From: Clostridia bacterium
GTDB lineage: Bacteria > Bacillota > Clostridia > Christensenellales > Aristaeellaceae
NCBI GenBank assembly: GCA_017447185.1
Contig: JAFSOC010000015.1
Coordinates: 120,672-184,671 of the forward strand
DNA: 64,000 nucleotides
Direction: 5' to 3'
In this document: positions 1-64,000 of the stretch, in pieces
Layout: each line of letters begins with the position of its first letter
How positions within the stretch are numbered: position 1 is the first letter of the stretch
Notes under the pieces: generated by a model
What the model was told of the DNA's origin: nothing
What the model saw: only the letters and a program-made list of their open reading frames with translations
Databases searched by the model: none
Made by a program: the position numbers and the translations under genes

Positions 1-87
1 ACCGGCGGCGGAGAGCAGTTCCTCCATGGCCCGGGTATCATACTGATTGACCTTGCATCCAAGCGTATGATAGGCAACGGTGGGCAT
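1..87 (-). CDS. mtaB: tRNA t6A37 methylthiotransferase MtaB, N-terminal fragment
   Basis: Only the first 29 codons lie in the window; the gene runs off the left edge. The translation contains TLGCKVNQYDT, the characteristic opening of MtaB, including the first cysteine of the N-terminal cluster-binding domain. The family is a radical-SAM enzyme that converts t6A to ms2t6A at tRNA position 37. The start lies 6 bases after the rsmE stop and is preceded by GGAG, so it is the last gene visible of the leftward prmA-rsmE-mtaB unit, an order common in Bacillota. The radical-SAM and TRAM domains are outside the window and could not be checked. Confidence 0.9.
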   Translation of the reverse strand, partial: MPTVAYHTLGCKVNQYDTRAMEELLSAAG

Positions 88-93
88 GATCAA

Positions 94-828
94 TTACTCC
101 ATTTCCCCATATAGTCCGAAGAAGACGCTGAGGGCGGCAAGACCGGCTGTTTCCGTGCGCAGGATCCGCCTGCCGAGGGTGATACACACACAGTCCATCC
201 CCTCAAGAAGGCTGATCTCCTCTGGGGAAATGCCGCCTTCCGGCCCGATGACGATTCCGAGGGAAGACAGGGAGGGATTTTCCTTTGCAAACGCCAGCGG
301 GCCGCCTAAAGCACAATCTTCCCAGGGAACGGCCACCCGGCCGCACTCGCTGAAATAAGCGGGCAGCGCGGACAAGGAGACCGGAGCGCAAACTTCCGGG
401 ATGCGGCAGCGACCGGACTGCTTCCCGGCCTCCCTGGCAATTCGCTGCCACCGCTCCTGCTTGCGGGTGCCCTCCTTTTCATCGAGGCGGACGACGCAGC
501 GGGAGAAGACGACGGGAACAATCCGGGAGACACCCAGCTCCACCGATTTCTGCACAATCCAGTCCATTTTGTCGCTCTTGGGAAGCCCCTGGAAGAGCGT
601 AACGGAAAGGGAAGGCTCCGTGGAGGGAAGCGGAGAGAGGGGACGGAGCGTGACGCGGTCAGCGGAAAGGGACTCCAGGGCAGAAAGAAAACGCTGTCCG
701 TTCCAGAAAACCTCCACTTCGTCGCCCGGCCGGAGGCGCAGGACCTTGCCGGCATGACGCGCGTCCTCCGCGTCCAGCACAAAAAGCTGCCCGTCCGACT
801 GAGCCGGATCGGCGTAAAAACGATGCAT
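94..828 (-). CDS. rsmE: 16S rRNA m3U1498 methyltransferase RsmE
   Basis: The product (244 residues) is a SPOUT-class methyltransferase that N3-methylates U1498 of 16S rRNA using SAM. It has the short N-terminal PUA-like domain beginning MHRFY and the trefoil-knot SAM-binding signatures GPEGGIS (about residues 195-201) and LGRRILRTETA (218-228). The frame is open for 11 further codons upstream, but the start at 828 is chosen because it matches the family N-terminus, overlaps the prmA stop as TGATG, and has AGGAGG 9 bases upstream. It is translationally coupled to prmA and followed closely by mtaB. Confidence 0.95.
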   Translation of the reverse strand: MHRFYADPAQSDGQLFVLDAEDARHAGKVLRLRPGDEVEVFWNGQRFLSALESLSADRVTLRPLSPLPSTEPSLSVTLFQGLPKSDKMDWIVQKSVELGVSRIVPVVFSRCVVRLDEKEGTRKQERWQRIAREAGKQSGRCRIPEVCAPVSLSALPAYFSECGRVAVPWEDCALGGPLAFAKENPSLSSLGIVIGPEGGISPEEISLLEGMDCVCITLGRRILRTETAGLAALSVFFGLYGEME

Positions 829-1769
829 CAGCTGTTCCTCCTGCAAAGGAACGCGGTCCATTCGCCGCGGTGTTCGGTCTTCAGGATTTCATAATCCGCC
901 CGTAGAAGGGCTTCACGGACTTCCTCCGTGCGCTCCCGGACAATGCCGGAACAGATAAAGAGTCCGCCGGGACGGATATGGTTCCGGAGGGGAGCGGCGA
1001 AGGAAATGATAATATCGGAAATGATATTGGCAACGCAGATTTCGCAGGTCTCCTGCGTGTTCTTCAGCAGGTCCCCTTCGCGGACTTCCACGATGTTTTC
1101 CACCTGGTTGTGGATCACATTCTCCCCGGCGACGCGGACAGCATCCGGATCGATATCGATGGCCAGGACACGGCCGGCCCCAAGCAGCGCGGCCGCAATG
1201 GCCAGGATACCGCTGCCGGTGCCCACATCAATGATGCTTTCACCGCCGTGGATCGTTTCCTCCAGGAGGGAAATGCACATGCCGGTGGTTTCATGGGTGC
1301 CGCTGCCGAAAGCCATTCCCGGATCGATCTCAATGATTTTGTCGCCGGGAGCCGGATCAAAAGGCTCCCAGGTGGGCTTGACCACGAGATGCTTTCCCGC
1401 GTAGAAAGGTTTGTAATACTGCTTCCAAACTTCAGCCCAGGCATCCTCGGAAACGGTGCGCGTATCCGCCAGAAGGGAACCGTACAGCGGCTGGGAAGCG
1501 TGCATGGCGGTGAGCTGCTCCTGCAGCTGCCGGAAAAGACCGGGGAAGGAATCATCCGGCGTGAACCAGGCATGCACCAGGACATCTTCCGGCATCTCAT
1601 CGAGGAGCTTCGGATCGATGATTTCCCAGATACCGTGCGGCTTGGAGGGATCCGGAATATCCGCTTTATCCTCAATCATGGTGCCGGTGGCTCCAAGCTC
1701 CATCAGGAGCTCCGAGACCCAGTCCGAGCCGAGGGTGGTGGTATGGACAATGCATTCAATCCAATTCAT
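828..1769 (-). CDS. prmA: Ribosomal protein L11 methyltransferase PrmA
   Basis: The product (313 residues) is a class I SAM-dependent methyltransferase that trimethylates ribosomal protein L11. The N-terminal third is the L11-recognition domain. The DPGMAFGSGTHETT block (149-162) and the motif I sequence DVGTGSGIL (181-189) identify the catalytic domain. Length is typical for the family. The gene begins 20 bases after the binding-protein stop and overlaps rsmE by three bases, so all three are probably on one leftward transcript. Confidence 0.95.
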   Translation of the reverse strand: MNWIECIVHTTTLGSDWVSELLMELGATGTMIEDKADIPDPSKPHGIWEIIDPKLLDEMPEDVLVHAWFTPDDSFPGLFRQLQEQLTAMHASQPLYGSLLADTRTVSEDAWAEVWKQYYKPFYAGKHLVVKPTWEPFDPAPGDKIIEIDPGMAFGSGTHETTGMCISLLEETIHGGESIIDVGTGSGILAIAAALLGAGRVLAIDIDPDAVRVAGENVIHNQVENIVEVREGDLLKNTQETCEICVANIISDIIISFAAPLRNHIRPGGLFICSGIVRERTEEVREALLRADYEILKTEHRGEWTAFLCRRNS

Positions 1770-1789
1770 ATGACTTCTCCTGTATCATG

Positions 1790-3376
1790 TCAGTTGGTAA
1801 AGAAAGACTCAATGCCGCGCAGCAGCTCGAATTCCCGGACATCCCGGCAGGTGGTATACATATAGCGGGTAATCACGTTGCCGGTGCGCCAGTAGAGGCA
1901 GATGAAAGGGCAGTCGACATAAAACTGATACTGGATATCCATCAGTTTCTGGCGGTAGTCCTCCTGGGTGGTCTGCTTGCGGAGGCTCTTGAACAGTTCA
2001 TCCATCTTGGAACTGGTATATTTGCAGTAATTGCCCGCCCGGTAATTGGTGCTCATGAGCATAAAACCGGGATCCGGGGTGACATCCATCTGGAAGGCGA
2101 CCAGCGCCAGGTCGAAGGAACCGCCGCGAAGCTTCTCCTGCAGACCGGTCATGGTCATGGCTGTGACACGGCACTCAATCCCCACTTCCGCCAGGGCAGC
2201 GGTGATAATATTCATCGCTTCCTCCCGGACATCGTTATCCGGTTCCTCATAATAATAAAAGCGAAGGGAAAGGTGTTTCAGGTCGCCGTTGGCGTCCGCC
2301 TTGTCCAGAATGCCGTTTTCATCAATATCTTCCCAGCCGGCTTCCGCCAGGAGGCGCTTCGCCTCCTCCACATCCTGGGTAAAGGAAGCGTCCAGGTTGG
2401 AATTATACATCCAGGTACCAGGATAGAAGGGGAAATTTGTGGGAACGGCTAGACCGAGATAGGCGGTCTGGATGATTTTGTTCTTGTCAATCAGGTTGCG
2501 GATGGCCTGCCGCACCTCCGGCGTAAGCTCATAGGACTTATTGTTCATATAAAGACATTCGAGCTGATTGGTGCGGTAGGACATGGTGAGGGAGTTGGCG
2601 CTGGTCTTATGCTGCGCGCCGGCAACGGAACGGGTGAAGCAGGCTTCCACCTGGGCGAATTCATAGCTTTCGACGACGGCACGGGAAGTGTTTTCAAACT
2701 GGAACATGATTTCACGTACCTGAGGTTTCGTCTTCCACCAGTTGGGGTTGGCGGAAAGCCACATCCGCTCGCCGGCGTGGAACTCCGTAATCACATACGG
2801 GCCGCTGCCGGGAGGGTTGTCCATAGACACATAAGCCGCGGGAACGACGGGAAAAGTCATCTGATACAGCAGGCCGTAATTCTGCCGGTCGCTGGTCGCC
2901 TTGACAACGACGGTATAATCATCCTTGTTGGTAATGGAGGCGACGAAACGTTTCAGGTTCTGGTAATACCCCTTGTCAACGATGGTTTCGTCGTTGGCTC
3001 TGGCAAGAATATATTCAGCGGATGCCACCACATCCTTCGCAGTCAGGGGCGTCCCGTCTGAAAAGCGGATATCCTGGCGCAGGTAGAAGGTCCAGGTTTT
3101 GCCGGAAGCGGATTCCTCCCAGCTTTCTGCGAGGCAGGGCTGGGGAAGATAATCATCGTCAATGGTTACAAGGGATTCATAAACGGCATGATACGCGGAA
3201 AGAATATCATACTCCACCGGCTCAAAGGGGCGGACCATCAGCGTTTTGGAGGACTGAATGGAAATGGTGATACTGCTGCCGAGCTCTGCGGCGAAAGCAT
3301 CAGGAGCCGGAAGCAGCAGGATCAGGATCAGCAGGAAGCTCAACAGGCGTGAAATATTTTTCCTGGTAGATTCCAT
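1790..3376 (-). CDS. ABC transporter substrate-binding protein, family 5 (peptide/dipeptide type), no permease nearby
   Basis: The product (528 residues) has the fold signatures of DppA/OppA-type extracellular solute-binding proteins: an early VYESL block, SWEESASGKTWTFYLR, and IRFSDGTPLTAKDV. Residues 1-29 are a Sec signal peptide with a strongly hydrophobic core and an AFA-AE cleavage site. There is no lipobox cysteine, so it does not look like the usual lipoprotein of a Gram-positive binding protein. No permease or ATPase gene is in the window, so its transporter and ligand are unknown. Its first 77 bases overlap the 3' end of the CoaE/transglycosylase gene in another frame; GGGAGGG lies about 12 bases before the chosen ATG. 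Murein peptides are a conceivable ligand only because of the neighbour. Confidence 0.85.
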   Translation of the reverse strand: MESTRKNISRLLSFLLILILLLPAPDAFAAELGSSITISIQSSKTLMVRPFEPVEYDILSAYHAVYESLVTIDDDYLPQPCLAESWEESASGKTWTFYLRQDIRFSDGTPLTAKDVVASAEYILARANDETIVDKGYYQNLKRFVASITNKDDYTVVVKATSDRQNYGLLYQMTFPVVPAAYVSMDNPPGSGPYVITEFHAGERMWLSANPNWWKTKPQVREIMFQFENTSRAVVESYEFAQVEACFTRSVAGAQHKTSANSLTMSYRTNQLECLYMNNKSYELTPEVRQAIRNLIDKNKIIQTAYLGLAVPTNFPFYPGTWMYNSNLDASFTQDVEEAKRLLAEAGWEDIDENGILDKADANGDLKHLSLRFYYYEEPDNDVREEAMNIITAALAEVGIECRVTAMTMTGLQEKLRGGSFDLALVAFQMDVTPDPGFMLMSTNYRAGNYCKYTSSKMDELFKSLRKQTTQEDYRQKLMDIQYQFYVDCPFICLYWRTGNVITRYMYTTCRDVREFELLRGIESFFTN

Positions 3377-4733
3377 AATCTCTCGTTACCCTCCCAACAT
3401 AGTTTTTTGTCGGCCCTTCCGGCAGGGAAGCCTGCGTCAGCGTGTAGCCATCTTCACTGAGGAGCGGATCGGAAAGCCAGACTTTTACCTGTCCCTGGCC
3501 GGCGTGATAGGCGGCGGTGACCGCCACCGGATCACCCCGGAAGAGACGGCTGAGATAATTCAGGTACCAGCAGCCAAACCGGATATTCGACTCCGGATCC
3601 AGCATGCGTTCAAAGGCATAGCCGCTGAGCTGCAGCTTGTGTGCGATCCATTCGGCCGTATCCGGCATCAGCTGCATCAGCCCGCGGGCACCCGCACCGG
3701 ATTCCGCCTTTGCATTGAAAGAGCTTTCATTACGGATGATCGCAGACACATAAGCAGGGGAAAGATTGTATTCCGCTGCATACTTTTCAATCAGCGGAAT
3801 ATAAGCTACCGGTAGTGGATACTGGCGGTCAATGCTTTTCTGTTCGGCAATATGCTTTTCCTCACAGGTGTGGAGGAAGGCATTCATCAGGATCAGTGCG
3901 GTGATGCCGACGGCCAGCAGGACGGATGCGGAGATCAGCGCGGTTTTCAGCCAGACCGGCATACGCCAGGCGGCTTTCCGGGGCTTCTGCCGGGAACGCG
4001 CGGATTCCGGACGGGACATGGTTACTGTTTCCTCCGCAGGAGGCGCAACCCGGACGGGGGCAGCGGGCGCTGCAGGCGCCGGGGTGGGAACTGAAGATTC
4101 ATAATTCCGCGCACGCCGCGGACGGGCGGCAGGTTCAGGAGCGTTCAGCTCCTCCGCAAGAAGGGTGGCAACCGTTGTGAAGGTCTGATCAACAGAGTCT
4201 GAATTGTCAATGACACGGGTGGAACGGGCAGCTTTCTCATCCGACGAAAGGACGGAACGGATGCGACTCATGGCTTCTTCCTGCGTGAATCCGTCGCGGG
4301 CCATCAGGCGGGAAAGCTGGAGATCAAGGGGTAGCCAGACCGTCCAGACTGCGTCGCAAAAGCGGTCGTATCCTTTTTCAAACAGCAGCGGCATATCCAG
4401 GAAGCAGAGCCTGGCGCCGGAAGCATGGGCGGCCTCAATCTGCTGCCGCGTGGCGGAGAGCAGGAAAGGCGCCATCACGTCATCCAGCTGCTGGCGGGCT
4501 GCCGGATCAGAAAAGACCAGGCGGCCGAGGCGTCGACGGTTGAGGGAACCGTCCTCATAAAGAATGTCGTCCCCAAAGACTTGCCGGATCTGTTGCAGGG
4601 ACGGACTGCCTGTGGCAGTCAGGTCCCTGGAAATCCGGTCTCCGTCCACCACGGGGAAACCGCAGGAGATCAGATAATTGCTGACGGTGGTCTTACCGCA
4701 GGCAATACTTCCGGTCAAACCGATGATACGCAT
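3300..4733 (-). CDS. coaE: Dephospho-CoA kinase fused to a membrane-anchored lytic transglycosylase
   Basis: One uninterrupted 477-codon frame encodes two enzymes. Residues 1-195 are dephospho-CoA kinase, the last step of CoA synthesis: P-loop LTGSIACGKTT (6-16), VVDGDRISRDL and DMPLLFE (113-119). Residues 197-260 are a Pro/Ala/Arg-rich linker. Residues 263-287 are a transmembrane helix. Residues 305-460 are a soluble lytic transglycosylase (SLT, peptidoglycan-cleaving) domain with catalytic Glu336 in RNESSF, then ARGLMQLMP, AYHAGQGQV and YVGRVTRDY. The positively charged linker predicts kinase inside and transglycosylase outside. CoaE is normally about 200 residues and stops where the linker begins. 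From memory, coaE and an SLT gene are neighbours in some Clostridia, so this may be a fusion of adjacent genes. A possible internal start at Met239 could also yield the anchored SLT alone. Confidence 0.9.
   Translation of the reverse strand: MRIIGLTGSIACGKTTVSNYLISCGFPVVDGDRISRDLTATGSPSLQQIRQVFGDDILYEDGSLNRRRLGRLVFSDPAARQQLDDVMAPFLLSATRQQIEAAHASGARLCFLDMPLLFEKGYDRFCDAVWTVWLPLDLQLSRLMARDGFTQEEAMSRIRSVLSSDEKAARSTRVIDNSDSVDQTFTTVATLLAEELNAPEPAARPRRARNYESSVPTPAPAAPAAPVRVAPPAEETVTMSRPESARSRQKPRKAAWRMPVWLKTALISASVLLAVGITALILMNAFLHTCEEKHIAEQKSIDRQYPLPVAYIPLIEKYAAEYNLSPAYVSAIIRNESSFNAKAESGAGARGLMQLMPDTAEWIAHKLQLSGYAFERMLDPESNIRFGCWYLNYLSRLFRGDPVAVTAAYHAGQGQVKVWLSDPLLSEDGYTLTQASLPEGPTKNYVGRVTRDYGIYQEKYFTPVELPADPDPAASGS
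4017..4035 (-). promoter_or_regulatory. Possible internal ribosome-binding site and start codon inside the CoaE/SLT fusion
   Basis: Within the linker, GGAGG is followed 11 bases later by the in-frame ATG for Met239. Translation from there would give a 239-residue protein with a basic cytoplasmic tail, one transmembrane helix and the complete transglycosylase domain. The spacing is slightly long. It is a sequence observation only; use is inferred. Confidence 0.4.
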
Positions 4734-4765
4734 GCAACACCCTGTCCTTCAGTAAAATGATTCTG

Positions 4766-4796
4766 AAAACGGCCCGGCGCAGGAACGGCCGGGCCG
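4766..4796 (-). terminator. Probable terminator after telA
   Basis: On the minus strand a perfect 9-bp stem CGGCCCGGC / GCCGGGCCG with a 9-base loop is followed by TTTT. It begins 16 bases after the telA stop. The short T-run suggests incomplete termination, and I see no clear promoter between it and coaE, so read-through may supply the downstream genes. Confidence 0.7.
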
Positions 4797-4811
4797 AAAC
4801 AACAACCAGAA

Positions 4812-5975
4812 TTACAGATTGGCGGAAAGAAGCTTTTTCTTCAGCTCGGCTTCCATGTTGTAGAGGGTCTTTTCCGCCTCGAGGCGCTTGGCGTGACCCT
4901 CAGACTGGATGGTCATCACTTCATTGATGGTATCGATCAGGTCCTGATTGGTCTGGACCAGGGTTTCAATATCGATGATGCCGCGTTCCGCTTCCTTGGC
5001 GGTCTGGATGGTGCCGATCTTGAGGGCTTCAGCGTTCTTGCGCAGGAGCTCGTTGGTCATATCGGTCACCGCGGTCTGCGCCTGCAGGGCCTGCTGGGAA
5101 TGATGCATACCGAGGGCAAGGACCATCTGGCTCTTCCAAAGGGGAAGGGTGTTTGACAGGGTGGACTGAATCCGCTCAACGAGCAGGCTGTCATTATTCT
5201 GGAGGAGGCGGATCTGGGGCGCCATCTGGATGGAGACCTGACGGGTCAGCTTCAGATCATAGAGCTTCTTCTCAAAACGGTCGCACTGGGCGGCAAGGTC
5301 GTTGGCCTTCTGGGCGTCCATGGCGTCGCCGGACTGGGCGGCTTTTTCCTGCAGCTCTTTTAGCTCGGTGTTGCGGACCTGTTCCAGTTTCTTGTCACCG
5401 GCAATGATATAGAGCGTCAACTGATGGAAATAATCACTGTTCTGATCGTAGAGACGGTCGAACATGGCCACGTCCTTCAGCAGCTGGGTCTGATAGCTTT
5501 CAAGCGAACCGGCAATGGTGTCCACATTGGCGGAAACCTTGTTATAACGGGCTTTCATGCGCGTGATTTTGTCCTCACCCTTCTGGAAAAGCTTCGCAAG
5601 GCCCTTGGGTTCCTCAGAATCCTTCTGGAAGCCTTTGAGCTCGGCCACCAGATTCACCAGCATGTTGCCGACTTCGCCGGTTTCCTGCGTCTTTACGGCG
5701 TCGAGGGCGGTCTGGGAGAAATCGGCAATCCGCTTCTGGGCGTCGGCACCGAAGAGCAGCACATGATCGGGATTGGTCACATCGACCTTTTTGATGAAAT
5801 CGTCAATCGCTTTCTTTTCCGCATCGGTCAGCTGGCTTTCATCCAACCGGGGCGCGGCTTCCGGCGCGGCAGCGGCAGCAGGGGACTGCTGGATGCTTTC
5901 CGTGGGAGCGGCAGCTTCAGGTTCCGGAGCGGAAGGAACGAGGGAAAGCTGAGGCATCAGATTGGGTTCGGACAT
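4812..5975 (-). CDS. telA: TelA/KlaA-family protein (toxic anion resistance family)
   Basis: The product (387 residues) is a cytoplasmic, largely helical protein of the TelA family, named for plasmid tellurite resistance but widespread in Bacillota and of unclear normal role. An Ala/Pro/Glu-rich tail of about 45 residues precedes the helical core, which contains family-like blocks such as KGLAKLFQKGEDKI and NTLPLWKSQMVLALG. No membrane segment is seen. It has a strong AAAGGAGG ribosome-binding site and lies 19 bases after the xpaC-like gene; the two families are often paired, which supports a shared function, probably envelope related. Resistance to tellurite should not be assumed. Confidence 0.9.
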   Translation of the reverse strand: MSEPNLMPQLSLVPSAPEPEAAAPTESIQQSPAAAAAPEAAPRLDESQLTDAEKKAIDDFIKKVDVTNPDHVLLFGADAQKRIADFSQTALDAVKTQETGEVGNMLVNLVAELKGFQKDSEEPKGLAKLFQKGEDKITRMKARYNKVSANVDTIAGSLESYQTQLLKDVAMFDRLYDQNSDYFHQLTLYIIAGDKKLEQVRNTELKELQEKAAQSGDAMDAQKANDLAAQCDRFEKKLYDLKLTRQVSIQMAPQIRLLQNNDSLLVERIQSTLSNTLPLWKSQMVLALGMHHSQQALQAQTAVTDMTNELLRKNAEALKIGTIQTAKEAERGIIDIETLVQTNQDLIDTINEVMTIQSEGHAKRLEAEKTLYNMEAELKKKLLSANL

Positions 5976-5994
5976 GGTGGATTCCTCCTTTTAA

Positions 5995-6846
5995 TTATTC
6001 CCGGACAGTATTGGCAGAAGAAGATGAAGGCTCTTCGCTTTCATTTTCCTCGGGAAAATCAAGCATGGGAACGGACGAGGTACGCATCTGGGCCTCGGCC
6101 GCGGTCCGAATGGCACCAAGACGCTGCGACTCGAGGATCTCGTTGTCAATATACCCGTCGCGCTTGAGCATCTGCTCCATCACGTCGATATCGGTGGAGA
6201 TATCGAGCATGTTTTCCTTATGCAGGGCGTCGATCTGCTTCTGGCAGGCGGTGAGCACCATGTCCATACAGCGGACTGCGGAATCCCGCGCCTGGGACAT
6301 ATCCTGATAGGAGACGCCCCGTTGCTGCATGAGGCGGTAATTCGCCAGGACCTTCAGCGTCGTCGGCAGGTAGTAATTCATAAACTTGCGGACATGGGGC
6401 GCCTTGGAAGGTTCATCCGACACAGTGCGGAAGATCTGGTAGCACTTGTCGGACAGGGTGTTCATCTGGGCGGTGAGTGTCTCATCCGTGATGACGATAT
6501 TTTCGTCCCGGATGGTGTTGAGCATTTCCTGGCCCTTGAGGATCACGGCGTCAGCCTGCTGATTACCGGTCAGCGGAATCTTGGACGCTTCCTCGCGGCG
6601 GCGGCGTTCCTCTTCCTGCTTGCGGAGGATCTCTTCCTGCGCTTCACGCTCACGGTCGCGCTTGTTATGTGTCGTGGTGTCCAACTTTTTGCCCACGATG
6701 CTGGCAATTGCGCCGACGCCAGCGCCGATCACGACCCCCAGCAGGAGGCCCGGAAGGCCCTTCAACGCGAGGAAAATGATCCCCGCTGTAATCAGAAAAC
6801 CAGTACCGCCGGACTTGCGGTTGAAGTTCGAGTTCTTCCCACCCAC
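5995..6846 (-). CDS. XpaC-like membrane protein, partner of TelA
   Basis: The product (283 residues) resembles the XpaC family (5-bromo-4-chloroindolyl phosphate hydrolysis protein). A Gly-rich start is followed by one or two hydrophobic segments (about residues 17-50), a highly charged Arg/Glu coiled coil (about 62-90) and a helical C-terminal domain. A GTG start is chosen because AAGGAG lies 9 bases upstream; extending to the in-frame ATG 17 codons earlier would place the start inside the promoter region. It is the first gene of a two-gene unit with telA. The enzymatic name is historical and the molecular function is unknown. Confidence 0.8.
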   Translation of the reverse strand: MGGKNSNFNRKSGGTGFLITAGIIFLALKGLPGLLLGVVIGAGVGAIASIVGKKLDTTTHNKRDREREAQEEILRKQEEERRRREEASKIPLTGNQQADAVILKGQEMLNTIRDENIVITDETLTAQMNTLSDKCYQIFRTVSDEPSKAPHVRKFMNYYLPTTLKVLANYRLMQQRGVSYQDMSQARDSAVRCMDMVLTACQKQIDALHKENMLDISTDIDVMEQMLKRDGYIDNEILESQRLGAIRTAAEAQMRTSSVPMLDFPEENESEEPSSSSANTVRE

Positions 6847-6879
6847 AGCAAAAATCTCCTTGAAGTCCAAAATCGGTTT

Positions 6880-6889
6880 ATTATACCAT
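6880..6889 (-). promoter_or_regulatory. Extended -10 promoter for the xpaC-telA unit
   Basis: The minus strand reads TGGTATAAT, a perfect TATAAT with the TGn extension. No convincing -35 box is present (a run of T occupies that place). Transcription would start near 6873, downstream of the longer ATG alternative for the xpaC-like gene. Confidence 0.65.
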
Positions 6890-6962
6890 ATCAGCACTGG
6901 AAAAAAAAGAGAAAAAACCTTCAGAACCGGAAAAACAGAGCGGATTATTCCTCTGATTACAG

Positions 6963-6984
6963 AAAAAAAAAACCGGATTACGGT
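6963..6984 (-). terminator. Weak possible terminator overlapping the ttcA stop codon
   Basis: The minus strand has AACCG, a 5-base loop, CGGTT and then a run of about ten T. The stem is only 5 bp. A second weak stem, CAGAG/CTCTG followed by TTTTT, lies just downstream. Either could end the ispE-ttcA transcript. Confidence 0.4.
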
Positions 6985-7715
6985 TCGTTATCCGATTCCG
7001 GCGGGATTTTCTGCCAGAGCTCATAAGGTTCATGCTGCAGCGCATGCAGGATCCGTTCCGCAGCATCCGGGAAAGTTGCTTTCAACGTGGAAAGAAGCCG
7101 GGAGGCGGTTTCCCGCTCGGTATGTCCGTCCGCCGGGCACGTGGAGCGGACCACCGGGAGGGACAGGACTTTCTGCATGTGCTTCACATGGCTCTCCGGC
7201 AGGTAGACCAGGGGCCGTATCACCGTAATGCCGGTACGGCTCATGGTGGAACAGGGATGGAAAGTACGGAACCGGCCCTCATGGAAGAGGGAAAGGATCA
7301 GCGTTTCAATGGCGTCATCCCGGTGGTGGCCAAGAGCCAGCTTGTTGCATTCGTTTTCAACGCAGGTGTTGGCCAGAACGGCACGGCGCATCTTGGAGCA
7401 CAGGGCACAGGGATTCTTTTCCTTCCGGTATTCGAAAATGATTTCACCGATCTGTGTTTTCTGAATGATATAGGGGATTTCCAGGGAATTGCACAGGGCC
7501 GCAACTTCAGAATAATCCGGAGCGCCCAGACCGTTGTCCACGGTGATGGCGAGCAGGGTGAAATTCTTATGGGTAAACTTCCGGTACAGGGAGAGGGCGT
7601 GAAGAAGAAGGAGGGAATCTTTCCCGCCGGAGACGCCGATGGCGACTTTGTCCCCGTCTTCAATCAGACGGAAATCGGTGTCCGCCTTCCGGATGCAGCC
7701 AAGGGTTTTTTTCAT
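6978..7715 (-). CDS. ttcA: TtcA-family tRNA 2-thiocytidine synthetase
   Basis: The product (245 residues) is a PP-loop ATPase of the TtcA group, which thiolates C32 of certain tRNAs with an iron-sulfur cluster. The sequence shows SGGKDS (29-34), a CxxC pair at Cys103/Cys106 in NPCALC, and a third candidate ligand Cys193, matching the three-cysteine cluster described for TtcA. The chosen start matches the family N-terminus and has GGAGG 9 bases upstream; the frame stays open upstream through the end of ispE without support. It follows ispE with a 4-base gap. A related PP-loop sulfurtransferase with another tRNA target is possible. Confidence 0.85.
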   Translation of the reverse strand: MKKTLGCIRKADTDFRLIEDGDKVAIGVSGGKDSLLLLHALSLYRKFTHKNFTLLAITVDNGLGAPDYSEVAALCNSLEIPYIIQKTQIGEIIFEYRKEKNPCALCSKMRRAVLANTCVENECNKLALGHHRDDAIETLILSLFHEGRFRTFHPCSTMSRTGITVIRPLVYLPESHVKHMQKVLSLPVVRSTCPADGHTERETASRLLSTLKATFPDAAERILHALQHEPYELWQKIPPESDNEP

Positions 7716-7719
7716 CAGA

Positions 7720-8589
7720 TTATTCCTCCATGATCCGGACGCTGTCCGACTGGGTATGGCAAAGGTGGATCGTGCGCCATCTGCGGCGCAGGGAGGCAAG
7801 CGCCTTTTCTGCAAGGACACGGGAACGGAAAGCGCCAAAGACAGCACTGCCGCTGCCGGTCATCTGCGCAGCGAAAGCACCGGCGGATTTCAGAGCGGCC
7901 ACCGCCTCCGGGATTTCCGGACAGGCAGCGGCAGAAAGGGGCTCGAGCACGTTGCCGATGGATGTGGCAAGCAGGTCCGGACTGCCGGATTCAAGAGAAG
8001 TGAGAACGCTGCCTGTATTCGGGCGCTGCACAGGGGAAGCGGCGTGATACGCGGCAAAAATTTCCCGTGTGCTCAGGGCGCGGCAGGACTGGAAAACAAG
8101 GAGCCAGTAATTGATGGCGCAGGGATGATCCTCCAGCAGTTCCCCGATGCCCCGGGTGCGCACCAGGCCGCCGTGCAGGCAGAAAGGCACATCGGCCCCA
8201 AGGGACAGCCCCAGGGACTCCAGATCTGCCGCGGAAAGATTCAGGTTCCACATCCGGTTCAGCCCGTGAAGGACGGCAGCCGCGTCCGCGCTTCCGCCGC
8301 CGAGGCCGGCACCCATTGGAATCGTTTTATGCAGGCGGATCAGAACGCCCTGCTGCACGCGGCAGTGCTCGCGAAGGAGGCTTGCGGCCCGATAGGCCAG
8401 GTTGGAAGCATCTGCCCGGGAAACGGGGAAGCCGCTGGTAACGATGGAAAGCCCGGGCGCCGGAGACAGCTCGATCTCATCCGCAAGGGAGACCGGCTGC
8501 ATCACCATATCCATGAGGTGATACCCATCCGGACGTACGCCGGTGATGTCGAGGGACCAATTGATTTTCGCAAACGCTTTCAGCAGCAT
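7720..8589 (-). CDS. ispE: 4-diphosphocytidyl-2-C-methyl-D-erythritol kinase IspE
   Basis: The product (289 residues) is a GHMP kinase of the non-mevalonate isoprenoid pathway. It begins AFAKINWSLDI, with the conserved Lys8, and carries the GHMP phosphate-binding loop PMGAGLGGGSADAA (91-104). The start at 8589 fits the family and has GGAGG 5 bases upstream; the 58 upstream in-frame codons lie across the promoter. Dxs from the same pathway is encoded near 57 kb. First gene of the ispE-ttcA unit. Confidence 0.95.
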   Translation of the reverse strand: MLLKAFAKINWSLDITGVRPDGYHLMDMVMQPVSLADEIELSPAPGLSIVTSGFPVSRADASNLAYRAASLLREHCRVQQGVLIRLHKTIPMGAGLGGGSADAAAVLHGLNRMWNLNLSAADLESLGLSLGADVPFCLHGGLVRTRGIGELLEDHPCAINYWLLVFQSCRALSTREIFAAYHAASPVQRPNTGSVLTSLESGSPDLLATSIGNVLEPLSAAACPEIPEAVAALKSAGAFAAQMTGSGSAVFGAFRSRVLAEKALASLRRRWRTIHLCHTQSDSVRIMEE

Positions 8590-8616
8590 GAGTGCCTCCG
8601 TATTTTTGATGGAAAA

Positions 8617-8645
8617 ATGATATACCTTCCGACGGCGAAATTCAA
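8617..8645 (-). promoter_or_regulatory. Promoter for ispE-ttcA
   Basis: Minus strand: TTGAAT, 17 bases, TATCAT, ending 27 bases before the ispE ATG. It is divergent from the DUF1934-gpsA promoter 30 bases away. Confidence 0.7.
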
Positions 8646-8675
8646 GGAAAGAGTGGAAAGGAAGACGGCGCTGGG

Positions 8676-8704
8676 TTGCGAAGTCCGGAAGGAAGATGTA
8701 AAAT
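8676..8704 (+). promoter_or_regulatory. Promoter for DUF1934-gpsA
   Basis: TTGCGA, 17 bases, TAAAAT, 30 bases before the DUF1934 ATG. Confidence 0.7.
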
Positions 8705-8734
8705 TGATCAAAAGATGAAAGGGGCTTATGAACA

Positions 8735-9196
8735 ATGGCTGAAGAGAAACAGGTACTTGTCAATCTTCTCGCGATTGCCAGGTATGATCATGCTCCTGAT
8801 TATCCGATTCAGTTTATGACCCAGGGGAAACTCCGCATGGGAGACCATGAGGATGCAGTGCTCGAATATACCGAGTCGCAGCAGGACGAGGAAACGGGAG
8901 AGATCGCGACAGCCCTTGTAACGCTGATGCTGGAGAAGAACCGCGTCACGATGACCCGGAAAGGGGATTACTCCAATACGATGGTTTTTGTTCCGGACCA
9001 GCGGTTTGAGGGCGTATACCAGACCCCTTTCGGAACGATGGATATGGCGGTTTATTCCAGGGGTGTGCGGTGTGATATCGGCGAACAGAAGGGATCCGTC
9101 CACCTGAAATACCAGCTGGATATCCAGGGGGCATACGTTTCCTCCAATGAACTGCATCTTGAATACACGGAAAACAGGAGTGAAAAAGCACAATGA
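8735..9196 (+). CDS. DUF1934 family protein (predicted lipocalin-like beta-barrel)
   Basis: The product (153 residues) has the DUF1934 pattern: alternating beta strands with GDYSNTMVFV, PFGTMDMAVYSRGV and a final LKYQLDIQGAYVSSNELHLEY block. No signal peptide or membrane segment is seen, so it should be cytoplasmic. The family is common in Bacillota and has no established function. It overlaps gpsA by ATGA, so the two are translationally coupled; this may reflect only operon packing. Confidence 0.8.
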   Translation: MAEEKQVLVNLLAIARYDHAPDYPIQFMTQGKLRMGDHEDAVLEYTESQQDEETGEIATALVTLMLEKNRVTMTRKGDYSNTMVFVPDQRFEGVYQTPFGTMDMAVYSRGVRCDIGEQKGSVHLKYQLDIQGAYVSSNELHLEYTENRSEKAQ

Positions 9197-10197
9197 AAAT
9201 CGCGGTGCTCGGATCGGGAACCTGGGGAGTTGCGCTGGCACGGGTACTGGCCCTGAACGGGGCGAACGTGACCGTATGGAGCAAATTTCCGGAGGAAGCG
9301 GAAAAGCTCCGGGAGACGCGGGAAGCCCCGAACCTGCCCGGCGTGTATATTCCTGAAGAAATCATCTTCACGGCAAATCCCGCGGATGCATCCGCCAGCG
9401 CGGACTATATTCTGATGGTGGTTCCTTCCATTTTCGTCCGGGACACGGCAGCGCTGTTTGCCGGATGCGCAGAAAAGGAAACTGTATGGATCAACGCTTC
9501 CAAAGGCATTGAGAAGGATACGTTGATGACGCTGACGGAAGTTATTGAGGACGAGGTACAGCGGCGCGGCGGATGGAAGCCGGAGACGGTGGCCGTCAGC
9601 GGACCGACGCACGCGGAAGAAGTCGCCAGGGATATGCCGACGCTGATCGTGGCGGCAGGAGACGACCCGGGGATTACGCAGAAGGTGCAGAAGCTGTTTG
9701 AAGGATCCTGTATCCGGCCCTATACGAACAGCGACAAACGCGGTGTGCAGATCTGCGCGGCGCTGAAAAACGTGGAAGCGCTGGCGGTGGGCATTGCAAA
9801 GGGTCTGGGATACGGCGACAATACTCGGGCGGCAATGATAACCCGCGGAATGGAGGAAATCCGGCGCCTAGGCCTGGCCATGGGCTGCAACGAACGGACG
9901 TTTTTCGGCCTGGCGGGTATCGGGGACCTGATTGTAACCGCGACAAGCAATCACAGCCGGAACAACCGGGCCGGTATGCTGATCGGCCAGGGGAAAACGC
10001 CGGAGGAAGCGCTGAAGGAAGTCGGCATGGTTGTGGAAGGCGTAAACGCTTTGCCGGCGGCCATCCGCCTGTGCGAAAAATACGGAATGGAGATGCCGCT
10101 GATTGAGGCGGTGCAGGCAATCATTGAAAAGGGTGCCGATCCGAAGGAAATCGTCCAGGATCTGATGAGCCGGAAACTGAAACAGGAAAATATGTAA
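9193..10197 (+). CDS. gpsA: NAD(P)-dependent sn-glycerol-3-phosphate dehydrogenase GpsA
   Basis: The product (334 residues) reduces dihydroxyacetone phosphate to sn-glycerol-3-phosphate, the backbone for phospholipids. It shows the dinucleotide loop GSGTWG (7-12), SGPTHAEEVA, the catalytic-lysine region ALKNVEALAVGIAKGLGYG, and NTRAAMITRGMEEI. Length is standard. The start overlaps the DUF1934 stop. A separate FAD-linked glycerol-3-phosphate dehydrogenase-like operon near 50 kb would act in the opposite direction. Confidence 0.97.
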   Translation: MKIAVLGSGTWGVALARVLALNGANVTVWSKFPEEAEKLRETREAPNLPGVYIPEEIIFTANPADASASADYILMVVPSIFVRDTAALFAGCAEKETVWINASKGIEKDTLMTLTEVIEDEVQRRGGWKPETVAVSGPTHAEEVARDMPTLIVAAGDDPGITQKVQKLFEGSCIRPYTNSDKRGVQICAALKNVEALAVGIAKGLGYGDNTRAAMITRGMEEIRRLGLAMGCNERTFFGLAGIGDLIVTATSNHSRNNRAGMLIGQGKTPEEALKEVGMVVEGVNALPAAIRLCEKYGMEMPLIEAVQAIIEKGADPKEIVQDLMSRKLKQENM

Positions 10198-10235
10198 ACT
10201 TCTATATCAATTATGGGATCGGAGTAATAACAAGG

Positions 10236-13200
10236 ATGAAAAAACTGCTGAATGACAGATGGGAATTCCTGAAGATGCCTGGGGGAAGCACCGCAGAAGA
10301 AGCGGGGAAACAAACCGGTTGGATGCAGGTAGATCTTCCGCATGACTGGCTGATCTGGCAGCATAACGACCTGTATGAAAGCGCGGATGCGTGCTATCGC
10401 CGTGAAATTGACCTTCCTGCGGTTCCGGAATGCGCGATGCTTTCATTTGACGGCGTCTATATGGACTGTGATATCCTGGTCAACGGCAAGAAAGTATGCA
10501 GCCACGCCTATGGATATACCGCTTTCCACGCGGATCTAACCGATGAGCTGCTGCCGGGACGAAACGAAGTGATGGTCTACATCCGGCATCAAAGCCCGAA
10601 TTCCAGGTGGTATTCCGGAAGTGGCATCTTCCGTGACGTCAACTGGGTGGAACTGCCAGCGCAGCATATTGTGCCGGACAGTTTTTACATTACAGAAAAG
10701 GAAGACGGCGGAGACTGGCATCTGCGCATTCAGGCAGAAACGTCTAAAACAGACCGTAGTTCGTTTTGCTGCATCGTGGTGGATGCGGAAGGAAAGCAGA
10801 TTGCGTCTGGCAGTACGGAGAGCAGTGACGGGAATGTGGACCTTGCGCTCAGACTGAAGGGCGCGGAAGCATGGGATCCGGAACATCCGGTGCTTTATAC
10901 ACTGCGCTATACCTTCGGAGAGGAAACGGGAGAACAGCGATTCGGCCTGCGGACCGTTGAATACGATCCGGACCGGGGTCTGATCCTGAATCACCGGAAG
11001 ATCAAGCTGAAGGGCGTTTGCCTGCATCACGACCTGGGTGCACTGGGGGCGGCTTTCCACACAAAAGCGGCAAAACGCCAGCTGCAGCTGATGAAGGATA
11101 TGGGTGTGAACGCGCTTCGGACTTCCCACAATCCGCCGGCCGCAAAGCTGCTGGACTTGTGCGACGAGATGGGGATCCTGGTGGATGATGAAGCTTTCGA
11201 CATGTGGGAGCGGCCGAAAACCGAATACGATTATGCCCGCTTTTTCCCAGAACATGAAGCGGAAGATGTGGCGTTATGGATTCGGAGGGATCGGTGCCAT
11301 CCCAGCGTGATCCTCTGGTCTATCGGCAACGAAATATATGACATGCACGCGGACCTGCGGGGCACGGAAGTCTGCACCATACTGAAGCAGCAGGTGCGGG
11401 CCCATGACCCGGAGGGCCACGCGGCAGTAACCTTCGGATGCAACTATATGCCCTGGGAAGGCGGACAGCGATGCGCCGATGTGGTCAAAGTTGCCGGATA
11501 CAATTACGGCGAAAAATACTATGAGGAACACCACCGGAAGCATCCGGACTGGGTGATTTACGGAAGTGAAACCGCCAGCGTACTGAGCAGCCGAAATATA
11601 TATCATTTCCCGATTGAAAAAAGCATTATGAGCGAATCGGATCTACAGTGCAGCGCGCTGGGAAACAGCAACACCAGCTGGGGTGCCACAGACCTGCGGG
11701 AAATGATTACCGCGGACCTGAAGTGCGGATACAGCATGGGACAGTTTATCTGGAGCGGGATCGACTATATCGGAGAACCGACACCATACCATACCCGCAG
11801 CTGCTACTTCGGACAGGCGGATACCGCCTGTTATCCGAAAGATCCCTATTACCTGTTCCAGAGCCTCTGGAGCGACAGGAAGGTGCTCCATATTGGCGTA
11901 TACTGGGACTGGAACCCGGGACAGATGATCGACGTTCCGGTAATGACAAACTATTCCCGGGTGGAACTGCTGCTAAACGGAAAATCCCTCGGGATGAAGG
12001 AAGTGCAGACGGACGATGCTGAAAAGTGCCTGCCGGTCTGGAAGGTACCGTATGAAAGCGGTGAACTGAAGGCGAGGGCACTGGATGAAAACGGCAATGT
12101 GCTGGAGGAGAAGGAAAGGAAAAGCTTCGGCGATACGGCGGAGCTGCATCTGGTTTCCGAAGACGAATTCCTGCTGGGAGACGGACAGGACCTGGCCTTT
12201 GTGACGGTGCAGGCTTTGGACGGAAACGGCAATCCCGTGGAAAACGCCCGTGACCGGGTTCGCATCAAAGTGTCCGGAGGAGCATACCTTGCCGGCACGG
12301 ACAACGGAGATTCCACTGATGCCGACGGGTACAAGCAGAGCAGCCGGAGACTGTTCGGCGGGAAACTGCTGCTGATCATCGCTTCCAACGGCCTGAAAGA
12401 GGATGCGAAGATCACTGTGGAGAGCACAGGTGGCCTGCGGGCGGAAGCAGTGATTCCGGTACACGGGGCACCAGTCATATCCGGCACCTCCTGCGTCCTG
12501 CGGATTCCGGAAGGAAAGGACGACGGCCGGATTCCCGTGCGCAAAATTGAGATTACGGCGGTGGATGAACCTGTCATCACAAAGGAACACCCTGTATGCT
12601 GCTTCCGGTGGAAACAGCTGCCGGAAAACGCGCAGGGATACGGCATCAACTGGCAGATTACAAACGAAGCCGGGATTGAATCCCCTTATGCCGAAATGGA
12701 GACGGAGGGGGACCTGGTGCGGGTACGGGGCCTGGGAGACGGAGACCTAATCCTGCGTGCACTGGGCGGAAATGCGGAGGATCATCCGGAAATGATCAGC
12801 CAGATCGGCTTTTCTGTGCGGGGAGTCGGACAGCCGGCCATGGACCCCTACACGTTTGTCAGTGCGGGACTGTATGACCTGTACGAAGGAGAGATCGGCA
12901 CCGGAAACGAAAAGGGTATTGCCTTTGCGCGGGACGGTGAAAGCATGATCGGCTTCAGCCGCGTGGACTTCGGAAATGCCGGATCGGACACGCTGATCCT
13001 GCCGATCTTTGCCCTGAACGGAGATCCCTACGACATCGAACTGCTGGACGGGGATCCCAGGAAGGACGGGAAGGTGCTGGCGATGCTTCACTATGAAAAA
13101 CCCAGCATCTGGAATGTATACCAGGAAGAAACCTATCACCTTCCCGGCCGGCTGAAAGGGATTCATACCCTGTGTTTCCGGATGCGGGACAAAGTACATA

Positions 13201-13604
13201 TGAAAGGATTCCGCTTTGAGAAGCAGAGCCGGGCGACGGATTTTCTATATGCCGGGGAAGCAGACACCATCTACGGCGATTCCTTTGAAATCAGCGGGAA
13301 AGCGGTAAGGAAGATCGGCAACAACGTTTCCCTGTGCTACGAAGGGATGGATTTCGGCGAAGGGAAGGAATGGACACTGATGATCCGCGGGAAAACGGAG
13401 CTGCAGGTGAATGCGATCACGGTCCGGTTCCGGAACGAAGCGGGAGAGACGGAAAACGCAGTTGCTGATTTCATCGGGAACGGGGAGGATGAGCAGTATT
13501 TCCGGCTGCATACGCCGGGCGGTATGTGCGAGGTCACCTTTGTCTTCCTTCCCGGAAGCCGGTTCGATTTTGAAGGATTCCGGTTTCAGCCATCCGAAGG
13601 CTGA
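10236..13604 (+). CDS. Glycoside hydrolase family 2 enzyme (beta-galactosidase/beta-glucuronidase type)
   Basis: This 1122-residue protein has the GH2 order: N-terminal sugar-binding jelly roll (PHDWL, GVYMDCDILVNGK), Ig-like domain, TIM barrel, then several beta domains. Acid/base Glu366 lies in SIGNEIYDM and nucleophile Glu445 in YGSETAS; GVNALRTSHNPPA precedes them. After the barrel comes a DUF4982-like domain and Ig-like repeats, and the last 250 residues look like beta-sandwich, carbohydrate-binding type modules. There is no signal peptide, so it should act in the cytoplasm on imported oligosaccharides. GH2 members cleave beta-galactosides, glucuronides or mannosides; the substrate cannot be assigned here. 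No sugar transporter or regulator is adjacent. Confidence 0.9.
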   Translation: MKKLLNDRWEFLKMPGGSTAEEAGKQTGWMQVDLPHDWLIWQHNDLYESADACYRREIDLPAVPECAMLSFDGVYMDCDILVNGKKVCSHAYGYTAFHADLTDELLPGRNEVMVYIRHQSPNSRWYSGSGIFRDVNWVELPAQHIVPDSFYITEKEDGGDWHLRIQAETSKTDRSSFCCIVVDAEGKQIASGSTESSDGNVDLALRLKGAEAWDPEHPVLYTLRYTFGEETGEQRFGLRTVEYDPDRGLILNHRKIKLKGVCLHHDLGALGAAFHTKAAKRQLQLMKDMGVNALRTSHNPPAAKLLDLCDEMGILVDDEAFDMWERPKTEYDYARFFPEHEAEDVALWIRRDRCHPSVILWSIGNEIYDMHADLRGTEVCTILKQQVRAHDPEGHAAVTFGCNYMPWEGGQRCADVVKVAGYNYGEKYYEEHHRKHPDWVIYGSETASVLSSRNIYHFPIEKSIMSESDLQCSALGNSNTSWGATDLREMITADLKCGYSMGQFIWSGIDYIGEPTPYHTRSCYFGQADTACYPKDPYYLFQSLWSDRKVLHIGVYWDWNPGQMIDVPVMTNYSRVELLLNGKSLGMKEVQTDDAEKCLPVWKVPYESGELKARALDENGNVLEEKERKSFGDTAELHLVSEDEFLLGDGQDLAFVTVQALDGNGNPVENARDRVRIKVSGGAYLAGTDNGDSTDADGYKQSSRRLFGGKLLLIIASNGLKEDAKITVESTGGLRAEAVIPVHGAPVISGTSCVLRIPEGKDDGRIPVRKIEITAVDEPVITKEHPVCCFRWKQLPENAQGYGINWQITNEAGIESPYAEMETEGDLVRVRGLGDGDLILRALGGNAEDHPEMISQIGFSVRGVGQPAMDPYTFVSAGLYDLYEGEIGTGNEKGIAFARDGESMIGFSRVDFGNAGSDTLILPIFALNGDPYDIELLDGDPRKDGKVLAMLHYEKPSIWNVYQEETYHLPGRLKGIHTLCFRMRDKVHMKGFRFEKQSRATDFLYAGEADTIYGDSFEISGKAVRKIGNNVSLCYEGMDFGEGKEWTLMIRGKTELQVNAITVRFRNEAGETENAVADFIGNGEDEQYFRLHTPGGMCEVTFVFLPGSRFDFEGFRFQPSEG

Positions 13605-13614
13605 GCTGCCGGCT

Positions 13615-13643
13615 TTGACAGATATATGAAAATAAGATAAAAT
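13615..13643 (+). promoter_or_regulatory. Strong promoter upstream of the YbhN-like gene
   Basis: TTGACA, 17 bases, TAAAAT: a perfect -35 with near-consensus -10, beginning 11 bases after the GH2 stop. Confidence 0.85.
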
Positions 13644-13695
13644 AACCCAGTTTGGTTTTAATGATTACGCATTGCAGCGGAAGCGGGAGGAAGGC

Positions 13696-14802
13696 ATGTC
13701 AACGAAGCTCAAAAAAACGCTGAGTTTTCTGTTCATTGTGGCTTCTATTACCGCTGTGGTGATTATTGCGTTCAGCAATACAGAACTGAAGGATGCGATG
13801 AACGCCATCCAACAGATGGATTTCTGGTGGCTGGCGGGCATCTTCGGGTGCTGGATTGTCTGCGTGGTGTTCGACGGACTGAATTACTGGTGCTACCTTC
13901 GCCGGGAAAAATATGATATCAGCGTGGGGCGATCAATCAACGTCTCCCTGATTGGCTTCTACTACAGCAATATCACACCCAGCGCCGCCGGCGGCCAGCC
14001 GATGCAGGTAAACTCCCTTCGGAAGGCAGGGATTCCGGTAGGGTACGGGACGATGGCCGTTACCATCCGCTTTTTCACCAACCAGTTCATGGTCTCTGCG
14101 ATGGGCCTGGTGCTTTTCCTGTGCAACCGGACTTTCGTGTATGAACAGCTGCAGGGCGCCATATGGCTCGTCCGGATCGGGTGGCTGATCAATTTTTCAG
14201 CGGTGCCGCTGGTGATCCTCGCGACATGGAAGCGCATGTGGGTGCAGCGGTTCTTCATCTGGCTGGCCTGCCTCCTGCATAAAATGCACCTGCTTAAGAA
14301 TAAGGAAGCCATGATTGAAAAGATCACGGAGGTTCTGGACACCTACAACAAGGCAATGCGGGACCTGCTGAAGCGGCCAGGCCAGATCATGATCCAGTTT
14401 ACGTGCAGCTTTATCAGCCTGCTGGGGCTTTTTGCCACGGTTGTATTTACATATTACGCGTTCGGCCAGAAGGGCACCCCCTGGTACCAGGTGCTGACAC
14501 TGAGCTGCCTGCTTTACCTGAGCGCAAGCTATACGCCCCTGCCGGGTGCCAGCGGCGCGCAGGAAGGCGGCTTCCTGGTCTATTTCAGGGGAATCTTCCA
14601 CAGCGGCATCATCGGTATGGCGCTGCTGACCTGGCGGTTCTTCACCTTCTACCTGTTCCTGATTGTCGGCGTCGGGATGGTTATCCTGGAGCGGATTCTC
14701 GTAAATCGGGAAAAGAAGCGGCGCCTGCTGGCGGGAATGCCTGAAAATCCGGAAGGGAAACAGGAATGCCTGCCGGAAGGCAATGAAGAAAAAACGGAAT
14801 AA
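13696..14802 (+). CDS. YbhN/UPF0104-type integral membrane protein (MprF flippase-like domain)
   Basis: The product (368 residues) has about eight hydrophobic helices and the hallmarks of the lysylphosphatidylglycerol synthase membrane-domain family: SNITPSAAGGQPMQ, a central FACSF-like helix (QFTCSFISLLGLF) and PLPGASGAQEGGF. In MprF this domain flips aminoacyl-phospholipids; stand-alone members are of uncertain function, probably lipid or polyprenyl transport. No aminoacyl-transferase domain is present. The ATG at 13696 is chosen because GGGAGGAAGG immediately precedes it; a TTG eight codons earlier is less likely. The C-terminal 35 residues are charged and cytoplasmic. It has its own promoter and terminator. 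Confidence 0.85.
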   Translation: MSTKLKKTLSFLFIVASITAVVIIAFSNTELKDAMNAIQQMDFWWLAGIFGCWIVCVVFDGLNYWCYLRREKYDISVGRSINVSLIGFYYSNITPSAAGGQPMQVNSLRKAGIPVGYGTMAVTIRFFTNQFMVSAMGLVLFLCNRTFVYEQLQGAIWLVRIGWLINFSAVPLVILATWKRMWVQRFFIWLACLLHKMHLLKNKEAMIEKITEVLDTYNKAMRDLLKRPGQIMIQFTCSFISLLGLFATVVFTYYAFGQKGTPWYQVLTLSCLLYLSASYTPLPGASGAQEGGFLVYFRGIFHSGIIGMALLTWRFFTFYLFLIVGVGMVILERILVNREKKRRLLAGMPENPEGKQECLPEGNEEKTE

Positions 14803-14825
14803 AACCTTATCAGATAATGATTCGG

Positions 14826-14849
14826 GCTGCCTGGCAGGCAGCTTTTTTT
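14826..14849 (+). terminator. Rho-independent terminator after the YbhN-like gene
   Basis: Stem GCTGCC / GGCAGC with a 5-base loop followed by seven T, 24 bases after the stop codon. Confidence 0.9.
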
Positions 14850-14855
14850 CTGCTG

Positions 14856-14884
14856 TTGACAAAGAAAAAATAAGACGTTATAAT
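14856..14884 (+). promoter_or_regulatory. Consensus promoter of the glmM operon
   Basis: TTGACA, 17 bases, TATAAT: both boxes match the housekeeping sigma consensus exactly. It starts 7 bases after the preceding terminator. Confidence 0.93.
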
Positions 14885-14890
14885 ACATCT

Positions 14891-14954
14891 GATCTGCGCG
14901 CGACGGTCCAATGGGGGAGCCTGCAGAAAAACGATCAAATTTCGGAGGTGTTTT
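14891..14954 (+). other. Untranslated leader of glmM
   Basis: About 64 bases lie between the predicted transcription start and the glmM ATG. The leader is GC rich, with short complementary segments (CTGC/GCAG and GATC repeats) and ends in CGGAGGTG. I do not recognise a known riboswitch or the glmS ribozyme in it. Confidence 0.4.
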
Positions 14955-16319
14955 ATGGGCAAATATTTCGGAACGGACGGTTTCCGCGGAAAAGCCGGAG
15001 AAAACCTGACCGCTGAACATGCATTCAAAACGGGACGTTTCCTTGGCTGGTATTTCGCGAAAAAGCATCTGGACGATAAAGCAAAAATCGTCATCGGAAA
15101 GGATACGCGCCGTTCTTCCTATATGTATGAGAACGCCCTGGCTGCCGGGATTACGTCTTCCGGTGCTGACGTGTACCTGCTGCACGTGACGACAACCCCT
15201 TGTGTCAGCTACATCACCCGGACCGAGGGGTTTGACTGCGGCGTGATGATTTCCGCCAGCCATAACCCTTTCTATGACAACGGTATCAAGCTGATGAACG
15301 GCAACGGTGAAAAGATGGATGACGACCTCCAGAACGAGGTGGAGAAGTACATCGACGGCGAAACGGAAGAGATCCCCTTTGCTGTGGCGGAAAAGATCGG
15401 CTGCACGGTGGACTTCTATACCGGACGGAACCGCTACATCGGCTACCTGACCAACCTGGCCATCCGCCCATTTGACGATCACAAGGTTGCGCTGGACTGC
15501 TCCAACGGATCAAGCTGGATGATCGGACCTGCGGTATTCAATGCTCTGGGTGCGAAGACCTATGTCATCCATGACAAGCCCGACGGAATCAACATCAACA
15601 AGGACTGCGGCAGCACCCACCTGGAAAGCCTGAAGAGCTTCGTGAAGGAAAACAAGCTGGATGTCGGCTTTGCCTTTGACGGAGACGCGGATCGCTGCCT
15701 GGCTGTGGATGAAAACGGCAACGAAGTCAACGGCGACAAGATCATGTACATCTGCGCGAAGTACATGAAGAGCAAAGGCCAGCTGCCCAGCAACACCGTC
15801 GTCACGACAATCATGAGCAACTTCGGCCTGTACAAGGCGCTGGATGCTGCCGGAATCAACTATGAAAAGACTGCTGTCGGCGACCGCTATGTATACGAAA
15901 ATATGAAAGCGTATGATCACCTGATCGGCGGCGAGCAGAGCGGCCACATCATTTTCCGGAAGCATGCCCGGACCGGTGACGGTATCATTACCGCTATCAT
16001 GGTGATGGGCGTTATGATGGATACACAGCTGCCGCTGTCTGTTCTTGCGGATGGATGCAAGATGTATCCGCAGGTGCTGAAAAATGTGAAGGTGGACGAC
16101 AAGGATGGCACGCTGGCGGACCAGAAGGTTATGGATGCTGTGAATGCATGCACGGAAGCGCTGGGAGAAAGCGGACGCGTGTTGTTGCGCAAGAGCGGCA
16201 CCGAACCGGTACTCCGTGTTATGGCGGAAGCCGGCACTGTTGAGGAATGCGAGAAATACGTGGACGCGATCATTGAATCCATGAAGGACAGCGGCCACCT
16301 GATCGAGGTGAAAAAGTAA
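14955..16319 (+). CDS. glmM: Phosphoglucosamine mutase GlmM
   Basis: The product (454 residues) interconverts glucosamine-6-phosphate and glucosamine-1-phosphate for peptidoglycan precursor synthesis. It starts GKYFGTDGFRGKAG, carries the phosphoserine loop ASHNPFYDNG with active Ser102, the metal-binding DGDADR, the sugar-binding GGEQSGH and the phosphate-binding RKSGTEPVLRVM. Length is normal. CGGAGG lies 7 bases before the ATG. Its stop overlaps the next start by one base (TAATG), indicating coupling with the acetyltransferase. Confidence 0.97.
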   Translation: MGKYFGTDGFRGKAGENLTAEHAFKTGRFLGWYFAKKHLDDKAKIVIGKDTRRSSYMYENALAAGITSSGADVYLLHVTTTPCVSYITRTEGFDCGVMISASHNPFYDNGIKLMNGNGEKMDDDLQNEVEKYIDGETEEIPFAVAEKIGCTVDFYTGRNRYIGYLTNLAIRPFDDHKVALDCSNGSSWMIGPAVFNALGAKTYVIHDKPDGININKDCGSTHLESLKSFVKENKLDVGFAFDGDADRCLAVDENGNEVNGDKIMYICAKYMKSKGQLPSNTVVTTIMSNFGLYKALDAAGINYEKTAVGDRYVYENMKAYDHLIGGEQSGHIIFRKHARTGDGIITAIMVMGVMMDTQLPLSVLADGCKMYPQVLKNVKVDDKDGTLADQKVMDAVNACTEALGESGRVLLRKSGTEPVLRVMAEAGTVEECEKYVDAIIESMKDSGHLIEVKK

Positions 16320-16981
16320 TGCTGAAGACAAAAGACCTGTACGACCTGACCCATACCCGGGCAGCATCCCTGCTGGAGAATACGGTTTATCCATGGGAAG
16401 CGCTGGCGAAAATCAAGGAGTTCATCCTGGAGATCGGCCCGCAGCTGCCCAAGGATGAATTTGACGAGGTCAGCGAGAATGTCTGGATCGCGAAGGACGC
16501 GGTGATTTATCCCAATAACTATATCGGCGCTCCGTGCATTATCGGCCACAAGACCGAAGTGCGTCCCGGCGCATTTGTGCGCGGCAGCGCGCTGGTCGGG
16601 GACAACTGTGTCGTCGGCAACAGCACGGAACTGAAGAATGTTATCCTGTTTGACAATGTACAGGTGCCCCATTACAATTATGTCGGTGACAGTATCCTCG
16701 GATACAAGAGCCATATGGGCGCCGGATCCATCACCTCCAACGTCAAGAGCGACAAGCTGCTGGTGGTTGTTAAATGCGGAGAAGAGAAGATTGAAACCGG
16801 CCTCAAGAAAATCGGCGCCATGCTCGGCGATCGTGTTGAGGTTGGCTGCAACAGCGTCCTGAATCCGGGTACCATTATTGGCAGGGATTCCAATGTTTAT
16901 CCCACCTCCTGCGTACGTGGAACCGTACCGGAGAAGAGCATATGGAAGAACAACGGAACGATTGCCAAAAAACACGAATAA
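16319..16981 (+). CDS. GlmU C-terminal-like left-handed beta-helix acetyltransferase
   Basis: The product (220 residues) is made of hexapeptide repeats and aligns with the acetyltransferase half of GlmU. The segment VPHYNYVGDSILG...GAGSITSN matches GlmU VNHLTYLGDAEIG...GAGTITCN, placing His118 at the catalytic histidine. The nucleotidyltransferase (uridylyl) domain is absent. Given glmM upstream and nagB downstream, the likely reaction is acetylation of glucosamine-1-phosphate with acetyl-CoA; the UDP-transfer step must be encoded elsewhere. Residues 1-50 form a helical N-terminal part unlike a pyrophosphorylase. Another hexapeptide sugar acetyltransferase role remains possible. Confidence 0.8.
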   Translation: MLKTKDLYDLTHTRAASLLENTVYPWEALAKIKEFILEIGPQLPKDEFDEVSENVWIAKDAVIYPNNYIGAPCIIGHKTEVRPGAFVRGSALVGDNCVVGNSTELKNVILFDNVQVPHYNYVGDSILGYKSHMGAGSITSNVKSDKLLVVVKCGEEKIETGLKKIGAMLGDRVEVGCNSVLNPGTIIGRDSNVYPTSCVRGTVPEKSIWKNNGTIAKKHE

Positions 16982-17015
16982 AAAAGTTCAAAAATACCAA
17001 GGGGGGTAAATGAAC

Positions 17016-17747
17016 ATGAAGGTTATCATCGCGGAGAACTATGAAGACGGCGCCAGGAAGGCAGCAGATGTGATTGAAAAGATCGTGCGGGAGAATCCGA
17101 CCTGCACGCTGGGTCTGGCCACCGGCAGCAGCCCTGTGGGCATGTACAAGGAACTGGCACGCCGCTGCAAGGATGAGGGACTTGATTTCAGCAAAATCCA
17201 CAGCGTGAACCTGGATGAATATGTAGGCCTGGAAGGCACACATGACCAGAGCTATCGCTACTTCATGAATACGAACCTGTTCGATCACATCAACATCGAC
17301 AAGAACAACACCTATGTTGCCAAGGGAACCGGAGATGTGAAGGCGAACCTGAAAGAGTTCAACGCGATCCTGGACAAGACCGATATCGAGATCCAGGTGC
17401 TGGGCGTCGGCCCGGACGGTCACCTGGGATTCAACGAGCCCGGCGAAACTCTATATGACGGCGCGCATGAGGAAGTTCTGGACGATTCCACCATCGAAGC
17501 GAACAAGCGTTTCTTTGCCAGCAAGGAAGACGTTCCCACCCATGCGGTGACGATGGGTATGGGCAACATTATGCGGGCGAAGCGCCTGCTGATGATCATC
17601 AGCGGCAACAAGCAGGAAGCTGCCACCAAGCTGCTGATTGAAGACAAGATCGACCCGAAGTGCCCCTGCACCTTCATGCGGATGCACAGGGACGCCACCG
17701 TCGTGATCGAAAAGAAACTGGCGGACGAGATCGGCTACAAGGGATAA
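17016..17747 (+). CDS. nagB: Glucosamine-6-phosphate deaminase NagB
   Basis: The product (243 residues) converts glucosamine-6-phosphate to fructose-6-phosphate and ammonia, reversibly. It shows GLATGSSPVGMYKEL (phosphate loop), NLDEYVGL (general-base Asp) and GVGPDGHLGFNEPG (catalytic His). The second of two nearby ATGs is chosen because the GGGGGG ribosome-binding sequence is 9 bases from it but only 3 from the first, at 17010. It is the last gene of the glmM operon, before a strong terminator. The context links it to amino-sugar synthesis rather than to nagA-type catabolism. Confidence 0.95.
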   Translation: MKVIIAENYEDGARKAADVIEKIVRENPTCTLGLATGSSPVGMYKELARRCKDEGLDFSKIHSVNLDEYVGLEGTHDQSYRYFMNTNLFDHINIDKNNTYVAKGTGDVKANLKEFNAILDKTDIEIQVLGVGPDGHLGFNEPGETLYDGAHEEVLDDSTIEANKRFFASKEDVPTHAVTMGMGNIMRAKRLLMIISGNKQEAATKLLIEDKIDPKCPCTFMRMHRDATVVIEKKLADEIGYKG

Positions 17748-17764
17748 TCCATTCATACAAAAGA

Positions 17765-17792
17765 AACCGGCGGAAAAATCCGCCGGTTTTTT
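17765..17792 (+). terminator. Bidirectional terminator between nagB and the glutamine synthetase gene
   Basis: A 10-bp stem AACCGGCGGA / TCCGCCGGTT with an AAAA loop and TTTTTT on the plus side. The A-rich left flank gives a usable T-run on the minus strand, so it can end both converging genes. Confidence 0.9.
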
Positions 17793-17807
17793 GATTGTGC
17801 CGGGAGT

Positions 17808-19895
17808 TTACTGTACGCTGAAAAGCAATTCGTCATAGGTGGGGAACGGCCAGCAGGAGCGGTCTGTAATGCGCTCCAGCTGATCTGCACAGTAGCGCAG
17901 GGAAACCATGGCCGGGAGAACCTGATCGTGCATATAGCGGGCGGAAAGGTCAGGCGACTCTGGTTCCGGCTTGTTGTTCAGAATTTCAGCCAGAGCATCC
18001 ATATTGTCCTTCAGCTGGTCGATGCCTTCGCAAAGGCCGGAGAGGAGGGACGGGCCGTTCATCACGGAAGCGCCGGCTTCCTTCAGGCTGTTGAGGGAAG
18101 AAGCCAGGCTGCCCGCATACTTCATGACAGCCGGCAGGATCTGACGGCGGCCCATCATCAGCATGGTTTCCGCCTCAATCTTGATCATTTTCGCATAGGA
18201 ATCTAGGCCAATCTCCCTGCGGGAGCGGAGCTCGGAAGCGGAGAGGACCTTATGGGTTTCAAAAAGGCGCACATTCTTCTCCGCTGTGTAGCAGGGAAGC
18301 GCCTCCACGGTGGAGGGCAGGGAAAGCAGCCCGCGGCGGGCAGCTTCATCCACCCAGTCCTTTGAATAATTGTTGCCGTTGAAAATGATCCGTTTATGCT
18401 CCCGAATGGTGCGGACAATCAGTTCATGCAGAGCGCTGCGGAAATCATCCGCCTTCTCCAGCTCATCCGCAAACTGGCGCAGGGATTCGGCGACAATTGT
18501 ATTCAGGACGACGTTCGAATCGGCAATGGAGGCGGAGGAACCCAGGGAACGGAATTCGAACTTGTTGCCTGTAAAGGCGAAAGGTGAAGTCCGGTTTCGG
18601 TCTGTGGTATCACGGGGGAATTTCGGCAGGGCATGGACCCCGACGGTGAGCTCAGTTTTTTCACGGCCGCTGTAATCCGCACCGGCTTCCAGTGCGTCCA
18701 GAATCTCGGTCAGTTCGTCGCCGAGGAAAATGCTGATGATCGCGGGCGGCGCTTCGCAGCCGCCGAGGCGGTGGTCATTACCGGCGGACGCGACGGAAGC
18801 GCGGAGAAGATCCTGATAATCGTCAACGGCCTTGATCACGGAGGTCAGGAACAGCAGGAACTGGGCACTTTCATGCGGGCTGTCGCCGGGCTCCAGAAGG
18901 TTGTAGCCGGTATTGGTAAACATGGACCAGTTGTTATGCTTGCCGCTGCCGTTCACACCCTCAAAAGGCTTTTCAGCCAGCAGGCAGACCAGGTTATGCC
19001 GCAATGCAACCTTTTTCATCATTTCCATCGTAATCTGGTTATGATCGCAGGCGACATTCGCAATGGCGTAAATCGGTGCCATTTCATGCTGCGCGGGCGC
19101 AGTTTCGTTATGCTCCGTCTTCGCAAGGACCCCCAGCTTCCAGAGCTCCTCATTAAGGTCAGCCATGAAGGCCTGAACCCGGGTCTGGATAGTGCCGAAG
19201 AAGTGATCCCCCAGTTCCTGTCCCTTGGGAGCGCGGGAACCGTACAGTGTGCGGCCGGAGAAAATCAGATCGCTCCGGCGGTCAAACAGATCCTTGTCCA
19301 CAAGGAAATATTCCTGCTCGGGCCCGACGGTGGGCGTGACGCGGGTGGCATCCATCCGGCCGAAGAGGTGCAGGATACGGACGGCCTGTTTGCTCAGGGC
19401 TTCCATGGAGCGGAGGAGCGGGGTTTTCTTGTCCAGCGCTTCACCGCCGTAGGAGCAGTATGCCGTCGGGATACAAAGGATATGATCCTTGATAAAAGCA
19501 TAGGAAGTTGGGTCCCAGGCGGTATAGCCACGGGCCTCAAAGGTGGAGCGCAGGCCGCCGCTGGGCAGGGAGGAAGCATCCGCCTCGCCGCGGACAAGCT
19601 CCTTGCCGGAGAACTCCTGGATTACTGCACCGCCGGGAAGCGGAGAAATGAAAGCATCATGCTTCTCGGCCGTGACGGAATTGAGCGGCTGGAACCAGTG
19701 AGTATAATGCGTGGCTCCGTGCTCAAGCGCCCAGTCCTTCATAGCATTGGCAACGACACTGGCTACCTCCGGATCGAGGCGACGGCCGTCGTCAATGGTT
19801 TTATGCAGCGCCTTGTAGGTTTCTTTCGGAAGACGCTGGCGCATAACAGAATCGTTAAAAACATTGATACCGAAAATTTCTTCCATCCTGACCAT
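17808..19895 (-). CDS. glnN: Glutamine synthetase type III (GlnN family)
   Basis: The product (695 residues) makes glutamine from glutamate, ammonia and ATP. Its length and motifs are those of the large GSIII class common in Bacteroidetes and Clostridia: THWFQPLN, the substrate-binding GPEQEYFLVD, KTEHNETAPAQHEMAPIY and KPFEGVNGSGKHNNWS. The chosen start (MVRMEEIFG) has AGGAGG 9 bases upstream; ten further in-frame codons upstream are not supported. It is monocistronic, with its own promoter and a shared terminator. No PII or GlnR gene is nearby. Confidence 0.95.
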   Translation of the reverse strand: MVRMEEIFGINVFNDSVMRQRLPKETYKALHKTIDDGRRLDPEVASVVANAMKDWALEHGATHYTHWFQPLNSVTAEKHDAFISPLPGGAVIQEFSGKELVRGEADASSLPSGGLRSTFEARGYTAWDPTSYAFIKDHILCIPTAYCSYGGEALDKKTPLLRSMEALSKQAVRILHLFGRMDATRVTPTVGPEQEYFLVDKDLFDRRSDLIFSGRTLYGSRAPKGQELGDHFFGTIQTRVQAFMADLNEELWKLGVLAKTEHNETAPAQHEMAPIYAIANVACDHNQITMEMMKKVALRHNLVCLLAEKPFEGVNGSGKHNNWSMFTNTGYNLLEPGDSPHESAQFLLFLTSVIKAVDDYQDLLRASVASAGNDHRLGGCEAPPAIISIFLGDELTEILDALEAGADYSGREKTELTVGVHALPKFPRDTTDRNRTSPFAFTGNKFEFRSLGSSASIADSNVVLNTIVAESLRQFADELEKADDFRSALHELIVRTIREHKRIIFNGNNYSKDWVDEAARRGLLSLPSTVEALPCYTAEKNVRLFETHKVLSASELRSRREIGLDSYAKMIKIEAETMLMMGRRQILPAVMKYAGSLASSLNSLKEAGASVMNGPSLLSGLCEGIDQLKDNMDALAEILNNKPEPESPDLSARYMHDQVLPAMVSLRYCADQLERITDRSCWPFPTYDELLFSVQ

Positions 19896-19924
19896 GCAGC
19901 AGCACCTCCTGAACTTATTTTCCA

Positions 19925-19953
19925 AGTTTAGTCAATAACCCCCGAAAAGTCAA
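19925..19953 (-). promoter_or_regulatory. Promoter for the glutamine synthetase gene
   Basis: Minus strand: TTGACT, 17 bases, TAAACT, ending 29 bases before the chosen ATG. The G-run within the spacer is notable but no operator is recognised. Confidence 0.8.
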
Positions 19954-20008
19954 GCATTTTCAGCCTTCAGAGACTCCCGGAGGAGCCGTTTTGCAGATGA
20001 ATTCCGAT

Positions 20009-20037
20009 TTGTCTTTTACACTTTATTGTGATAAAAT
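20009..20037 (+). promoter_or_regulatory. Promoter for the yerC-pcrA-ligA operon
   Basis: TTGTCT, 17 bases, TAAAAT, ending 41 bases before the yerC ATG. Confidence 0.75.
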
Positions 20038-20078
20038 ATTTTAATGGATTTTAATGGCCTGCGATGGAGGATACAGAG

Positions 20079-20372
20079 ATGTTTGAACCAAAAATCAGGA
20101 ATCACCAGACGGATTTATTGATGAAAGCAGTGATCCTGCTCCGGGATGAGGAAGATGCATACCGGTTTTTTGAGGATCTCTGTACGATTCCCGAAATCAA
20201 GAGTATCAGCCAGCGGCTGGAAGTTGCGGAGCTTCTCCGGAAAAAGGAGACGTATCAGAAGATTGCCGAGCAGACAGGCGCTTCGAGTGCAACAATATCC
20301 CGGGTAAACCGCGCGCTGACCTATGGCGCGGACGGATACAACCGGATTCTCGAAAAGATGGAGAAGGAGTAA
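20079..20372 (+). CDS. yerC: YerC/YecD family TrpR-like DNA-binding protein
   Basis: The product (97 residues) is a small all-helical protein of the TrpR/YerC-YecD family. The helix-turn-helix is in TYQKIAEQTGASSATISRVNRAL. Its regulatory target is not established. The ATG at 20079 has GGAGG 8 bases upstream; another ATG five codons earlier lacks one. It sits 9 bases before pcrA, a placement also known for yerC near pcrA in Bacillus, and could influence the operon it begins. Confidence 0.9.
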   Translation: MFEPKIRNHQTDLLMKAVILLRDEEDAYRFFEDLCTIPEIKSISQRLEVAELLRKKETYQKIAEQTGASSATISRVNRALTYGADGYNRILEKMEKE

Positions 20373-20381
20373 AGGCCGCGC

Positions 20382-22715
20382 ATGGACTTGAGCAAGCTGA
20401 ACAGGGAACAGCGGCTGGCCGCTGAAACGCTGGAAGGGCCGGTGCTGATCCTGGCGGGAGCCGGAAGCGGGAAAACCCGTGCGCTGACGTACCGGGTTGC
20501 GAACCTGATCGATCACGGGGTTCCCGCATGGAGCATCCTGGCACTGACTTTTACAAACAAAGCAGCAAAAGAAATGAAAACCCGTGTGGAGGAACTCATT
20601 GGAGAGGAAGCTGCGGGAAACGCGTGGATCAGCACATTCCACTCCACCTGCGCGAGGATTCTCCGCCGGGATATCGAAAAGCTCGGATACAGCCGTTCCT
20701 TCGTGATCTATGATGACGACGACCAGACCCGGGCACTGAAGGAAATCTACAAACAGCTGAACCTGGACGATGCGTTTATCCCGGTGCGGGAAACAAAATC
20801 CAAGATCGGTGATGCGAAGAACCGGCTCCTTACGCCGGACGAATGGTTCCATCAGTCCCCGCGGGACCGGCGGAGCAGTACGATTCACGATGTCATGGTT
20901 GAATACGAAAAAAAGATGAGAACCATGAACGCACTGGATTTTGATGATCTGCTGCTGAAGACACTGGAGCTGTTTGCCGACCATCCGCCCGTACTGCAGC
21001 AGTACAAGGACCGGTTCCGGTACGTGCTGGTGGACGAATACCAGGATACCAACAAGGCCCAGTACGAGATGATTCGCCTGCTGACGGCAGAAAGCCGGAA
21101 CCTGTGCGTTGTCGGCGACGATGACCAGAGCATCTACGGATGGCGCGGCGCAGATATCCGGAACATCCTGGACTTTGAAAAAGACTATCCGGATACCGTT
21201 GTGATCAAGCTGGAGCAGAACTACCGCTCCACTTCAAACATCCTGGACGCGGCCAACCAGGTGATCGCAAACAACTATGGCCGTAAAGACAAGAAACTCT
21301 GGACAGAGCATGGACAGGGAGACAAAATCACCGTTTACCGTGCGGCGGACGAACATGATGAAAGCATGTGGATTGCCGGGCAGATTCGAAAACTGAAAAA
21401 CGCCGGCGTGAACTATGGCGACACTGCGATTCTCTACCGCACCAACGCGCAGAGCCGCCTGCCGGAAGAAATGCTGATGCGGAGCGGCATTCCATATAAG
21501 GTTTTTGGAGGACAGAAGTTCTATGAACGCAAGGAAATCAAGGATATTCTTGCGTATCTCCGCGTGATTGTAAATCCTGCGGACAGCATCTCCCTTGCTC
21601 GGATTATCAACGTTCCAAAGCGCGCGATCGGCGACACGACGGTGCAGGCGCTGACGGAGGCGGCTGCGGAACGGGGCGTGCCGGTATACGGCGTGCTGAA
21701 CGATCCGCCGGAATCCCTGGGATCCCGGGCGCGGGCCAGCGTATCCGCCTTCTTCGGGATGATGACGCTGCTTGGCGCCATGAAGGAATGCATGGAACTG
21801 ACAGAATTCGTTGATACGCTGATTGAAAAGACCGGACTGGAGGAACAGTACCGGAAGGAAGATACGGATGAGGCGCGGGACCGGATCGGCAATATTGATG
21901 AGTTCCGGAACTCCCTTCGCGAATACGCGGAAAGCGAAGAAAACGCCACGCTGGAAGGTTACCTGGAAAACGTGTCGCTGGTGACGGACCTGGACCGGGA
22001 AACGGACAGCAAAGGCTATGTGACCATGATGACGCTTCACAGCGCGAAGGGCCTTGAATTTGACAATGTTTTCATTCCCGGAATGGAGGAAAACATCTTC
22101 CCGAGCATGCGCAGCATGGCGGAAGAAGACCGGCTGGAAGAGGAACGCCGACTGATGTATGTGGGAATTACCCGGGCGAGGAAGCGGCTTTTCCTGTCCT
22201 ACGCGACAGAACGGATGCTTTACAACCAGTACAGCCACAATCCGCCGAGCCGCTTCATGAAGGAAATACCGGCGAAACTGATGGATATTACTTTCAGCCA
22301 GGCCGGACCGGACCGGTTCGGAGGCGGAAGCCGGAACGAAACCGGTTTTGCCGGCGGCTCCGGAACGGGGTACGGAAGGACACCGGTGAAAATCCCGGCG
22401 GCGCCGAAATCCGTGCCGATTCCCGGAAAACCGAAGCTGACTTTCAAGGGAATGGACCTGAATCATATTCCCGGTGTTCAGAAGGGGTTCGGAACGACGG
22501 TACAGAGCGCAGCCCGGAATATGGAAGATTCCTCGCTGAAATCCCTGTTCGCAGCGGGTGACCGCGTACGTCATCCGAAATTCGGCAAGGGAACGGTCGG
22601 GGAAGTATGGGGAAACGGAAAGGACGCGCGGGTCCGGATTCAGTTTGACGATGGCGCGGAAAAGGAACTGGCGCTGTCCATTGCCCCGATTATCCGCCTG
22701 GAGGAAGAGGAATGA
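20382..22715 (+). CDS. pcrA: ATP-dependent DNA helicase PcrA/UvrD
   Basis: The product (777 residues) is a superfamily 1A 3'-5' helicase for repair and replication-conflict resolution. It has Walker A GAGSGKT (26-32), the Walker B motif DEYQD (218-222), GDDDQSIYGWRGADI, QNYRST, LHSAKGLEFDNVFIPG and the motif VI sequence VGITRARKRL. A Gly/Pro-rich linker leads to a C-terminal Tudor-like domain (AGDRVRHPKFGKGTV), the RNA-polymerase-interacting part in PcrA. It overlaps ligA by ATGA. Confidence 0.97.
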   Translation: MDLSKLNREQRLAAETLEGPVLILAGAGSGKTRALTYRVANLIDHGVPAWSILALTFTNKAAKEMKTRVEELIGEEAAGNAWISTFHSTCARILRRDIEKLGYSRSFVIYDDDDQTRALKEIYKQLNLDDAFIPVRETKSKIGDAKNRLLTPDEWFHQSPRDRRSSTIHDVMVEYEKKMRTMNALDFDDLLLKTLELFADHPPVLQQYKDRFRYVLVDEYQDTNKAQYEMIRLLTAESRNLCVVGDDDQSIYGWRGADIRNILDFEKDYPDTVVIKLEQNYRSTSNILDAANQVIANNYGRKDKKLWTEHGQGDKITVYRAADEHDESMWIAGQIRKLKNAGVNYGDTAILYRTNAQSRLPEEMLMRSGIPYKVFGGQKFYERKEIKDILAYLRVIVNPADSISLARIINVPKRAIGDTTVQALTEAAAERGVPVYGVLNDPPESLGSRARASVSAFFGMMTLLGAMKECMELTEFVDTLIEKTGLEEQYRKEDTDEARDRIGNIDEFRNSLREYAESEENATLEGYLENVSLVTDLDRETDSKGYVTMMTLHSAKGLEFDNVFIPGMEENIFPSMRSMAEEDRLEEERRLMYVGITRARKRLFLSYATERMLYNQYSHNPPSRFMKEIPAKLMDITFSQAGPDRFGGGSRNETGFAGGSGTGYGRTPVKIPAAPKSVPIPGKPKLTFKGMDLNHIPGVQKGFGTTVQSAARNMEDSSLKSLFAAGDRVRHPKFGKGTVGEVWGNGKDARVRIQFDDGAEKELALSIAPIIRLEEEE

Positions 22716-24682
22716 ACGCTGAGCAGAAGCAAAGGATGGAAGAGCTGATCGCGGAGATCAGCAAAGCCTCCTATGCCTATTATGTGCTGGATGACCCGTA
22801 CATGTCCGACATGCAGTGGGACAAGCTGTATGACGAACTGCGGCGGCTGGAAAGCGATACGGGAGAAAGCCTGCCGGACAGCCCCACAAAGAAAGTCGGC
22901 GGCACAACCCTGAAAGGCTTCGAAGAACATGTGCACCTGAACCGGCTGTGGAGCATGGACAAAGTGCAGAGCCTGGAAGAACTGGACGCATGGATCCTCC
23001 GGACGGAAAAACTGGCCGGAAGGAACAACCTGCAGTATTACGTGGAATACAAATTTGATGGCCTGACGCTGAATCTTACCTACGATCACGGCGAACTGAT
23101 CCAGGCAGCCACCCGGGGCGACGGCGTGAAAGGGGAGGCGATTCTGCCGCAGGCCATGACCATCCACACGGTTCCGCGGAAGATCCCTTACCAGGGCCTC
23201 CTGGAGGTTCAGGGCGAATGCATCATGCGTCTGAGCACGCTGGAGAAATACAATCGGGAGCATCCGGAAGCGCCACTGAAAAATGCGCGGAATGCTGCAG
23301 CGGGCGCGCTGCGCAACCTGGATCCCGCAGTGACGGCCAGCCGCCACCTGGACGCGTTTTTCTACCAGATCGGCACCATTGACAATCCCCCGTACAAAAC
23401 ACAGCCGGAAATGCTGAATTTCCTCCGGGAAAACGGATTCCAGGTCAGTCCGTACCTCGGCAGCGGAACGGGACGGGAAGAACTGGAAGAATGCATCCGC
23501 CAGATCGAGGAAAAACGCGGGTCCCTCGACTGGCTGATCGACGGCGTTGTGATCAAGATCGGCGACAGCACGCTGCGGGAGCAGATGGGCTTTACGGAAA
23601 AGTTCCCGCGCTGGGCTGTGGCCTACAAGTTTGAGGCGGAAGAAGCCGTTACAAAACTGCTGGATGTTACCTGGGAGCTGGGCAGAACCGGGAAACTTAC
23701 ACCGCTAGCGCACCTGGAGCCCGTGGATTTCTACGGCGTGACCGTGCGGAAAGCCACGCTGAACAATCTGGGAGACATCCAGCGGAAGGATGTGGCCATC
23801 GGCTGCAATGTATGGATCCGGAGAAGCAACGACGTGATTCCGGAGATCATGGGCAGGGCCGGGGACATTCAGCCGGATGAACAGCCGATTGAAAAACCGG
23901 AAATCTGTCCTGCGTGCGGAAGCCTGCTGGTCAGCCGGGGAGCGCATCTGTTCTGCATGAACCGGAAAAGCTGCCGACCGCAGGCCATTGCGAGAATCGC
24001 GCATTTCGCCAGCCGGGAAGCGATGGACATCGAAGGGCTGAGCGAAAAAACCGCCGCACAGCTATATGACCAGGCGGGCATCCGGGAACCGGCGGACCTG
24101 TACAGCCTGACGCCGATGGATTTCCTGATGCTGGACGGATTCAAGGAAAAGAAGGCGGCGAATCTGGGGGATTCCCTGGAAAAAAGCAAGCACTGCGAGC
24201 TGGATGCTTTCCTTTTCGCACTGGGAATTCCGAATGTGGGGAGAAAAACCGCCCGGGACCTGGCACAGGCGTTCGGATCACTGGAGAATCTCAGGAACAC
24301 CGATGCGGAGAAGCTGACCGCACTGCCGGATATCGGAGATACCGTGGCCGGCAGCATTACGGAATACTTCAGTTTTCCGGAAAACAACGCTATGATCGAC
24401 GCGATGCTGGCAGCCGGGGTTCAGCCGAAGGAGCCGGATCACGCAGGGGAGGGCGTGTTCAGCGGGATGACGATCGTGGTTACGGGAACGCTGCCGACGC
24501 TGAGCCGGAAACAGGCGGAAGACCTGATCCGATCCTGCGGCGGGAACGCTTCCTCCTCTGTCAGCAAAAAGACGGCCTTTGTGGTGGTCGGCGAGGATGC
24601 GGGCAGCAAGCTGACGAAAGCACAGAGCCTTGGCATTGAAACCATCGACGAGGCAGAACTGATGAGAAGGGCAGGGAGATAA
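22712..24682 (+). CDS. ligA: NAD-dependent DNA ligase LigA
   Basis: The product (656 residues) seals nicks using NAD. Adenylation Lys114 lies in EYKFDG. It then has the OB-fold region, a four-cysteine zinc finger (Cys399, Cys402, Cys415, Cys421), helix-hairpin-helix repeats (GIPNVGRKTARDLA, LPDIGDTVAGSI) and a C-terminal BRCT domain starting near VFSGMTIVVTGTL. Length is typical. pcrA-ligA is a classic Bacillota pair, here translationally coupled by a 4-base overlap. Confidence 0.97.
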   Translation: MNAEQKQRMEELIAEISKASYAYYVLDDPYMSDMQWDKLYDELRRLESDTGESLPDSPTKKVGGTTLKGFEEHVHLNRLWSMDKVQSLEELDAWILRTEKLAGRNNLQYYVEYKFDGLTLNLTYDHGELIQAATRGDGVKGEAILPQAMTIHTVPRKIPYQGLLEVQGECIMRLSTLEKYNREHPEAPLKNARNAAAGALRNLDPAVTASRHLDAFFYQIGTIDNPPYKTQPEMLNFLRENGFQVSPYLGSGTGREELEECIRQIEEKRGSLDWLIDGVVIKIGDSTLREQMGFTEKFPRWAVAYKFEAEEAVTKLLDVTWELGRTGKLTPLAHLEPVDFYGVTVRKATLNNLGDIQRKDVAIGCNVWIRRSNDVIPEIMGRAGDIQPDEQPIEKPEICPACGSLLVSRGAHLFCMNRKSCRPQAIARIAHFASREAMDIEGLSEKTAAQLYDQAGIREPADLYSLTPMDFLMLDGFKEKKAANLGDSLEKSKHCELDAFLFALGIPNVGRKTARDLAQAFGSLENLRNTDAEKLTALPDIGDTVAGSITEYFSFPENNAMIDAMLAAGVQPKEPDHAGEGVFSGMTIVVTGTLPTLSRKQAEDLIRSCGGNASSSVSKKTAFVVVGEDAGSKLTKAQSLGIETIDEAELMRRAGR

Positions 24683-24683
24683 T

Positions 24684-25487
24684 TTGTTTACAGGCATTAC
24701 CCAATGGTTCAACGATCTGACAACCAATCCTTCCGCTACGTTGATTACGCTGGCCTATACTGCGGTGGCGATACTGTTCAGCCTGATCCTCCACGAATGT
24801 GCCCACGGGTGGGTCGCCTACAAGTGCGGGGATCCGACAGCCAAGATGCTGGGACGGCTGACCCTGAATCCGTTAAAGCACCTGGATCCGATCGGAACGA
24901 TCTGCATGTTGTTCCTGCATGTTGGCTGGGCCAAACCGGTGCCGATCAATCCGCGGAATTTCCGGCGGTTCAGGAGGGACTACATTCTGGTTTCACTTGC
25001 CGGTATTATCACGAACCTGCTGCTGTTCCTGCTGAGCCTGATCATATCCGCACTCCTGTGCAAATTCATGTATGATCCGGAACTGCTCGAATACGCACGG
25101 GAAAAAGGCCTGCAGAACAATCTGCTGGACATTTACCATATGATTTTCCCGAACGCGGTTTACGGCGGCGTTTTCGATATCGTATCTCCGAATGTCCGGG
25201 CCGGATGCGAATGGATGCTGTACGTGCAGCGCTTATTCCTGATGCTGGCGCAGATGAACCTGGGTCTCGCGATTTTCAACCTGATTCCTGTGCCGCCGCT
25301 GGACGGATACCGTTTCCTAGACATGTTCGTGTTCAAGGGAAGGCTTGCTATGGAGCGCAGTACGATGAACATCATCCAGATCGCGTTTCTGGTGATCTGC
25401 ATGAGCGGCCTGTTAAGCAATTTCCTTGGCACCGTGAACGGTGCGGTTTTCGGATTCTTCAGCAATTTCATTGCACATATTATCTGA
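24684..25487 (+). CDS. Site-2-protease family membrane metalloprotease (M50)
   Basis: The product (267 residues) has five or six hydrophobic helices and the intramembrane zinc-protease motifs: HECAH (37-41), a variant HExxH, and NLIPVPPLDGYRF with the third ligand Asp207. Members of this small M50 group (YwhC-like) lack a PDZ domain, as here, and their substrates are unknown. Translation appears to start with TTG one base after the ligA stop, with GGGAG about 5 bases upstream. It is followed closely by scpA, an arrangement seen in other Clostridia. Confidence 0.88.
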   Translation: MFTGITQWFNDLTTNPSATLITLAYTAVAILFSLILHECAHGWVAYKCGDPTAKMLGRLTLNPLKHLDPIGTICMLFLHVGWAKPVPINPRNFRRFRRDYILVSLAGIITNLLLFLLSLIISALLCKFMYDPELLEYAREKGLQNNLLDIYHMIFPNAVYGGVFDIVSPNVRAGCEWMLYVQRLFLMLAQMNLGLAIFNLIPVPPLDGYRFLDMFVFKGRLAMERSTMNIIQIAFLVICMSGLLSNFLGTVNGAVFGFFSNFIAHII

Positions 25488-25501
25488 ACAAGTAGGTACG
25501 T

Positions 25502-26287
25502 ATGCTGACACGGGAATTTAAACTGAAAGATTTCGACGGGCCGCTGGACCTGCTACTGACGCTGATCGGGAAAGCGCAGATTGATATCAGGGATATCTTC
25601 GTGAGTGAGATTACCGATCAGTACCTTGAGATCGTGCGGAACGCCCCGGATCTGAATATGGACGAGAGCAGCGACTTCCTGGTGGTAGCCGCGACGCTGC
25701 TGGAAATCAAAAGCCGGGCGATGCTCCCGAAACCGGAAGAACCGCCCGAAGAGGATCCTGAAACGGAACTGATCCGCCGGCTGGAAGAATACAAGCAGTT
25801 CAAGGAAACGGCAGAGAACATGAAGAGTTTTGAGGAAGCTGCGAAACACGTATTCACCAAGCTTCCGGAAGAATATCCGCTTCCGCCGCAGGAATTTGAA
25901 CTGACCGGACTCACGCTGGAAGGACTGACAGAAGCATTTATCCGGATCTGGAACCGAAAGCCGACGCTGGACGATAATCCGGAAAGCAATCACTACGCGC
26001 CGAGAAATATCCGCCGCGACGTCCACACAGTGCAGGAATGCATGCTGAACCTGCTGCAGAGCGTGAAACAAAAAAAACGCATGAAATTCGAGGATGCTTT
26101 CCGGGATGCTCCGACGAAGGAAGCCGTTGTCACCTATTTCCTGGCGGTGCTGGAGCTGCTGAAACTCGGGCAGATGCACATCCGGCAGAAATCGATTTAC
26201 GGCGAAATAGAACTGATTTACGGGAAATACAAACCAAAGAAGGAAACGGATCTGACGACCGTTGCCGGAGAGGATGCCGGAACATGA
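25502..26287 (+). CDS. scpA: Segregation and condensation protein ScpA
   Basis: The product (261 residues) is the kleisin subunit that bridges SMC heads in the bacterial condensin. The N-terminal domain shows FDGPLDLLLTLIGKAQIDI and SSDFLVVAATLLEIKSRAML. A winged-helix C-terminus binds the SMC head. It overlaps scpB by ATGA, so the two ScpAB partners should be made together. smc itself is not in the window. Confidence 0.96.
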   Translation: MLTREFKLKDFDGPLDLLLTLIGKAQIDIRDIFVSEITDQYLEIVRNAPDLNMDESSDFLVVAATLLEIKSRAMLPKPEEPPEEDPETELIRRLEEYKQFKETAENMKSFEEAAKHVFTKLPEEYPLPPQEFELTGLTLEGLTEAFIRIWNRKPTLDDNPESNHYAPRNIRRDVHTVQECMLNLLQSVKQKKRMKFEDAFRDAPTKEAVVTYFLAVLELLKLGQMHIRQKSIYGEIELIYGKYKPKKETDLTTVAGEDAGT

Positions 26288-26865
26288 GCGAGCAGGAGAA
26301 AAACCGGGAAGGAAACATCAAGGGCCGCATTGAAGCGATCCTTTTCGTTGCCGGGGAGGCGGTTGCCGTTAAAGACCTGGCCCGGGCACTCCAGATCTCC
26401 GATAAGGAACTGACAGGCGTCCTGAACAAAATGAAGGACGAATACGACTACGAGCAGCGGGGATTTTTGCTGAAACGGTTCGGCGGAAATGTACAGCTTG
26501 CCACCCGGCCGCTGTATTCAGAGGACGTGGTGCGGCTGCTGCAGCCGGTTCAGCAGCAGAGCCTGAGCCAGGCAGCAATGGAAACGCTGGCAGTAGTTGC
26601 CTACAAGCAGCCCGTGACCCGTGCCGAAGTGGAACAGGTTCGCGGCGTAAAATGCGACTACAGCCTGCAGAGCCTGATTCTGAAGGGCATGATAGAGGAA
26701 GCCGGCCGGAAAGACACCATCGGCCGTCCGATCCTGTACAGGACGACGGACAAGTTCCTCAGCCACTTTGGAATTCAGGGGCTGGAAGACCTGCCTCCGC
26801 TGCCGGAGAATGAAAACGAGCTGGAAGAAACACACCCGGGCGACGAAGAAATATTGACCACATAA
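26284..26865 (+). CDS. scpB: Segregation and condensation protein ScpB
   Basis: The product (193 residues) is the ScpA-binding double winged-helix protein of the condensin complex. Diagnostic segments are IEAILFVAGEAVAVKDLA, ETLAVVAYKQPVTRAEVEQVRG and GRPILYRTTDKFLSHFG. The frame is open upstream inside scpA, but the ATG overlapping the scpA stop gives the normal ScpB N-terminus and length. Confidence 0.96.
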   Translation: MSEQEKNREGNIKGRIEAILFVAGEAVAVKDLARALQISDKELTGVLNKMKDEYDYEQRGFLLKRFGGNVQLATRPLYSEDVVRLLQPVQQQSLSQAAMETLAVVAYKQPVTRAEVEQVRGVKCDYSLQSLILKGMIEEAGRKDTIGRPILYRTTDKFLSHFGIQGLEDLPPLPENENELEETHPGDEEILTT

Positions 26866-26894
26866 TCATTCGGAAAGAAAGGACGGGACTCACT

Positions 26895-27104
26895 ATGGAA
26901 AAGAAAATGGTCATCGAGGGAATGAAATGCATGCACTGCAAGGCCAGCGTGGAAAAAGCGCTACAGGCCGTACCGGGCGTCACAGCGGCTGAAGTGGACC
27001 TGGAAGCGAAAATCGCGAAGATTGTCCTGGCGGAAGATGTTGCAGATGACGTGCTGAAAGAAGCTGTGAAAGCAAAAGGGTTTGAACCGGTTCAGATGAT
27101 CTGA
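26895..27104 (+). CDS. Heavy-metal-associated (CopZ-like) small protein
   Basis: The product (69 residues) is a single HMA domain with the metal-binding loop GMKCMHC (Cys12, Cys15). Such proteins carry Cu(I) or similar soft metals to P-type ATPases. No copper ATPase or CsoR-type repressor is adjacent, so its partner is elsewhere. A histidine between the two cysteines is common in this family. It has AAAGGACGGG upstream and probably belongs to the scpAB transcript or a separate weak unit. Confidence 0.9.
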   Translation: MEKKMVIEGMKCMHCKASVEKALQAVPGVTAAEVDLEAKIAKIVLAEDVADDVLKEAVKAKGFEPVQMI

Positions 27105-27145
27105 TAAAAGGATTCCATGCAAAACGGGAAAAGGAGAGAGCAATC

Positions 27146-29941
27146 ATGGACGATCAGAATAAGCCGAATGCCAGAAGAAAAACCATCGTCGGCACCGGTA
27201 AAGGCATAGAAAAGAAGGGTGAAGGCCTGGGTACGGGCCCGGTGGGCGACAGCAACCAGCAGGCACCCCAGAGCGCATTCCGGAAGCCTGCGAGCCAGCC
27301 GGCGCAGCGCCCCGCACAGAATCCGTTCGGACAAAGCGCACAGCGTCCAACTCCGACTGCGGGACAGAGCAGACCGCAGTCCAATCCATTCGGACAAAGC
27401 AGTGCACGGACCGGGCAGGGTTCCTATGGACAGACCAGACCGCAGTCCGGTTCCTTCGGACAGACGCAGCGTCCCCAGCAGTCGGCGCAGCGTCCGGCGC
27501 AGAGCGCCCAGCGGCCGGTTTATACCCGTCCGACCCAGAGCACCCAAAGTTCCGGACAGGGACAGCGCACCGGGTCTTCCATGGGCGGCGGTGGCGGCAA
27601 ACTGATCCTGATGGTGATCGTTTTTGTGGGTCTCTTTTTCCTGGGGAGAAATCTGTTTGGCGGAAACAACAACACTAGCAGCAATACGCTGAACCTGAAC
27701 AATACCGCCACCACTTCGCAGATACAGACACAGACGCAGAGCAGCAGTTCCGGAAGCGGAATCATGAACCTGCTGAACAGCTTCCTCGGCAGCAGCGGAA
27801 GCTCCGCCTATGATTTCAACGGAATTCTCAGCGGACTGACCGGCGGCGGCAGCAGCGGGAATGTAACTACCTCCAGCAGCAGCCAGTATTTCACAACCGG
27901 CATGGACAACAATACCCCGGATGTGGATACAACGGTCAGCAGCAAGGCACGTGATAAATATACCGTCATCAAGGGCGGGAAGAAAGATACTGTCACGGTG
28001 ATGGTTTACATGTGCGGTGCAGACCTGGAAAGCCAGAACGGCATGGCTACCAGCGACCTGAAGGAAATGGTGAATGCGAACCTGAGCGACAGCATCAACC
28101 TGCTTGTCTACACCGGCGGGGCCCGCAAATGGAAAAACAATGTGGTGAGCGCCAATGCCAATCAGATTTACAAGATTGAGAACGGAAGCCTGACGCGGCT
28201 GGTGGAGAACGACGGAAACGCCAGTATGACCAGTCCTTCCACACTGGCATCCTTCATCAAATACGGAAACGCCAATTATCCGGCGAACCGAATGGTCCTG
28301 ATTCTGTGGGATCACGGTGGCGGAAGCGTGAGCGGCTACGGATACGACGAGCGCTACGGCAAGGGACAGACCATGACGCTGGCCGGGATCAACGAAGCGC
28401 TGAAGAGTGCCGGCGTGAAGTTTGACTTCATCGGATTTGACACATGCCTGATGGCGACGGTGGAGAACGGGCTGATGCTGAGCCAGTACGCTGACTATAT
28501 GATTGCCAGCGAGGAAACGGAACCCGGTACCGGATGGTACTACACCAACTGGCTGAACAAGCTCAGCGCCAATTCCAGCATGAACACGGTCCAGATCGGC
28601 AAGACGATCGTGGATGATTTCGTGGAAGTCAGCAACCGGCAGGCACGCGGCCAGGCGACGACGCTGAGCGTTGTGGACCTGGCGGAGCTTTCCGCGACGG
28701 TTCCCACGGAGTTGAAGGATTTCAGCGTTGAAACGAACGAGTTGATCCAGAACAAACAGTACAAAAAGGTTTCCAGCGCCAGGAGCAAGACCCGTGAATT
28801 TGCGCAGAGCAGCAAGATTGACCAGATTGACCTGATTCATTTTGCGAAGAACCTGGGAACGAGCGAAAGCTCCCAGCTGGCAAAAGCGCTGGAAGGTGCC
28901 ATCAAATACAACCGCACCGGCGGCGGCATCAGCAATGCCTACGGCCTGAGCATCTATTTCCCCTATAAGAAGACTTCCAAAGTCAGTCAGATCATTTCCA
29001 CATACAAGGCGATTGGCATGGATGACGAATACACCCGGTGTATCCAGGAATTCGCCAGCCTGGAAGTCAGCGGCCAGCTGAGCGGCGGAAGCACTCCCCA
29101 GTCCTATGGCAGCAGCAATGCCATGAGCGGACTGATGGAGAGTCTGATGGGCGGCGGAAGCTCCTATGGAAGTATCGGAAACACCTACTCCGGCGGCGGG
29201 CTGGAAAGCCTGCTGGGGGGTTATTACAGCGGCGGATCTTCCTCCGGCAGCACCGGAAGCATCCTGGATCTGCTGATGGGCCGGAGTATGACTGCGCAGA
29301 AGGCCGCGGCCTATATCCAGGAAAACCACTTTGATCCGAGCAACCTGCAGTGGAAGAACGACAGGATTACCTTCACGCAGGAACAGAAAGACAACATCAT
29401 TGACATCCAGAAGAACCTGTTTTTCGACGACGGCAAGGGCTACATCAACATGGGGTTTGATCCTTTCATCAAAACAGAAGGGAATGACCTGATATACGAA
29501 TTCGACGGCACCTGGCTGTCCATCGACCTGCAGGAAGTGCCGTATTACCGGATCGCCACGATTGAACAGAGCGACTGTTACGCTGAAATCGGATATGTTC
29601 CCGCGATCGTAAACGATGTGCGCGCGAACCTGATTCTCGTTTTTGACAAGGAGAATCCGGACGGATATATCGCAGGCGCTGAACCGGTCTATACGAACGG
29701 GGAAACAGAAACACAGGCAAAGAACCTGATCGGCATCGGCAAGGGCGATAAGATCCAGATCGTATGCGACTATGTGGACTACAACGGGAACTACCAGGAC
29801 AGCTACCGCCTTGGGGATCCTTTTGTGCTGGGAGACAGGACGACGATCGGATACGCCTATGTGAAGAATCCGGAAAAATGTAAGCTGACCTACTGCATTA
29901 CGGATTACTATCAGCAGACATACTGGACACCTGTAAAGTGA
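27146..29941 (+). CDS. Membrane-anchored clostripain-family (C11) cysteine protease with repeat-rich N-terminus
   Basis: The product (931 residues) begins with a basic, Gly-rich motif ending GEGLGTGPVG, then a Gln/Pro/Ser-rich disordered region (36-149) with repeated PFGQS/SFGQT units, and one transmembrane helix (151-168). Next comes a Ser/Gly/Asn-rich stalk and a C11 catalytic domain with His390 in LWDHGGG and Cys434 in GFDTCLM. A second Ser/Gly-rich stretch (about 645-715) separates it from a C-terminal beta-rich domain. The basic N-terminus predicts the repeats inside the cell and the protease outside. Clostripains usually cleave after Arg and self-process; substrate here is unknown. No partner gene is adjacent. 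Confidence 0.87.
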   Translation: MDDQNKPNARRKTIVGTGKGIEKKGEGLGTGPVGDSNQQAPQSAFRKPASQPAQRPAQNPFGQSAQRPTPTAGQSRPQSNPFGQSSARTGQGSYGQTRPQSGSFGQTQRPQQSAQRPAQSAQRPVYTRPTQSTQSSGQGQRTGSSMGGGGGKLILMVIVFVGLFFLGRNLFGGNNNTSSNTLNLNNTATTSQIQTQTQSSSSGSGIMNLLNSFLGSSGSSAYDFNGILSGLTGGGSSGNVTTSSSSQYFTTGMDNNTPDVDTTVSSKARDKYTVIKGGKKDTVTVMVYMCGADLESQNGMATSDLKEMVNANLSDSINLLVYTGGARKWKNNVVSANANQIYKIENGSLTRLVENDGNASMTSPSTLASFIKYGNANYPANRMVLILWDHGGGSVSGYGYDERYGKGQTMTLAGINEALKSAGVKFDFIGFDTCLMATVENGLMLSQYADYMIASEETEPGTGWYYTNWLNKLSANSSMNTVQIGKTIVDDFVEVSNRQARGQATTLSVVDLAELSATVPTELKDFSVETNELIQNKQYKKVSSARSKTREFAQSSKIDQIDLIHFAKNLGTSESSQLAKALEGAIKYNRTGGGISNAYGLSIYFPYKKTSKVSQIISTYKAIGMDDEYTRCIQEFASLEVSGQLSGGSTPQSYGSSNAMSGLMESLMGGGSSYGSIGNTYSGGGLESLLGGYYSGGSSSGSTGSILDLLMGRSMTAQKAAAYIQENHFDPSNLQWKNDRITFTQEQKDNIIDIQKNLFFDDGKGYINMGFDPFIKTEGNDLIYEFDGTWLSIDLQEVPYYRIATIEQSDCYAEIGYVPAIVNDVRANLILVFDKENPDGYIAGAEPVYTNGETETQAKNLIGIGKGDKIQIVCDYVDYNGNYQDSYRLGDPFVLGDRTTIGYAYVKNPEKCKLTYCITDYYQQTYWTPVK
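27251..27592 (+). repeat. Low-complexity Gln/Pro/Ser repeat region in the C11 protease
   Basis: Degenerate in-frame repeats encode NPFGQSAQRP, NPFGQSSARTG, GSYGQTRPQSG, GSFGQTQRPQQ and SAQRPAQ units. The region is almost free of hydrophobic and acidic residues, as expected of a disordered segment. Confidence 0.85.
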
Positions 29942-29948
29942 GGAAATC

Positions 29949-31808
29949 ATGGACTATCGCGAAAAGTTTGAAATGGCCCTGGAAAAAGTGCAGAAGGCGC
30001 CCCGGTACACCGGCGGGGAAATGAATACGACGGTCAAGGCATGGGATGAGACGCCGCTGCACTTCGGATTCTGCTTTCCGGACACCTATGAAGTCGGAAT
30101 GAGCCATCTGGGCCTCAAGATCCTGTACGGACTGATCAACCGCGAAAGCTGGAGCCTTTGCGAACGATTTTTTATGCCATGGACCGACATGATCGAACTG
30201 ATGCAGAAAGAGGAGATTCCGCTGCTTTCCATGGAGAGCCGGCGGCCGCTGAACGAGTTCGATGTGATCGGATTTACGCTGCAGTATGAAATGAGCTACA
30301 GTAACATCCTGGCGATGATGGAAATGGGTGGCGTTCCGCTGGAAGGTACCGAACGGGGAGAGAAGGACCCTATCGTTGTAGCAGGCGGGCCGTGCGCATT
30401 CAATCCCGAGCCGTTGGCACCTTTCATTGACGCGTTCATGATCGGTGACGGCGAGGACGTGATGACGGAACTGAACCGGGTGATCCTCCGGCGGAAGACA
30501 GAGGGATGGACCCGGGAAGAATGCCTGCGGGAACTGGCGAAACTGGAAGGCGTTTATGTACCCTCCCTGTACGATGTGACCTATGAGGAAGACGGGCGGA
30601 TCCGCGCGGTGACACCGAACTGCCCGGAAGCACCGGCCACCGTAAAAAAACGTGTGGTTGTGGACCTGAACAATACCTATTACCCGGAAGAGATCCCTGT
30701 GCCCTATACAGAAGTGATCTTTGACCGGATTATGCTGGAAATCATGCGCGGATGTACCCGGGGATGCCGGTTCTGTCAGGCAGGGATGCTGTATCGCCCT
30801 GTACGGGAAAGAAGCCTGGAGAAACTGACGGACCTGGCGGAAAAGCTGCAGGAAGCGACAGGATATGAAGAAATCAGCCTGAGCAGCCTGAGCAGCGGCG
30901 ACTATACCTGCCTGCCTGAACTGATCCGTACGCTGATGCGGAACATGAAGGAAAAACGGGTTTCCATCAGCCTGCCGAGCCTGCGGATCGACAGCGTGCT
31001 GAAGGAAAGCCTGGAGGAAACCCAGCAGGTACGGAAAACAAGCCTGACTTTTGCCCCGGAAGCCGGGACCCAGCGGATGCGGGATGTCATCAACAAGGGC
31101 GTGACCGAGGAAGACCTGCTGGAAAAGGTGCGGGATGCGTTCAGCGGCGGATGGAACAGTGTGAAGCTGTATTTCATGGACGGTCTGCCGACGGAAACGG
31201 AAGCGGATCTTGACGGAATCGCGGACCTGGCACGGAAAGTGGTGGGCGAATATTTCGCAGTACCGAAGGATCAGCGGGCCCGCGGGCTTCGCGTGACGGT
31301 GAGCGTAAGCATTTTTGTGCCGAAGCCTTTTACCCCGTTCCAGTGGGCTCCGCAGGATACGATTGAAACCGTGTTTGCCAAGACAGAACACCTGAAAAAG
31401 GTACTGAACATCAAGGGAGTAACCTTCAACTGGCACGAGCCGTATGTCAGCTTTATGGAAGCGTGTTTTGCCCGGGGAGACCGCCGGATGGGAAGGGTGC
31501 TGCAGAAAGCGTACGAAAAAGGCTGCATCCTGGACGGATGGAACGAAACCTTCCGGTTCGACAAATGGATGGAAGCGTTTAAGGAATGCGGACTGGATCC
31601 GGCTTTCTACGCAAACCGGGAGCGGGAAAAAGACGAAATCTTTCCCTGGGATCACATTGACAGCGGAATTTCCAAGTCGTTCCTGTGGCGGGAAAACGAA
31701 AAGGCCCTGCGGGCGGAAACAACCAGAGACTGCAGGAAGGGCTGCAACGGATGCGGACTGCAGAAATGGAAAGGTGTGTGCGGATATGCGAATGCTGGCA
31801 GTGTTTGA
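29949..31808 (+). CDS. B12-binding-domain radical SAM protein (TIGR03960-like)
   Basis: The product (619 residues) has an N-terminal cobalamin-binding-like domain (HFGFCFPDTYEVGMSHLGLK) and a radical SAM core with the CxxxCxxC cluster at Cys269, Cys273 and Cys276 in RGCTRGCRFC. The C-terminal end is cysteine rich (CRKGCNGC plus a later Cys), suggesting a second metal or cluster site. The family is conserved in Clostridia immediately before a DUF2344 protein and an RNase E/G gene, as here. The modified substrate is unknown; an RNA or ribosome-linked target is only suggested by context. It overlaps the next gene by about 20 bases. Confidence 0.88.
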   Translation: MDYREKFEMALEKVQKAPRYTGGEMNTTVKAWDETPLHFGFCFPDTYEVGMSHLGLKILYGLINRESWSLCERFFMPWTDMIELMQKEEIPLLSMESRRPLNEFDVIGFTLQYEMSYSNILAMMEMGGVPLEGTERGEKDPIVVAGGPCAFNPEPLAPFIDAFMIGDGEDVMTELNRVILRRKTEGWTREECLRELAKLEGVYVPSLYDVTYEEDGRIRAVTPNCPEAPATVKKRVVVDLNNTYYPEEIPVPYTEVIFDRIMLEIMRGCTRGCRFCQAGMLYRPVRERSLEKLTDLAEKLQEATGYEEISLSSLSSGDYTCLPELIRTLMRNMKEKRVSISLPSLRIDSVLKESLEETQQVRKTSLTFAPEAGTQRMRDVINKGVTEEDLLEKVRDAFSGGWNSVKLYFMDGLPTETEADLDGIADLARKVVGEYFAVPKDQRARGLRVTVSVSIFVPKPFTPFQWAPQDTIETVFAKTEHLKKVLNIKGVTFNWHEPYVSFMEACFARGDRRMGRVLQKAYEKGCILDGWNETFRFDKWMEAFKECGLDPAFYANREREKDEIFPWDHIDSGISKSFLWRENEKALRAETTRDCRKGCNGCGLQKWKGVCGYANAGSV

Positions 31809-32472
31809 AAAAGGCGAGCGGATCCGGCACATCGGCCACCTGGATATCCAGCGGAGCGTTCAGCGGGGGCTGCGGCGGAGCGGACTTCCGGTGGCATACA
31901 GCCAGGGATTTAATCCACATATCCTGATTACCTTTGCTTCAGCGCTGAGCACGGGAGCCTGCGGAAAGCGGGAAATCATGGACGTTACCATGGCCGGGGA
32001 CGTGGAAGCCGAAGAATTCCTGGAAAAGATGAACCGGGCCATGCCGCCCGAGATGCAGCTGAAGGAAGCCCGGGCGGTGGACAATAAGCATCCGAGCCTG
32101 ATGGGAATGGTCGCCGCAGCAGACTACGATCTGCTGATCCGGGACGAAGCGCAGGGAGAAAAACTGGCCGCGGCTCTTCCGGAAATGATGAAAAAGGATC
32201 AGATCATGGCCACGCGGAAAACAAAGACGAAGCTGTCAGAATGCGACATTAAACCGCTGATTTATTCGCTTTACGCGGAAAAGAAGGACGGAAAGACCCA
32301 TCTTCGTGCCATGATGACGCTGACGGAAAGGGAAAGCTGCAAACCGCAGATGCTCCTGGAAGCATTGAAAGCACAGGCCGGTATTGAAGCAGAGGTCCGG
32401 ATGCTTGTCACCCGGGAAGGTCTGTACGGCCTGAACGAAACCGGCGCACTTGCGCCGCTGGAGAATATGTAA
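31786..32472 (+). CDS. DUF2344 / TIGR03936 radical-SAM-associated protein
   Basis: The product (228 residues) matches DUF2344: FEKGERIRHIGHLDIQRSVQRGLRRSGLPVAYSQGFNPH is the conserved opening. In some bacteria this domain is fused to the preceding radical SAM protein, so the two probably form a complex. No function is established. Two ATGs (31786 and 31792) are possible; neither has a strong ribosome-binding site, which fits translational coupling with the upstream gene it overlaps. A longer in-frame extension upstream lies inside the neighbour and is not credible. Confidence 0.88.
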   Translation: MRMLAVFEKGERIRHIGHLDIQRSVQRGLRRSGLPVAYSQGFNPHILITFASALSTGACGKREIMDVTMAGDVEAEEFLEKMNRAMPPEMQLKEARAVDNKHPSLMGMVAAADYDLLIRDEAQGEKLAAALPEMMKKDQIMATRKTKTKLSECDIKPLIYSLYAEKKDGKTHLRAMMTLTERESCKPQMLLEALKAQAGIEAEVRMLVTREGLYGLNETGALAPLENM

Positions 32473-32474
32473 AG

Positions 32475-33506
32475 ATGGAACGGATTCTGATTACCGGACC
32501 GGATTTCTGCGCTGTGACAGAGGACGGAACGCTGACGGAATACCTGCAGCGGGATCCGAAACAGCAGTATGGCGATATTCTTGGCGGAACGGTGGAACGA
32601 ATAATGCCTGGGATCGGATGCGCCTTTGTGGATATCGGGAGAAAAAAGAGCGGTTTCCTGCCCCTGGAGGAGCTGAGCCAGTCCTTTGAGGGAGAAAAGC
32701 TGAAATCCGGGATGCGGATTCCCGTGCAGATCCGGAAGGAAGAAACCGGAAGCAAAGGCGCTTTCCTGACCCGGGACCTGACACTGGCCGGGAGGACCAT
32801 ACTGCTGATGCCGATGAACAGGCATATCGGCGTAAGCAGCCGGATTACGGAAGATGACGAACGGGAGAGGCTCCGCAGCATCGGGAAGGAAATCGCCGGC
32901 GACGAAACCGGCCTGGTGCTCCGGACAGCAGCACAGGCAGCTGATCCGGATGAAATCGCGGAAGAAGTACGCACTCTGGCGGAGGAATGGCAGCGGATCC
33001 GGGAACGGATCCGGGAAGGATACACAGACGGCACCGTGCTGTATCACCAGGATCCGGTGGAAATGATGGCGCGGGACTATGAAATGATGGGAATTGCGCG
33101 ACGGACGGAAGCAGAGATGCTTCCGGGAGACCTGCAGCGCCAGCTGCGGGAGGCAGAGGGCCGGATGATCCGCATCCGGAACGGCGGTAATATCGTGATT
33201 GACCGATGCGAGGCGATGACGGTGATCGATGTGAATTCCGCCTCAGCGAGAACAGAAGGCGGGCCGGAAGATTCATACCTGGAGACAAACCTGGCCGCAT
33301 GTGAAAGCATTGCGGCGCAGATCCGGCTGCGGAATCTGGGCGGAATTATCCTGATCGACTTTATCGATATGAAGGCGGAAGCGGACCGGCAGAAGGTTGC
33401 GGACCGGCTGGCAGAAATGTTGGGAAGAGACCGGCGTAAGACTGTGATGCACGGATGGACAAAGCTGGGGATCATGGAAATGACCCGGAAAAGGACAGGC
33501 GGATAA
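32475..33506 (+). CDS. rng: Ribonuclease E/G family protein, C-terminally short
   Basis: The product (343 residues) contains the S1 domain (DILGGTVERIMPGIGCAFVDIG) and RNase E/G catalytic core with metal-binding aspartates Asp252 (TVIDVNSA) and Asp295 (ILIDFIDM). It ends just after LGIMEMTRKR, where family members normally continue into the zinc-link CPxCxG and the small dimer-forming domain. Typical lengths are 400 or more. Whether it is still an endonuclease for rRNA or mRNA is uncertain. No frameshifted remainder is seen in the 7 bases before miaB, so this appears to be a genuine short form. rplU-rpmA, often found downstream, are absent. Confidence 0.85.
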   Translation: MERILITGPDFCAVTEDGTLTEYLQRDPKQQYGDILGGTVERIMPGIGCAFVDIGRKKSGFLPLEELSQSFEGEKLKSGMRIPVQIRKEETGSKGAFLTRDLTLAGRTILLMPMNRHIGVSSRITEDDERERLRSIGKEIAGDETGLVLRTAAQAADPDEIAEEVRTLAEEWQRIRERIREGYTDGTVLYHQDPVEMMARDYEMMGIARRTEAEMLPGDLQRQLREAEGRMIRIRNGGNIVIDRCEAMTVIDVNSASARTEGGPEDSYLETNLAACESIAAQIRLRNLGGIILIDFIDMKAEADRQKVADRLAEMLGRDRRKTVMHGWTKLGIMEMTRKRTGG

Positions 33507-33513
33507 AACGGAA

Positions 33514-34911
33514 ATGAAGAGAGAAGAAAGAGTTGTGCAGCCGGAAGAGATGAAGCGCCAGGAAGCGTTCATCGAAGAGATTCGGGAAATGCCGCAGAAG
33601 CCGAAAAGCTACTATGTGGTCACCTACGGATGCCAGATGAACGCTCATGACAGCGAAAAGCTGGCAGGGATGCTGCAACGGATGGGTATCACGGAAGCCG
33701 AAGAACGGGATAAGGCGGATTTTGTAATCTTCAACACTTGCTGTGTGCGGGAGAACGCGGAGCGGCGGGCGCTGGGAAATGTCACCTGGCTGAAGGAGGT
33801 CCGGAAGAACAATCCCGGACTGATTATCGCCGTGTGCGGATGCATGATCCAGGAACCGGGAATGGCAGAAAAAATCCTAAAACAGTACCGGTTTATCAAC
33901 CTGGCCTTCGGAACGGCAAACCTGCACTGCTTTCCCGAACTGATGTACCGGACGCTGAATACGGACCGGAGCGTCGTGGTAGTGGAGGACCGGGATGTGA
34001 TCCCGGAAGGGCTTCCCATCGCCCGGGCCCGGAAGGAAGCGGCCTATATCACAATAATGTACGGCTGCAACAACTACTGCAGCTACTGCATCGTTCCGTA
34101 TGTGCGCGGGCGGGAGCGGAGCCGGCAGCCGGAGCAGATTCTGCGGGAAGCGGAAGGGCTGCGGGACAGCGGCGTGAAGGAAATCATGCTGCTGGGGCAG
34201 AACGTGAACAGCTACGGCAAGGATCTGGAAGGCGGAATGAGCTTTGCGGCGCTGCTGAAGGAACTGGACGGAACTGGGATTCCCAGGATCCGTTTTATGA
34301 CCAGTCATCCCAAAGATCTGAGCGATGAACTGATTGACGTGATGAGCGGGAGCAGACACATCCTGCCGCAGTTCCACCTTCCGGTGCAGAGTGGAAGTGA
34401 CCGGATCCTGAAGATGATGAACCGGCATTATACGCGGGACCAGTACCTGGACCGGGTGCGGAAACTGCGGGAAGCGGTGCCGGGAATCGGACTGAGCACG
34501 GACATCATCGTCGGTTTCCCGGGAGAGACGGAAGAAGAATTCCGGGAGACCATGGCGCTGGTGGAAAAAGTGCGGTACGACAGCGCATTTACATTTATTT
34601 ATTCTCCGCGGGTGGGAACCCGCGCAGCCGAAATGGAAAGCCAGATCGCACCGGAAGTAGCAACAAGGAGAATCCAGGAGCTGATTGCCCTGCAGGAAGG
34701 CCTGCAGCAGGAGACGATGAAGCGCTTTGTCGGAACGGAAGAAGAGGTGCTGACGGAAGGACTCAGCCGGAGAAGCTCGGAGAGCGTATCCGGGAAAGGA
34801 CGGCACGGGATTTCCATTACAATAGCGGGGACGGTTCAGGATGTCGGGGAGATCCTGCGATGCAGGGTGACGGGACTCAAAAACAATACGCTGGTTGGAG
34901 AAAGGATATAG
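33514..34911 (+). CDS. miaB: tRNA-2-methylthio-N6-dimethylallyladenosine synthase MiaB
   Basis: The product (465 residues) adds the methylthio group to i6A37 of tRNA. The N-terminal cluster cysteines are Cys40 (TYGCQMN), Cys76 (NTCCVRE) and Cys110 (CGCMIQ). The radical SAM cluster is Cys185, Cys189, Cys192 (YGCNNYCSYC), and a TRAM domain closes the protein. The first 30 residues are a charged extension. MiaA, which makes its substrate, is encoded 4.6 kb downstream in the same gene series. Confidence 0.97.
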   Translation: MKREERVVQPEEMKRQEAFIEEIREMPQKPKSYYVVTYGCQMNAHDSEKLAGMLQRMGITEAEERDKADFVIFNTCCVRENAERRALGNVTWLKEVRKNNPGLIIAVCGCMIQEPGMAEKILKQYRFINLAFGTANLHCFPELMYRTLNTDRSVVVVEDRDVIPEGLPIARARKEAAYITIMYGCNNYCSYCIVPYVRGRERSRQPEQILREAEGLRDSGVKEIMLLGQNVNSYGKDLEGGMSFAALLKELDGTGIPRIRFMTSHPKDLSDELIDVMSGSRHILPQFHLPVQSGSDRILKMMNRHYTRDQYLDRVRKLREAVPGIGLSTDIIVGFPGETEEEFRETMALVEKVRYDSAFTFIYSPRVGTRAAEMESQIAPEVATRRIQELIALQEGLQQETMKRFVGTEEEVLTEGLSRRSSESVSGKGRHGISITIAGTVQDVGEILRCRVTGLKNNTLVGERI

Positions 34912-34915
34912 GACA

Positions 34916-37516
34916 ATGGCTTTATCTCCCATGATGCAGCAGTATCTGCAGATTCATGATGAATATCCGGATTGCCTGCTGCTTTTCCGGCTGGGTGATT
35001 TTTATGAACTTTTCTTCGAGGACGCGAAGACCGCTTCCCGGGAGCTGGAGCTGACGCTGACGGGAAAAGACTGCGGGCTGGAGGAGCGGGCACCCATGTG
35101 CGGCGTACCGTTCCACAGCGTGAATACCTATATCGAGAAGCTGATTGCCCGGGGATACAAAGTGGCGATCTGCGAACAGATGGAAGATCCCGCACTGGCC
35201 AAAGGCCTGGTGAAACGGGATGTGGTCCGGGTGATCACCGCGGGAACGGTGACGGATCCTTCCATGCTGGATGAGAAAACCAACAATTTTCTGATGAGCA
35301 TCCTGACGGATGGCAACCATATCGGGATCGCAGCGGCGGATGTATCCACCGGCGAATTCCAGGTGGCGGAACCGGGGGCAGCCCTGCTGCGGGCTGAAAT
35401 CCAGCGGATTGCACCGACGGAGATTATCTGCAACGATCTTACGGAACTGAAGCATATCACTGGAGAACTGCCGGACATTTCCGCAGGGGAACAGAACGCC
35501 AACTGGTTCAGGCTGCACAATGCGACAGAGACCCTGTGCAGCCATTTCCACCTGCCACACCTGTCAGGGCTTGGATTGGATGAGCATCCATATGCGGCCC
35601 GCGCTGCCGGCGCGCTGATGAAATATCTTGGAGAAACACAGAAAAACAGCCTGGAGCATATCACTACCCTCCGGTTTGCGAAGAGCGGGGGACGGATGCT
35701 GCTGGACCCGAACACCCGGCGGAACCTGGAACTGACGGAAAGCCTGCGGGGAAAAGGAAAGAAAGGCACACTGCTGAGCCTGCTGGACAAGACTTGTACC
35801 GCTATGGGCGGACGGCTGCTGCGGAGCTGGGTGGAACAGCCGCTGACAGACCGGGAGGAAATCAACCGCCGGCTGGACGCGGTGGAGGAAATGACGAAAA
35901 ACCGGATGACGGGGATTACGCTGGCGGAGGAGCTGGAGGGCGTTTATGACCTGGAACGGCTGCTGAGCAAGGTCAGCTACCGAAGCCTGAACGCCAGGGA
36001 CTGCCTGGCACTGTGCGCCAGTTTCAAAAAGATTCCGGAGATCCGAAACCTGATTGCGGAACTGGAAAGCAGCGAAATGACGGCAATCCGGGAGGAGCTG
36101 GATCCCATGGAGGATCTTACGGCTCTGCTGGAGTCTGCCATTCATCCGGACGCGCCGATCCAGATTACTGAAGGCGGTATCATCCGGGATGGGTATTCCG
36201 GGATCCTGGACGAATACCGGGAAGCACAGAAAAACGGCCGTCAGTGGATTCTCGAACTGGAGGCTAAGGAACGGGATGCCACGGGAATACGGAACCTGCG
36301 GGTTCAGTACAACAAGGTTTTCGGGTACTACATTGAAGTTACCAAGAGCTTTTTGAGCCAGGTGCCGGAACGATATATCCGGAAGCAGACCCTAACCAAT
36401 GCGGAACGGTACATGACCCCCGAGCTGAAGGAAATCGAGCAGAAAATCATCGGGGCGCAGGAGCAGAGTGTCCGGCTGGAACTGCAGATCTTCAACGAGG
36501 TAAGGGACCGGATTGCTGCGGAAATTGCCCGTATACAGAACACGGCGCTGGCAGTCAAAAAGCTGGATGTATACCAGAGCCTGGGAAGAACCGCCGCGGA
36601 GAACCATTACGTAAGGCCGGAAATTGTAACAGACGGAACGCTGTGCATTACGGAAGGGCGCCATCCGGTTGTGGAACAGAGCCTGGACGGAAACAACTTT
36701 GTACCGAACGACACGCTGCTGGATGAAGATGAAAACCGGATGATGATCATCACCGGCCCGAATATGGCGGGAAAAAGCACGTATATGCGGCAGGTGGCAC
36801 TGATCTGCCTGATGGCCCAGATCGGCAGTTTCGTTCCCGCGACGGAAGCACGGCTGCCGGTATGCGACCAGATCTTTACCCGGGTAGGCGCCAGCGATGA
36901 CCTGGCCAGCGGACAGAGCACCTTCATGGTGGAGATGAGCGAAACAGCTTATATCCTCCGGAACGCGACAAAGGACAGCCTGATCATCCTGGACGAAATT
37001 GGCCGGGGGACAAGCACGTTCGACGGTCTGAGCATTGCATGGGCGGTGGTGGAATATATCTGTGACAAGGAAAAAATCGGGGCAAAGACTCTGTTTGCTA
37101 CCCATTACCATGAGCTGAGCGAACTGGAAGGCCACCTGGAAGGCATTAAGAACTACTGCATTTCCGTGAAAGAACACGGGGAAGACGTTCTGTTCATGCG
37201 GAAGATCATGCGGGGTGGAGCGGACAAAAGCTTCGGTGTTCATGTAGCCCGGCTGGCAGGGATACCGCATCCGGTCATTGTCCGGGCTCATGAGATCCAG
37301 GCAAGGCTGGAGGTCAGCGACATCAACCAGAACACCATCGGCCAGAATATCCTCGGGGAAACGGGCGGGGTGCGGATGAACGAGCAGCAGGATCTGTTCG
37401 AATATAAAAAGATGGAGATTATCCAGGAGTTGCAGGAGCTGGACGTGATGGCGCTGACTCCCATCGACGCGATGAACAGGCTGTTCCTGCTGCGGGAGAA
37501 AGCGAAAAAGGTCTGA
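34916..37516 (+). CDS. mutS: DNA mismatch repair protein MutS
   Basis: The product (866 residues) recognises mismatches. The mismatch-binding domain contains RLGDFYELFFEDA (Phe-x-Glu motif), and the ATPase has Walker A GPNMAGKST (614-622), DEIGRGTSTFDG and the FATHYHEL segment. The ATG at 34916 gives the usual MALSPMMQQY start; the 7 upstream in-frame codons overlap miaB. It is followed by mutL after 28 bases. Confidence 0.97.
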   Translation: MALSPMMQQYLQIHDEYPDCLLLFRLGDFYELFFEDAKTASRELELTLTGKDCGLEERAPMCGVPFHSVNTYIEKLIARGYKVAICEQMEDPALAKGLVKRDVVRVITAGTVTDPSMLDEKTNNFLMSILTDGNHIGIAAADVSTGEFQVAEPGAALLRAEIQRIAPTEIICNDLTELKHITGELPDISAGEQNANWFRLHNATETLCSHFHLPHLSGLGLDEHPYAARAAGALMKYLGETQKNSLEHITTLRFAKSGGRMLLDPNTRRNLELTESLRGKGKKGTLLSLLDKTCTAMGGRLLRSWVEQPLTDREEINRRLDAVEEMTKNRMTGITLAEELEGVYDLERLLSKVSYRSLNARDCLALCASFKKIPEIRNLIAELESSEMTAIREELDPMEDLTALLESAIHPDAPIQITEGGIIRDGYSGILDEYREAQKNGRQWILELEAKERDATGIRNLRVQYNKVFGYYIEVTKSFLSQVPERYIRKQTLTNAERYMTPELKEIEQKIIGAQEQSVRLELQIFNEVRDRIAAEIARIQNTALAVKKLDVYQSLGRTAAENHYVRPEIVTDGTLCITEGRHPVVEQSLDGNNFVPNDTLLDEDENRMMIITGPNMAGKSTYMRQVALICLMAQIGSFVPATEARLPVCDQIFTRVGASDDLASGQSTFMVEMSETAYILRNATKDSLIILDEIGRGTSTFDGLSIAWAVVEYICDKEKIGAKTLFATHYHELSELEGHLEGIKNYCISVKEHGEDVLFMRKIMRGGADKSFGVHVARLAGIPHPVIVRAHEIQARLEVSDINQNTIGQNILGETGGVRMNEQQDLFEYKKMEIIQELQELDVMALTPIDAMNRLFLLREKAKKV

Positions 37517-37544
37517 GGATAAAACAGAGGGAGAGACAGCGCAA

Positions 37545-39494
37545 ATGGGAAAAATCAGAATGCTGAGCGACAGCATGATCGGGAAGATCGCCGCAGGGGA
37601 AGTGGTGGAACGTCCTGTCAGTGCCATAAAAGAGCTGATTGAAAACAGCCTGGATGCAGGCGCGAGCGCGGTTACGGCTGAAATCCGGGAAGGCGGACTG
37701 GCCTATATCCGGGTGACGGACAACGGAAGCGGGATCGACGAAAGCGACCTGCGGATGGCTTTTGAGCGGCACGCCACAAGCAAGATTTCCAAGGAACCGG
37801 ATCTTTTCTCCATACAGACGCTGGGCTTCCGGGGAGAAGCGCTGGCCAGTATTGCTGCGGTTTCCCATGTAGTGATGACCACCCGGACCACCGGAAGGGA
37901 AAGCGGACTGAAGGTGACGAACGAGGGCGGAAAGATCCAGAAAATTGAAGAAGCTGCCTGCACTGTCGGTACCACCATTATCGTAACGGATCTTTTTTTC
38001 AACACGCCTGTACGGAAAGGATTCATGAAAAAGGCCGCCACGGAAGCCATGGCTGTCGGCGACCTGATGGAGCAGTTTGTGCTGAGCCGGCCGGATGTCA
38101 GCTTCCGGTATATCAATGATGGAAAAACGGTCCTGCACAGTCCGGGAGACGGACAGATGGAATCTGCGATGCTCACGGTTTTCGGCGCAAAGGCGATGAA
38201 AAACATGCGAAAAGTCGACGGGCATGCAAGAGGCGTGATCGTCAAAGGCTTTGTGGGGGTCGGAGAGAATGCGCGGGGAAACCGGGGACGGGAATATTTT
38301 TTCATCAATCACCGGATGATGCACAGTTCCGTGTTATCCGGCGCGGTGGAGACCGCATGCCGCGAAAGGGTCATGATCGGTAAATTTCCTGTCTGCGCGC
38401 TGCACCTGCAGATCGCTTATGAAGCGGTGGATGTAAATGTACACCCGAACAAGCTGGAGGTTCGTTTCCGGGACGAGCCGGAAGTCGGTGAGGCGGTAAC
38501 GACCCTCGTGCTTGAAGCACTGCAGGACAAAGATGCATTTGAAAGGCCGATCCCCCTGGTCCTGGGAGCTGAGAAGGAAAACCCGGATCCCTTCATCCCA
38601 CTGGTGAAGGTAAAGGAAGGACTGAAAAAACCGGACGCGGTACAGAAAAATGCCGAAGTTTCCATCGTTGAGAAGATTCCGCCGGTATCCTATGAAGGAG
38701 CTGTGAAAACTGAAACGGCACGTCCTGTCATGAAGGAAACAGGGATGGTTCCCTTTGTCCGGCCGGAGATTCCAAAGGAAGAAACCGTATCTGTCAAACC
38801 GGTTTCCTCCGAGCCGGTTCGTTCAGAGCCTGTCAGACCCGAACCGGTTCGTCCCGTGCTGGTTCCGGCTGTACGGGAGGAAAAGGCGGAGCAGGTGAAT
38901 ACCATTCTTCCGGAGATCCGGAAGACCATGAAAGTTTTCGGAGCACTGTTCAATACTTTTATCCTGGTTGAATATGAAGACCAGCTGCTGCTGGTGGACC
39001 AGCACGCAGTTCATGAACGGCTGCTGTTCGACCGGCTGATGAAGGAATCCGCTGAAGAACATATTGGTCAGGAAATGATTGTACCCATGGTGGTCAGCGT
39101 TTCTTCCAGAGAGCAGGCGCTGCTGGAGGAGAACCGGGAGATGCTTGAGTCCATCGGGCTGGTGATTGAGCGGTTTGGGGACCACGAAGCGGCGATCCGG
39201 ACCATTCCTGTGGTGCTGGGAGAAGCGGAGACCGGAAGCTTTATTCATGAGGTTCTGGGTGAGATTGAGGCCGCAAGGACCCTGACCATGGAAAAGAAAC
39301 GGGCTCGGATCCTGCAGTCGGCCTGCAAGCATGCCGTCAAAGGCGGAGAGGCTTTGACCGAGGACGTGCTGCGGGGAATCCTGGATGAAATGATCGAAAA
39401 GAAAGTAACACCTACCTGCCCCCACGGACGGCCGCTGGTCGTTTCCATCTCCCACCGGGAACTGGACCGGAAATTCAAGCGGATTCAGGGATGA
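37545..39494 (+). CDS. mutL: DNA mismatch repair endonuclease MutL
   Basis: The product (649 residues) has the GHKL ATPase motifs ENSLDAGAS, DNGSGID, FERHATSKI and GFRGEALASIAAVS. A variable linker carries EPVR repeats (423-437). The C-terminal dimerisation domain has DQHAVHERLLFD (485-496), equivalent to the nicking-endonuclease motif DQHA(x)2E(x)4E but with Asp in the last position, plus ACKHAV and CPHGRP (625-630). It is therefore probably an endonuclease-type MutL as in Bacillus. Confidence 0.96.
   Translation: MGKIRMLSDSMIGKIAAGEVVERPVSAIKELIENSLDAGASAVTAEIREGGLAYIRVTDNGSGIDESDLRMAFERHATSKISKEPDLFSIQTLGFRGEALASIAAVSHVVMTTRTTGRESGLKVTNEGGKIQKIEEAACTVGTTIIVTDLFFNTPVRKGFMKKAATEAMAVGDLMEQFVLSRPDVSFRYINDGKTVLHSPGDGQMESAMLTVFGAKAMKNMRKVDGHARGVIVKGFVGVGENARGNRGREYFFINHRMMHSSVLSGAVETACRERVMIGKFPVCALHLQIAYEAVDVNVHPNKLEVRFRDEPEVGEAVTTLVLEALQDKDAFERPIPLVLGAEKENPDPFIPLVKVKEGLKKPDAVQKNAEVSIVEKIPPVSYEGAVKTETARPVMKETGMVPFVRPEIPKEETVSVKPVSSEPVRSEPVRPEPVRPVLVPAVREEKAEQVNTILPEIRKTMKVFGALFNTFILVEYEDQLLLVDQHAVHERLLFDRLMKESAEEHIGQEMIVPMVVSVSSREQALLEENREMLESIGLVIERFGDHEAAIRTIPVVLGEAETGSFIHEVLGEIEAARTLTMEKKRARILQSACKHAVKGGEALTEDVLRGILDEMIEKKVTPTCPHGRPLVVSISHRELDRKFKRIQG
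38811..38855 (+). repeat. EPVR repeats in the MutL linker
   Basis: Three consecutive Glu-Pro-Val-Arg-(Ser/Pro) units encode a short, probably extended linker. The third copy differs from the first in synonymous positions, so it is not a fresh duplication. Confidence 0.8.
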
Positions 39495-39497
39495 CAA

Positions 39498-40430
39498 ATG
39501 AGTGAAAAGATAGTTTGCCGGGTGCTGACCGGGCCGACGGGGAGCGGGAAAAGTGAACTTGCCTTCCGGCTTGCCCTGGAAACCGGATGGGAAATTTTCT
39601 GTATGGACAGCATGCAGGTTTACCGGCGTATGGATATCGGAACCGCAAAACCCACGACCCGGGAACAGGAGGCCGTGCCGCATCACATGCTGGATATCTG
39701 TGAACCGGTTGATACCTACAGTGTTTCCCAATACATTACGGATGCGCTTGAAAAAGTGGAAGAACGTCACCGGGCGGGGAAAGAAGTACTGTTTGTCGGA
39801 GGAACCGGACTGTACCTGGAGGGAATGGTACACGGGATGAGCATGGGATTTCGTCCGGCGGACGAAAAACTGCGGGAGGAACTGCAAAAGCTTTCGGAGA
39901 GCCCGGAGGGCCTGCTGGAACTGGACGAAAGGCTCAGGCGTGTGGATCCCCGGACGGCAGACAAGCTTCCGATGAATGATATCCGCCGAAGGATCCGGGC
40001 GATAGAAGTAAGCGAAAGCACCGGTGTTCCGTTCTCTGCACAGGAGAAAAAGAGCGGGGGCGACAGCCGGTTCCGGTGGGTGATCGCAAGCACATCCATG
40101 GAGCGGAACATGCTGTATGACAGGATCAACCGGCGTGTGGACCGGATGATCCGGGAAGGGCTGGACGGCGAAGTGAAGAGGCTGATGCAGGAGGGCGTTC
40201 CGGAAGGGGCGCAGAGCATGCAGGCCATCGGATACAAGGAAATGATCCCATATCTCCGCGGGGAATGGACGAAGGAAAAAGCAGCGGATGAGATACGGAA
40301 AGGCACAAGGCATTACGCGAAGCGGCAGATGACATTCCTGAAACGGCTGGAAGGAATCCGTTATATCTGTCCGGATGAGGAAAAAGCACAGGCTGAATTG
40401 CTGCAATATTTCACAGAAATCGGGGAATGA
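39498..40430 (+). CDS. miaA: tRNA dimethylallyltransferase MiaA
   Basis: The product (310 residues) transfers a dimethylallyl group to A37 of tRNA, making the MiaB substrate. It has the P-loop GPTGSGKS (12-19), SMQVYRRMDIGTAKP, VGGTGLYLE and the C-terminal KRQMTFLKR region. Length is typical. It lies 3 bases after mutL and 4 bases before the ynbB-like gene. The hfq gene that commonly follows miaA is missing. Confidence 0.97.
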   Translation: MSEKIVCRVLTGPTGSGKSELAFRLALETGWEIFCMDSMQVYRRMDIGTAKPTTREQEAVPHHMLDICEPVDTYSVSQYITDALEKVEERHRAGKEVLFVGGTGLYLEGMVHGMSMGFRPADEKLREELQKLSESPEGLLELDERLRRVDPRTADKLPMNDIRRRIRAIEVSESTGVPFSAQEKKSGGDSRFRWVIASTSMERNMLYDRINRRVDRMIREGLDGEVKRLMQEGVPEGAQSMQAIGYKEMIPYLRGEWTKEKAADEIRKGTRHYAKRQMTFLKRLEGIRYICPDEEKAQAELLQYFTEIGE

Positions 40431-40434
40431 AAAC

Positions 40435-41694
40435 ATGTATGAGGAAAAGCTGGACCGGCTGATTGCGGAGGCGGAAGCCGACCTGAAGGCACGATTTAAA
40501 GAAATTGAGATCAATGAAGAAAAACGTACGCGGCAGATCCTGGATGCGTTCCGGGAGGAAGGCGTCAGTTACAGGCATTTTTCCGGAACAACCGGATACG
40601 GATATGACGATATCGGGCGGGATACCCTGGAGAGGATCTACGCGCGGGTTTTTCATACGGAAGCGGCGCTGATGCGCCCGCATATTGCCAGCGGGACTGC
40701 GGCGCTGAGCCTGACGCTTTTTGGACTCACGCGGCCGGGAGACCACATTGTGAGCGCGACAGGAATGCCGTATGACACGCTGCTCGGGGTTATCGGGATC
40801 GGACAGAAAGAAGTGCCCGGAAGCTTGAAGGAGATGAATGTTTCCTTTGACTGCGCAGAGCTGAAGGACGGAAAGATTGATCCTGAAGCCGTGGAAAAGC
40901 TGGTCCGGAAAAACACGACCCTGATCATTGCGCAGCGGAGCCGGGGCTATGCCTGGCGCCCCAGCCTGATGCCCGAAAGCTTCCGGGAGCTGGCGGAACA
41001 TATTCACAAAAACCACCCGGGCATCCGCCTGATGGTTGACAACTGCTACGGTGAATTCGTGTGCCCGGAAGAACCTACCGATTACGGCGCGGATGTGTGT
41101 GTTGGCAGCCTCATCAAAAATCCCGGCGGCGGCATCGCACCCACCGGCGGATACGTGGCGGGCAGGAAGGATGATATTGAACGGATTGCAAGCCGTCTGA
41201 CAGCTCCCGGGCTTGGACGTGAACTGGGTTCCTGTGAAGCCTCTTACCGTCCGTTCTACCAGGGACTTTTCATGGCTCCGCATACTGTGGCACAGGCGTT
41301 GAAAACCGCGATGCTGACCGCGCGTGTTTTCGAAAACCTGGGCTTCGAAACGACACCGCCGGCACTGGAAAAAAGAGCCGATATCATACAGGCCATCAAA
41401 ATGATGACTGCGGAGAGGCTGGTGACCTTCTGCCAGGGACTGCAGGCGGCCAGCCCCGTGGACAGCATGTCCTCCCCGGAACCGTGGGAAATGCCCGGAT
41501 ATGATGATCCGGTGGTCATGGCAGCCGGAACCTTTGTGGCCGGCGCCAGTATCGAACTGAGCGCGGACGGGCCGATCCGTCCTCCGTTTACGGCCTATAT
41601 GCAGGGCGGACTGACCTATACCCACGGTAAAATCGCACTGAAAGAAGTTCTGTCGCGGATGATGAACAATCAGAGCATCCATGTTGACAAATAA
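40435..41694 (+). CDS. ynbB: YnbB-type PLP-dependent enzyme (methionine gamma-lyase family, aluminium-resistance annotated)
   Basis: The product (419 residues) is a fold-type I PLP enzyme of COG4100. The PLP lysine is Lys228 in SLIKNPGGG, and HIASGTAALSLTLFG and VDNCYGEFVCPEEP fit the cofactor site. It is annotated from limited data as an aluminium-resistance or cystathionine/methionine lyase-like protein; the true substrate is unknown. The ATG at 40435 has GGGGA about 9 bases upstream; the 20 earlier in-frame codons lie in miaA. A ynbB-like gene after miaA is typical of Clostridia. Confidence 0.88.
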   Translation: MYEEKLDRLIAEAEADLKARFKEIEINEEKRTRQILDAFREEGVSYRHFSGTTGYGYDDIGRDTLERIYARVFHTEAALMRPHIASGTAALSLTLFGLTRPGDHIVSATGMPYDTLLGVIGIGQKEVPGSLKEMNVSFDCAELKDGKIDPEAVEKLVRKNTTLIIAQRSRGYAWRPSLMPESFRELAEHIHKNHPGIRLMVDNCYGEFVCPEEPTDYGADVCVGSLIKNPGGGIAPTGGYVAGRKDDIERIASRLTAPGLGRELGSCEASYRPFYQGLFMAPHTVAQALKTAMLTARVFENLGFETTPPALEKRADIIQAIKMMTAERLVTFCQGLQAASPVDSMSSPEPWEMPGYDDPVVMAAGTFVAGASIELSADGPIRPPFTAYMQGGLTYTHGKIALKEVLSRMMNNQSIHVDK

Positions 41695-41713
41695 CAGCCG
41701 GAAACATTATAAT
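41684..41713 (+). promoter_or_regulatory. Promoter for the transketolase pair
   Basis: TTGACA, 18 bases, TATAAT. The -35 box lies inside the last codons of the preceding gene. The ATG follows about 38 bases downstream with AGGAGGG before it. Confidence 0.9.
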
Positions 41714-41750
41714 TTTATAGTACGCACAAATATAGTCAGGAGGGAATGGA

Positions 41751-42563
41751 ATGGATCTTCAGGCCTTGAAAGAACAAGCCCGGCAGGTTCGCCGGGACAT
41801 TATTACCATGACATCCAAAGCGGGCGCGGGGCATCCCGGCGGATCGCTTTCCTGTACAGATGTGCTGGTGGCGCTGTACTTCGATGTCATGAACGTGAGC
41901 CCTGAGAACGAAAAGGATCCCAACCGGGACCGTTTTGTCCTCTCGAAGGGACATGCCGCTCCTGCTTTGTACGGGACGCTCTGTGAGCGCGGCTATTTCG
42001 GCAGGGAAGAGTTTGACAAATTCCGCCAGCTGCACGGCATTCTGCAGGGACATCCTGATATCAAAAAGTGCCCCGGAGTGGATGCCTCCACCGGATCCCT
42101 GGGACAGGGCATTTCCATCGCGGTCGGTATGGCGCTGGGCGCAAAACATACCGGCAACAAGTGCCATGTTTACACCGTGATCGGTGACGGCGAAAGCCAG
42201 GAAGGCCTTGTATGGGAAGCCAGCATGGCCGCTGCGCACTACAAACTGGACAACCTGACCGTCATCCTGGACCATAACGGCCTGCAGATTGACGGCTCCA
42301 ACGATGAAGTCATGAGCCTGGGCGATATCAAAGCCAAGGCAGTTGCCTTCGGATACGATGTAATTGAAGTTGTGGACGGAAATGACATGCAGCAGGTGCT
42401 GGATGCATTGAAAGCGCCGGCATGCCCCGGAAAGCCCCGCTACATTCTGCTGAACACGCTGAAGGGCAAGGGCGTCAGCTTCATGGAAGGCCAGGTCGGC
42501 TGGCACGGAAAAGCTCCGAACGCTGAACAGGCTGCTGAAGCGCTGAAGGAACTGGAGGGCTGA
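41751..42563 (+). CDS. Transketolase, N-terminal (thiamine diphosphate-binding) subunit
   Basis: The product (270 residues) corresponds to the first half of transketolase: HPGGSLSCTDVLVALYF, SKGHAAPALYGTL and the thiamine diphosphate/magnesium motif GDGESQEG (145-152) continuing to DHNGLQ. The second half is encoded by the next gene 4 bases later. Together they move two-carbon units in the non-oxidative pentose phosphate pathway. Split transketolases are frequent in Clostridia and Archaea. Own strong promoter. Confidence 0.95.
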   Translation: MDLQALKEQARQVRRDIITMTSKAGAGHPGGSLSCTDVLVALYFDVMNVSPENEKDPNRDRFVLSKGHAAPALYGTLCERGYFGREEFDKFRQLHGILQGHPDIKKCPGVDASTGSLGQGISIAVGMALGAKHTGNKCHVYTVIGDGESQEGLVWEASMAAAHYKLDNLTVILDHNGLQIDGSNDEVMSLGDIKAKAVAFGYDVIEVVDGNDMQQVLDALKAPACPGKPRYILLNTLKGKGVSFMEGQVGWHGKAPNAEQAAEALKELEG

Positions 42564-42567
42564 GAAA

Positions 42568-43485
42568 ATGGAAAAGAAAGCTGTACGTGTCGCATATGGT
42601 GAAGCCCTTGTAAAGCTTGGCGAAACCAATGAAAAAGTAGTCGTGCTGGACGCGGACCTCGCTTCCGCCACGATGACCAACGGATTCAAAAAAGCATATC
42701 CGGACCGGTTCTTTGACTGCGGCATCGCCGAAGCCAATATGGTGGATATGGCTGCCGGTATGTCCACAATGGGTCTGATTCCTTTCTGTTCCACCTTCGC
42801 CGTATTTGCCGGCCGGAACTACGACCAGATCCGCAACGGCGTCTGTTATCCGAAATTCAATGTTAAGTTCGGCTTCAGCCACGCAGGCATTACTCTGGGT
42901 GAAGACGGCGGCAGCCACCAGGCGATTGAAGATCTGGCCCTGATGCGCGTCCTTCCCAACATGATCGTCTTTGTTCCTTCCGACGCAAACGAGTGTTACC
43001 AGTGCGTGGAAGCGGCAGCAAAGATTGAAGGCCCGGTATATATCCGGACCGCGCGACTGGCGACTCCTGTGTACGATCCGAGACCTTTCACTGTCGGGAA
43101 GGGCACCGTGATTAAGGACGGATCGGACTGTGTTATCTTTACTTGCGGCATCATGCTGGAGCATACGTTGGAAGCCGCGGATATCCTTGCGCAGAAGGGA
43201 ATCAATGCAGCACTGGTTTCCTTCCATACGCTGAAGCCCTTTGATGAACAGCTTTGCCGTGAATATGCGGCCAAGTGCAAGAAGGTCTTCACGGTGGAAG
43301 AACATTCCGTGATCGGCGGTCTCGGAGATACCGTTGCACCGCTGATGATTGGCAACGGCGTTGAAACGTTCAAAAAGATCGGCATCAACGACGTATTCGG
43401 CCAGAGCGGAAAACCGGCTGACCTGCTTGTGGAATACGGACTGACCGGGCCGCAGATCGCGGACAACATCCTGAGCAGCCTGTAA
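42568..43485 (+). CDS. Transketolase, C-terminal subunit
   Basis: The product (305 residues) contains the pyrimidine-binding domain (DCGIAEANMVDMAAGMS, PFCSTFAVFAGRNYDQIRN, GEDGGSHQAIEDLA) and the C-terminal domain (FTVEEHSVIGGLGD). It is the obligate partner of the preceding subunit. A strong terminator follows, so the two genes form a closed unit. Confidence 0.95.
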   Translation: MEKKAVRVAYGEALVKLGETNEKVVVLDADLASATMTNGFKKAYPDRFFDCGIAEANMVDMAAGMSTMGLIPFCSTFAVFAGRNYDQIRNGVCYPKFNVKFGFSHAGITLGEDGGSHQAIEDLALMRVLPNMIVFVPSDANECYQCVEAAAKIEGPVYIRTARLATPVYDPRPFTVGKGTVIKDGSDCVIFTCGIMLEHTLEAADILAQKGINAALVSFHTLKPFDEQLCREYAAKCKKVFTVEEHSVIGGLGDTVAPLMIGNGVETFKKIGINDVFGQSGKPADLLVEYGLTGPQIADNILSSL

Positions 43486-43504
43486 GGAATGAATGGCCAC
43501 AAAG

Positions 43505-43538
43505 TCCCTTCCCGTTTAAGGAGCGGGAAGGGATTTTT
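43505..43538 (+). terminator. Rho-independent terminator after the transketolase genes
   Basis: A 10-bp stem TCCCTTCCCG / CGGGAAGGGA with a 9-base loop, followed by TTTTT. It ends only 18 bases before the next ATG, so the next gene needs read-through or an unseen promoter. Confidence 0.88.
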
Positions 43539-43556
43539 CAAAGGGAGGAAGAGAAT

Positions 43557-44183
43557 ATGTCTGAAATCGGTGAAAACCTGAAGAGCTTTCTGAAAAAAGG
43601 TATCGAGGTAATCGGAAACAAGGCCAGTGACCTGGCCTCCAATGCAAAACAAAAGGTAGGGGAATACAACCTGGCCAACGAGAAGAAGGATCTTTTCAGT
43701 GCGATCGGAAGCAAAATATACGATAACTACCTGAACGGCGATACCGTTCCGGAAGGCCTGGAAGAAGAACTGACTCGGATTACCGAAATTGACCAGGAAC
43801 TCGAAGCCATCCGGGCTGAAAAAGAGAAAGCCGGGGAGTCTGCAGAGGGTGATGCCGGAGAACCCGGTGAACGGGTGCAGACAGAGGAAGAAGTTTCCGC
43901 AGAGGAACCTGCTGCCGCTGAGTATGCCGCGAAGGACGATTCGGATGTACCCGTCATTGAAATCGAAGAAGAAGCTGAAAAGGATAAGGTCGGAGAGTGC
44001 CCGCTGAGTTCGGCGATCAATGATCTTTTCGAGAACACGCCCCCGGTGGACAAAATGGTTGACAAGGTCAACAGTTCCCTGGATGATCTGGGAGAGAATC
44101 TGCGGAAGTTCTCCTCCGATTTTGACAAGAAGCTGAAAGATTTTTCCGATCAGATGATGGGAAAGGACGACAGCGATAAGTAG
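43557..44183 (+). CDS. Uncharacterised acidic helical protein
   Basis: I do not recognise this 208-residue protein. Residues 1-45 are amphipathic and Lys rich (NLKSFLKKGIEVIGNKASD). Residues 65-150 are very acidic, rich in Glu, Ala and Asp, and probably disordered. The last 45 residues have heptad-like spacing (SSLDDLGENLRKFSSDFDKKL), suggesting a coiled coil. There is no signal peptide or membrane segment. The ribosome-binding site AGGGAGGA is strong. The gene has no clear promoter after the terminator just upstream. A scaffold or envelope-adaptor role is conceivable but unsupported. Confidence 0.65.
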   Translation: MSEIGENLKSFLKKGIEVIGNKASDLASNAKQKVGEYNLANEKKDLFSAIGSKIYDNYLNGDTVPEGLEEELTRITEIDQELEAIRAEKEKAGESAEGDAGEPGERVQTEEEVSAEEPAAAEYAAKDDSDVPVIEIEEEAEKDKVGECPLSSAINDLFENTPPVDKMVDKVNSSLDDLGENLRKFSSDFDKKLKDFSDQMMGKDDSDK

Positions 44184-44195
44184 GAATGACTGAAA

Positions 44196-44218
44196 CCGTT
44201 ATGAGAGAAGCATAACGG
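44196..44218 (+). other. Hairpin without T-run between two unknown genes
   Basis: Perfect 8-bp stem CCGTTATG / CATAACGG with a 7-base loop. No poly-T follows, so it is not a standard terminator; it could be an mRNA processing or stability element, or an operator. Confidence 0.5.
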
Positions 44219-44257
44219 CTGACGAATCCGAGACATCTGTCATCAGGAGGAACCCGG

Positions 44258-44854
44258 ATGAGACATACCAGGCGATGGAAGATCCTGTTTCTCGCACTTG
44301 TATTTCTGTGTACAGGCACAGCCGCCGCAGCCGGCTCCGTTCAGACAGAGCTGAAAGAAGCGGAATGGACATGGGATGAATCCAGCATCGCTTCGTTTAC
44401 CGGCAGCGTATCCTACGCAGAGCTTCCCTGCGAAAAACTGCTGCTCCGACTTTCATTCAAAACGGATCCCGAGTCGACGAACCGGGGAGACGTGGTGTTT
44501 CACACCGTCAACGGAAAGAAATTGACGATCCGGAAGCAGCAGCCGGAATACGTGTTTATGCCGGAAGACCTGAAAAGTTTTGATTTTACCGCGAACTGGA
44601 AGACACCTGAGAATGTGTTTTTCACCAGGGTGGAGATTACATTCCAGGTCTGTACGGAAGACGGAGAAACTGTGCTCGGGGAGAGCAAACTCCTGATGCA
44701 GCGGGATGCATCCGAACTGGCCAATAAGGAAGACGGAAAATTCCGGCTTCGGATTGATTTCTCGAAATGGACTTTTTGGGTTGCTGTTGCTGCCGGGATG
44801 ATCTGGCTGCTGGCCATCGTGAGAATCCTGCTGAATCATAAAAGAATGAAATAA
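44258..44854 (+). CDS. Uncharacterised secreted, C-terminally anchored protein
   Basis: I do not recognise this 198-residue protein. It has a signal peptide (basic start, hydrophobic core, cleavage near AAA-AG around residue 25), a beta-rich domain of about 140 residues with two cysteines (CEK and QVCTE), and a C-terminal transmembrane helix (about 171-190) followed by a basic tail. The topology is therefore extracellular domain with a membrane anchor. AGGAGG precedes the ATG. It ends 13 bases before cysS, with which it is probably co-transcribed. Confidence 0.65.
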   Translation: MRHTRRWKILFLALVFLCTGTAAAAGSVQTELKEAEWTWDESSIASFTGSVSYAELPCEKLLLRLSFKTDPESTNRGDVVFHTVNGKKLTIRKQQPEYVFMPEDLKSFDFTANWKTPENVFFTRVEITFQVCTEDGETVLGESKLLMQRDASELANKEDGKFRLRIDFSKWTFWVAVAAGMIWLLAIVRILLNHKRMK

Positions 44855-44867
44855 AGAAGGTGTCTGT

Positions 44868-46274
44868 ATGCAGATTTACAACAGTTTGTCGAGAAAGAAA
44901 GAAGAATTCAAACCCATCCATGAAGGACAGGTCGGGATTTACGCCTGCGGGCCTACCGTATACAATTATTTCCACATCGGTAACGCGCGTCCGTTCATTA
45001 CCTTTGACGTGCTGCGCCGGCAGCTGGAGCGGGAAGGATACAAGGTTACCTTTGTACAGAACTTCACCGACATTGATGATAAAATGATCCGCCGTGCCAA
45101 TGAAGAAGGCATAACGGTAAAGGAACTGGCAGAACGTTTTATTGCCGAATACTATAAAGATGCCGGCGCACTGGGAATCCGTCCCGCCACCGTTCATCCG
45201 AAAGCTACGGACCATATCACGGAAATCATCGATCTTGTAACAAGACTTATTGAGAACGGCCACGCTTATGCTACGCCCTCCGGTGACGTGTATTACCGCG
45301 TATCCGCGTTTCCCGGATACGGAAAATTGTCCGGGCAGCGGATGGAAGACCGGGAAGCAGGCGCCAGTGATCGGCTGGACGTGGAAACGGAGAAAGAGGC
45401 ACCGGAGGACTTTACCCTTTGGAAGGCCCAAAAGCCCGGAGAACCGGCCTGGGACAGCCCGTGGGGAAAAGGACGGCCGGGCTGGCATATTGAATGCTCT
45501 GCAATGAGCATGAAATATCTCGGTGAAACATTCGATATTCACTGCGGCGGAAAGGACCTGCTGTTCCCGCATCATGAGAATGAAATTGCCCAGAGTGAGG
45601 GGGCAACAGGGCTGCCTTATGTCCATTACTGGATGCACAACGGCTTTATCAACGTTGACAACCAGAAGATGAGCAAGAGCCTGAATAACTTTTTTACCGT
45701 ACGCGATATTTCAAAGGAATATGATCTGGAAGCGGTGCGCCTTTTCATGCTGAGTTCCCACTATCGCAGCCCGATAAATTTCAGCCGGGATCTGATTGAG
45801 GCAGCGAACGCCAGCCTGAACCGGCTGTATACCGCCCGCGACCACCTGCGCTTTTGCGCGGAACACGGGGAGGACCGGCCGGAAAACGAGGACGAGAAAA
45901 CTTTCGCAGAGCGCCTCAAGGGCTATGAAAAACGCTTTGATGATGCGATGGATGACGACCTGAACACTGCTGATGCGCTTGGAGCTGTCTTTGAACTGGT
46001 GAAGGACGCAAACATTACCGTAAACGAGAAAACATCGAGGACGTCTGCACAGAAAGCCCTGGACAGCCTGATGGCGGTCTGCAGCGTGCTCGGCATCCTG
46101 ACGAAGGAAAGCGAAGAAATCCCGGCCGAAATTTCTGCAATGGCTAAGGAACGGGAAGAGGCCCGGAAGAATAAGGACTGGAAGAAAAGCGACGAGCTTC
46201 GGGACGCGCTGAAAGAGGCTGGCTACGTTGTGGAAGACACAAAGAACGGCCAGAAGATCCGGAAAAATGTCTGA
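44868..46274 (+). CDS. cysS: Cysteinyl-tRNA synthetase CysS
   Basis: The product (468 residues) is a class I aminoacyl-tRNA synthetase. It has HIGN (36-39), the Bacillota form of HIGH, the zinc-site region CGPTVYNYF, GWHIECSAM, HHENEIAQSE and KMSKS (267-271). Length is normal. No T-box leader is possible because only 13 bases separate it from the upstream gene, so regulation must come from further upstream. The next gene overlaps its stop by 8 bases. Confidence 0.97.
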   Translation: MQIYNSLSRKKEEFKPIHEGQVGIYACGPTVYNYFHIGNARPFITFDVLRRQLEREGYKVTFVQNFTDIDDKMIRRANEEGITVKELAERFIAEYYKDAGALGIRPATVHPKATDHITEIIDLVTRLIENGHAYATPSGDVYYRVSAFPGYGKLSGQRMEDREAGASDRLDVETEKEAPEDFTLWKAQKPGEPAWDSPWGKGRPGWHIECSAMSMKYLGETFDIHCGGKDLLFPHHENEIAQSEGATGLPYVHYWMHNGFINVDNQKMSKSLNNFFTVRDISKEYDLEAVRLFMLSSHYRSPINFSRDLIEAANASLNRLYTARDHLRFCAEHGEDRPENEDEKTFAERLKGYEKRFDDAMDDDLNTADALGAVFELVKDANITVNEKTSRTSAQKALDSLMAVCSVLGILTKESEEIPAEISAMAKEREEARKNKDWKKSDELRDALKEAGYVVEDTKNGQKIRKNV

Positions 46275-46638
46275 CAAAATGAAAAAGAGGATCGGATTGT
46301 TCCTGCTTCCGGCAGCAATCCTGATCCTGCTGGCCGGAATGCTCCCGCTGCATGCGCCTTCCGGCGCAAAGTATACCGGGACGGCACAGGAGCCTGTACG
46401 TGCGGATCCGCTGCCGCTGCTTTCCGAACAGGATGGGTTCAACACCGGAAACGCGGAAACACTTTCCGGATATCCCGGTATCGGGGAAGCGACAGCAGCC
46501 GCCATCCTGGCGGAGCGAAGGGAGAACGGAAGATTCTGGTTTCCCGAAGATATCCTGGCTGTGAAAGGGATCGGCGAAAAGAAGCTTGAACAGATCCGTC
46601 CGCTGATGATTACCGGAACAGGAGAAAGAGAGGAATAA
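46267..46638 (+). CDS. ComEA-like helix-hairpin-helix protein, membrane anchored
   Basis: The product (123 residues) has a short basic start, one transmembrane helix (about 8-26), a 35-residue extracellular linker and a ComEA-type double helix-hairpin-helix domain (TLSGYPGIGEATAAAILAERR, ILAVKGIGEKKLEQI). ComEA binds incoming DNA during natural transformation; this version lacks the SLBB domain found in longer homologues. No ComEC or ComEB gene is nearby. Start is at the ATG overlapping the cysS stop; an ATG four codons later is also possible. Confidence 0.8.
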   Translation: MSDKMKKRIGLFLLPAAILILLAGMLPLHAPSGAKYTGTAQEPVRADPLPLLSEQDGFNTGNAETLSGYPGIGEATAAAILAERRENGRFWFPEDILAVKGIGEKKLEQIRPLMITGTGEREE

Positions 46639-46639
46639 C

Positions 46640-48289
46640 ATGCCTTATCGTGCTTTGTACAGACAATGGCGTCCAAAGGATTTCTCTCATGTTGTCGGTC
46701 AGCATGCCGTAATTGATACGCTGCGAAACCAGGTCGTGAACGATCGGATTGCCCATGCGTATCTTTTCTGCGGGTCCAGGGGCACCGGCAAGACTTCCAC
46801 GGCGAAGATTCTTGCACGGGCCATTAACTGTGAGCATCCGAAAAACGGCGATCCCTGCGGAGAATGTCCGAACTGTATCCGGATGGAAAACGATGAAAGC
46901 CTGGATGTGATCGAGATCGACGCGGCCAGCAACAACGGCGTTGATGAGATGCGTGACCTGCGCGATACCGTCAAATATCCGCCGCAGTTCGGCCGGTATA
47001 AGGTGTACATCATCGACGAAGTACACATGCTTTCCACATCTGCTTTCAACGCACTGCTGAAGACCCTGGAAGAACCGCCGGCACACATTGTATTCATCCT
47101 GGCCACCACGGAACCGCAGAAGCTTCCGGAAACGATTCTGAGCCGCTGCCAGCGATTTGACTTTGGACGGCTGTCTGTATCTGAGATACAGTCACGGCTC
47201 CACGAAGCGGCAGAAGGCTGCGGGGCGAATGTGAGCAACGGAGCCCTGATGGTTATCGCACGGGCTGCGGAAGGCGGTATGCGTGACGCGCTGAGCCTGC
47301 TGGATATGTGCCTCGGATACGGGAACGACATCAATGAACAGATGGTTCGGCAGATCCTCGGTACCTGTGACCGCTCTTTCCTTTTCAGCTTTGCAGAACG
47401 GATGGCAGAAGCTGATTCCGGTGCTCTGTTCATGATGATCGACCAGCTGATGCGGGATGGAAAAGATCCGGCTGTATTCCTGAAGGATATCAGTTTTCAT
47501 ATCCGGACGCTGATCCTGGCGAAATGCTGCCCGGAGGAAATCAGCGCTATCCTGGACCTGACAGAGGAAGACGCCGGTGAATTCCGGCGGCAGGCAGACA
47601 CGTTCACTGTAACGCGGCTGATGAAAATCCTGGATCTGTTCATGAATGCTGAAAACGAGATGCGGTATTCTTCTTCCGCACGTCTCTGCCTGGAAAATGT
47701 TTGTCTGAAGTGCTGTATACGGACGCAGGAAGCGGATCCACAGGCGCTGAATGACCGGATTGAAACGCTGGAGAAGAAAATCGAAGAGCTGACGCGAAGA
47801 CTGGAAAACGGGGAGATCAAAATCACGTCGTTCGCTGTGCCGCGGGAAGGCACAAAGGAAACAGCTGCCGCCGAACGCAAAAAAACGTCAGCACCATCAA
47901 AGCCGGCTGCACCCGAAAAAACTGCCGGATCCGGGGAATTCGCTAAAGCATGGACAGAGGTGATGAACCGGCTGGCCAGCGAGGCACCAGCCATCTGGAG
48001 CCTGCTGACGCAGGGGACCGCAACCATGGCGGATGCCGGAACCAACACGATTCGCTGGATGCCCGGAAAAGCTGACGGATCCGCATTCTTCACCAGCACG
48101 CTGAACAAAGAGGAGAAGAAAGGGAAAGTACTCCAGATTCTGAAGGAAATCACCGGAAACGACTATAACCTTACGGCGGTGGACTTTGCAGAGAATACCG
48201 CATCAGCGAAGAACAGCGAAGAAGAATATATCAACAGTCTCTACAGTACGTTCGGAAAAGAACCAGTTGACATTGTGGAACAGCTGTAA
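46640..48289 (+). CDS. dnaX: DNA polymerase III subunit gamma/tau DnaX
   Basis: The product (549 residues) is the clamp-loader ATPase. It has Walker A GSRGTGKT (45-52), a zinc module (CEHPKNGDPCGECPNC), the DEVHMLSTSAFNALLKTLEEPP block and the sensor region LSRCQRFDF. The tau-type C-terminal part after about residue 365 is charged and less conserved. The start is one base after the preceding stop, with AGAGAGGA upstream. The ybaB-recR genes that often follow dnaX are absent. Confidence 0.96.
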   Translation: MPYRALYRQWRPKDFSHVVGQHAVIDTLRNQVVNDRIAHAYLFCGSRGTGKTSTAKILARAINCEHPKNGDPCGECPNCIRMENDESLDVIEIDAASNNGVDEMRDLRDTVKYPPQFGRYKVYIIDEVHMLSTSAFNALLKTLEEPPAHIVFILATTEPQKLPETILSRCQRFDFGRLSVSEIQSRLHEAAEGCGANVSNGALMVIARAAEGGMRDALSLLDMCLGYGNDINEQMVRQILGTCDRSFLFSFAERMAEADSGALFMMIDQLMRDGKDPAVFLKDISFHIRTLILAKCCPEEISAILDLTEEDAGEFRRQADTFTVTRLMKILDLFMNAENEMRYSSSARLCLENVCLKCCIRTQEADPQALNDRIETLEKKIEELTRRLENGEIKITSFAVPREGTKETAAAERKKTSAPSKPAAPEKTAGSGEFAKAWTEVMNRLASEAPAIWSLLTQGTATMADAGTNTIRWMPGKADGSAFFTSTLNKEEKKGKVLQILKEITGNDYNLTAVDFAENTASAKNSEEEYINSLYSTFGKEPVDIVEQL

Positions 48290-48292
48290 AAG

Positions 48293-48319
48293 AAAAAGCA
48301 GGCAAAACGCCTGCTTTTT
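48293..48319. terminator. Bidirectional terminator between dnaX and yajC
   Basis: Symmetrical hairpin: AAAAAGCAGGC, 5-base loop, GCCTGCTTTTT. It provides a T-run on both strands for the converging genes. Confidence 0.9.
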
Positions 48320-48332
48320 GACTGGAACCGGA

Positions 48333-48731
48333 TCAGTTCAGTTCCTGTGCGTCGTTTTCAATCTGGACTTCCTCAACGCTGCGGATGGCCCAACGGGCAA
48401 CCACCATTGCGGTATTATCGCGGCCGACGGACAGCTTGACGGTATCGTCCTGCACACCGGTGATGGTGCCGTAAATACCGCCGATGGTGCAGATGCGGTC
48501 ACCGGCCTTCAGATTGTTGAGCATTTCCTTAACCTGTTTGTCTTTTTTCCGCTGCGGCCGGATCATCATGAACCAGAAGATCACGAAAACCAGCACCAGC
48601 GGGCCAAAGGTGAACAACAGAGAAACGACAGGGCTGACCTCCTGGGCAGCAGCGGTGGCAGCAGCGGTAGGAGCCGCGGCAGCAGCGCCTTCAGCAACGG
48701 CTGATCCCAGACCAAGAATACTCTCTAACAT
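48333..48731 (-). CDS. yajC: Preprotein translocase auxiliary subunit YajC
   Basis: The product (132 residues) has the YajC pattern: one transmembrane helix (VVSLLFTFGPLVLVFVIFW) followed by MIRPQRKKDKQVKEML and the small domain LKAGDRICTIGGIYGTI. YajC associates with SecDF-YidC. The N-terminus is unusually Ala rich (about 20 residues before the helix). The start at 48731 has AAGGAG 8 bases upstream; an ATG eight codons earlier is less likely. It is a single-gene unit, with no secD, secF or tgt beside it. Confidence 0.92.
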   Translation of the reverse strand: MLESILGLGSAVAEGAAAAAPTAAATAAAQEVSPVVSLLFTFGPLVLVFVIFWFMMIRPQRKKDKQVKEMLNNLKAGDRICTIGGIYGTITGVQDDTVKLSVGRDNTAMVVARWAIRSVEEVQIENDAQELN

Positions 48732-48761
48732 GGAGTGCGCTCCTTTCAAAATCATAGAGGA

Positions 48762-48790
48762 ATTATAGCAAAAGAAAGGCCCTCACACAA
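48762..48790 (-). promoter_or_regulatory. Promoter for yajC
   Basis: Minus strand: TTGTGT, 17 bases, TATAAT with a TGn extended -10 (TGCTATAAT), ending 30 bases before the yajC start. Confidence 0.85.
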
Positions 48791-48822
48791 GAGTGTATGC
48801 TGAATAAGTACAAAACAGTACA

Positions 48823-49191
48823 TTAAAGATGGGTGGCTGCAACACTGCGGGTAGCGATAATATCCGCACCGGTACCCAGTACGTCTGGAACGATGACATC
48901 CCCGGCGGAGACAGGAGCAGTAACGGAAACATCGCCAAGTACCTGCATGATCGCGGCAATTTTCTCTTTCGGAACAGGGCCGGATGTTTTGACAGACAGC
49001 GGAAGATTGCTTCCGGAAACAGGAATCACAGCAGTAATCACACGCAAAGGTTCCGTACATTCCTGCTTCGCATAGACAGCACCACGCGGACAGGTATTGC
49101 CGGTAACAGAAACAAAACTTCCATCCGCAGCGAGAGAAACTGTCATACGGCAGCCGACTGGACAATTGATACAAGTAATTACTTTATCCAT
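48823..49191 (-). CDS. DUF1667 cysteine-rich protein of the glycerol-3-phosphate dehydrogenase-like operon
   Basis: The product (122 residues) matches DUF1667: CINCPVGC near the N-terminus, then GNTCPRG and KQECTEPLR, giving at least five conserved cysteines likely to bind an iron-sulfur cluster or metal. It is the third gene of the FAD-oxidoreductase operon, starting inside the stop region of the second gene (8-base overlap). The same trio occurs in clostridial glycerol loci, where this protein may be the electron-carrying subunit, analogous to GlpC; that role is inferred. Confidence 0.88.
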   Translation of the reverse strand: MDKVITCINCPVGCRMTVSLAADGSFVSVTGNTCPRGAVYAKQECTEPLRVITAVIPVSGSNLPLSVKTSGPVPKEKIAAIMQVLGDVSVTAPVSAGDVIVPDVLGTGADIIATRSVAATHL

Positions 49192-50455
49192 TGTTTTTTT
49201 CACCTTCAATTCTGACTGTGATGGTATCACCGGACAATGTGCTGAAAACTTCTTTTTTGAGGGTCAGGACTGCCATCTCGCCCGGCGTGTATATCATGGC
49301 TTTTTTCCGGAGTATTTCCTGCCCGCCGCACTCCACAACGGCGGCTGCGTTCCGGAAGACATCAGACGGACGGAACATAAGCTGTACATCCTCCTGCGGC
49401 GCGGCAGAGATGCGCTGCGGTACCGTGCCACGCACACCTGTACCGTCGCAGACGGCAAACCGCGCTTCTGCATGGGAGGGATTGCGAATGAATGCAGCTG
49501 CAGCCTTACCGGCTTTGAAGGATTCATTGGAAACATGATCGACCAGGTCATGTACATGAAGCACATTGCCGCAGGAGAAAATCCCGGGAACGGATGTTTC
49601 CAGGTTGTCGGAAACGACAGGTCCGGATGTCAGGGGAGATATTTCAACGCCGGCGCCCTGGGATAGTTCGTTTTCAGGGATCAGACCGCAGGAAAGAAGC
49701 AGCGTATCGCAGTCGAAATGAATTTCTGTTCCCGGAATCGGGATGCGTTTTTTATCCACCTGCGCAATCGTGATGCCGTCAAGACGTTCACGGCCATGAA
49801 TCTCCGTGACTGTATGCTGCAGGTAAAGCGGAATTCCGTAATCTTCCAGGCACTGGACGATATTGCGGTTCAGGCCAGAGGAATAAGGCATGATTTCAAC
49901 GCAGGCGAGGACTTTTGCGCCTTGCAGCGTCATCCTGCGGGCCATGATCAGGCCAATATCGCCTGAACCAAGAATTACAACCCTTTTTCCGGGCATAAAG
50001 CCTTCCAGATTTACAAAGCGCTGTGCGGTACCGGCAGAATAGATTCCGGCGCAGCGGGTGCCGGGTGTACACAGGGCACCGCGGGGACGTTCCCGGCAGC
50101 CCATGGCGAGAATGACGGCGCCGGCCTGGATGCGGCGGAAACCTTTGGAGGCGGATACGCACGTAATGACACGCTGATCGGAAACAGACAGAACGGTGGT
50201 GCCGCATTCAACAGGAATATTCAGTTCCCGGATACGGTCGATATCCCGCTGCGCATATTCCGGGCCTGTCAGCTCTTCGTGAAAACGATGCAGGCCGAAT
50301 CCGTTATGAATACACTGACGAAGAATGCCGCCGGGCTCCTGCTCGCGTTCGAGGATCAGGATGGATTCAATTCCTTCCTCCCGGGCAGAAATGGCAGCTG
50401 CCAGGCCAGCCGGTCCGGCACCGACGATCAGGAGATCAACATACTGTTTATTCAT
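49184..50455 (-). CDS. FAD/NAD(P)-dependent oxidoreductase, second subunit of the glycerol-3-phosphate dehydrogenase-like operon
   Basis: The product (423 residues) is a two-dinucleotide-domain flavoprotein. The FAD loop is VGAGPAGLAAAISARE near the N-terminus and a second loop, ILGSGDIGLIMARRM, binds NAD(P). RQCIHNGFGLHRF is a family-typical segment. It overlaps the first gene by 8 bases and the DUF1667 gene by 8 bases. In clostridial glp loci this protein accompanies the GlpA-like subunit and probably passes electrons between it and a pyridine nucleotide. Confidence 0.9.
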   Translation of the reverse strand: MNKQYVDLLIVGAGPAGLAAAISAREEGIESILILEREQEPGGILRQCIHNGFGLHRFHEELTGPEYAQRDIDRIRELNIPVECGTTVLSVSDQRVITCVSASKGFRRIQAGAVILAMGCRERPRGALCTPGTRCAGIYSAGTAQRFVNLEGFMPGKRVVILGSGDIGLIMARRMTLQGAKVLACVEIMPYSSGLNRNIVQCLEDYGIPLYLQHTVTEIHGRERLDGITIAQVDKKRIPIPGTEIHFDCDTLLLSCGLIPENELSQGAGVEISPLTSGPVVSDNLETSVPGIFSCGNVLHVHDLVDHVSNESFKAGKAAAAFIRNPSHAEARFAVCDGTGVRGTVPQRISAAPQEDVQLMFRPSDVFRNAAAVVECGGQEILRKKAMIYTPGEMAVLTLKKEVFSTLSGDTITVRIEGEKNNG

Positions 50456-51914
50456 TTACGGAGCCTCCCTTCAGGAAAGATGCAAGCGTACCGGACAGCA
50501 GATAACTGTCCCCGCCATCTTTCGTAATCTGAGCAAGCGGGATTCCTGTTTCCTCGGAAATAATCTGTGCGACGCGGGGCGAACAGAAACCGCCCTGGCA
50601 CCGTCCCATGCCGGCTCTTGTCCTCCGTTTCACTCCGTCAATGGTCTTCGCGCCGACAGGACGGCGGATTGCTTGACGGACTTCCGCTTCCGTGACACAT
50701 TCACAGCGGCAGACAATATTGCCGTATTCTGGATTGCTTTCCACGGCCGCATTTCGCTGTTCATCCGTCATTTCATGGAAAGGAACGGGACGGCGGGGCA
50801 GGGAAACAACTGCGTTTTTTCTCTTCAGGGACATGGATGCGGCAATCATTTCGGAGAGCTCCAGGCCAACAGCGGGCGCAGAGGAAAGGCCAGGGCTTTC
50901 GATACCGATTGCTTCAAAAGCATTGGCGGCACCTGAAACCGGGCCAACAAGAAAATCATCAGTCGACAGATGGGCACGGATGCCACTGAAGTTTGTGATG
51001 TTAGTACGGATGGATGCACCCGGCCATGTACGGCGTGCTTTTTCAAGAACATCAGAGAGGCCTTCAGAGGTTGTGGCAGTATCCAGGGGATCAGGAATAT
51101 CCTCCGCGTTGGGACCCAGCAGGAGATTGCCGTGAACCGTCGGGGAGACCAGGACACCCTTGCCCATAACCGACGGGCACTGGAAGATGGTGCGCGAGAA
51201 AGGAAGAACCGGCGCACGGTCAAGAAGATAATACTGCCCCCTCCGATGGGTCATATGCAGCGGAAAATCGGAAATCAGGTTATGAAGATCAGCGCCGGAG
51301 GAACCGGCACAGTTTACAAATACTTTACAGGAAACAGATTCACCCTTTCCGGTCCGGGCAAGCCAGCCTTCTCCCGTTTTTTCAACAGCTGTGACAGTCT
51401 GGCCTAAAAGGAAGGAAACGCCATTCAGGGCCGCTTCATCTGCGAGGGCAAAAGCCAGCTCATACGGGCTGACGATCGCACTTTCCGGTACATCGAGAGC
51501 ACCGGCGATATCCGGATTCAGGGAAGGCTCAAGGCGAAGTGCCTCATCCCGTGAAAGGATGCGGAGACCTTTGACACCGTTGCTTTCACCTCTTTGAAGC
51601 AGCACGTACAGGGTATCCAGATCCTTCGCGTCAAACCCGATGACGAAAGCACCGCATTTCCGGTACGGTACGGAAAGCGATTCACAGAGGGAAGAGAAAA
51701 GCGCGGCGCCTCGAACATTGTAGTGTGCCTTCAGTGATCCCGGAACCGCGTCATAACCTGCGTGGACAATTCCGCTATTGGCTTTTGTGGCGCCTTCAGC
51801 AATGTCTGAGCCGCGGTCCAACACCAGGATGCGGGCATCATAACGGCTCAGTTCCCTGGCGAGAGCCGTGCCGGTAATTCCTGAACCGACGATCAGAATA
51901 TCTGTATCAAACAT
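50448..51914 (-). CDS. GlpA-like FAD-dependent glycerol-3-phosphate dehydrogenase with BFD-type [2Fe-2S] domain
   Basis: The product (488 residues) begins with the FAD loop VGSGITGTALARELSR and a DAO-type oxidoreductase fold (GATKANSGIVHAGYD). The C-terminal domain resembles bacterioferritin-associated ferredoxin: cysteines 402/404/406 in VCRCECV and 439/444 in RCQGGFC bind [2Fe-2S]. Its likely reaction is oxidation of glycerol-3-phosphate to dihydroxyacetone phosphate, but related DAO enzymes act on 2-hydroxyglutarate, so the substrate is provisional. GGAGG lies 10 bases before the ATG. No glycerol kinase, facilitator or GlpP antiterminator is adjacent. Confidence 0.88.
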   Translation of the reverse strand: MFDTDILIVGSGITGTALARELSRYDARILVLDRGSDIAEGATKANSGIVHAGYDAVPGSLKAHYNVRGAALFSSLCESLSVPYRKCGAFVIGFDAKDLDTLYVLLQRGESNGVKGLRILSRDEALRLEPSLNPDIAGALDVPESAIVSPYELAFALADEAALNGVSFLLGQTVTAVEKTGEGWLARTGKGESVSCKVFVNCAGSSGADLHNLISDFPLHMTHRRGQYYLLDRAPVLPFSRTIFQCPSVMGKGVLVSPTVHGNLLLGPNAEDIPDPLDTATTSEGLSDVLEKARRTWPGASIRTNITNFSGIRAHLSTDDFLVGPVSGAANAFEAIGIESPGLSSAPAVGLELSEMIAASMSLKRKNAVVSLPRRPVPFHEMTDEQRNAAVESNPEYGNIVCRCECVTEAEVRQAIRRPVGAKTIDGVKRRTRAGMGRCQGGFCSPRVAQIISEETGIPLAQITKDGGDSYLLSGTLASFLKGGSVNE

Positions 51915-51943
51915 TATGCAATTACCTCCGATCTATATATAGA

Positions 51944-51972
51944 AATATACCATAATCTGGGCGCAACTGCAA
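51944..51972 (-). promoter_or_regulatory. Promoter for the glycerol-3-phosphate dehydrogenase-like operon
   Basis: Minus strand: TTGCAG, 17 bases, TATATT with TGn extended -10. A perfect 10-bp palindrome CTATATATAG covers the expected transcription start (51933-51942) and could be an operator. Confidence 0.75.
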
Positions 51973-51992
51973 TGAGCAGGAGGATCGCGGTG

Positions 51993-52021
51993 TTGCGAAT
52001 GAAAAAGAGGAATGGTATAAT
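51993..52021 (+). promoter_or_regulatory. Promoter for the PfkB kinase gene
   Basis: TTGCGA, 17 bases, TATAAT with TGn extended -10 (TGGTATAAT). Divergent from the glp-like promoter, 20 bases apart. Confidence 0.85.
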
Positions 52022-52053
52022 CTTAAGGATAATGGATATGGAGGTTGAGATAA

Positions 52054-52980
52054 ATGATTACCACAATCTGCATGAATCCCAGCTTTGACAGGACTGTTGA
52101 AATCGATACACTGCAGATTGGTCAGGTGAACCGGATCGGAAACGCACGGATTGATCTCGGTGGAAAAGGGATCAATGTTGCGGTTGTGGCTGAACGCCTC
52201 GGACTGGATGTACAGTGCCTTGGCCTGATGGGCAAGGACGGTTCTGAAGAGCTGACATCCCTGATTGAGAAAGAGAACCTGAAGCATTCTTTTCAGGTTA
52301 TTCCGGGTCACGTGCGGACAAATACGAAAATTGTCAGCAAATGCGGACAGGGCGTTACTGAACTGAATGAGCCCGGTCCTGTTGTGGATCAGGCCGCACT
52401 GGAAAGCTTCTTTCGGATGGCTCGCGAAAAAACGGCAGACAGCGATATGGTTGTGTTGACCGGAAGTCTGCCGCCCGGATGCCCGGAGGGGACATACAGA
52501 GACCTCCTGAAAATCCTGGAAGGAAAGAAATGTATCCTGGATACAGAGGGGAAGGAACTGGAGCTTGCAGCGAAAGGTGCCTGTCCCTATCTGATCAAGC
52601 CGAACCTGAAGGAAATGGAAGCAACGCTCGGCATGGAACTGCGTACGATGCGGACGATCCGTGACGCTGCGCTGATTTTTATCCGGCTGGGTGTCGAGCA
52701 TGCCGTGGTCTCCATGGGCGAGATGGGTGCGATGTATGTTTCAGCGGAGAAAACGCTGTTCGCGCCTGCGCTCCGCGTGGAAACGAAGTCTACCGTCGGT
52801 GCCGGGGATGCCATGATCGGCGGAATGCTGCTCGGGTATGAAAAGGAAAAGAATATGGCAAAGGCTTTCCGCTATGGAATTGCCGCCGGAGCGGCCAGCG
52901 TGATGACAGAAGGCACGCAGCTGATCGTAAGGGAAGATTTTGAACGGCTCCTTGAGATGGTCAAAATCCAGGAAGTATAA
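52054..52980 (+). CDS. PfkB-family sugar kinase (1-phosphofructokinase/tagatose-6-phosphate kinase type)
   Basis: The product (308 residues) belongs to the hexose-phosphate branch of PfkB: NPSFDRTVEIDTLQIGQVNRI, GGKGINVAVVAERLG, LTGSLPPGCPEG and the anion hole with catalytic Asp252 in STVGAGDAMIGG. It most resembles fructose-1-phosphate or tagatose-6-phosphate kinases. No PTS gene or sugar regulator is beside it, so the substrate is open. GGAGG lies 11 bases before the ATG. It is followed after 2 bases by a GNAT gene. Confidence 0.87.
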   Translation: MITTICMNPSFDRTVEIDTLQIGQVNRIGNARIDLGGKGINVAVVAERLGLDVQCLGLMGKDGSEELTSLIEKENLKHSFQVIPGHVRTNTKIVSKCGQGVTELNEPGPVVDQAALESFFRMAREKTADSDMVVLTGSLPPGCPEGTYRDLLKILEGKKCILDTEGKELELAAKGACPYLIKPNLKEMEATLGMELRTMRTIRDAALIFIRLGVEHAVVSMGEMGAMYVSAEKTLFAPALRVETKSTVGAGDAMIGGMLLGYEKEKNMAKAFRYGIAAGAASVMTEGTQLIVREDFERLLEMVKIQEV

Positions 52981-52982
52981 AT

Positions 52983-53453
52983 ATGATTTTTCACAGATAC
53001 AGGGCAGAGCATACAGACGGCGTGATCGATCTTGTTCCGATTCACTTTACTCCTCCTGATCCCTCCATGGGGTTCGGCAGGGAACAGATCTGGCGGATCA
53101 CCCTGCATAACTGCCGGGGAGAAATCGGGCAGATCAGTTACCGGGACGGAGAAAGCCGCTGCATATATTATTTCGGGCATATCGGCTATCATATTGATCC
53201 GCCCTACCGTGGCCACCATTATGCCAGGCGGGCCTGCCTCCTGCTGAAGAAGGAAATCCGTCTGGGTGGCAAGAACTCGGTGGTCATTACATGTGATCCG
53301 GATAACCAGCCAAGCAGAAAGACGTGTGAAGCGCTTCAGTGCTGCTGGGAAGGAATTACCTCCGTTCCGGAGGATATCCGGAAAAAATATGAAATCAGTG
53401 CTGAAAAATGCCGGTATATCTGGATGATTCCGGCGGAGCAGGACGAAAGATGA
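52983..53453 (+). CDS. GNAT-family N-acetyltransferase
   Basis: The product (156 residues) has the GNAT core: HIGYHIDPPYRGHHYARRAC supplies the acetyl-CoA pyrophosphate loop (RGHHYA), and SVVITCDPDNQPSRKTCEAL matches the later beta strand and helix. The acceptor is unknown. It is tightly packed between the PfkB kinase and a hydrolase gene, with ATGA overlap into the latter. Confidence 0.82.
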   Translation: MIFHRYRAEHTDGVIDLVPIHFTPPDPSMGFGREQIWRITLHNCRGEIGQISYRDGESRCIYYFGHIGYHIDPPYRGHHYARRACLLLKKEIRLGGKNSVVITCDPDNQPSRKTCEALQCCWEGITSVPEDIRKKYEISAEKCRYIWMIPAEQDER

Positions 53454-54232
53454 CGAAAAACATTTGCGGAACGGAAGTGTCCTATACACTGCAGGGGAGC
53501 GGGAGCGGAAAGTTGCTGCTTCTTCATGGATGGGGTTGCGACGGTAAATTGATGCAGCCCGTGGCGGATGCTTTCACGGATCGGTTCCAGGTGCTGATTC
53601 CCGATTTTCCGGGACACGGAAAAAGTGGCAGGCCACCGGAGCCCTGGGGCGTGAAGGAATATGCGGAGTGTATCCGGACACTGCTTGAGGAGACTGGATT
53701 TTTACCCTGCAGCGTGATTGCACACAGCTTTGGATGCCGCGTAGCCGCAATTCTGGCAGCGGAACATCCGGAACTGTTCAGGAAAATCATTTTTACCGGT
53801 GGCGCCGGAATCCGGAAGACACCATCCACTGAAGCGCAGAAAAGAACCGAACACTATAAAAAGCTGAGAGGGCTGGCCGAAAGCTTCGGGAAAATTCCGC
53901 TCATGCATTCCGCGGCGGAAAAGATGGAGGATCACCTTCGCAAAAAGTATGGAAGCCCGGACTATAATGCGCTGGACGAAGAGATGCGCAAGACGTTCGT
54001 GAAGGTTATCAGCCAGGATCTGACGGAATATTACTCGCGCTTCCAGTCGAGCACACTCCTGATCTGGGGGGATGCCGATACAGAGACCCCTCTCTGGATG
54101 GGGCAAAAAATGGAAGAACTGATTCCTGATGCGGGCCTTGTCATCCTCGAGGGTGGGAGCCATTTTGCCTACCTGGAACAGGCCACGCGGTTTAACCTGA
54201 TTGCGAACCATTTCCTGAAGGAGGAAGCCTGA
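53450..54232 (+). CDS. Alpha/beta hydrolase
   Basis: The product (260 residues) has an alpha/beta-hydrolase fold with oxyanion-hole HGWG (26-29), FPGHGKSGRP, nucleophile Ser93 in the elbow AHSFG, an acid at Asp208 or Asp210 (GDAD) and His238 (GGSHF). No signal peptide. The substrate cannot be told; such enzymes act on esters, lactones or other small molecules. The start overlaps the GNAT stop; the 14 in-frame codons upstream lie in that gene. It ends one base before the MurF-like gene. Confidence 0.85.
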   Translation: MTKNICGTEVSYTLQGSGSGKLLLLHGWGCDGKLMQPVADAFTDRFQVLIPDFPGHGKSGRPPEPWGVKEYAECIRTLLEETGFLPCSVIAHSFGCRVAAILAAEHPELFRKIIFTGGAGIRKTPSTEAQKRTEHYKKLRGLAESFGKIPLMHSAAEKMEDHLRKKYGSPDYNALDEEMRKTFVKVISQDLTEYYSRFQSSTLLIWGDADTETPLWMGQKMEELIPDAGLVILEGGSHFAYLEQATRFNLIANHFLKEEA

Positions 54233-54233
54233 T

Positions 54234-55850
54234 ATGATCCAGATGATCCTTCTGTTTATGGCTCTCGCAGCCGGATGCCTGCTTTCCGGCAGAATCCTGA
54301 TCCACTATTTCCAGCTGGAAAGCTATCAGTTTCCAGGATATTTTCGCTCGCTGAAAAGAAACCAGGCGAAAGTTATCCTGCCCGGAGCGCTGATGACCTT
54401 CCTTTTTACCCTGTCTTTCCTGCTGCTGTACCTTATTTTCAAGGCATTCACCTGGCCTTTTTTCATCATCGAGATTGTTATCCTGGTTGCCGGGGGATAT
54501 TTTATCGGCAGGAGATGCTCCGAGAAAAACGCAAAGAAGGCCCTGGCCTTCACACCAAGAATCAAACGGCTGTACGGTGTTGCGTTTGTTGTGTTCACAG
54601 GATTGCCTCTGCTGCTCTTTGTCCTTTGGAATACCGCCAACGCCGGTCAGCTGCTGAACCGCCTGAAGCTGGCGCTGATTCTTGCTTTCCCTGCGTTTCT
54701 GCCCCTGTGGGTCGCGCTTGCCGGTCTTCTGGCATGGCCGATTGAAAAGGGAATCAGCGAATTGTATTTCAGGGATGCGCAGCGCATCCTGAAACAGCGG
54801 AGGGACCTGATCCGGATCGGGATTACCGGAAGCTGGGGAAAGACAAGTGTGAAGTTTATTCTCGGAACCCTTCTGGAAGAGAAATATCATACGCTGGTAA
54901 CACCGGCCAGTTTCAATACGCCGATGGGCGTCACAAAGGTTATCCGGACAAAGCTTGAACCCGGACATCGCGTTTTCGTTTCTGAAATGGGCGCGCGGCA
55001 TGTGGGGGATATCAAGGAGATGTGCCGGCTTGTCCGTCCGGAAATCGGAATCATCACATCCGTCGGGCCGCAGCACCTGGATACATTCAAAACGGTGGAA
55101 CGGGTCACCAGGACGAAGTATGAACTGATCGAAGCACTTCCCGCGGAAGGGTTTGCCGTATTCGCGGATGACGCAGGGATTTGCCGTGAACTGTATGAGA
55201 AGACGGAAACGGAGAAAATGATTTCCGGCCTGGACCCCTCAAAAGATGATGTATGGGCAGAGGGAATAAGGAGTACTGGAGAAGGCAGTACTTTCCTCCT
55301 GTGCACGAAAGACTTGCGGATTCCCTGCAAAACCGCGCTGCTGGGCGAACTGAATATCCGGAATATTCTTGTCTGTGCCTGCGTTTGCCTGAAACTTGGC
55401 ATGACAGGAGAGCAGATTGCCAGAGGGATTGAGAAAATTCGTCCGGTGGAACACCGGCTTCAGCTGATTCCAAATCCGGGTGGAATGACGGTCATTGACG
55501 ACGCATTCAACAGCAACATCAAGGGTGCCATACAGGCGTTTCGCGTGCTGAAGGAGATGAGCGGAACCAGGATCCTGGTGACACCTGGTATGGTGGAACT
55601 TGGCGCACAGGAAGCGGCGATGAACCGTGAATTCGGTAAAGCGGCTGCAGATTGCTGCGATTACGCGCTCCTGATCGGAAAAAAACGCAGCGCGGCCATT
55701 TCGGAAGGACTGACTGAAAACGGTTTTCCCAAAGAACGGATTGTGGTGCTGAACAGCCTTTCAGAAGCAACAGAATGGCTGCAGAAAAACGTCCGGGCCG
55801 GCGATACGGTACTGTTTGAAAACGATCTGCCGGACAACTATACTGAATAA
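54234..55850 (+). CDS. MurF-like Mur ligase with N-terminal membrane domain
   Basis: The product (538 residues) starts with about 180 residues containing five hydrophobic helices, then a Mur ligase: P-loop GITGSWGKTS (196-205), NTPMGVT, SEMGARHVGD, SVGPQHLDTF, EHRLQ and IDDAFNSN. These are closest to MurF, which joins D-Ala-D-Ala to UDP-MurNAc-tripeptide; the ddl gene follows 15 bases later and supplies that dipeptide. Classic MurF proteins are soluble and near 450 residues, so the membrane part is an addition that would place the last cytoplasmic precursor step at the membrane. Whether a second, soluble MurF exists cannot be seen here. Confidence 0.85.
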   Translation: MIQMILLFMALAAGCLLSGRILIHYFQLESYQFPGYFRSLKRNQAKVILPGALMTFLFTLSFLLLYLIFKAFTWPFFIIEIVILVAGGYFIGRRCSEKNAKKALAFTPRIKRLYGVAFVVFTGLPLLLFVLWNTANAGQLLNRLKLALILAFPAFLPLWVALAGLLAWPIEKGISELYFRDAQRILKQRRDLIRIGITGSWGKTSVKFILGTLLEEKYHTLVTPASFNTPMGVTKVIRTKLEPGHRVFVSEMGARHVGDIKEMCRLVRPEIGIITSVGPQHLDTFKTVERVTRTKYELIEALPAEGFAVFADDAGICRELYEKTETEKMISGLDPSKDDVWAEGIRSTGEGSTFLLCTKDLRIPCKTALLGELNIRNILVCACVCLKLGMTGEQIARGIEKIRPVEHRLQLIPNPGGMTVIDDAFNSNIKGAIQAFRVLKEMSGTRILVTPGMVELGAQEAAMNREFGKAAADCCDYALLIGKKRSAAISEGLTENGFPKERIVVLNSLSEATEWLQKNVRAGDTVLFENDLPDNYTE

Positions 55851-55865
55851 ACCGGAGGAATCAGG

Positions 55866-57074
55866 ATGAAAAAGCAGATAGGTGTTATCTTCGGAAGCCG
55901 GAGCTGCGAGCGGGAGGTATCCATCATCAGCGCGGTGCAGCTGATGCGGTATGCAGACACGGAAAAATATGATATCATTCCTGTTTATATCGATGAAAAT
56001 GGCTCCTGGTATACAGGGGAAGTGCTGAAGGATATCCGGACGTTCAAGAATTTCAATCCGGATACAAAGGGAATCCGAAAGGTTTTTCCTGACCTGGAAA
56101 GCGGATCCGGTGCGCTGCTTTACCTGAACAGGGGAAGCGGCCTGCTCGCAAAAGAAAAAATAGAAATTGCGGCCAGAATTGACGTGTATGTGATTGTAAT
56201 GCACGGAATGAACGGCGAGGACGGTACGCTTCAAGGCCTGTTTGAACTGGCAAATGTGCCCTATACTTCCACAGGCGTTACCGGAAGCGCAATCGGTATG
56301 GACAAAATTGCAATGAAGCAGTTCTTCAGGGGTGCCGGCCTCCCTGTGCTGCCCGGAGTGTGGTTTACCCGTCGGGAATTCGGGGAAAAGCCGGATGCGG
56401 TTGTTTCCGAAGTTGCAGGGAAGCTGGGCTATCCTGTATTCGTGAAGCCGGCAAACCTTGGATCCAGTATCGGTGTCAGCCGGGCAGACAATGAAGAGGA
56501 ATTGAAGGACGCACTGGAACTGGCCTTTGAATACGACCGGCGCGTGTTGGTTGAGAAAGGCCTTGACAAACCAATTGAGCTGAACTGCAGCGTGCTCGGA
56601 TATGATGGCGAAACGGCCGCATCTCCGATTGAAATGCCCCTGAACCACGATGAATTCCTTGATTTCAGGGACAAGTATCTCGGCGGGAACGGGACCAAAG
56701 GGATGGCCAGCCTGTCCCGGGTACTGCCCGCGCCGATTGAAGACAGCCTGAAGGAAAAAGTACAGGCGCTCAGCAGGGAGATTTTCCGACTGATGGACTG
56801 CAAGGGCGTTGTCCGGATTGACTATATGTTTGACCGGATCAGCGAGGAAATCTATATTACCGAGATCAATACGATCCCCGGAAGCCTCGCTTTCTACCTG
56901 TGGGAAAATGACGGGATGCCCTACAAAACACTGATTGACAAAATGATCGATTACGCTGAAAAGGCGCATGCGGATAAAACCAGGAACAATTACGCCTACA
57001 ACAGCGATATCCTGAAGAATGCTTCCTTTGGAACAAAAGGCGCAAAGGGAGCAAAAGGGGCCAAGCACGCCTGA
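55866..57074 (+). CDS. ddl: D-alanine--D-alanine ligase Ddl with basic repeat tail
   Basis: The product (402 residues) is an ATP-grasp enzyme making D-Ala-D-Ala: GSRSCEREVSIISAVQ, HGMNGEDGTLQGLFE, FVKPANLGSSIGVSR and TEINTIPGSLAFY are present. It is longer than most Ddl proteins, partly from an insertion before the ATP-grasp domain and partly from a C-terminal tail. The last 14 residues (389-402) contain GTKGAKGAKGAKHA, a Gly-Ala/Thr-Lys repeat. The final gene before dxs; AGGAATCAGG precedes the start. Confidence 0.95.
   Translation: MKKQIGVIFGSRSCEREVSIISAVQLMRYADTEKYDIIPVYIDENGSWYTGEVLKDIRTFKNFNPDTKGIRKVFPDLESGSGALLYLNRGSGLLAKEKIEIAARIDVYVIVMHGMNGEDGTLQGLFELANVPYTSTGVTGSAIGMDKIAMKQFFRGAGLPVLPGVWFTRREFGEKPDAVVSEVAGKLGYPVFVKPANLGSSIGVSRADNEEELKDALELAFEYDRRVLVEKGLDKPIELNCSVLGYDGETAASPIEMPLNHDEFLDFRDKYLGGNGTKGMASLSRVLPAPIEDSLKEKVQALSREIFRLMDCKGVVRIDYMFDRISEEIYITEINTIPGSLAFYLWENDGMPYKTLIDKMIDYAEKAHADKTRNNYAYNSDILKNASFGTKGAKGAKGAKHA
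57030..57071 (+). repeat. Gly-Ala-Lys repeat tail of Ddl
   Basis: Four near-identical 9-base units encode GTK GAK GAK GAK just before the stop. The pattern suggests replication slippage and a basic flexible tail. Confidence 0.85.
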
Positions 57075-57107
57075 CGGAAAGAATCAGATAATCAGGAGGG
57101 GAGACAC

Positions 57108-58979
57108 ATGCTGGAAAGAATCCAGTCCTCTTCAGATCTGAAACAACTGAATGATCAGGAGCTGACCCTGCTGTGCGAAGAGATCCGGCAGGAACTGATA
57201 CGCACTGTATCTGAAAACGGCGGACACCTTGCATCCAATCTTGGCGTTGTGGAGCTGACGGTTGCATTGCACAAGGTTTTCAACACTCCGGAGGATAAAA
57301 TCGTATTTGATGTCGGCCATCAGAGCTACGTGCACAAAATGATTACAGGGAGATACGGACAATTTGGCACGCTGCGGCAATTCGGCGGACTGTCCGGTTT
57401 CCCCAAGCGTGCAGAGAGCGAATACGACTGCTATGAAACCGGACATGCCAGCACAGCCATCTCCGCAGCGCTGGGTTTCTCCCGTGCCCGCGACTACAGG
57501 CATCAGAATCATCGGGTGATTGCGGTTGTCGGGGATGGCGCCATGACCGGAGGAATGTGCTACGAGGCACTGAACGATGCCGGAAATGCCCGGACCCAGC
57601 TTACGGTCATCCTGAATGACAATGAAATGAGTATTGCACCGAATGTGGGTGCGCTTTCCTCCTACCTGACGCATCTCCGGATCAGTGCCGGATGGCAAAG
57701 TACAAAAAAGACAGTGCGAAGACTTTCCGGCTTTCCGGTCATCGGAAAACTGGTTTACCGTACGATTCACGGTACAAAGAAAATTCTGAAATCCATGATG
57801 CTCCATAATACCGATGTGGGCTTTTTTGAAGCACTTGGATTCCAGTATTTCGGGCCGATCAACGGACATGACCTGAAAAGTCTTGAAGAGACACTGGAGC
57901 AGGCAAAAAAGAACAACGGGCCCTGCGTTATTCATGTGCTGACGAAAAAGGGCTACGGATATGAAGAAGCCGAAAAACGTCCGGAAGCCTTCCATGGGAC
58001 GCCGCCGTTCTATATTGAGACCGGAAACCGTATGAAAGAACCTGATTTTCCGTCTGCAGGTCACCGGATGGCAGACCGCCTTTCCGAAATCGCGGAGAAG
58101 GATAGCCGGGTTATTGCTATCACAGCAGCGATGCCGCTCGGAACCGGACTGGATCATTTTGGTGAAAAATTTCCCGAACGGCTGATTGATGTCGGTATCG
58201 CGGAGGAACATGCTGCGACAATGGCAGCCGGGCTTGCAGCAGGTGGCATGAGACCCTACTTTGCCGTATATTCAAGCTTTTTCCAGCGCTGCTATGACCA
58301 GATGATCCACGATGTATGCATGCAGCATCTTCCTGTGATTTTCCTGCTGGACCGCAGTGGAATCGGAGGTGAGGACGGGCAGACCCATCATGGCGTGTTT
58401 GATTATTCCGCGCTGATCCCGATTCCCGGAATGACAGTTCTATCTCCTGCTGACGCGGACGAACTGTGCGACATGATTTCATGGACCATCTGCCAGGATG
58501 GCCCTGTTGCCATCCGATATGGCAAGGACGGCGACCGGCTTCCTGCTGGGAGGACAGCGGATCGCGGATTTGTTCCAGGCAGGTGGAATGTGCTTGCGTC
58601 GGGTAAAGATGTGAAACTGCTTGCGGCCGGGGGAATGGTACGAACAGCGCTGGCTGCGGCAGAAATACTGCGGAAGCAGGGGGTCGAAGCGGAGATTGTA
58701 AACTGTTCCAGCATCAAACCGCTGGATGAAGAATACCTGAAGCAGACAGACGGGAGCCCCGTTATCACGATGGAGGAACATATGACAGCCGGAGGATTCG
58801 GCGAATATGTTACGGAACGGTGCCGTCAGCTGGGGCTGAAAGCGCCCAAAGACTGCATCGGCATCTCTGATATGTTTATTCCGCACGGAAAACACAGTGA
58901 GCTGCTGGAATACGCAGGCCTTTCGGCGGATCAGGTTGCCGGACGTATCCTGAAGGTGCTGGGGAGGACGGAAACTTGA
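57108..58979 (+). CDS. dxs: 1-deoxy-D-xylulose-5-phosphate synthase Dxs
   Basis: The product (623 residues) condenses pyruvate and glyceraldehyde-3-phosphate, the first step of the non-mevalonate isoprenoid pathway. It has the thiamine diphosphate motif GDG (142-144) in VVGDGAMTGG, DNEMSIAPNVG, ETGHASTAISAALG and DVGIAEEHAATMAAGLA. Length is normal. GGAGGGG precedes the ATG. The stop overlaps the tlyA start by TTGA. ispE of the same pathway is near 8 kb. Confidence 0.97.
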   Translation: MLERIQSSSDLKQLNDQELTLLCEEIRQELIRTVSENGGHLASNLGVVELTVALHKVFNTPEDKIVFDVGHQSYVHKMITGRYGQFGTLRQFGGLSGFPKRAESEYDCYETGHASTAISAALGFSRARDYRHQNHRVIAVVGDGAMTGGMCYEALNDAGNARTQLTVILNDNEMSIAPNVGALSSYLTHLRISAGWQSTKKTVRRLSGFPVIGKLVYRTIHGTKKILKSMMLHNTDVGFFEALGFQYFGPINGHDLKSLEETLEQAKKNNGPCVIHVLTKKGYGYEEAEKRPEAFHGTPPFYIETGNRMKEPDFPSAGHRMADRLSEIAEKDSRVIAITAAMPLGTGLDHFGEKFPERLIDVGIAEEHAATMAAGLAAGGMRPYFAVYSSFFQRCYDQMIHDVCMQHLPVIFLLDRSGIGGEDGQTHHGVFDYSALIPIPGMTVLSPADADELCDMISWTICQDGPVAIRYGKDGDRLPAGRTADRGFVPGRWNVLASGKDVKLLAAGGMVRTALAAAEILRKQGVEAEIVNCSSIKPLDEEYLKQTDGSPVITMEEHMTAGGFGEYVTERCRQLGLKAPKDCIGISDMFIPHGKHSELLEYAGLSADQVAGRILKVLGRTET

Positions 58980-59797
58980 AAGAAAAAGAACGGGCAGATA
59001 CCGCTCTGGTAAAACGGGGACTGGCTACGAGCCGTGAAAAGGCACAGGCCATGATTATGGCCGGAGAAGTTTACGTGGATGAAAGGAAAATCAATAAATC
59101 TTCCGAAAACATCCTGCCGAATGACAATTTGATTGTCAGGGAATCATCTGTAAAATACGTCAGCCGCGGTGCCCACAAGCTTGAAAAGGCGGTCCGTGTT
59201 TTTTCCGCAGACCTGAAAGATCATGCGGTGATGGATGTAGGCGCAAGTACAGGAGGGTTTACAGATATCTGCCTGCGGAGCGGTGCCAGGCATGTTTACG
59301 CGATTGACGTCGGATACGGACAGCTGGACTGGAAGCTGCGCAATGACCCGCGCGTTACCGTGATGGAACGTACAAACGCCAGGTATCTGACGAAAGATAT
59401 GTTTCCGGATCCTCCGGATACCGCGGTCATGGATGTCAGCTTTATTTCCATCCGACTGATTATTCCGGTCCTTTTTGAAATCCTCGGAGAGAAGGGAAAA
59501 CTGTATACGCTGATCAAACCCCAGTTTGAAGCCGGAAGAGACAAAATCGGAAAAAACGGAGTAGTACGGGACAGTGAAACGCACGAGGAAGTGCTGAACG
59601 GAATTATTCAGTTTGCCGAAGAAAAAGGACTGCATGTATATCATATGGATTTTTCCCCGATTACCGGACCGGAGGGCAATATCGAATTCCTGGCTGAAAT
59701 TTCCGGAGCCATTCCAGGTAATCCAATCATCGGCAGTGATGAAGTTCACAGAATTGTTGCAGATGCACACAGCCAGCTGATTCGCGGGAAAGCGTAA
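58976..59797 (+). CDS. tlyA: TlyA-family rRNA 2'-O-methyltransferase
   Basis: The product (273 residues) has an N-terminal S4 RNA-binding domain (LVKRGLATSREKAQAMIMAGEV) and an FtsJ-like methyltransferase domain with SAM loop DVGASTGGFTD (87-97). Family members methylate cytidine riboses in 16S and 23S rRNA. Translation starts with TTG overlapping the dxs stop, so it is coupled to dxs. The dxs-tlyA-nadK-argR-recN order is standard in Clostridia, interrupted here by an opposing gene. Confidence 0.93.
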   Translation: MKEKERADTALVKRGLATSREKAQAMIMAGEVYVDERKINKSSENILPNDNLIVRESSVKYVSRGAHKLEKAVRVFSADLKDHAVMDVGASTGGFTDICLRSGARHVYAIDVGYGQLDWKLRNDPRVTVMERTNARYLTKDMFPDPPDTAVMDVSFISIRLIIPVLFEILGEKGKLYTLIKPQFEAGRDKIGKNGVVRDSETHEEVLNGIIQFAEEKGLHVYHMDFSPITGPEGNIEFLAEISGAIPGNPIIGSDEVHRIVADAHSQLIRGKA

Positions 59798-59801
59798 CCG
59801 C

Positions 59802-60443
59802 TCAGAAGAAGTTCCACGGTTCCGCCTGTGGCGGAGAGGAACGGAAGGTCAGCGTTTTCCCGGAACCGAACGGATCCGGGAAAGAAAGCCCTGAAGCCCA
59901 CAGTGCGGGATAAGGGGCTTTTATTTTGCTTCCGTAGCGCGCGTCCCCATAAAGCGGCATTTTTCGGGAAGCAAACTGAATGCGGATCTGATGAGTGCGG
60001 CCTGTATGCAGGAGGATGCGCATCAGATGAAAGGAAAGGCCAGAGATCTGTGCGGAAGCGAGATATTCCCAGTCACAGGAAGCTTCCTTTACGCCTTTGC
60101 GCTTGGTTTTAACGACATAGGTTTTGTTGGCTTTCGTGTCGTGGTAAAGGAAATCACGGAAAGTTCCGGAGGACTCCGCAGCATCAGATCGCACAACCGC
60201 AAGGTATTCCTTATGGGCTTTACCGTCCGAAAGCAATACGGACAGGGAACGGGCGGCTGCAGCGGATTTGGCAAGGACAATCAATCCTCCGGTTCCCTGG
60301 TCCAGCCGGTGAACCGGGTAAAGGGAAGGATAATGATACTGTGCACAGAGAAGGGCGGGGAGTCCTTCTGCTTCGGATCGGATACCTGGCTCCTTGACAC
60401 AGACCAGGAAATCCGCATTTTCATATATGATTTCATTCTCCAA
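59802..60443 (-). CDS. RluA/RluD-family pseudouridine synthase
   Basis: The product (213 residues) has the catalytic motif HRLDQGTGG with Asp48, close to the consensus HRLDxxTSG, and HTGRTHQIRIQFAS. There is no S4 domain and it is shorter than RluD, so it is of the short YlyB/RsuA-like or TruC-like size class; the RNA target is unknown. The start codon is TTG with GGAGG 11 bases upstream. It points against its neighbours, its stop only 4 bases from the tlyA stop, and is probably a local insertion into the dxs-tlyA-nadK series. Confidence 0.85.
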   Translation of the reverse strand: MENEIIYENADFLVCVKEPGIRSEAEGLPALLCAQYHYPSLYPVHRLDQGTGGLIVLAKSAAAARSLSVLLSDGKAHKEYLAVVRSDAAESSGTFRDFLYHDTKANKTYVVKTKRKGVKEASCDWEYLASAQISGLSFHLMRILLHTGRTHQIRIQFASRKMPLYGDARYGSKIKAPYPALWASGLSFPDPFGSGKTLTFRSSPPQAEPWNFF

Positions 60444-60470
60444 AGCAGATCAGTCCTCCGGCAAATCTTT

Positions 60471-60495
60471 TTCCGGCAGCCGGAATGAATTCCGG
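60471..60495. promoter_or_regulatory. Array of alternating TTCCGG/CCGGAA half-sites between the rluD-like gene and nadK
   Basis: Two overlapping perfect dyads: TTCCGG-CAG-CCGGAA, and CCGGAAT-GA-ATTCCGG sharing the central CCGGAA. They lie 20 bases before the nadK -35 box and in the leader of the opposite gene, so they could be an operator controlling both. Not a terminator, since no T-run follows. Confidence 0.5.
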
Positions 60496-60515
60496 ACACG
60501 AAAAATTCATTATTC

Positions 60516-60544
60516 TTGAATAAATATACACCGCATGATAAAAT
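60516..60544 (+). promoter_or_regulatory. Promoter for nadK-argR-recN
   Basis: TTGAAT, 17 bases, TAAAAT. The in-frame ATG at 60535 lies within the spacer, so that codon cannot be in the transcript; this supports the TTG start of nadK at 60577. Confidence 0.8.
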
Positions 60545-60576
60545 ACTGTCAATCCAGCGAGAGGAGCGATGTCTTC

Positions 60577-61395
60577 TTGTTCAGGAAAATCGGCCTGATT
60601 ACCAATCCGGACAAAGCAGAGGCAGTCCGGATGGCGGGCGTTGCCGCATCCTTTTTCTCTGAAAACAACATTGAAACCGTATATCTGCAGGATGAAAAAG
60701 ATGATCTGGACAGCGTGGACCTGATCCTGACATTCGGCGGAGACGGAACATTCCTGATCGGCGCGCGGATGGCCATGGCGCATGAAATCCCCCTGATGGG
60801 AATTAATCTTGGAACGGTCGGTTTCCTGACCGAAGAAGAGCCGGAACATCTGACGGAATGCCTGAAAGCCATTCTGAACGGCGATTATCAGATGGAAGAA
60901 CGCTTTTTGCTGAATGTACGTCTGCCGGATGGAAGGTGCATTCCTGCACTGAACGACGCTGTGGTTACCCGCGGAGGTTTCGCACGGCTGATTCAGGTGG
61001 AATGCAGCGTAAACGGGGAACTGTTCGGAACCTTCACTGCGGACGGAATGATTGCGGCTACGCCTACCGGGTCAACAGGTTATTCGCTTTCCGCCGGCGG
61101 GCCAATTGTGCAGCCCGGCATGAACTGTATTATCCTGACACCGGTGTGTGCCCACAGCCTTCAGACATGTCCCTGTGTAGTGGCGGAAACCTCTGAAATA
61201 TCTTTCCGCCTTCATCCGGAAAGGAAACAGACCGCGGAGCTGCAGATCGACGGAATGGATTGCGCAAAGCTGGAAGCCGGCGATGAGATTATCATAACAG
61301 GATCCGAACGAAAAATATGCCTTCTCCGGATTCATCCTTACCACTTTTTTTCTCTTGTCCGGAGCAAGTTGATTGAATGGGGTTCTAAATACTGA
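60577..61395 (+). CDS. nadK: NAD kinase NadK
   Basis: The product (272 residues) phosphorylates NAD to NADP. It has the GGDG motif (54-57) in LTFGGDGTFL, NLGTVGFLTE, NDAVVTRGG and TPTGSTGYSLSAGGP. Translation most likely starts at TTG, giving (M)FRKIGLITN, which matches the family N-terminus and has AGAGGAG 10 bases upstream. The longer ATG form would start inside the promoter. It is followed 16 bases later by argR. Confidence 0.94.
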   Translation: MFRKIGLITNPDKAEAVRMAGVAASFFSENNIETVYLQDEKDDLDSVDLILTFGGDGTFLIGARMAMAHEIPLMGINLGTVGFLTEEEPEHLTECLKAILNGDYQMEERFLLNVRLPDGRCIPALNDAVVTRGGFARLIQVECSVNGELFGTFTADGMIAATPTGSTGYSLSAGGPIVQPGMNCIILTPVCAHSLQTCPCVVAETSEISFRLHPERKQTAELQIDGMDCAKLEAGDEIIITGSERKICLLRIHPYHFFSLVRSKLIEWGSKY

Positions 61396-61411
61396 GAAAG
61401 CAGGTTGTGCA

Positions 61412-61867
61412 ATGAAAACAGACAGGCAGAACGAAATACTGCGGCTGATCGAGAACGAAGAGATTGAAACGCAGGAAGAGCTGGCCAACCGCCTGCGGGA
61501 AATAGGGTATAAAGTTACGCAGGCTACTGTTTCCCGTGATATCAAGGATCTCCGCCTGATCAAGATTGCCGGCCGCCAAAGCGATTACCGCTATGCGAAA
61601 CCCGGACGCCATGAATTGCAGGCGAACGACCGGATGATCCGGTTGCTGTCAGATTCCACCCTCAGCGTGGATTATGCCGGACAGATGGTTGTGATCAAAA
61701 CGCTCAGCGGATCTGCTAATGTGGCAGCGGAAGCAATTGATACCATGAACTGGAAGGAAGTACTCGGCACGATCGCCGGAGACAATACGATATTCCTTGC
61801 TGTACGTAACGAAAACGATACGGCTGAAATTGCGGACAGGATCCGGAAACTGGCCGGAAAAGAATAA
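61412..61867 (+). CDS. argR: Arginine repressor ArgR
   Basis: The product (151 residues) has the N-terminal winged helix (QEELANRLREIGYKVTQATVSRDIKDLRLIK) and the C-terminal oligomerisation and arginine-binding domain (GTIAGDNTIFLAVRN). It represses arginine synthesis genes elsewhere. In Clostridia it regularly sits between nadK and recN, as here. The start is the ATG at 61412; 13 in-frame codons upstream lie in nadK. No ARG box is visible in the short gap. Confidence 0.95.
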   Translation: MKTDRQNEILRLIENEEIETQEELANRLREIGYKVTQATVSRDIKDLRLIKIAGRQSDYRYAKPGRHELQANDRMIRLLSDSTLSVDYAGQMVVIKTLSGSANVAAEAIDTMNWKEVLGTIAGDNTIFLAVRNENDTAEIADRIRKLAGKE

Positions 61868-61888
61868 CCGGAAGAAAAGAGAGAATAC

Positions 61889-63634
61889 ATGATTCGCACG
61901 CTGATTATCCATAATGTGGCGCTGATTGAGCATATTACCGTATCCTTTCATGAGGGCATGGTGGTTCTGTCGGGCGAAACGGGTGCCGGCAAGAGCATCA
62001 TTGTGGATGCTGTCACACTGCTTCTTGGAGGCAGAGCTGACCGGGAGCTGATCCGTACGGGATGCGAGAAAGCCTCTGTTGAAGCTGAATTTGAAACCGA
62101 ACCCGGAAACGCCTGTGCGGACATCCTCGGCAGGGAGCAGATCGATTATGACGGACAATCCCTGACGTTTTACCGTGAAATCTCCATGACCGGTCGGAAT
62201 ATCTGCCGGATTAACGGAGTTCCTGTTCCCGTTTCTGTCCTGAAGGAAACGGCAGCCTGCCTGCTGAATCTCCACGGACAAAGTGAACATCAGTTCCTGG
62301 CAGATGAGGAGAAGCATTTGTCATACCTTGACCTGATGGGCGATGAATGTCATCAGTTGCTGCTGACTGAAATTGCGGAGGCTTACCAACGGTTTATCAC
62401 AAATCACAGGGCTTACGCAAAGATCGTCAAAATGAATGAAACAAGGGAACGCAGAGAGGATATCCTGAAGCGTGAACTTGAAGAAATGCATAAAGCTGCC
62501 GTACAGCCCGGAGAGGAAGAGAAACTGGCAGAAGAATCCCGCCTGCTTCACAAGGCTTCCCGTATTCATGAGAAGATCAGCCTGATCTGCGCTTTGACCG
62601 GTGATGGCGGAGACCGTCCGGACGCGCTTCATAATCTTCAGACTGCCGCAAAGGAACTCAGAAATCTGAGCGGTGAGGATCCGGCGTTTGATAAAGCAGC
62701 GGAAAAATGCGAAAGTCTTTATTATGAACTGGAAGAAGTAATGCAGGACCTGAACGCGCTGAATGAGAAATATGACTTTGACGAAAACAAGCTGAACGCA
62801 ACAGAAAACAGACTGGAGTCTGTTCATAGAATTTTAAAGAAATACGGGCCGGAAGAAACGGACGTTCTCCTGCATCAGAAAGAGATGGAAGAGGAATACC
62901 GTACATTGCAGGAACTGGACAGCCGGCTGCAGAAAACAGGCGCGGAGCATAAAAAACTTCTGGCTGCATACAGGGCAAAAGCGAAAGAACTGACAGAAAG
63001 CCGAAAAGAAATTGCCGCAGGATTTGAACAAAAAATGATGGCTGAGCTGAAAGACCTGGGTATGGAGCATACGATCATCAGTGTACATTTTGAAGAAAAT
63101 CTTACCGGCAAACCAATTATGCCGTCACCTGCAGGGGATGACAGGATTTCCTTCCTGATCAGTCCAAATCCCGGCGAACCGCTTAAACCCATGTCCAGGA
63201 TTGCTTCCGGTGGAGAACTGAGCCGTCTGATGCTGGCGGTTAAAACGATCGAATCGGGACGCAGCGGCGTACCGACGATGATATTTGACGAAATTGATAC
63301 AGGTATCAGCGGACGGATGGCGCAGGCGGTAGCTGAAAAAATGATATCCATTTCCAGGCATCAGCAGGTGATATGTATCAGCCACCTGCCGCAGATTGCC
63401 GCTGCGGCAGATCATCAGTATCTTGTACATAAATCGGTCCGGAATGACAGAACGGTTACGGAAGTCGAAGAAATGGATTCTGAGCAGAGACGAAACGAGA
63501 TCGCGCGGATGATCAGTGGTGCGGAAGGCATTACACAGGATGCGAGGGAATATGCCGGGCAGATGATTGAGGCGTCCCGGCGTAAAAAAACGAAGACAGG
63601 TAAATCAGGACAGCCGGGAAATACAGATATATAA
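61889..63634 (+). CDS. recN: DNA repair protein RecN
   Basis: The product (581 residues) is an SMC-like ATPase for double-strand break repair: Walker A GETGAGKS (29-36), long coiled-coil arms between about residues 150 and 400, signature ASGGELSRLMLA and Walker B FDEIDTGISG. Length is slightly above the usual 555-570. recN closes the nadK-argR-recN unit. spoIVB and spo0A, which follow recN in many spore formers, are not present. Confidence 0.96.
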   Translation: MIRTLIIHNVALIEHITVSFHEGMVVLSGETGAGKSIIVDAVTLLLGGRADRELIRTGCEKASVEAEFETEPGNACADILGREQIDYDGQSLTFYREISMTGRNICRINGVPVPVSVLKETAACLLNLHGQSEHQFLADEEKHLSYLDLMGDECHQLLLTEIAEAYQRFITNHRAYAKIVKMNETRERREDILKRELEEMHKAAVQPGEEEKLAEESRLLHKASRIHEKISLICALTGDGGDRPDALHNLQTAAKELRNLSGEDPAFDKAAEKCESLYYELEEVMQDLNALNEKYDFDENKLNATENRLESVHRILKKYGPEETDVLLHQKEMEEEYRTLQELDSRLQKTGAEHKKLLAAYRAKAKELTESRKEIAAGFEQKMMAELKDLGMEHTIISVHFEENLTGKPIMPSPAGDDRISFLISPNPGEPLKPMSRIASGGELSRLMLAVKTIESGRSGVPTMIFDEIDTGISGRMAQAVAEKMISISRHQQVICISHLPQIAAAADHQYLVHKSVRNDRTVTEVEEMDSEQRRNEIARMISGAEGITQDAREYAGQMIEASRRKKTKTGKSGQPGNTDI

Positions 63635-63639
63635 AATAC

Positions 63640-63668
63640 TTGCAAACTCATGGTCCAGCAGATATAAT
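63640..63668 (+). promoter_or_regulatory. Promoter for ppdK
   Basis: TTGCAA, 17 bases, TATAAT. The leader to the ATG is about 73 bases, with CATGCATG and no recognised riboswitch, and ends in GAGGAGG. Confidence 0.85.
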
Positions 63669-63747
63669 TAAATGTTGTATGGAAGTTAACGTGGGTTACA
63701 TCTGCTTTGAATTTCATGCATGTAAAATAATCGAGGAGGAATCATTC

Positions 63748-64000
63748 ATGTCCAAAAAGTATCTCTACCTCTTCAGCGAAGGAAACGCTACGATGCGTGA
63801 GCTGCTTGGCGGCAAAGGCGCCAATCTGGCTGAAATGACGCATATCGGTCTTCCTGTTCCTCAGGGGTTTACCATTTCTACCGAAGCCTGCACTCAGTAT
63901 TATGAGGACGGCCGGCAGATCAACGATGAGATTCAGGCCCAGATTATGGAATATATCGCCAAGATGGAAGAGATTAACGGGAAAAAGTTTGGCGATCTGA
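63748..64000 (+). CDS. ppdK: Pyruvate phosphate dikinase PpdK, N-terminal fragment
   Basis: The first 84 codons are in the window and the gene continues past the right edge. The translation (KKYLYLFSEG, RELLGGKGANLAEMT, GLPVPQGFTISTEAC) is the start of the nucleotide-binding domain of pyruvate phosphate dikinase, which interconverts pyruvate and phosphoenolpyruvate with ATP and phosphate. It is a key glycolytic or gluconeogenic enzyme of many Clostridia that conserve pyrophosphate. GAGGAGG lies 7 bases before the ATG and the gene has its own promoter. Confidence 0.93.
   Translation, partial: MSKKYLYLFSEGNATMRELLGGKGANLAEMTHIGLPVPQGFTISTEACTQYYEDGRQINDEIQAQIMEYIAKMEEINGKKFGDL

Follow-up and report, generated by a model that had tools for sequence, protein, structure and literature searches.

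A dephospho-CoA kinase–lytic transglycosylase gene fusion conserved in a genus of gut bacteria

The window, by which we mean the whole 64,000-nucleotide stretch of DNA that was analysed, carries on its minus strand a fused coaE-slt gene (3300..4733) that runs from an ATG at 4733 to a stop at 3300 and has 477 codons with no internal stop. The 477-residue product, with a calculated mass of 52.6 kDa when intact, is made up of a dephospho-CoA kinase (CoaE) domain, a linker that is predicted to be disordered, a single transmembrane helix and an SLT lytic transglycosylase domain, in this order. The neighbouring genes are on the same strand. Downstream, an SBP_bac_5 gene (1790..3376) starts before the fusion ends and overlaps its last 77 bases (3300-3376) in a different frame; 14 fused loci were examined for this, and the open frame of this gene overlaps the fusion in 13. 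Upstream, a telA-family gene assigned by Pfam (4812..5975) adjoins the fusion in 12 of these 14 loci, and the segment 4812-6897 holds this gene together with a Pfam match to Halogen_Hydrol.

Both domains are readily recognized. The CoaE domain (residues 3-181; 4191..4727, minus strand) matches Pfam PF01121 at 1.2e-54 with 185.2 bits against a cut-off of 27, and the CoaE half also scores above the curated cut-off of TIGR00152 (163.6 against 65.55 bits). Its best sequence match in the PDB by phmmer is 2f6r, and a Foldseek search returned 2f6r, 1t3h and 4i1u as structural matches. The SLT domain (residues 314-421; 3471..3794, minus strand) matches PF01464 at 3.4e-28 with 98 bits against a cut-off of 21.3, and the Slt structures 5ohu and 1qte are its structural matches by Foldseek; phmmer likewise links this half to solved Slt structures. 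In the window genome, which is 88.66% complete, the two halves of the fusion are the sole CoaE match and the sole SLT match; CoaD is present, and a search of this genome for the archaeal-type dephospho-CoA kinase (DUF359) found none. A second CoaE could be missing from an assembly of this completeness. Each of six other genomes of the genus that are 95-99% complete has one CoaE above the cut-off, and one of the six (G091) has an additional weak match below it.

The fusion is shared by the whole genus as far as the locus could be found. Among 45 genomes of the same genus, 33 have a matching locus, and in all 33 the two domains lie in one frame with no stop between them. Each of the 12 genomes without a match is less than 90% complete, and a match was found in all 13 genomes with at least 90% completeness and no more than 5% contamination. 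The fused frame also appears in four genomes assembled into no more than two contigs each (G424, G449, G091 and G132). One genome (G446) is listed with a TGA inside the aligned span, but a stop-free frame of 498 codons spans both of its domains. The original prediction described a real in-frame fusion lacking the stop after CoaE and suggested looking for that stop in close relatives: it is absent from every genus genome with the locus, and the fusion, which was also found in four further genomes of the family, is no isolated case. It is a real fusion of two adjacent enzyme genes in each genome of the genus where the locus was found.

The region between the domains is organized in three parts. 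A Pro/Ala/Arg linker (residues 203-250; 3984..4127, minus strand) is predicted to be disordered, with pLDDT below 50 at residues 203-242 and 244-250 of the AlphaFold2 model. A basic juxtamembrane motif, [M/I/V]xRPxS...RKAxWxMPxWL (residues 239-262; 3948..4019, minus strand), is conserved in the alignments, and is followed by the transmembrane segment (best 19 residues, 265-283; 3885..3941, minus strand). This is the single hydrophobic segment in all 33 genus proteins, and its N-terminal flank is more positive than its C-terminal side in all of them; in the window protein, the net charge is +7 in the preceding 25 residues and -1 in the following 25. In the model, ten-residue mean pLDDT values are 88-98 for residues 1-200 and 311-460; the helix is also confident. 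The pTM is only 0.44, so the mutual placement of the CoaE and SLT halves is not predicted. The linkers of the genus vary greatly in length and sequence, with a frame that is always open. Linker dN/dS was 0.11-0.45 in seven of the nine closest genus pairs, 0 in another that has a single change, and had no usable dS in the last; these values come from few sites of a gapped protein alignment, and the nine pairs share members. In one pair of loci (L094 and L097), the linkers differ by a single synonymous change over about 32 sites, yet the flanking domains have a dS of 0.47-0.55, as if the linker had been exchanged through recombination.

The key residues of both domains are retained. Excerpts of PMC3019153 assign roles by mutation to Lys14, Asp32, Leu114 and Arg140 of the M. 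tuberculosis CoaE, with Gly8 and Thr7 likewise picked for mutation. From the alignment and the primer list in the same excerpts, the window equivalents are Lys14, Asp32, Leu116, Arg142, Gly8 and Thr7, and each is conserved in 33 of 33 genus members; among them are the P-loop Lys14 and the lid Arg142. On the SLT side, Glu336 (3726..3728, minus strand), which we take to be the catalytic acid, is Glu in all 126 distinct unfused loci, in all 33 genus members and in the four other fusions. Gly351-Gln354, Tyr409 and Gly412, which belong to the conserved GLMQ and AY.AG motifs of this family, are also present in 33 of 33 genus members. The residues at the expected catalytic places that are conserved in unfused relatives are thus kept in the fusion. 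The nine closest pairs within the genus, which overlap in membership and are not independent of one another, gave dN/dS values of 0.04-0.11 in the CoaE domain and 0.04-0.13 in the SLT domain. Several features that had been read from the window alone are borne out: intact key residues in both domains, with Glu336 on the SLT side, the motifs AYHAGQGQV (408-416) and YVGRVTRDY (445-453), and a single helix with a positive N-terminal side.

We would like to point out one residue that does not fit a plain bifunctional story. Residue 161 of the CoaE half (4251..4253, minus strand) is Val in all 33 genus members. Among 135 distinct unfused loci, 134 have Gln at this place and the remaining one has Met; the four other fusions have Gln as well. 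The equivalent residue is also Gln in five aligned solved CoaE structures. Among the sampled loci, the substitution of Val for this near-universal Gln is specific to the genus, and it could alter CoaE activity. No role for Gln161 was found in passages of PMC3019153, PMC2765170 and PMC7438776. The unfused counts given for this residue and for Glu336 refer to distinct loci after removal of duplicate loci and repeated rows, and from L182 on include only the six loci of the contig scan that have the gene pair.

Where else is the fusion found? Our family sample comprised 150 genomes, 145 of which have a CoaE match. All 13 loci with a frame of at least 340 codons were opened, on the assumption that shorter frames are too small for both domains, and loci interrupted by a contig end fall outside the fused/unfused judgement. 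Eleven of the 13 are fused and two unfused; the fusions occur in seven of seven cases in the window genus, three of five in genus g48 and one of five in genus g32. At the 46 family loci outside the window genus, slt is adjacent to coaE in 37, fused to it in four and absent from the stretch in five. Beyond the family, we opened every listed match with a frame of at least 377, and the apparent frames of about 400 there spanned a stop. No fusion was found among the matches listed in the order search (five long-frame loci outside the family, L059 and L072-L075), the class search (28 opened loci, L116-L143) or the phylum search (40 opened loci, L248-L287), which rejects the idea that it is widespread beyond the family. 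A contig scan, which may omit very near genomes, kept 80 loci, of which one is fused, 30 have both genes apart and 49 have one gene in the stretch. Among the sampled loci, the fusion was found only in this family.

The two genes look like an old neighbour pair. In class and phylum loci, selected on the basis of a query match or a long frame, coaE and slt have the same order and strand in 33 of 34 counted class loci, and lie near each other in the same order and strand in 39 of 40 opened phylum loci, with stop-to-stop gaps of up to about 400 bases. Among the class loci L109-L143, most of them picked for long frames, 26 of 33 adjacent pairs share a frame, and often just one stop codon separates the two open frames, an arrangement that would allow stop read-through. 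In C. difficile, coaE adjoins polA according to the passages of PMC7438776 on this gene.

How the two genes became one can be approached by comparison with the unfused loci. There, coaE and slt mostly lie side by side as separate genes, which agrees with the proposed origin of the fusion from two adjacent genes. The suggestion that loss of the stop alone produced it holds only in part. In all 11 unfused family loci that were inspected in detail, slt is out of frame with coaE, so that an indel was probably needed and is a better fit than mere stop loss; of the 37 adjacent unfused family pairs, 30 are out of frame and seven are in frame, and simple stop loss may have sufficed in some lineages with in-frame pairs. 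From these comparisons of reading frames, an indel at the overlap is probably the origin. The unfused slt proteins mostly have an N-terminal cytosolic tail that is Arg-rich and then Pro/Ala-rich, resembling the linker of the fusions. Long-standing adjacency together with gene overlap is sufficient to explain the fusion.

The number of fusion events is uncertain. A tree was built from 55 loci, among them 12 of the 33 genus members. Fitch counting puts the fused loci in four groups: one joins the genus to a single g48 genome (support 100), the two remaining fused g48 genomes stand apart, and a g32 genome makes up the last. With support of 100 in each case, the fused locus L067 has an unfused genome as its sister, and L068, also fused, falls within g32. 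The uncertainty comes from the weak nodes around L006, with support of 51 and 42, and from the small number of genus members in the tree; a single older fusion with later splits may be an alternative to about four separate events.

Taking these results together, we consider it probable, with good confidence, that the gene encodes one type II membrane protein, with a cytosolic CoaE domain and an external SLT domain, that arose from neighbouring genes merged in frame. The N-terminal CoaE domain would phosphorylate dephospho-CoA in the cytosol. It would be anchored to the membrane by the flexible Pro/Ala/Arg linker and the one helix, whose orientation is suggested by the positive-inside charge pattern, and the SLT domain would cut peptidoglycan outside the cell. 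In the ancestor, an indel at the overlap would probably have joined the frames of the neighbouring and mostly overlapping genes coaE and slt, in this order, and the cytosolic tail of the ancestral SLT protein would have become the linker. The protein presumably stays uncleaved. The benefit of the fusion, if any, is probably no more than a fixed one-to-one output of the two activities.

One alternative accepts the continuous frame but holds that the fusion is partial, with two products because SLT is also translated from a start inside the linker. In the window species such a start is possible at Met239 (4017..4019, minus strand), whose ATG has a GGAGG (4031-4035) 11 bases upstream with a duplex energy of -9.3, and a protein starting there would have a basic tail and a membrane anchor. 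At the position of Met239, 16 of the 33 genus members have ATG and two have GTG. Against this, neither codon is present in the other 15, so a start at this place is not conserved. Strong internal start sites occur in only three of the 33 genus linkers, the window among them, which is no more than in 100 synonymous-shuffle controls (mean of 2.24 of 33; 41 controls reach 3). Of 11 unfused relatives, on the other hand, 10 show a strong Shine-Dalgarno start for slt (-7 kcal/mol or better) no farther than about 40 bases from the coaE stop, and this start is gone from most of the genus. A conserved internal start across the genus is thus rejected. The strong starts in unfused relatives and the chance-level sites in the genus point to one large protein as the likely product, and we regard a generally two-product fusion as unlikely. 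In the window species, where the internal start is strong, and perhaps in some other members, an additional SLT-only product may be made.

A more ambitious version of the single-protein reading would have the fusion act as a bifunctional transmembrane enzyme that couples wall turnover to CoA supply and vice versa, with the change from Gln to Val tuning the coupling and repeated fusion reflecting selection rather than drift; this we hold to be somewhat less likely still. Slightly more doubtful again is the possibility that the fusion is translated whole and then cleaved in the linker to release separate CoaE and SLT proteins as in the relatives. The predicted disorder of the linker and its variable length and sequence speak for this, and its dN/dS below 1 is compatible with cleavage as well; however, no conserved cleavage motif was seen by eye in the linker alignment.

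It is also conceivable that the CoaE half is poor at making CoA and serves mainly as a cytosolic sensor or a folding aid for SLT. What speaks for this is Val161, which replaces in every genus member the Gln of nearly all distinct unfused loci and of the five solved CoaE structures. This half is, however, the only CoaE found in the genome, where the DUF359 enzyme was not found, and it keeps the P-loop Lys14, Asp32 and Arg142 under a low dN/dS, so that we think a degenerate CoaE improbable. That a sequencing or assembly artefact deleted a stop between two genes, as the 41 contigs and incomplete state of the window genome might raise, is practically out of the question, since 33 genus genomes, four of them in one- or two-contig assemblies, share the fused frame with differing linkers.

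If the single membrane protein that we favour stays uncleaved, the whole genus makes CoA by a membrane-anchored enzyme bearing an external wall-cutting domain. The fusion is a clean natural case of long-standing neighbours with no known functional link that merged into one protein, and it occurs in a genus of gut bacteria. Fused and unfused states coexist in one family, which lets the steps of the process be followed, from overlap and change of frame to loss of the internal start and the linker. We found no published work on a CoaE-SLT fusion in a search that was judged by titles and abstract openings and covered few subscription journals.

Several known arrangements resemble the fusion in part. 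The adjacent coaE-slt pairs of the same phylum share both domains, their order and their strand, and differ in that the genes are separate there, either divided by a stop or lying in different frames. COASY, the bifunctional coenzyme A synthase (2f6r, mouse), likewise has a CoaE-type domain within a bifunctional protein. Its partner domain is the preceding enzyme of the CoA pathway, whereas the partner in the window fusion is a wall enzyme. Against the NCBIfam model PRK03333, which covers CoaE-UPF0157 (GrpB) fusions, the window protein scores 137.1 bits, below the cut-off of 215, and it has no Pfam match to a UPF0157/GrpB domain. Such a fusion in mycobacteria also joins CoaE to an extra C-terminal domain, which is reported in excerpts of PMC2765170 to aid folding; that domain differs from SLT, and these excerpts do not mention a membrane helix.

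On the SLT side, Slt70/Slt (1qsa, 5ohu) has the catalytic fold and key residues in common with the SLT domain of the window protein. In Slt70, a large alpha-superhelical domain precedes the catalytic domain. The window protein lacks it and has in its place a kinase domain in the cytosol and an anchor in the membrane: ahead of SLT, the AlphaFold2 model contains CoaE, the low-confidence linker and one long helix, with no alpha-superhelical domain. The score of the window protein against NCBIfam PRK11619 is 94.8 bits, below the cut-off of 536.
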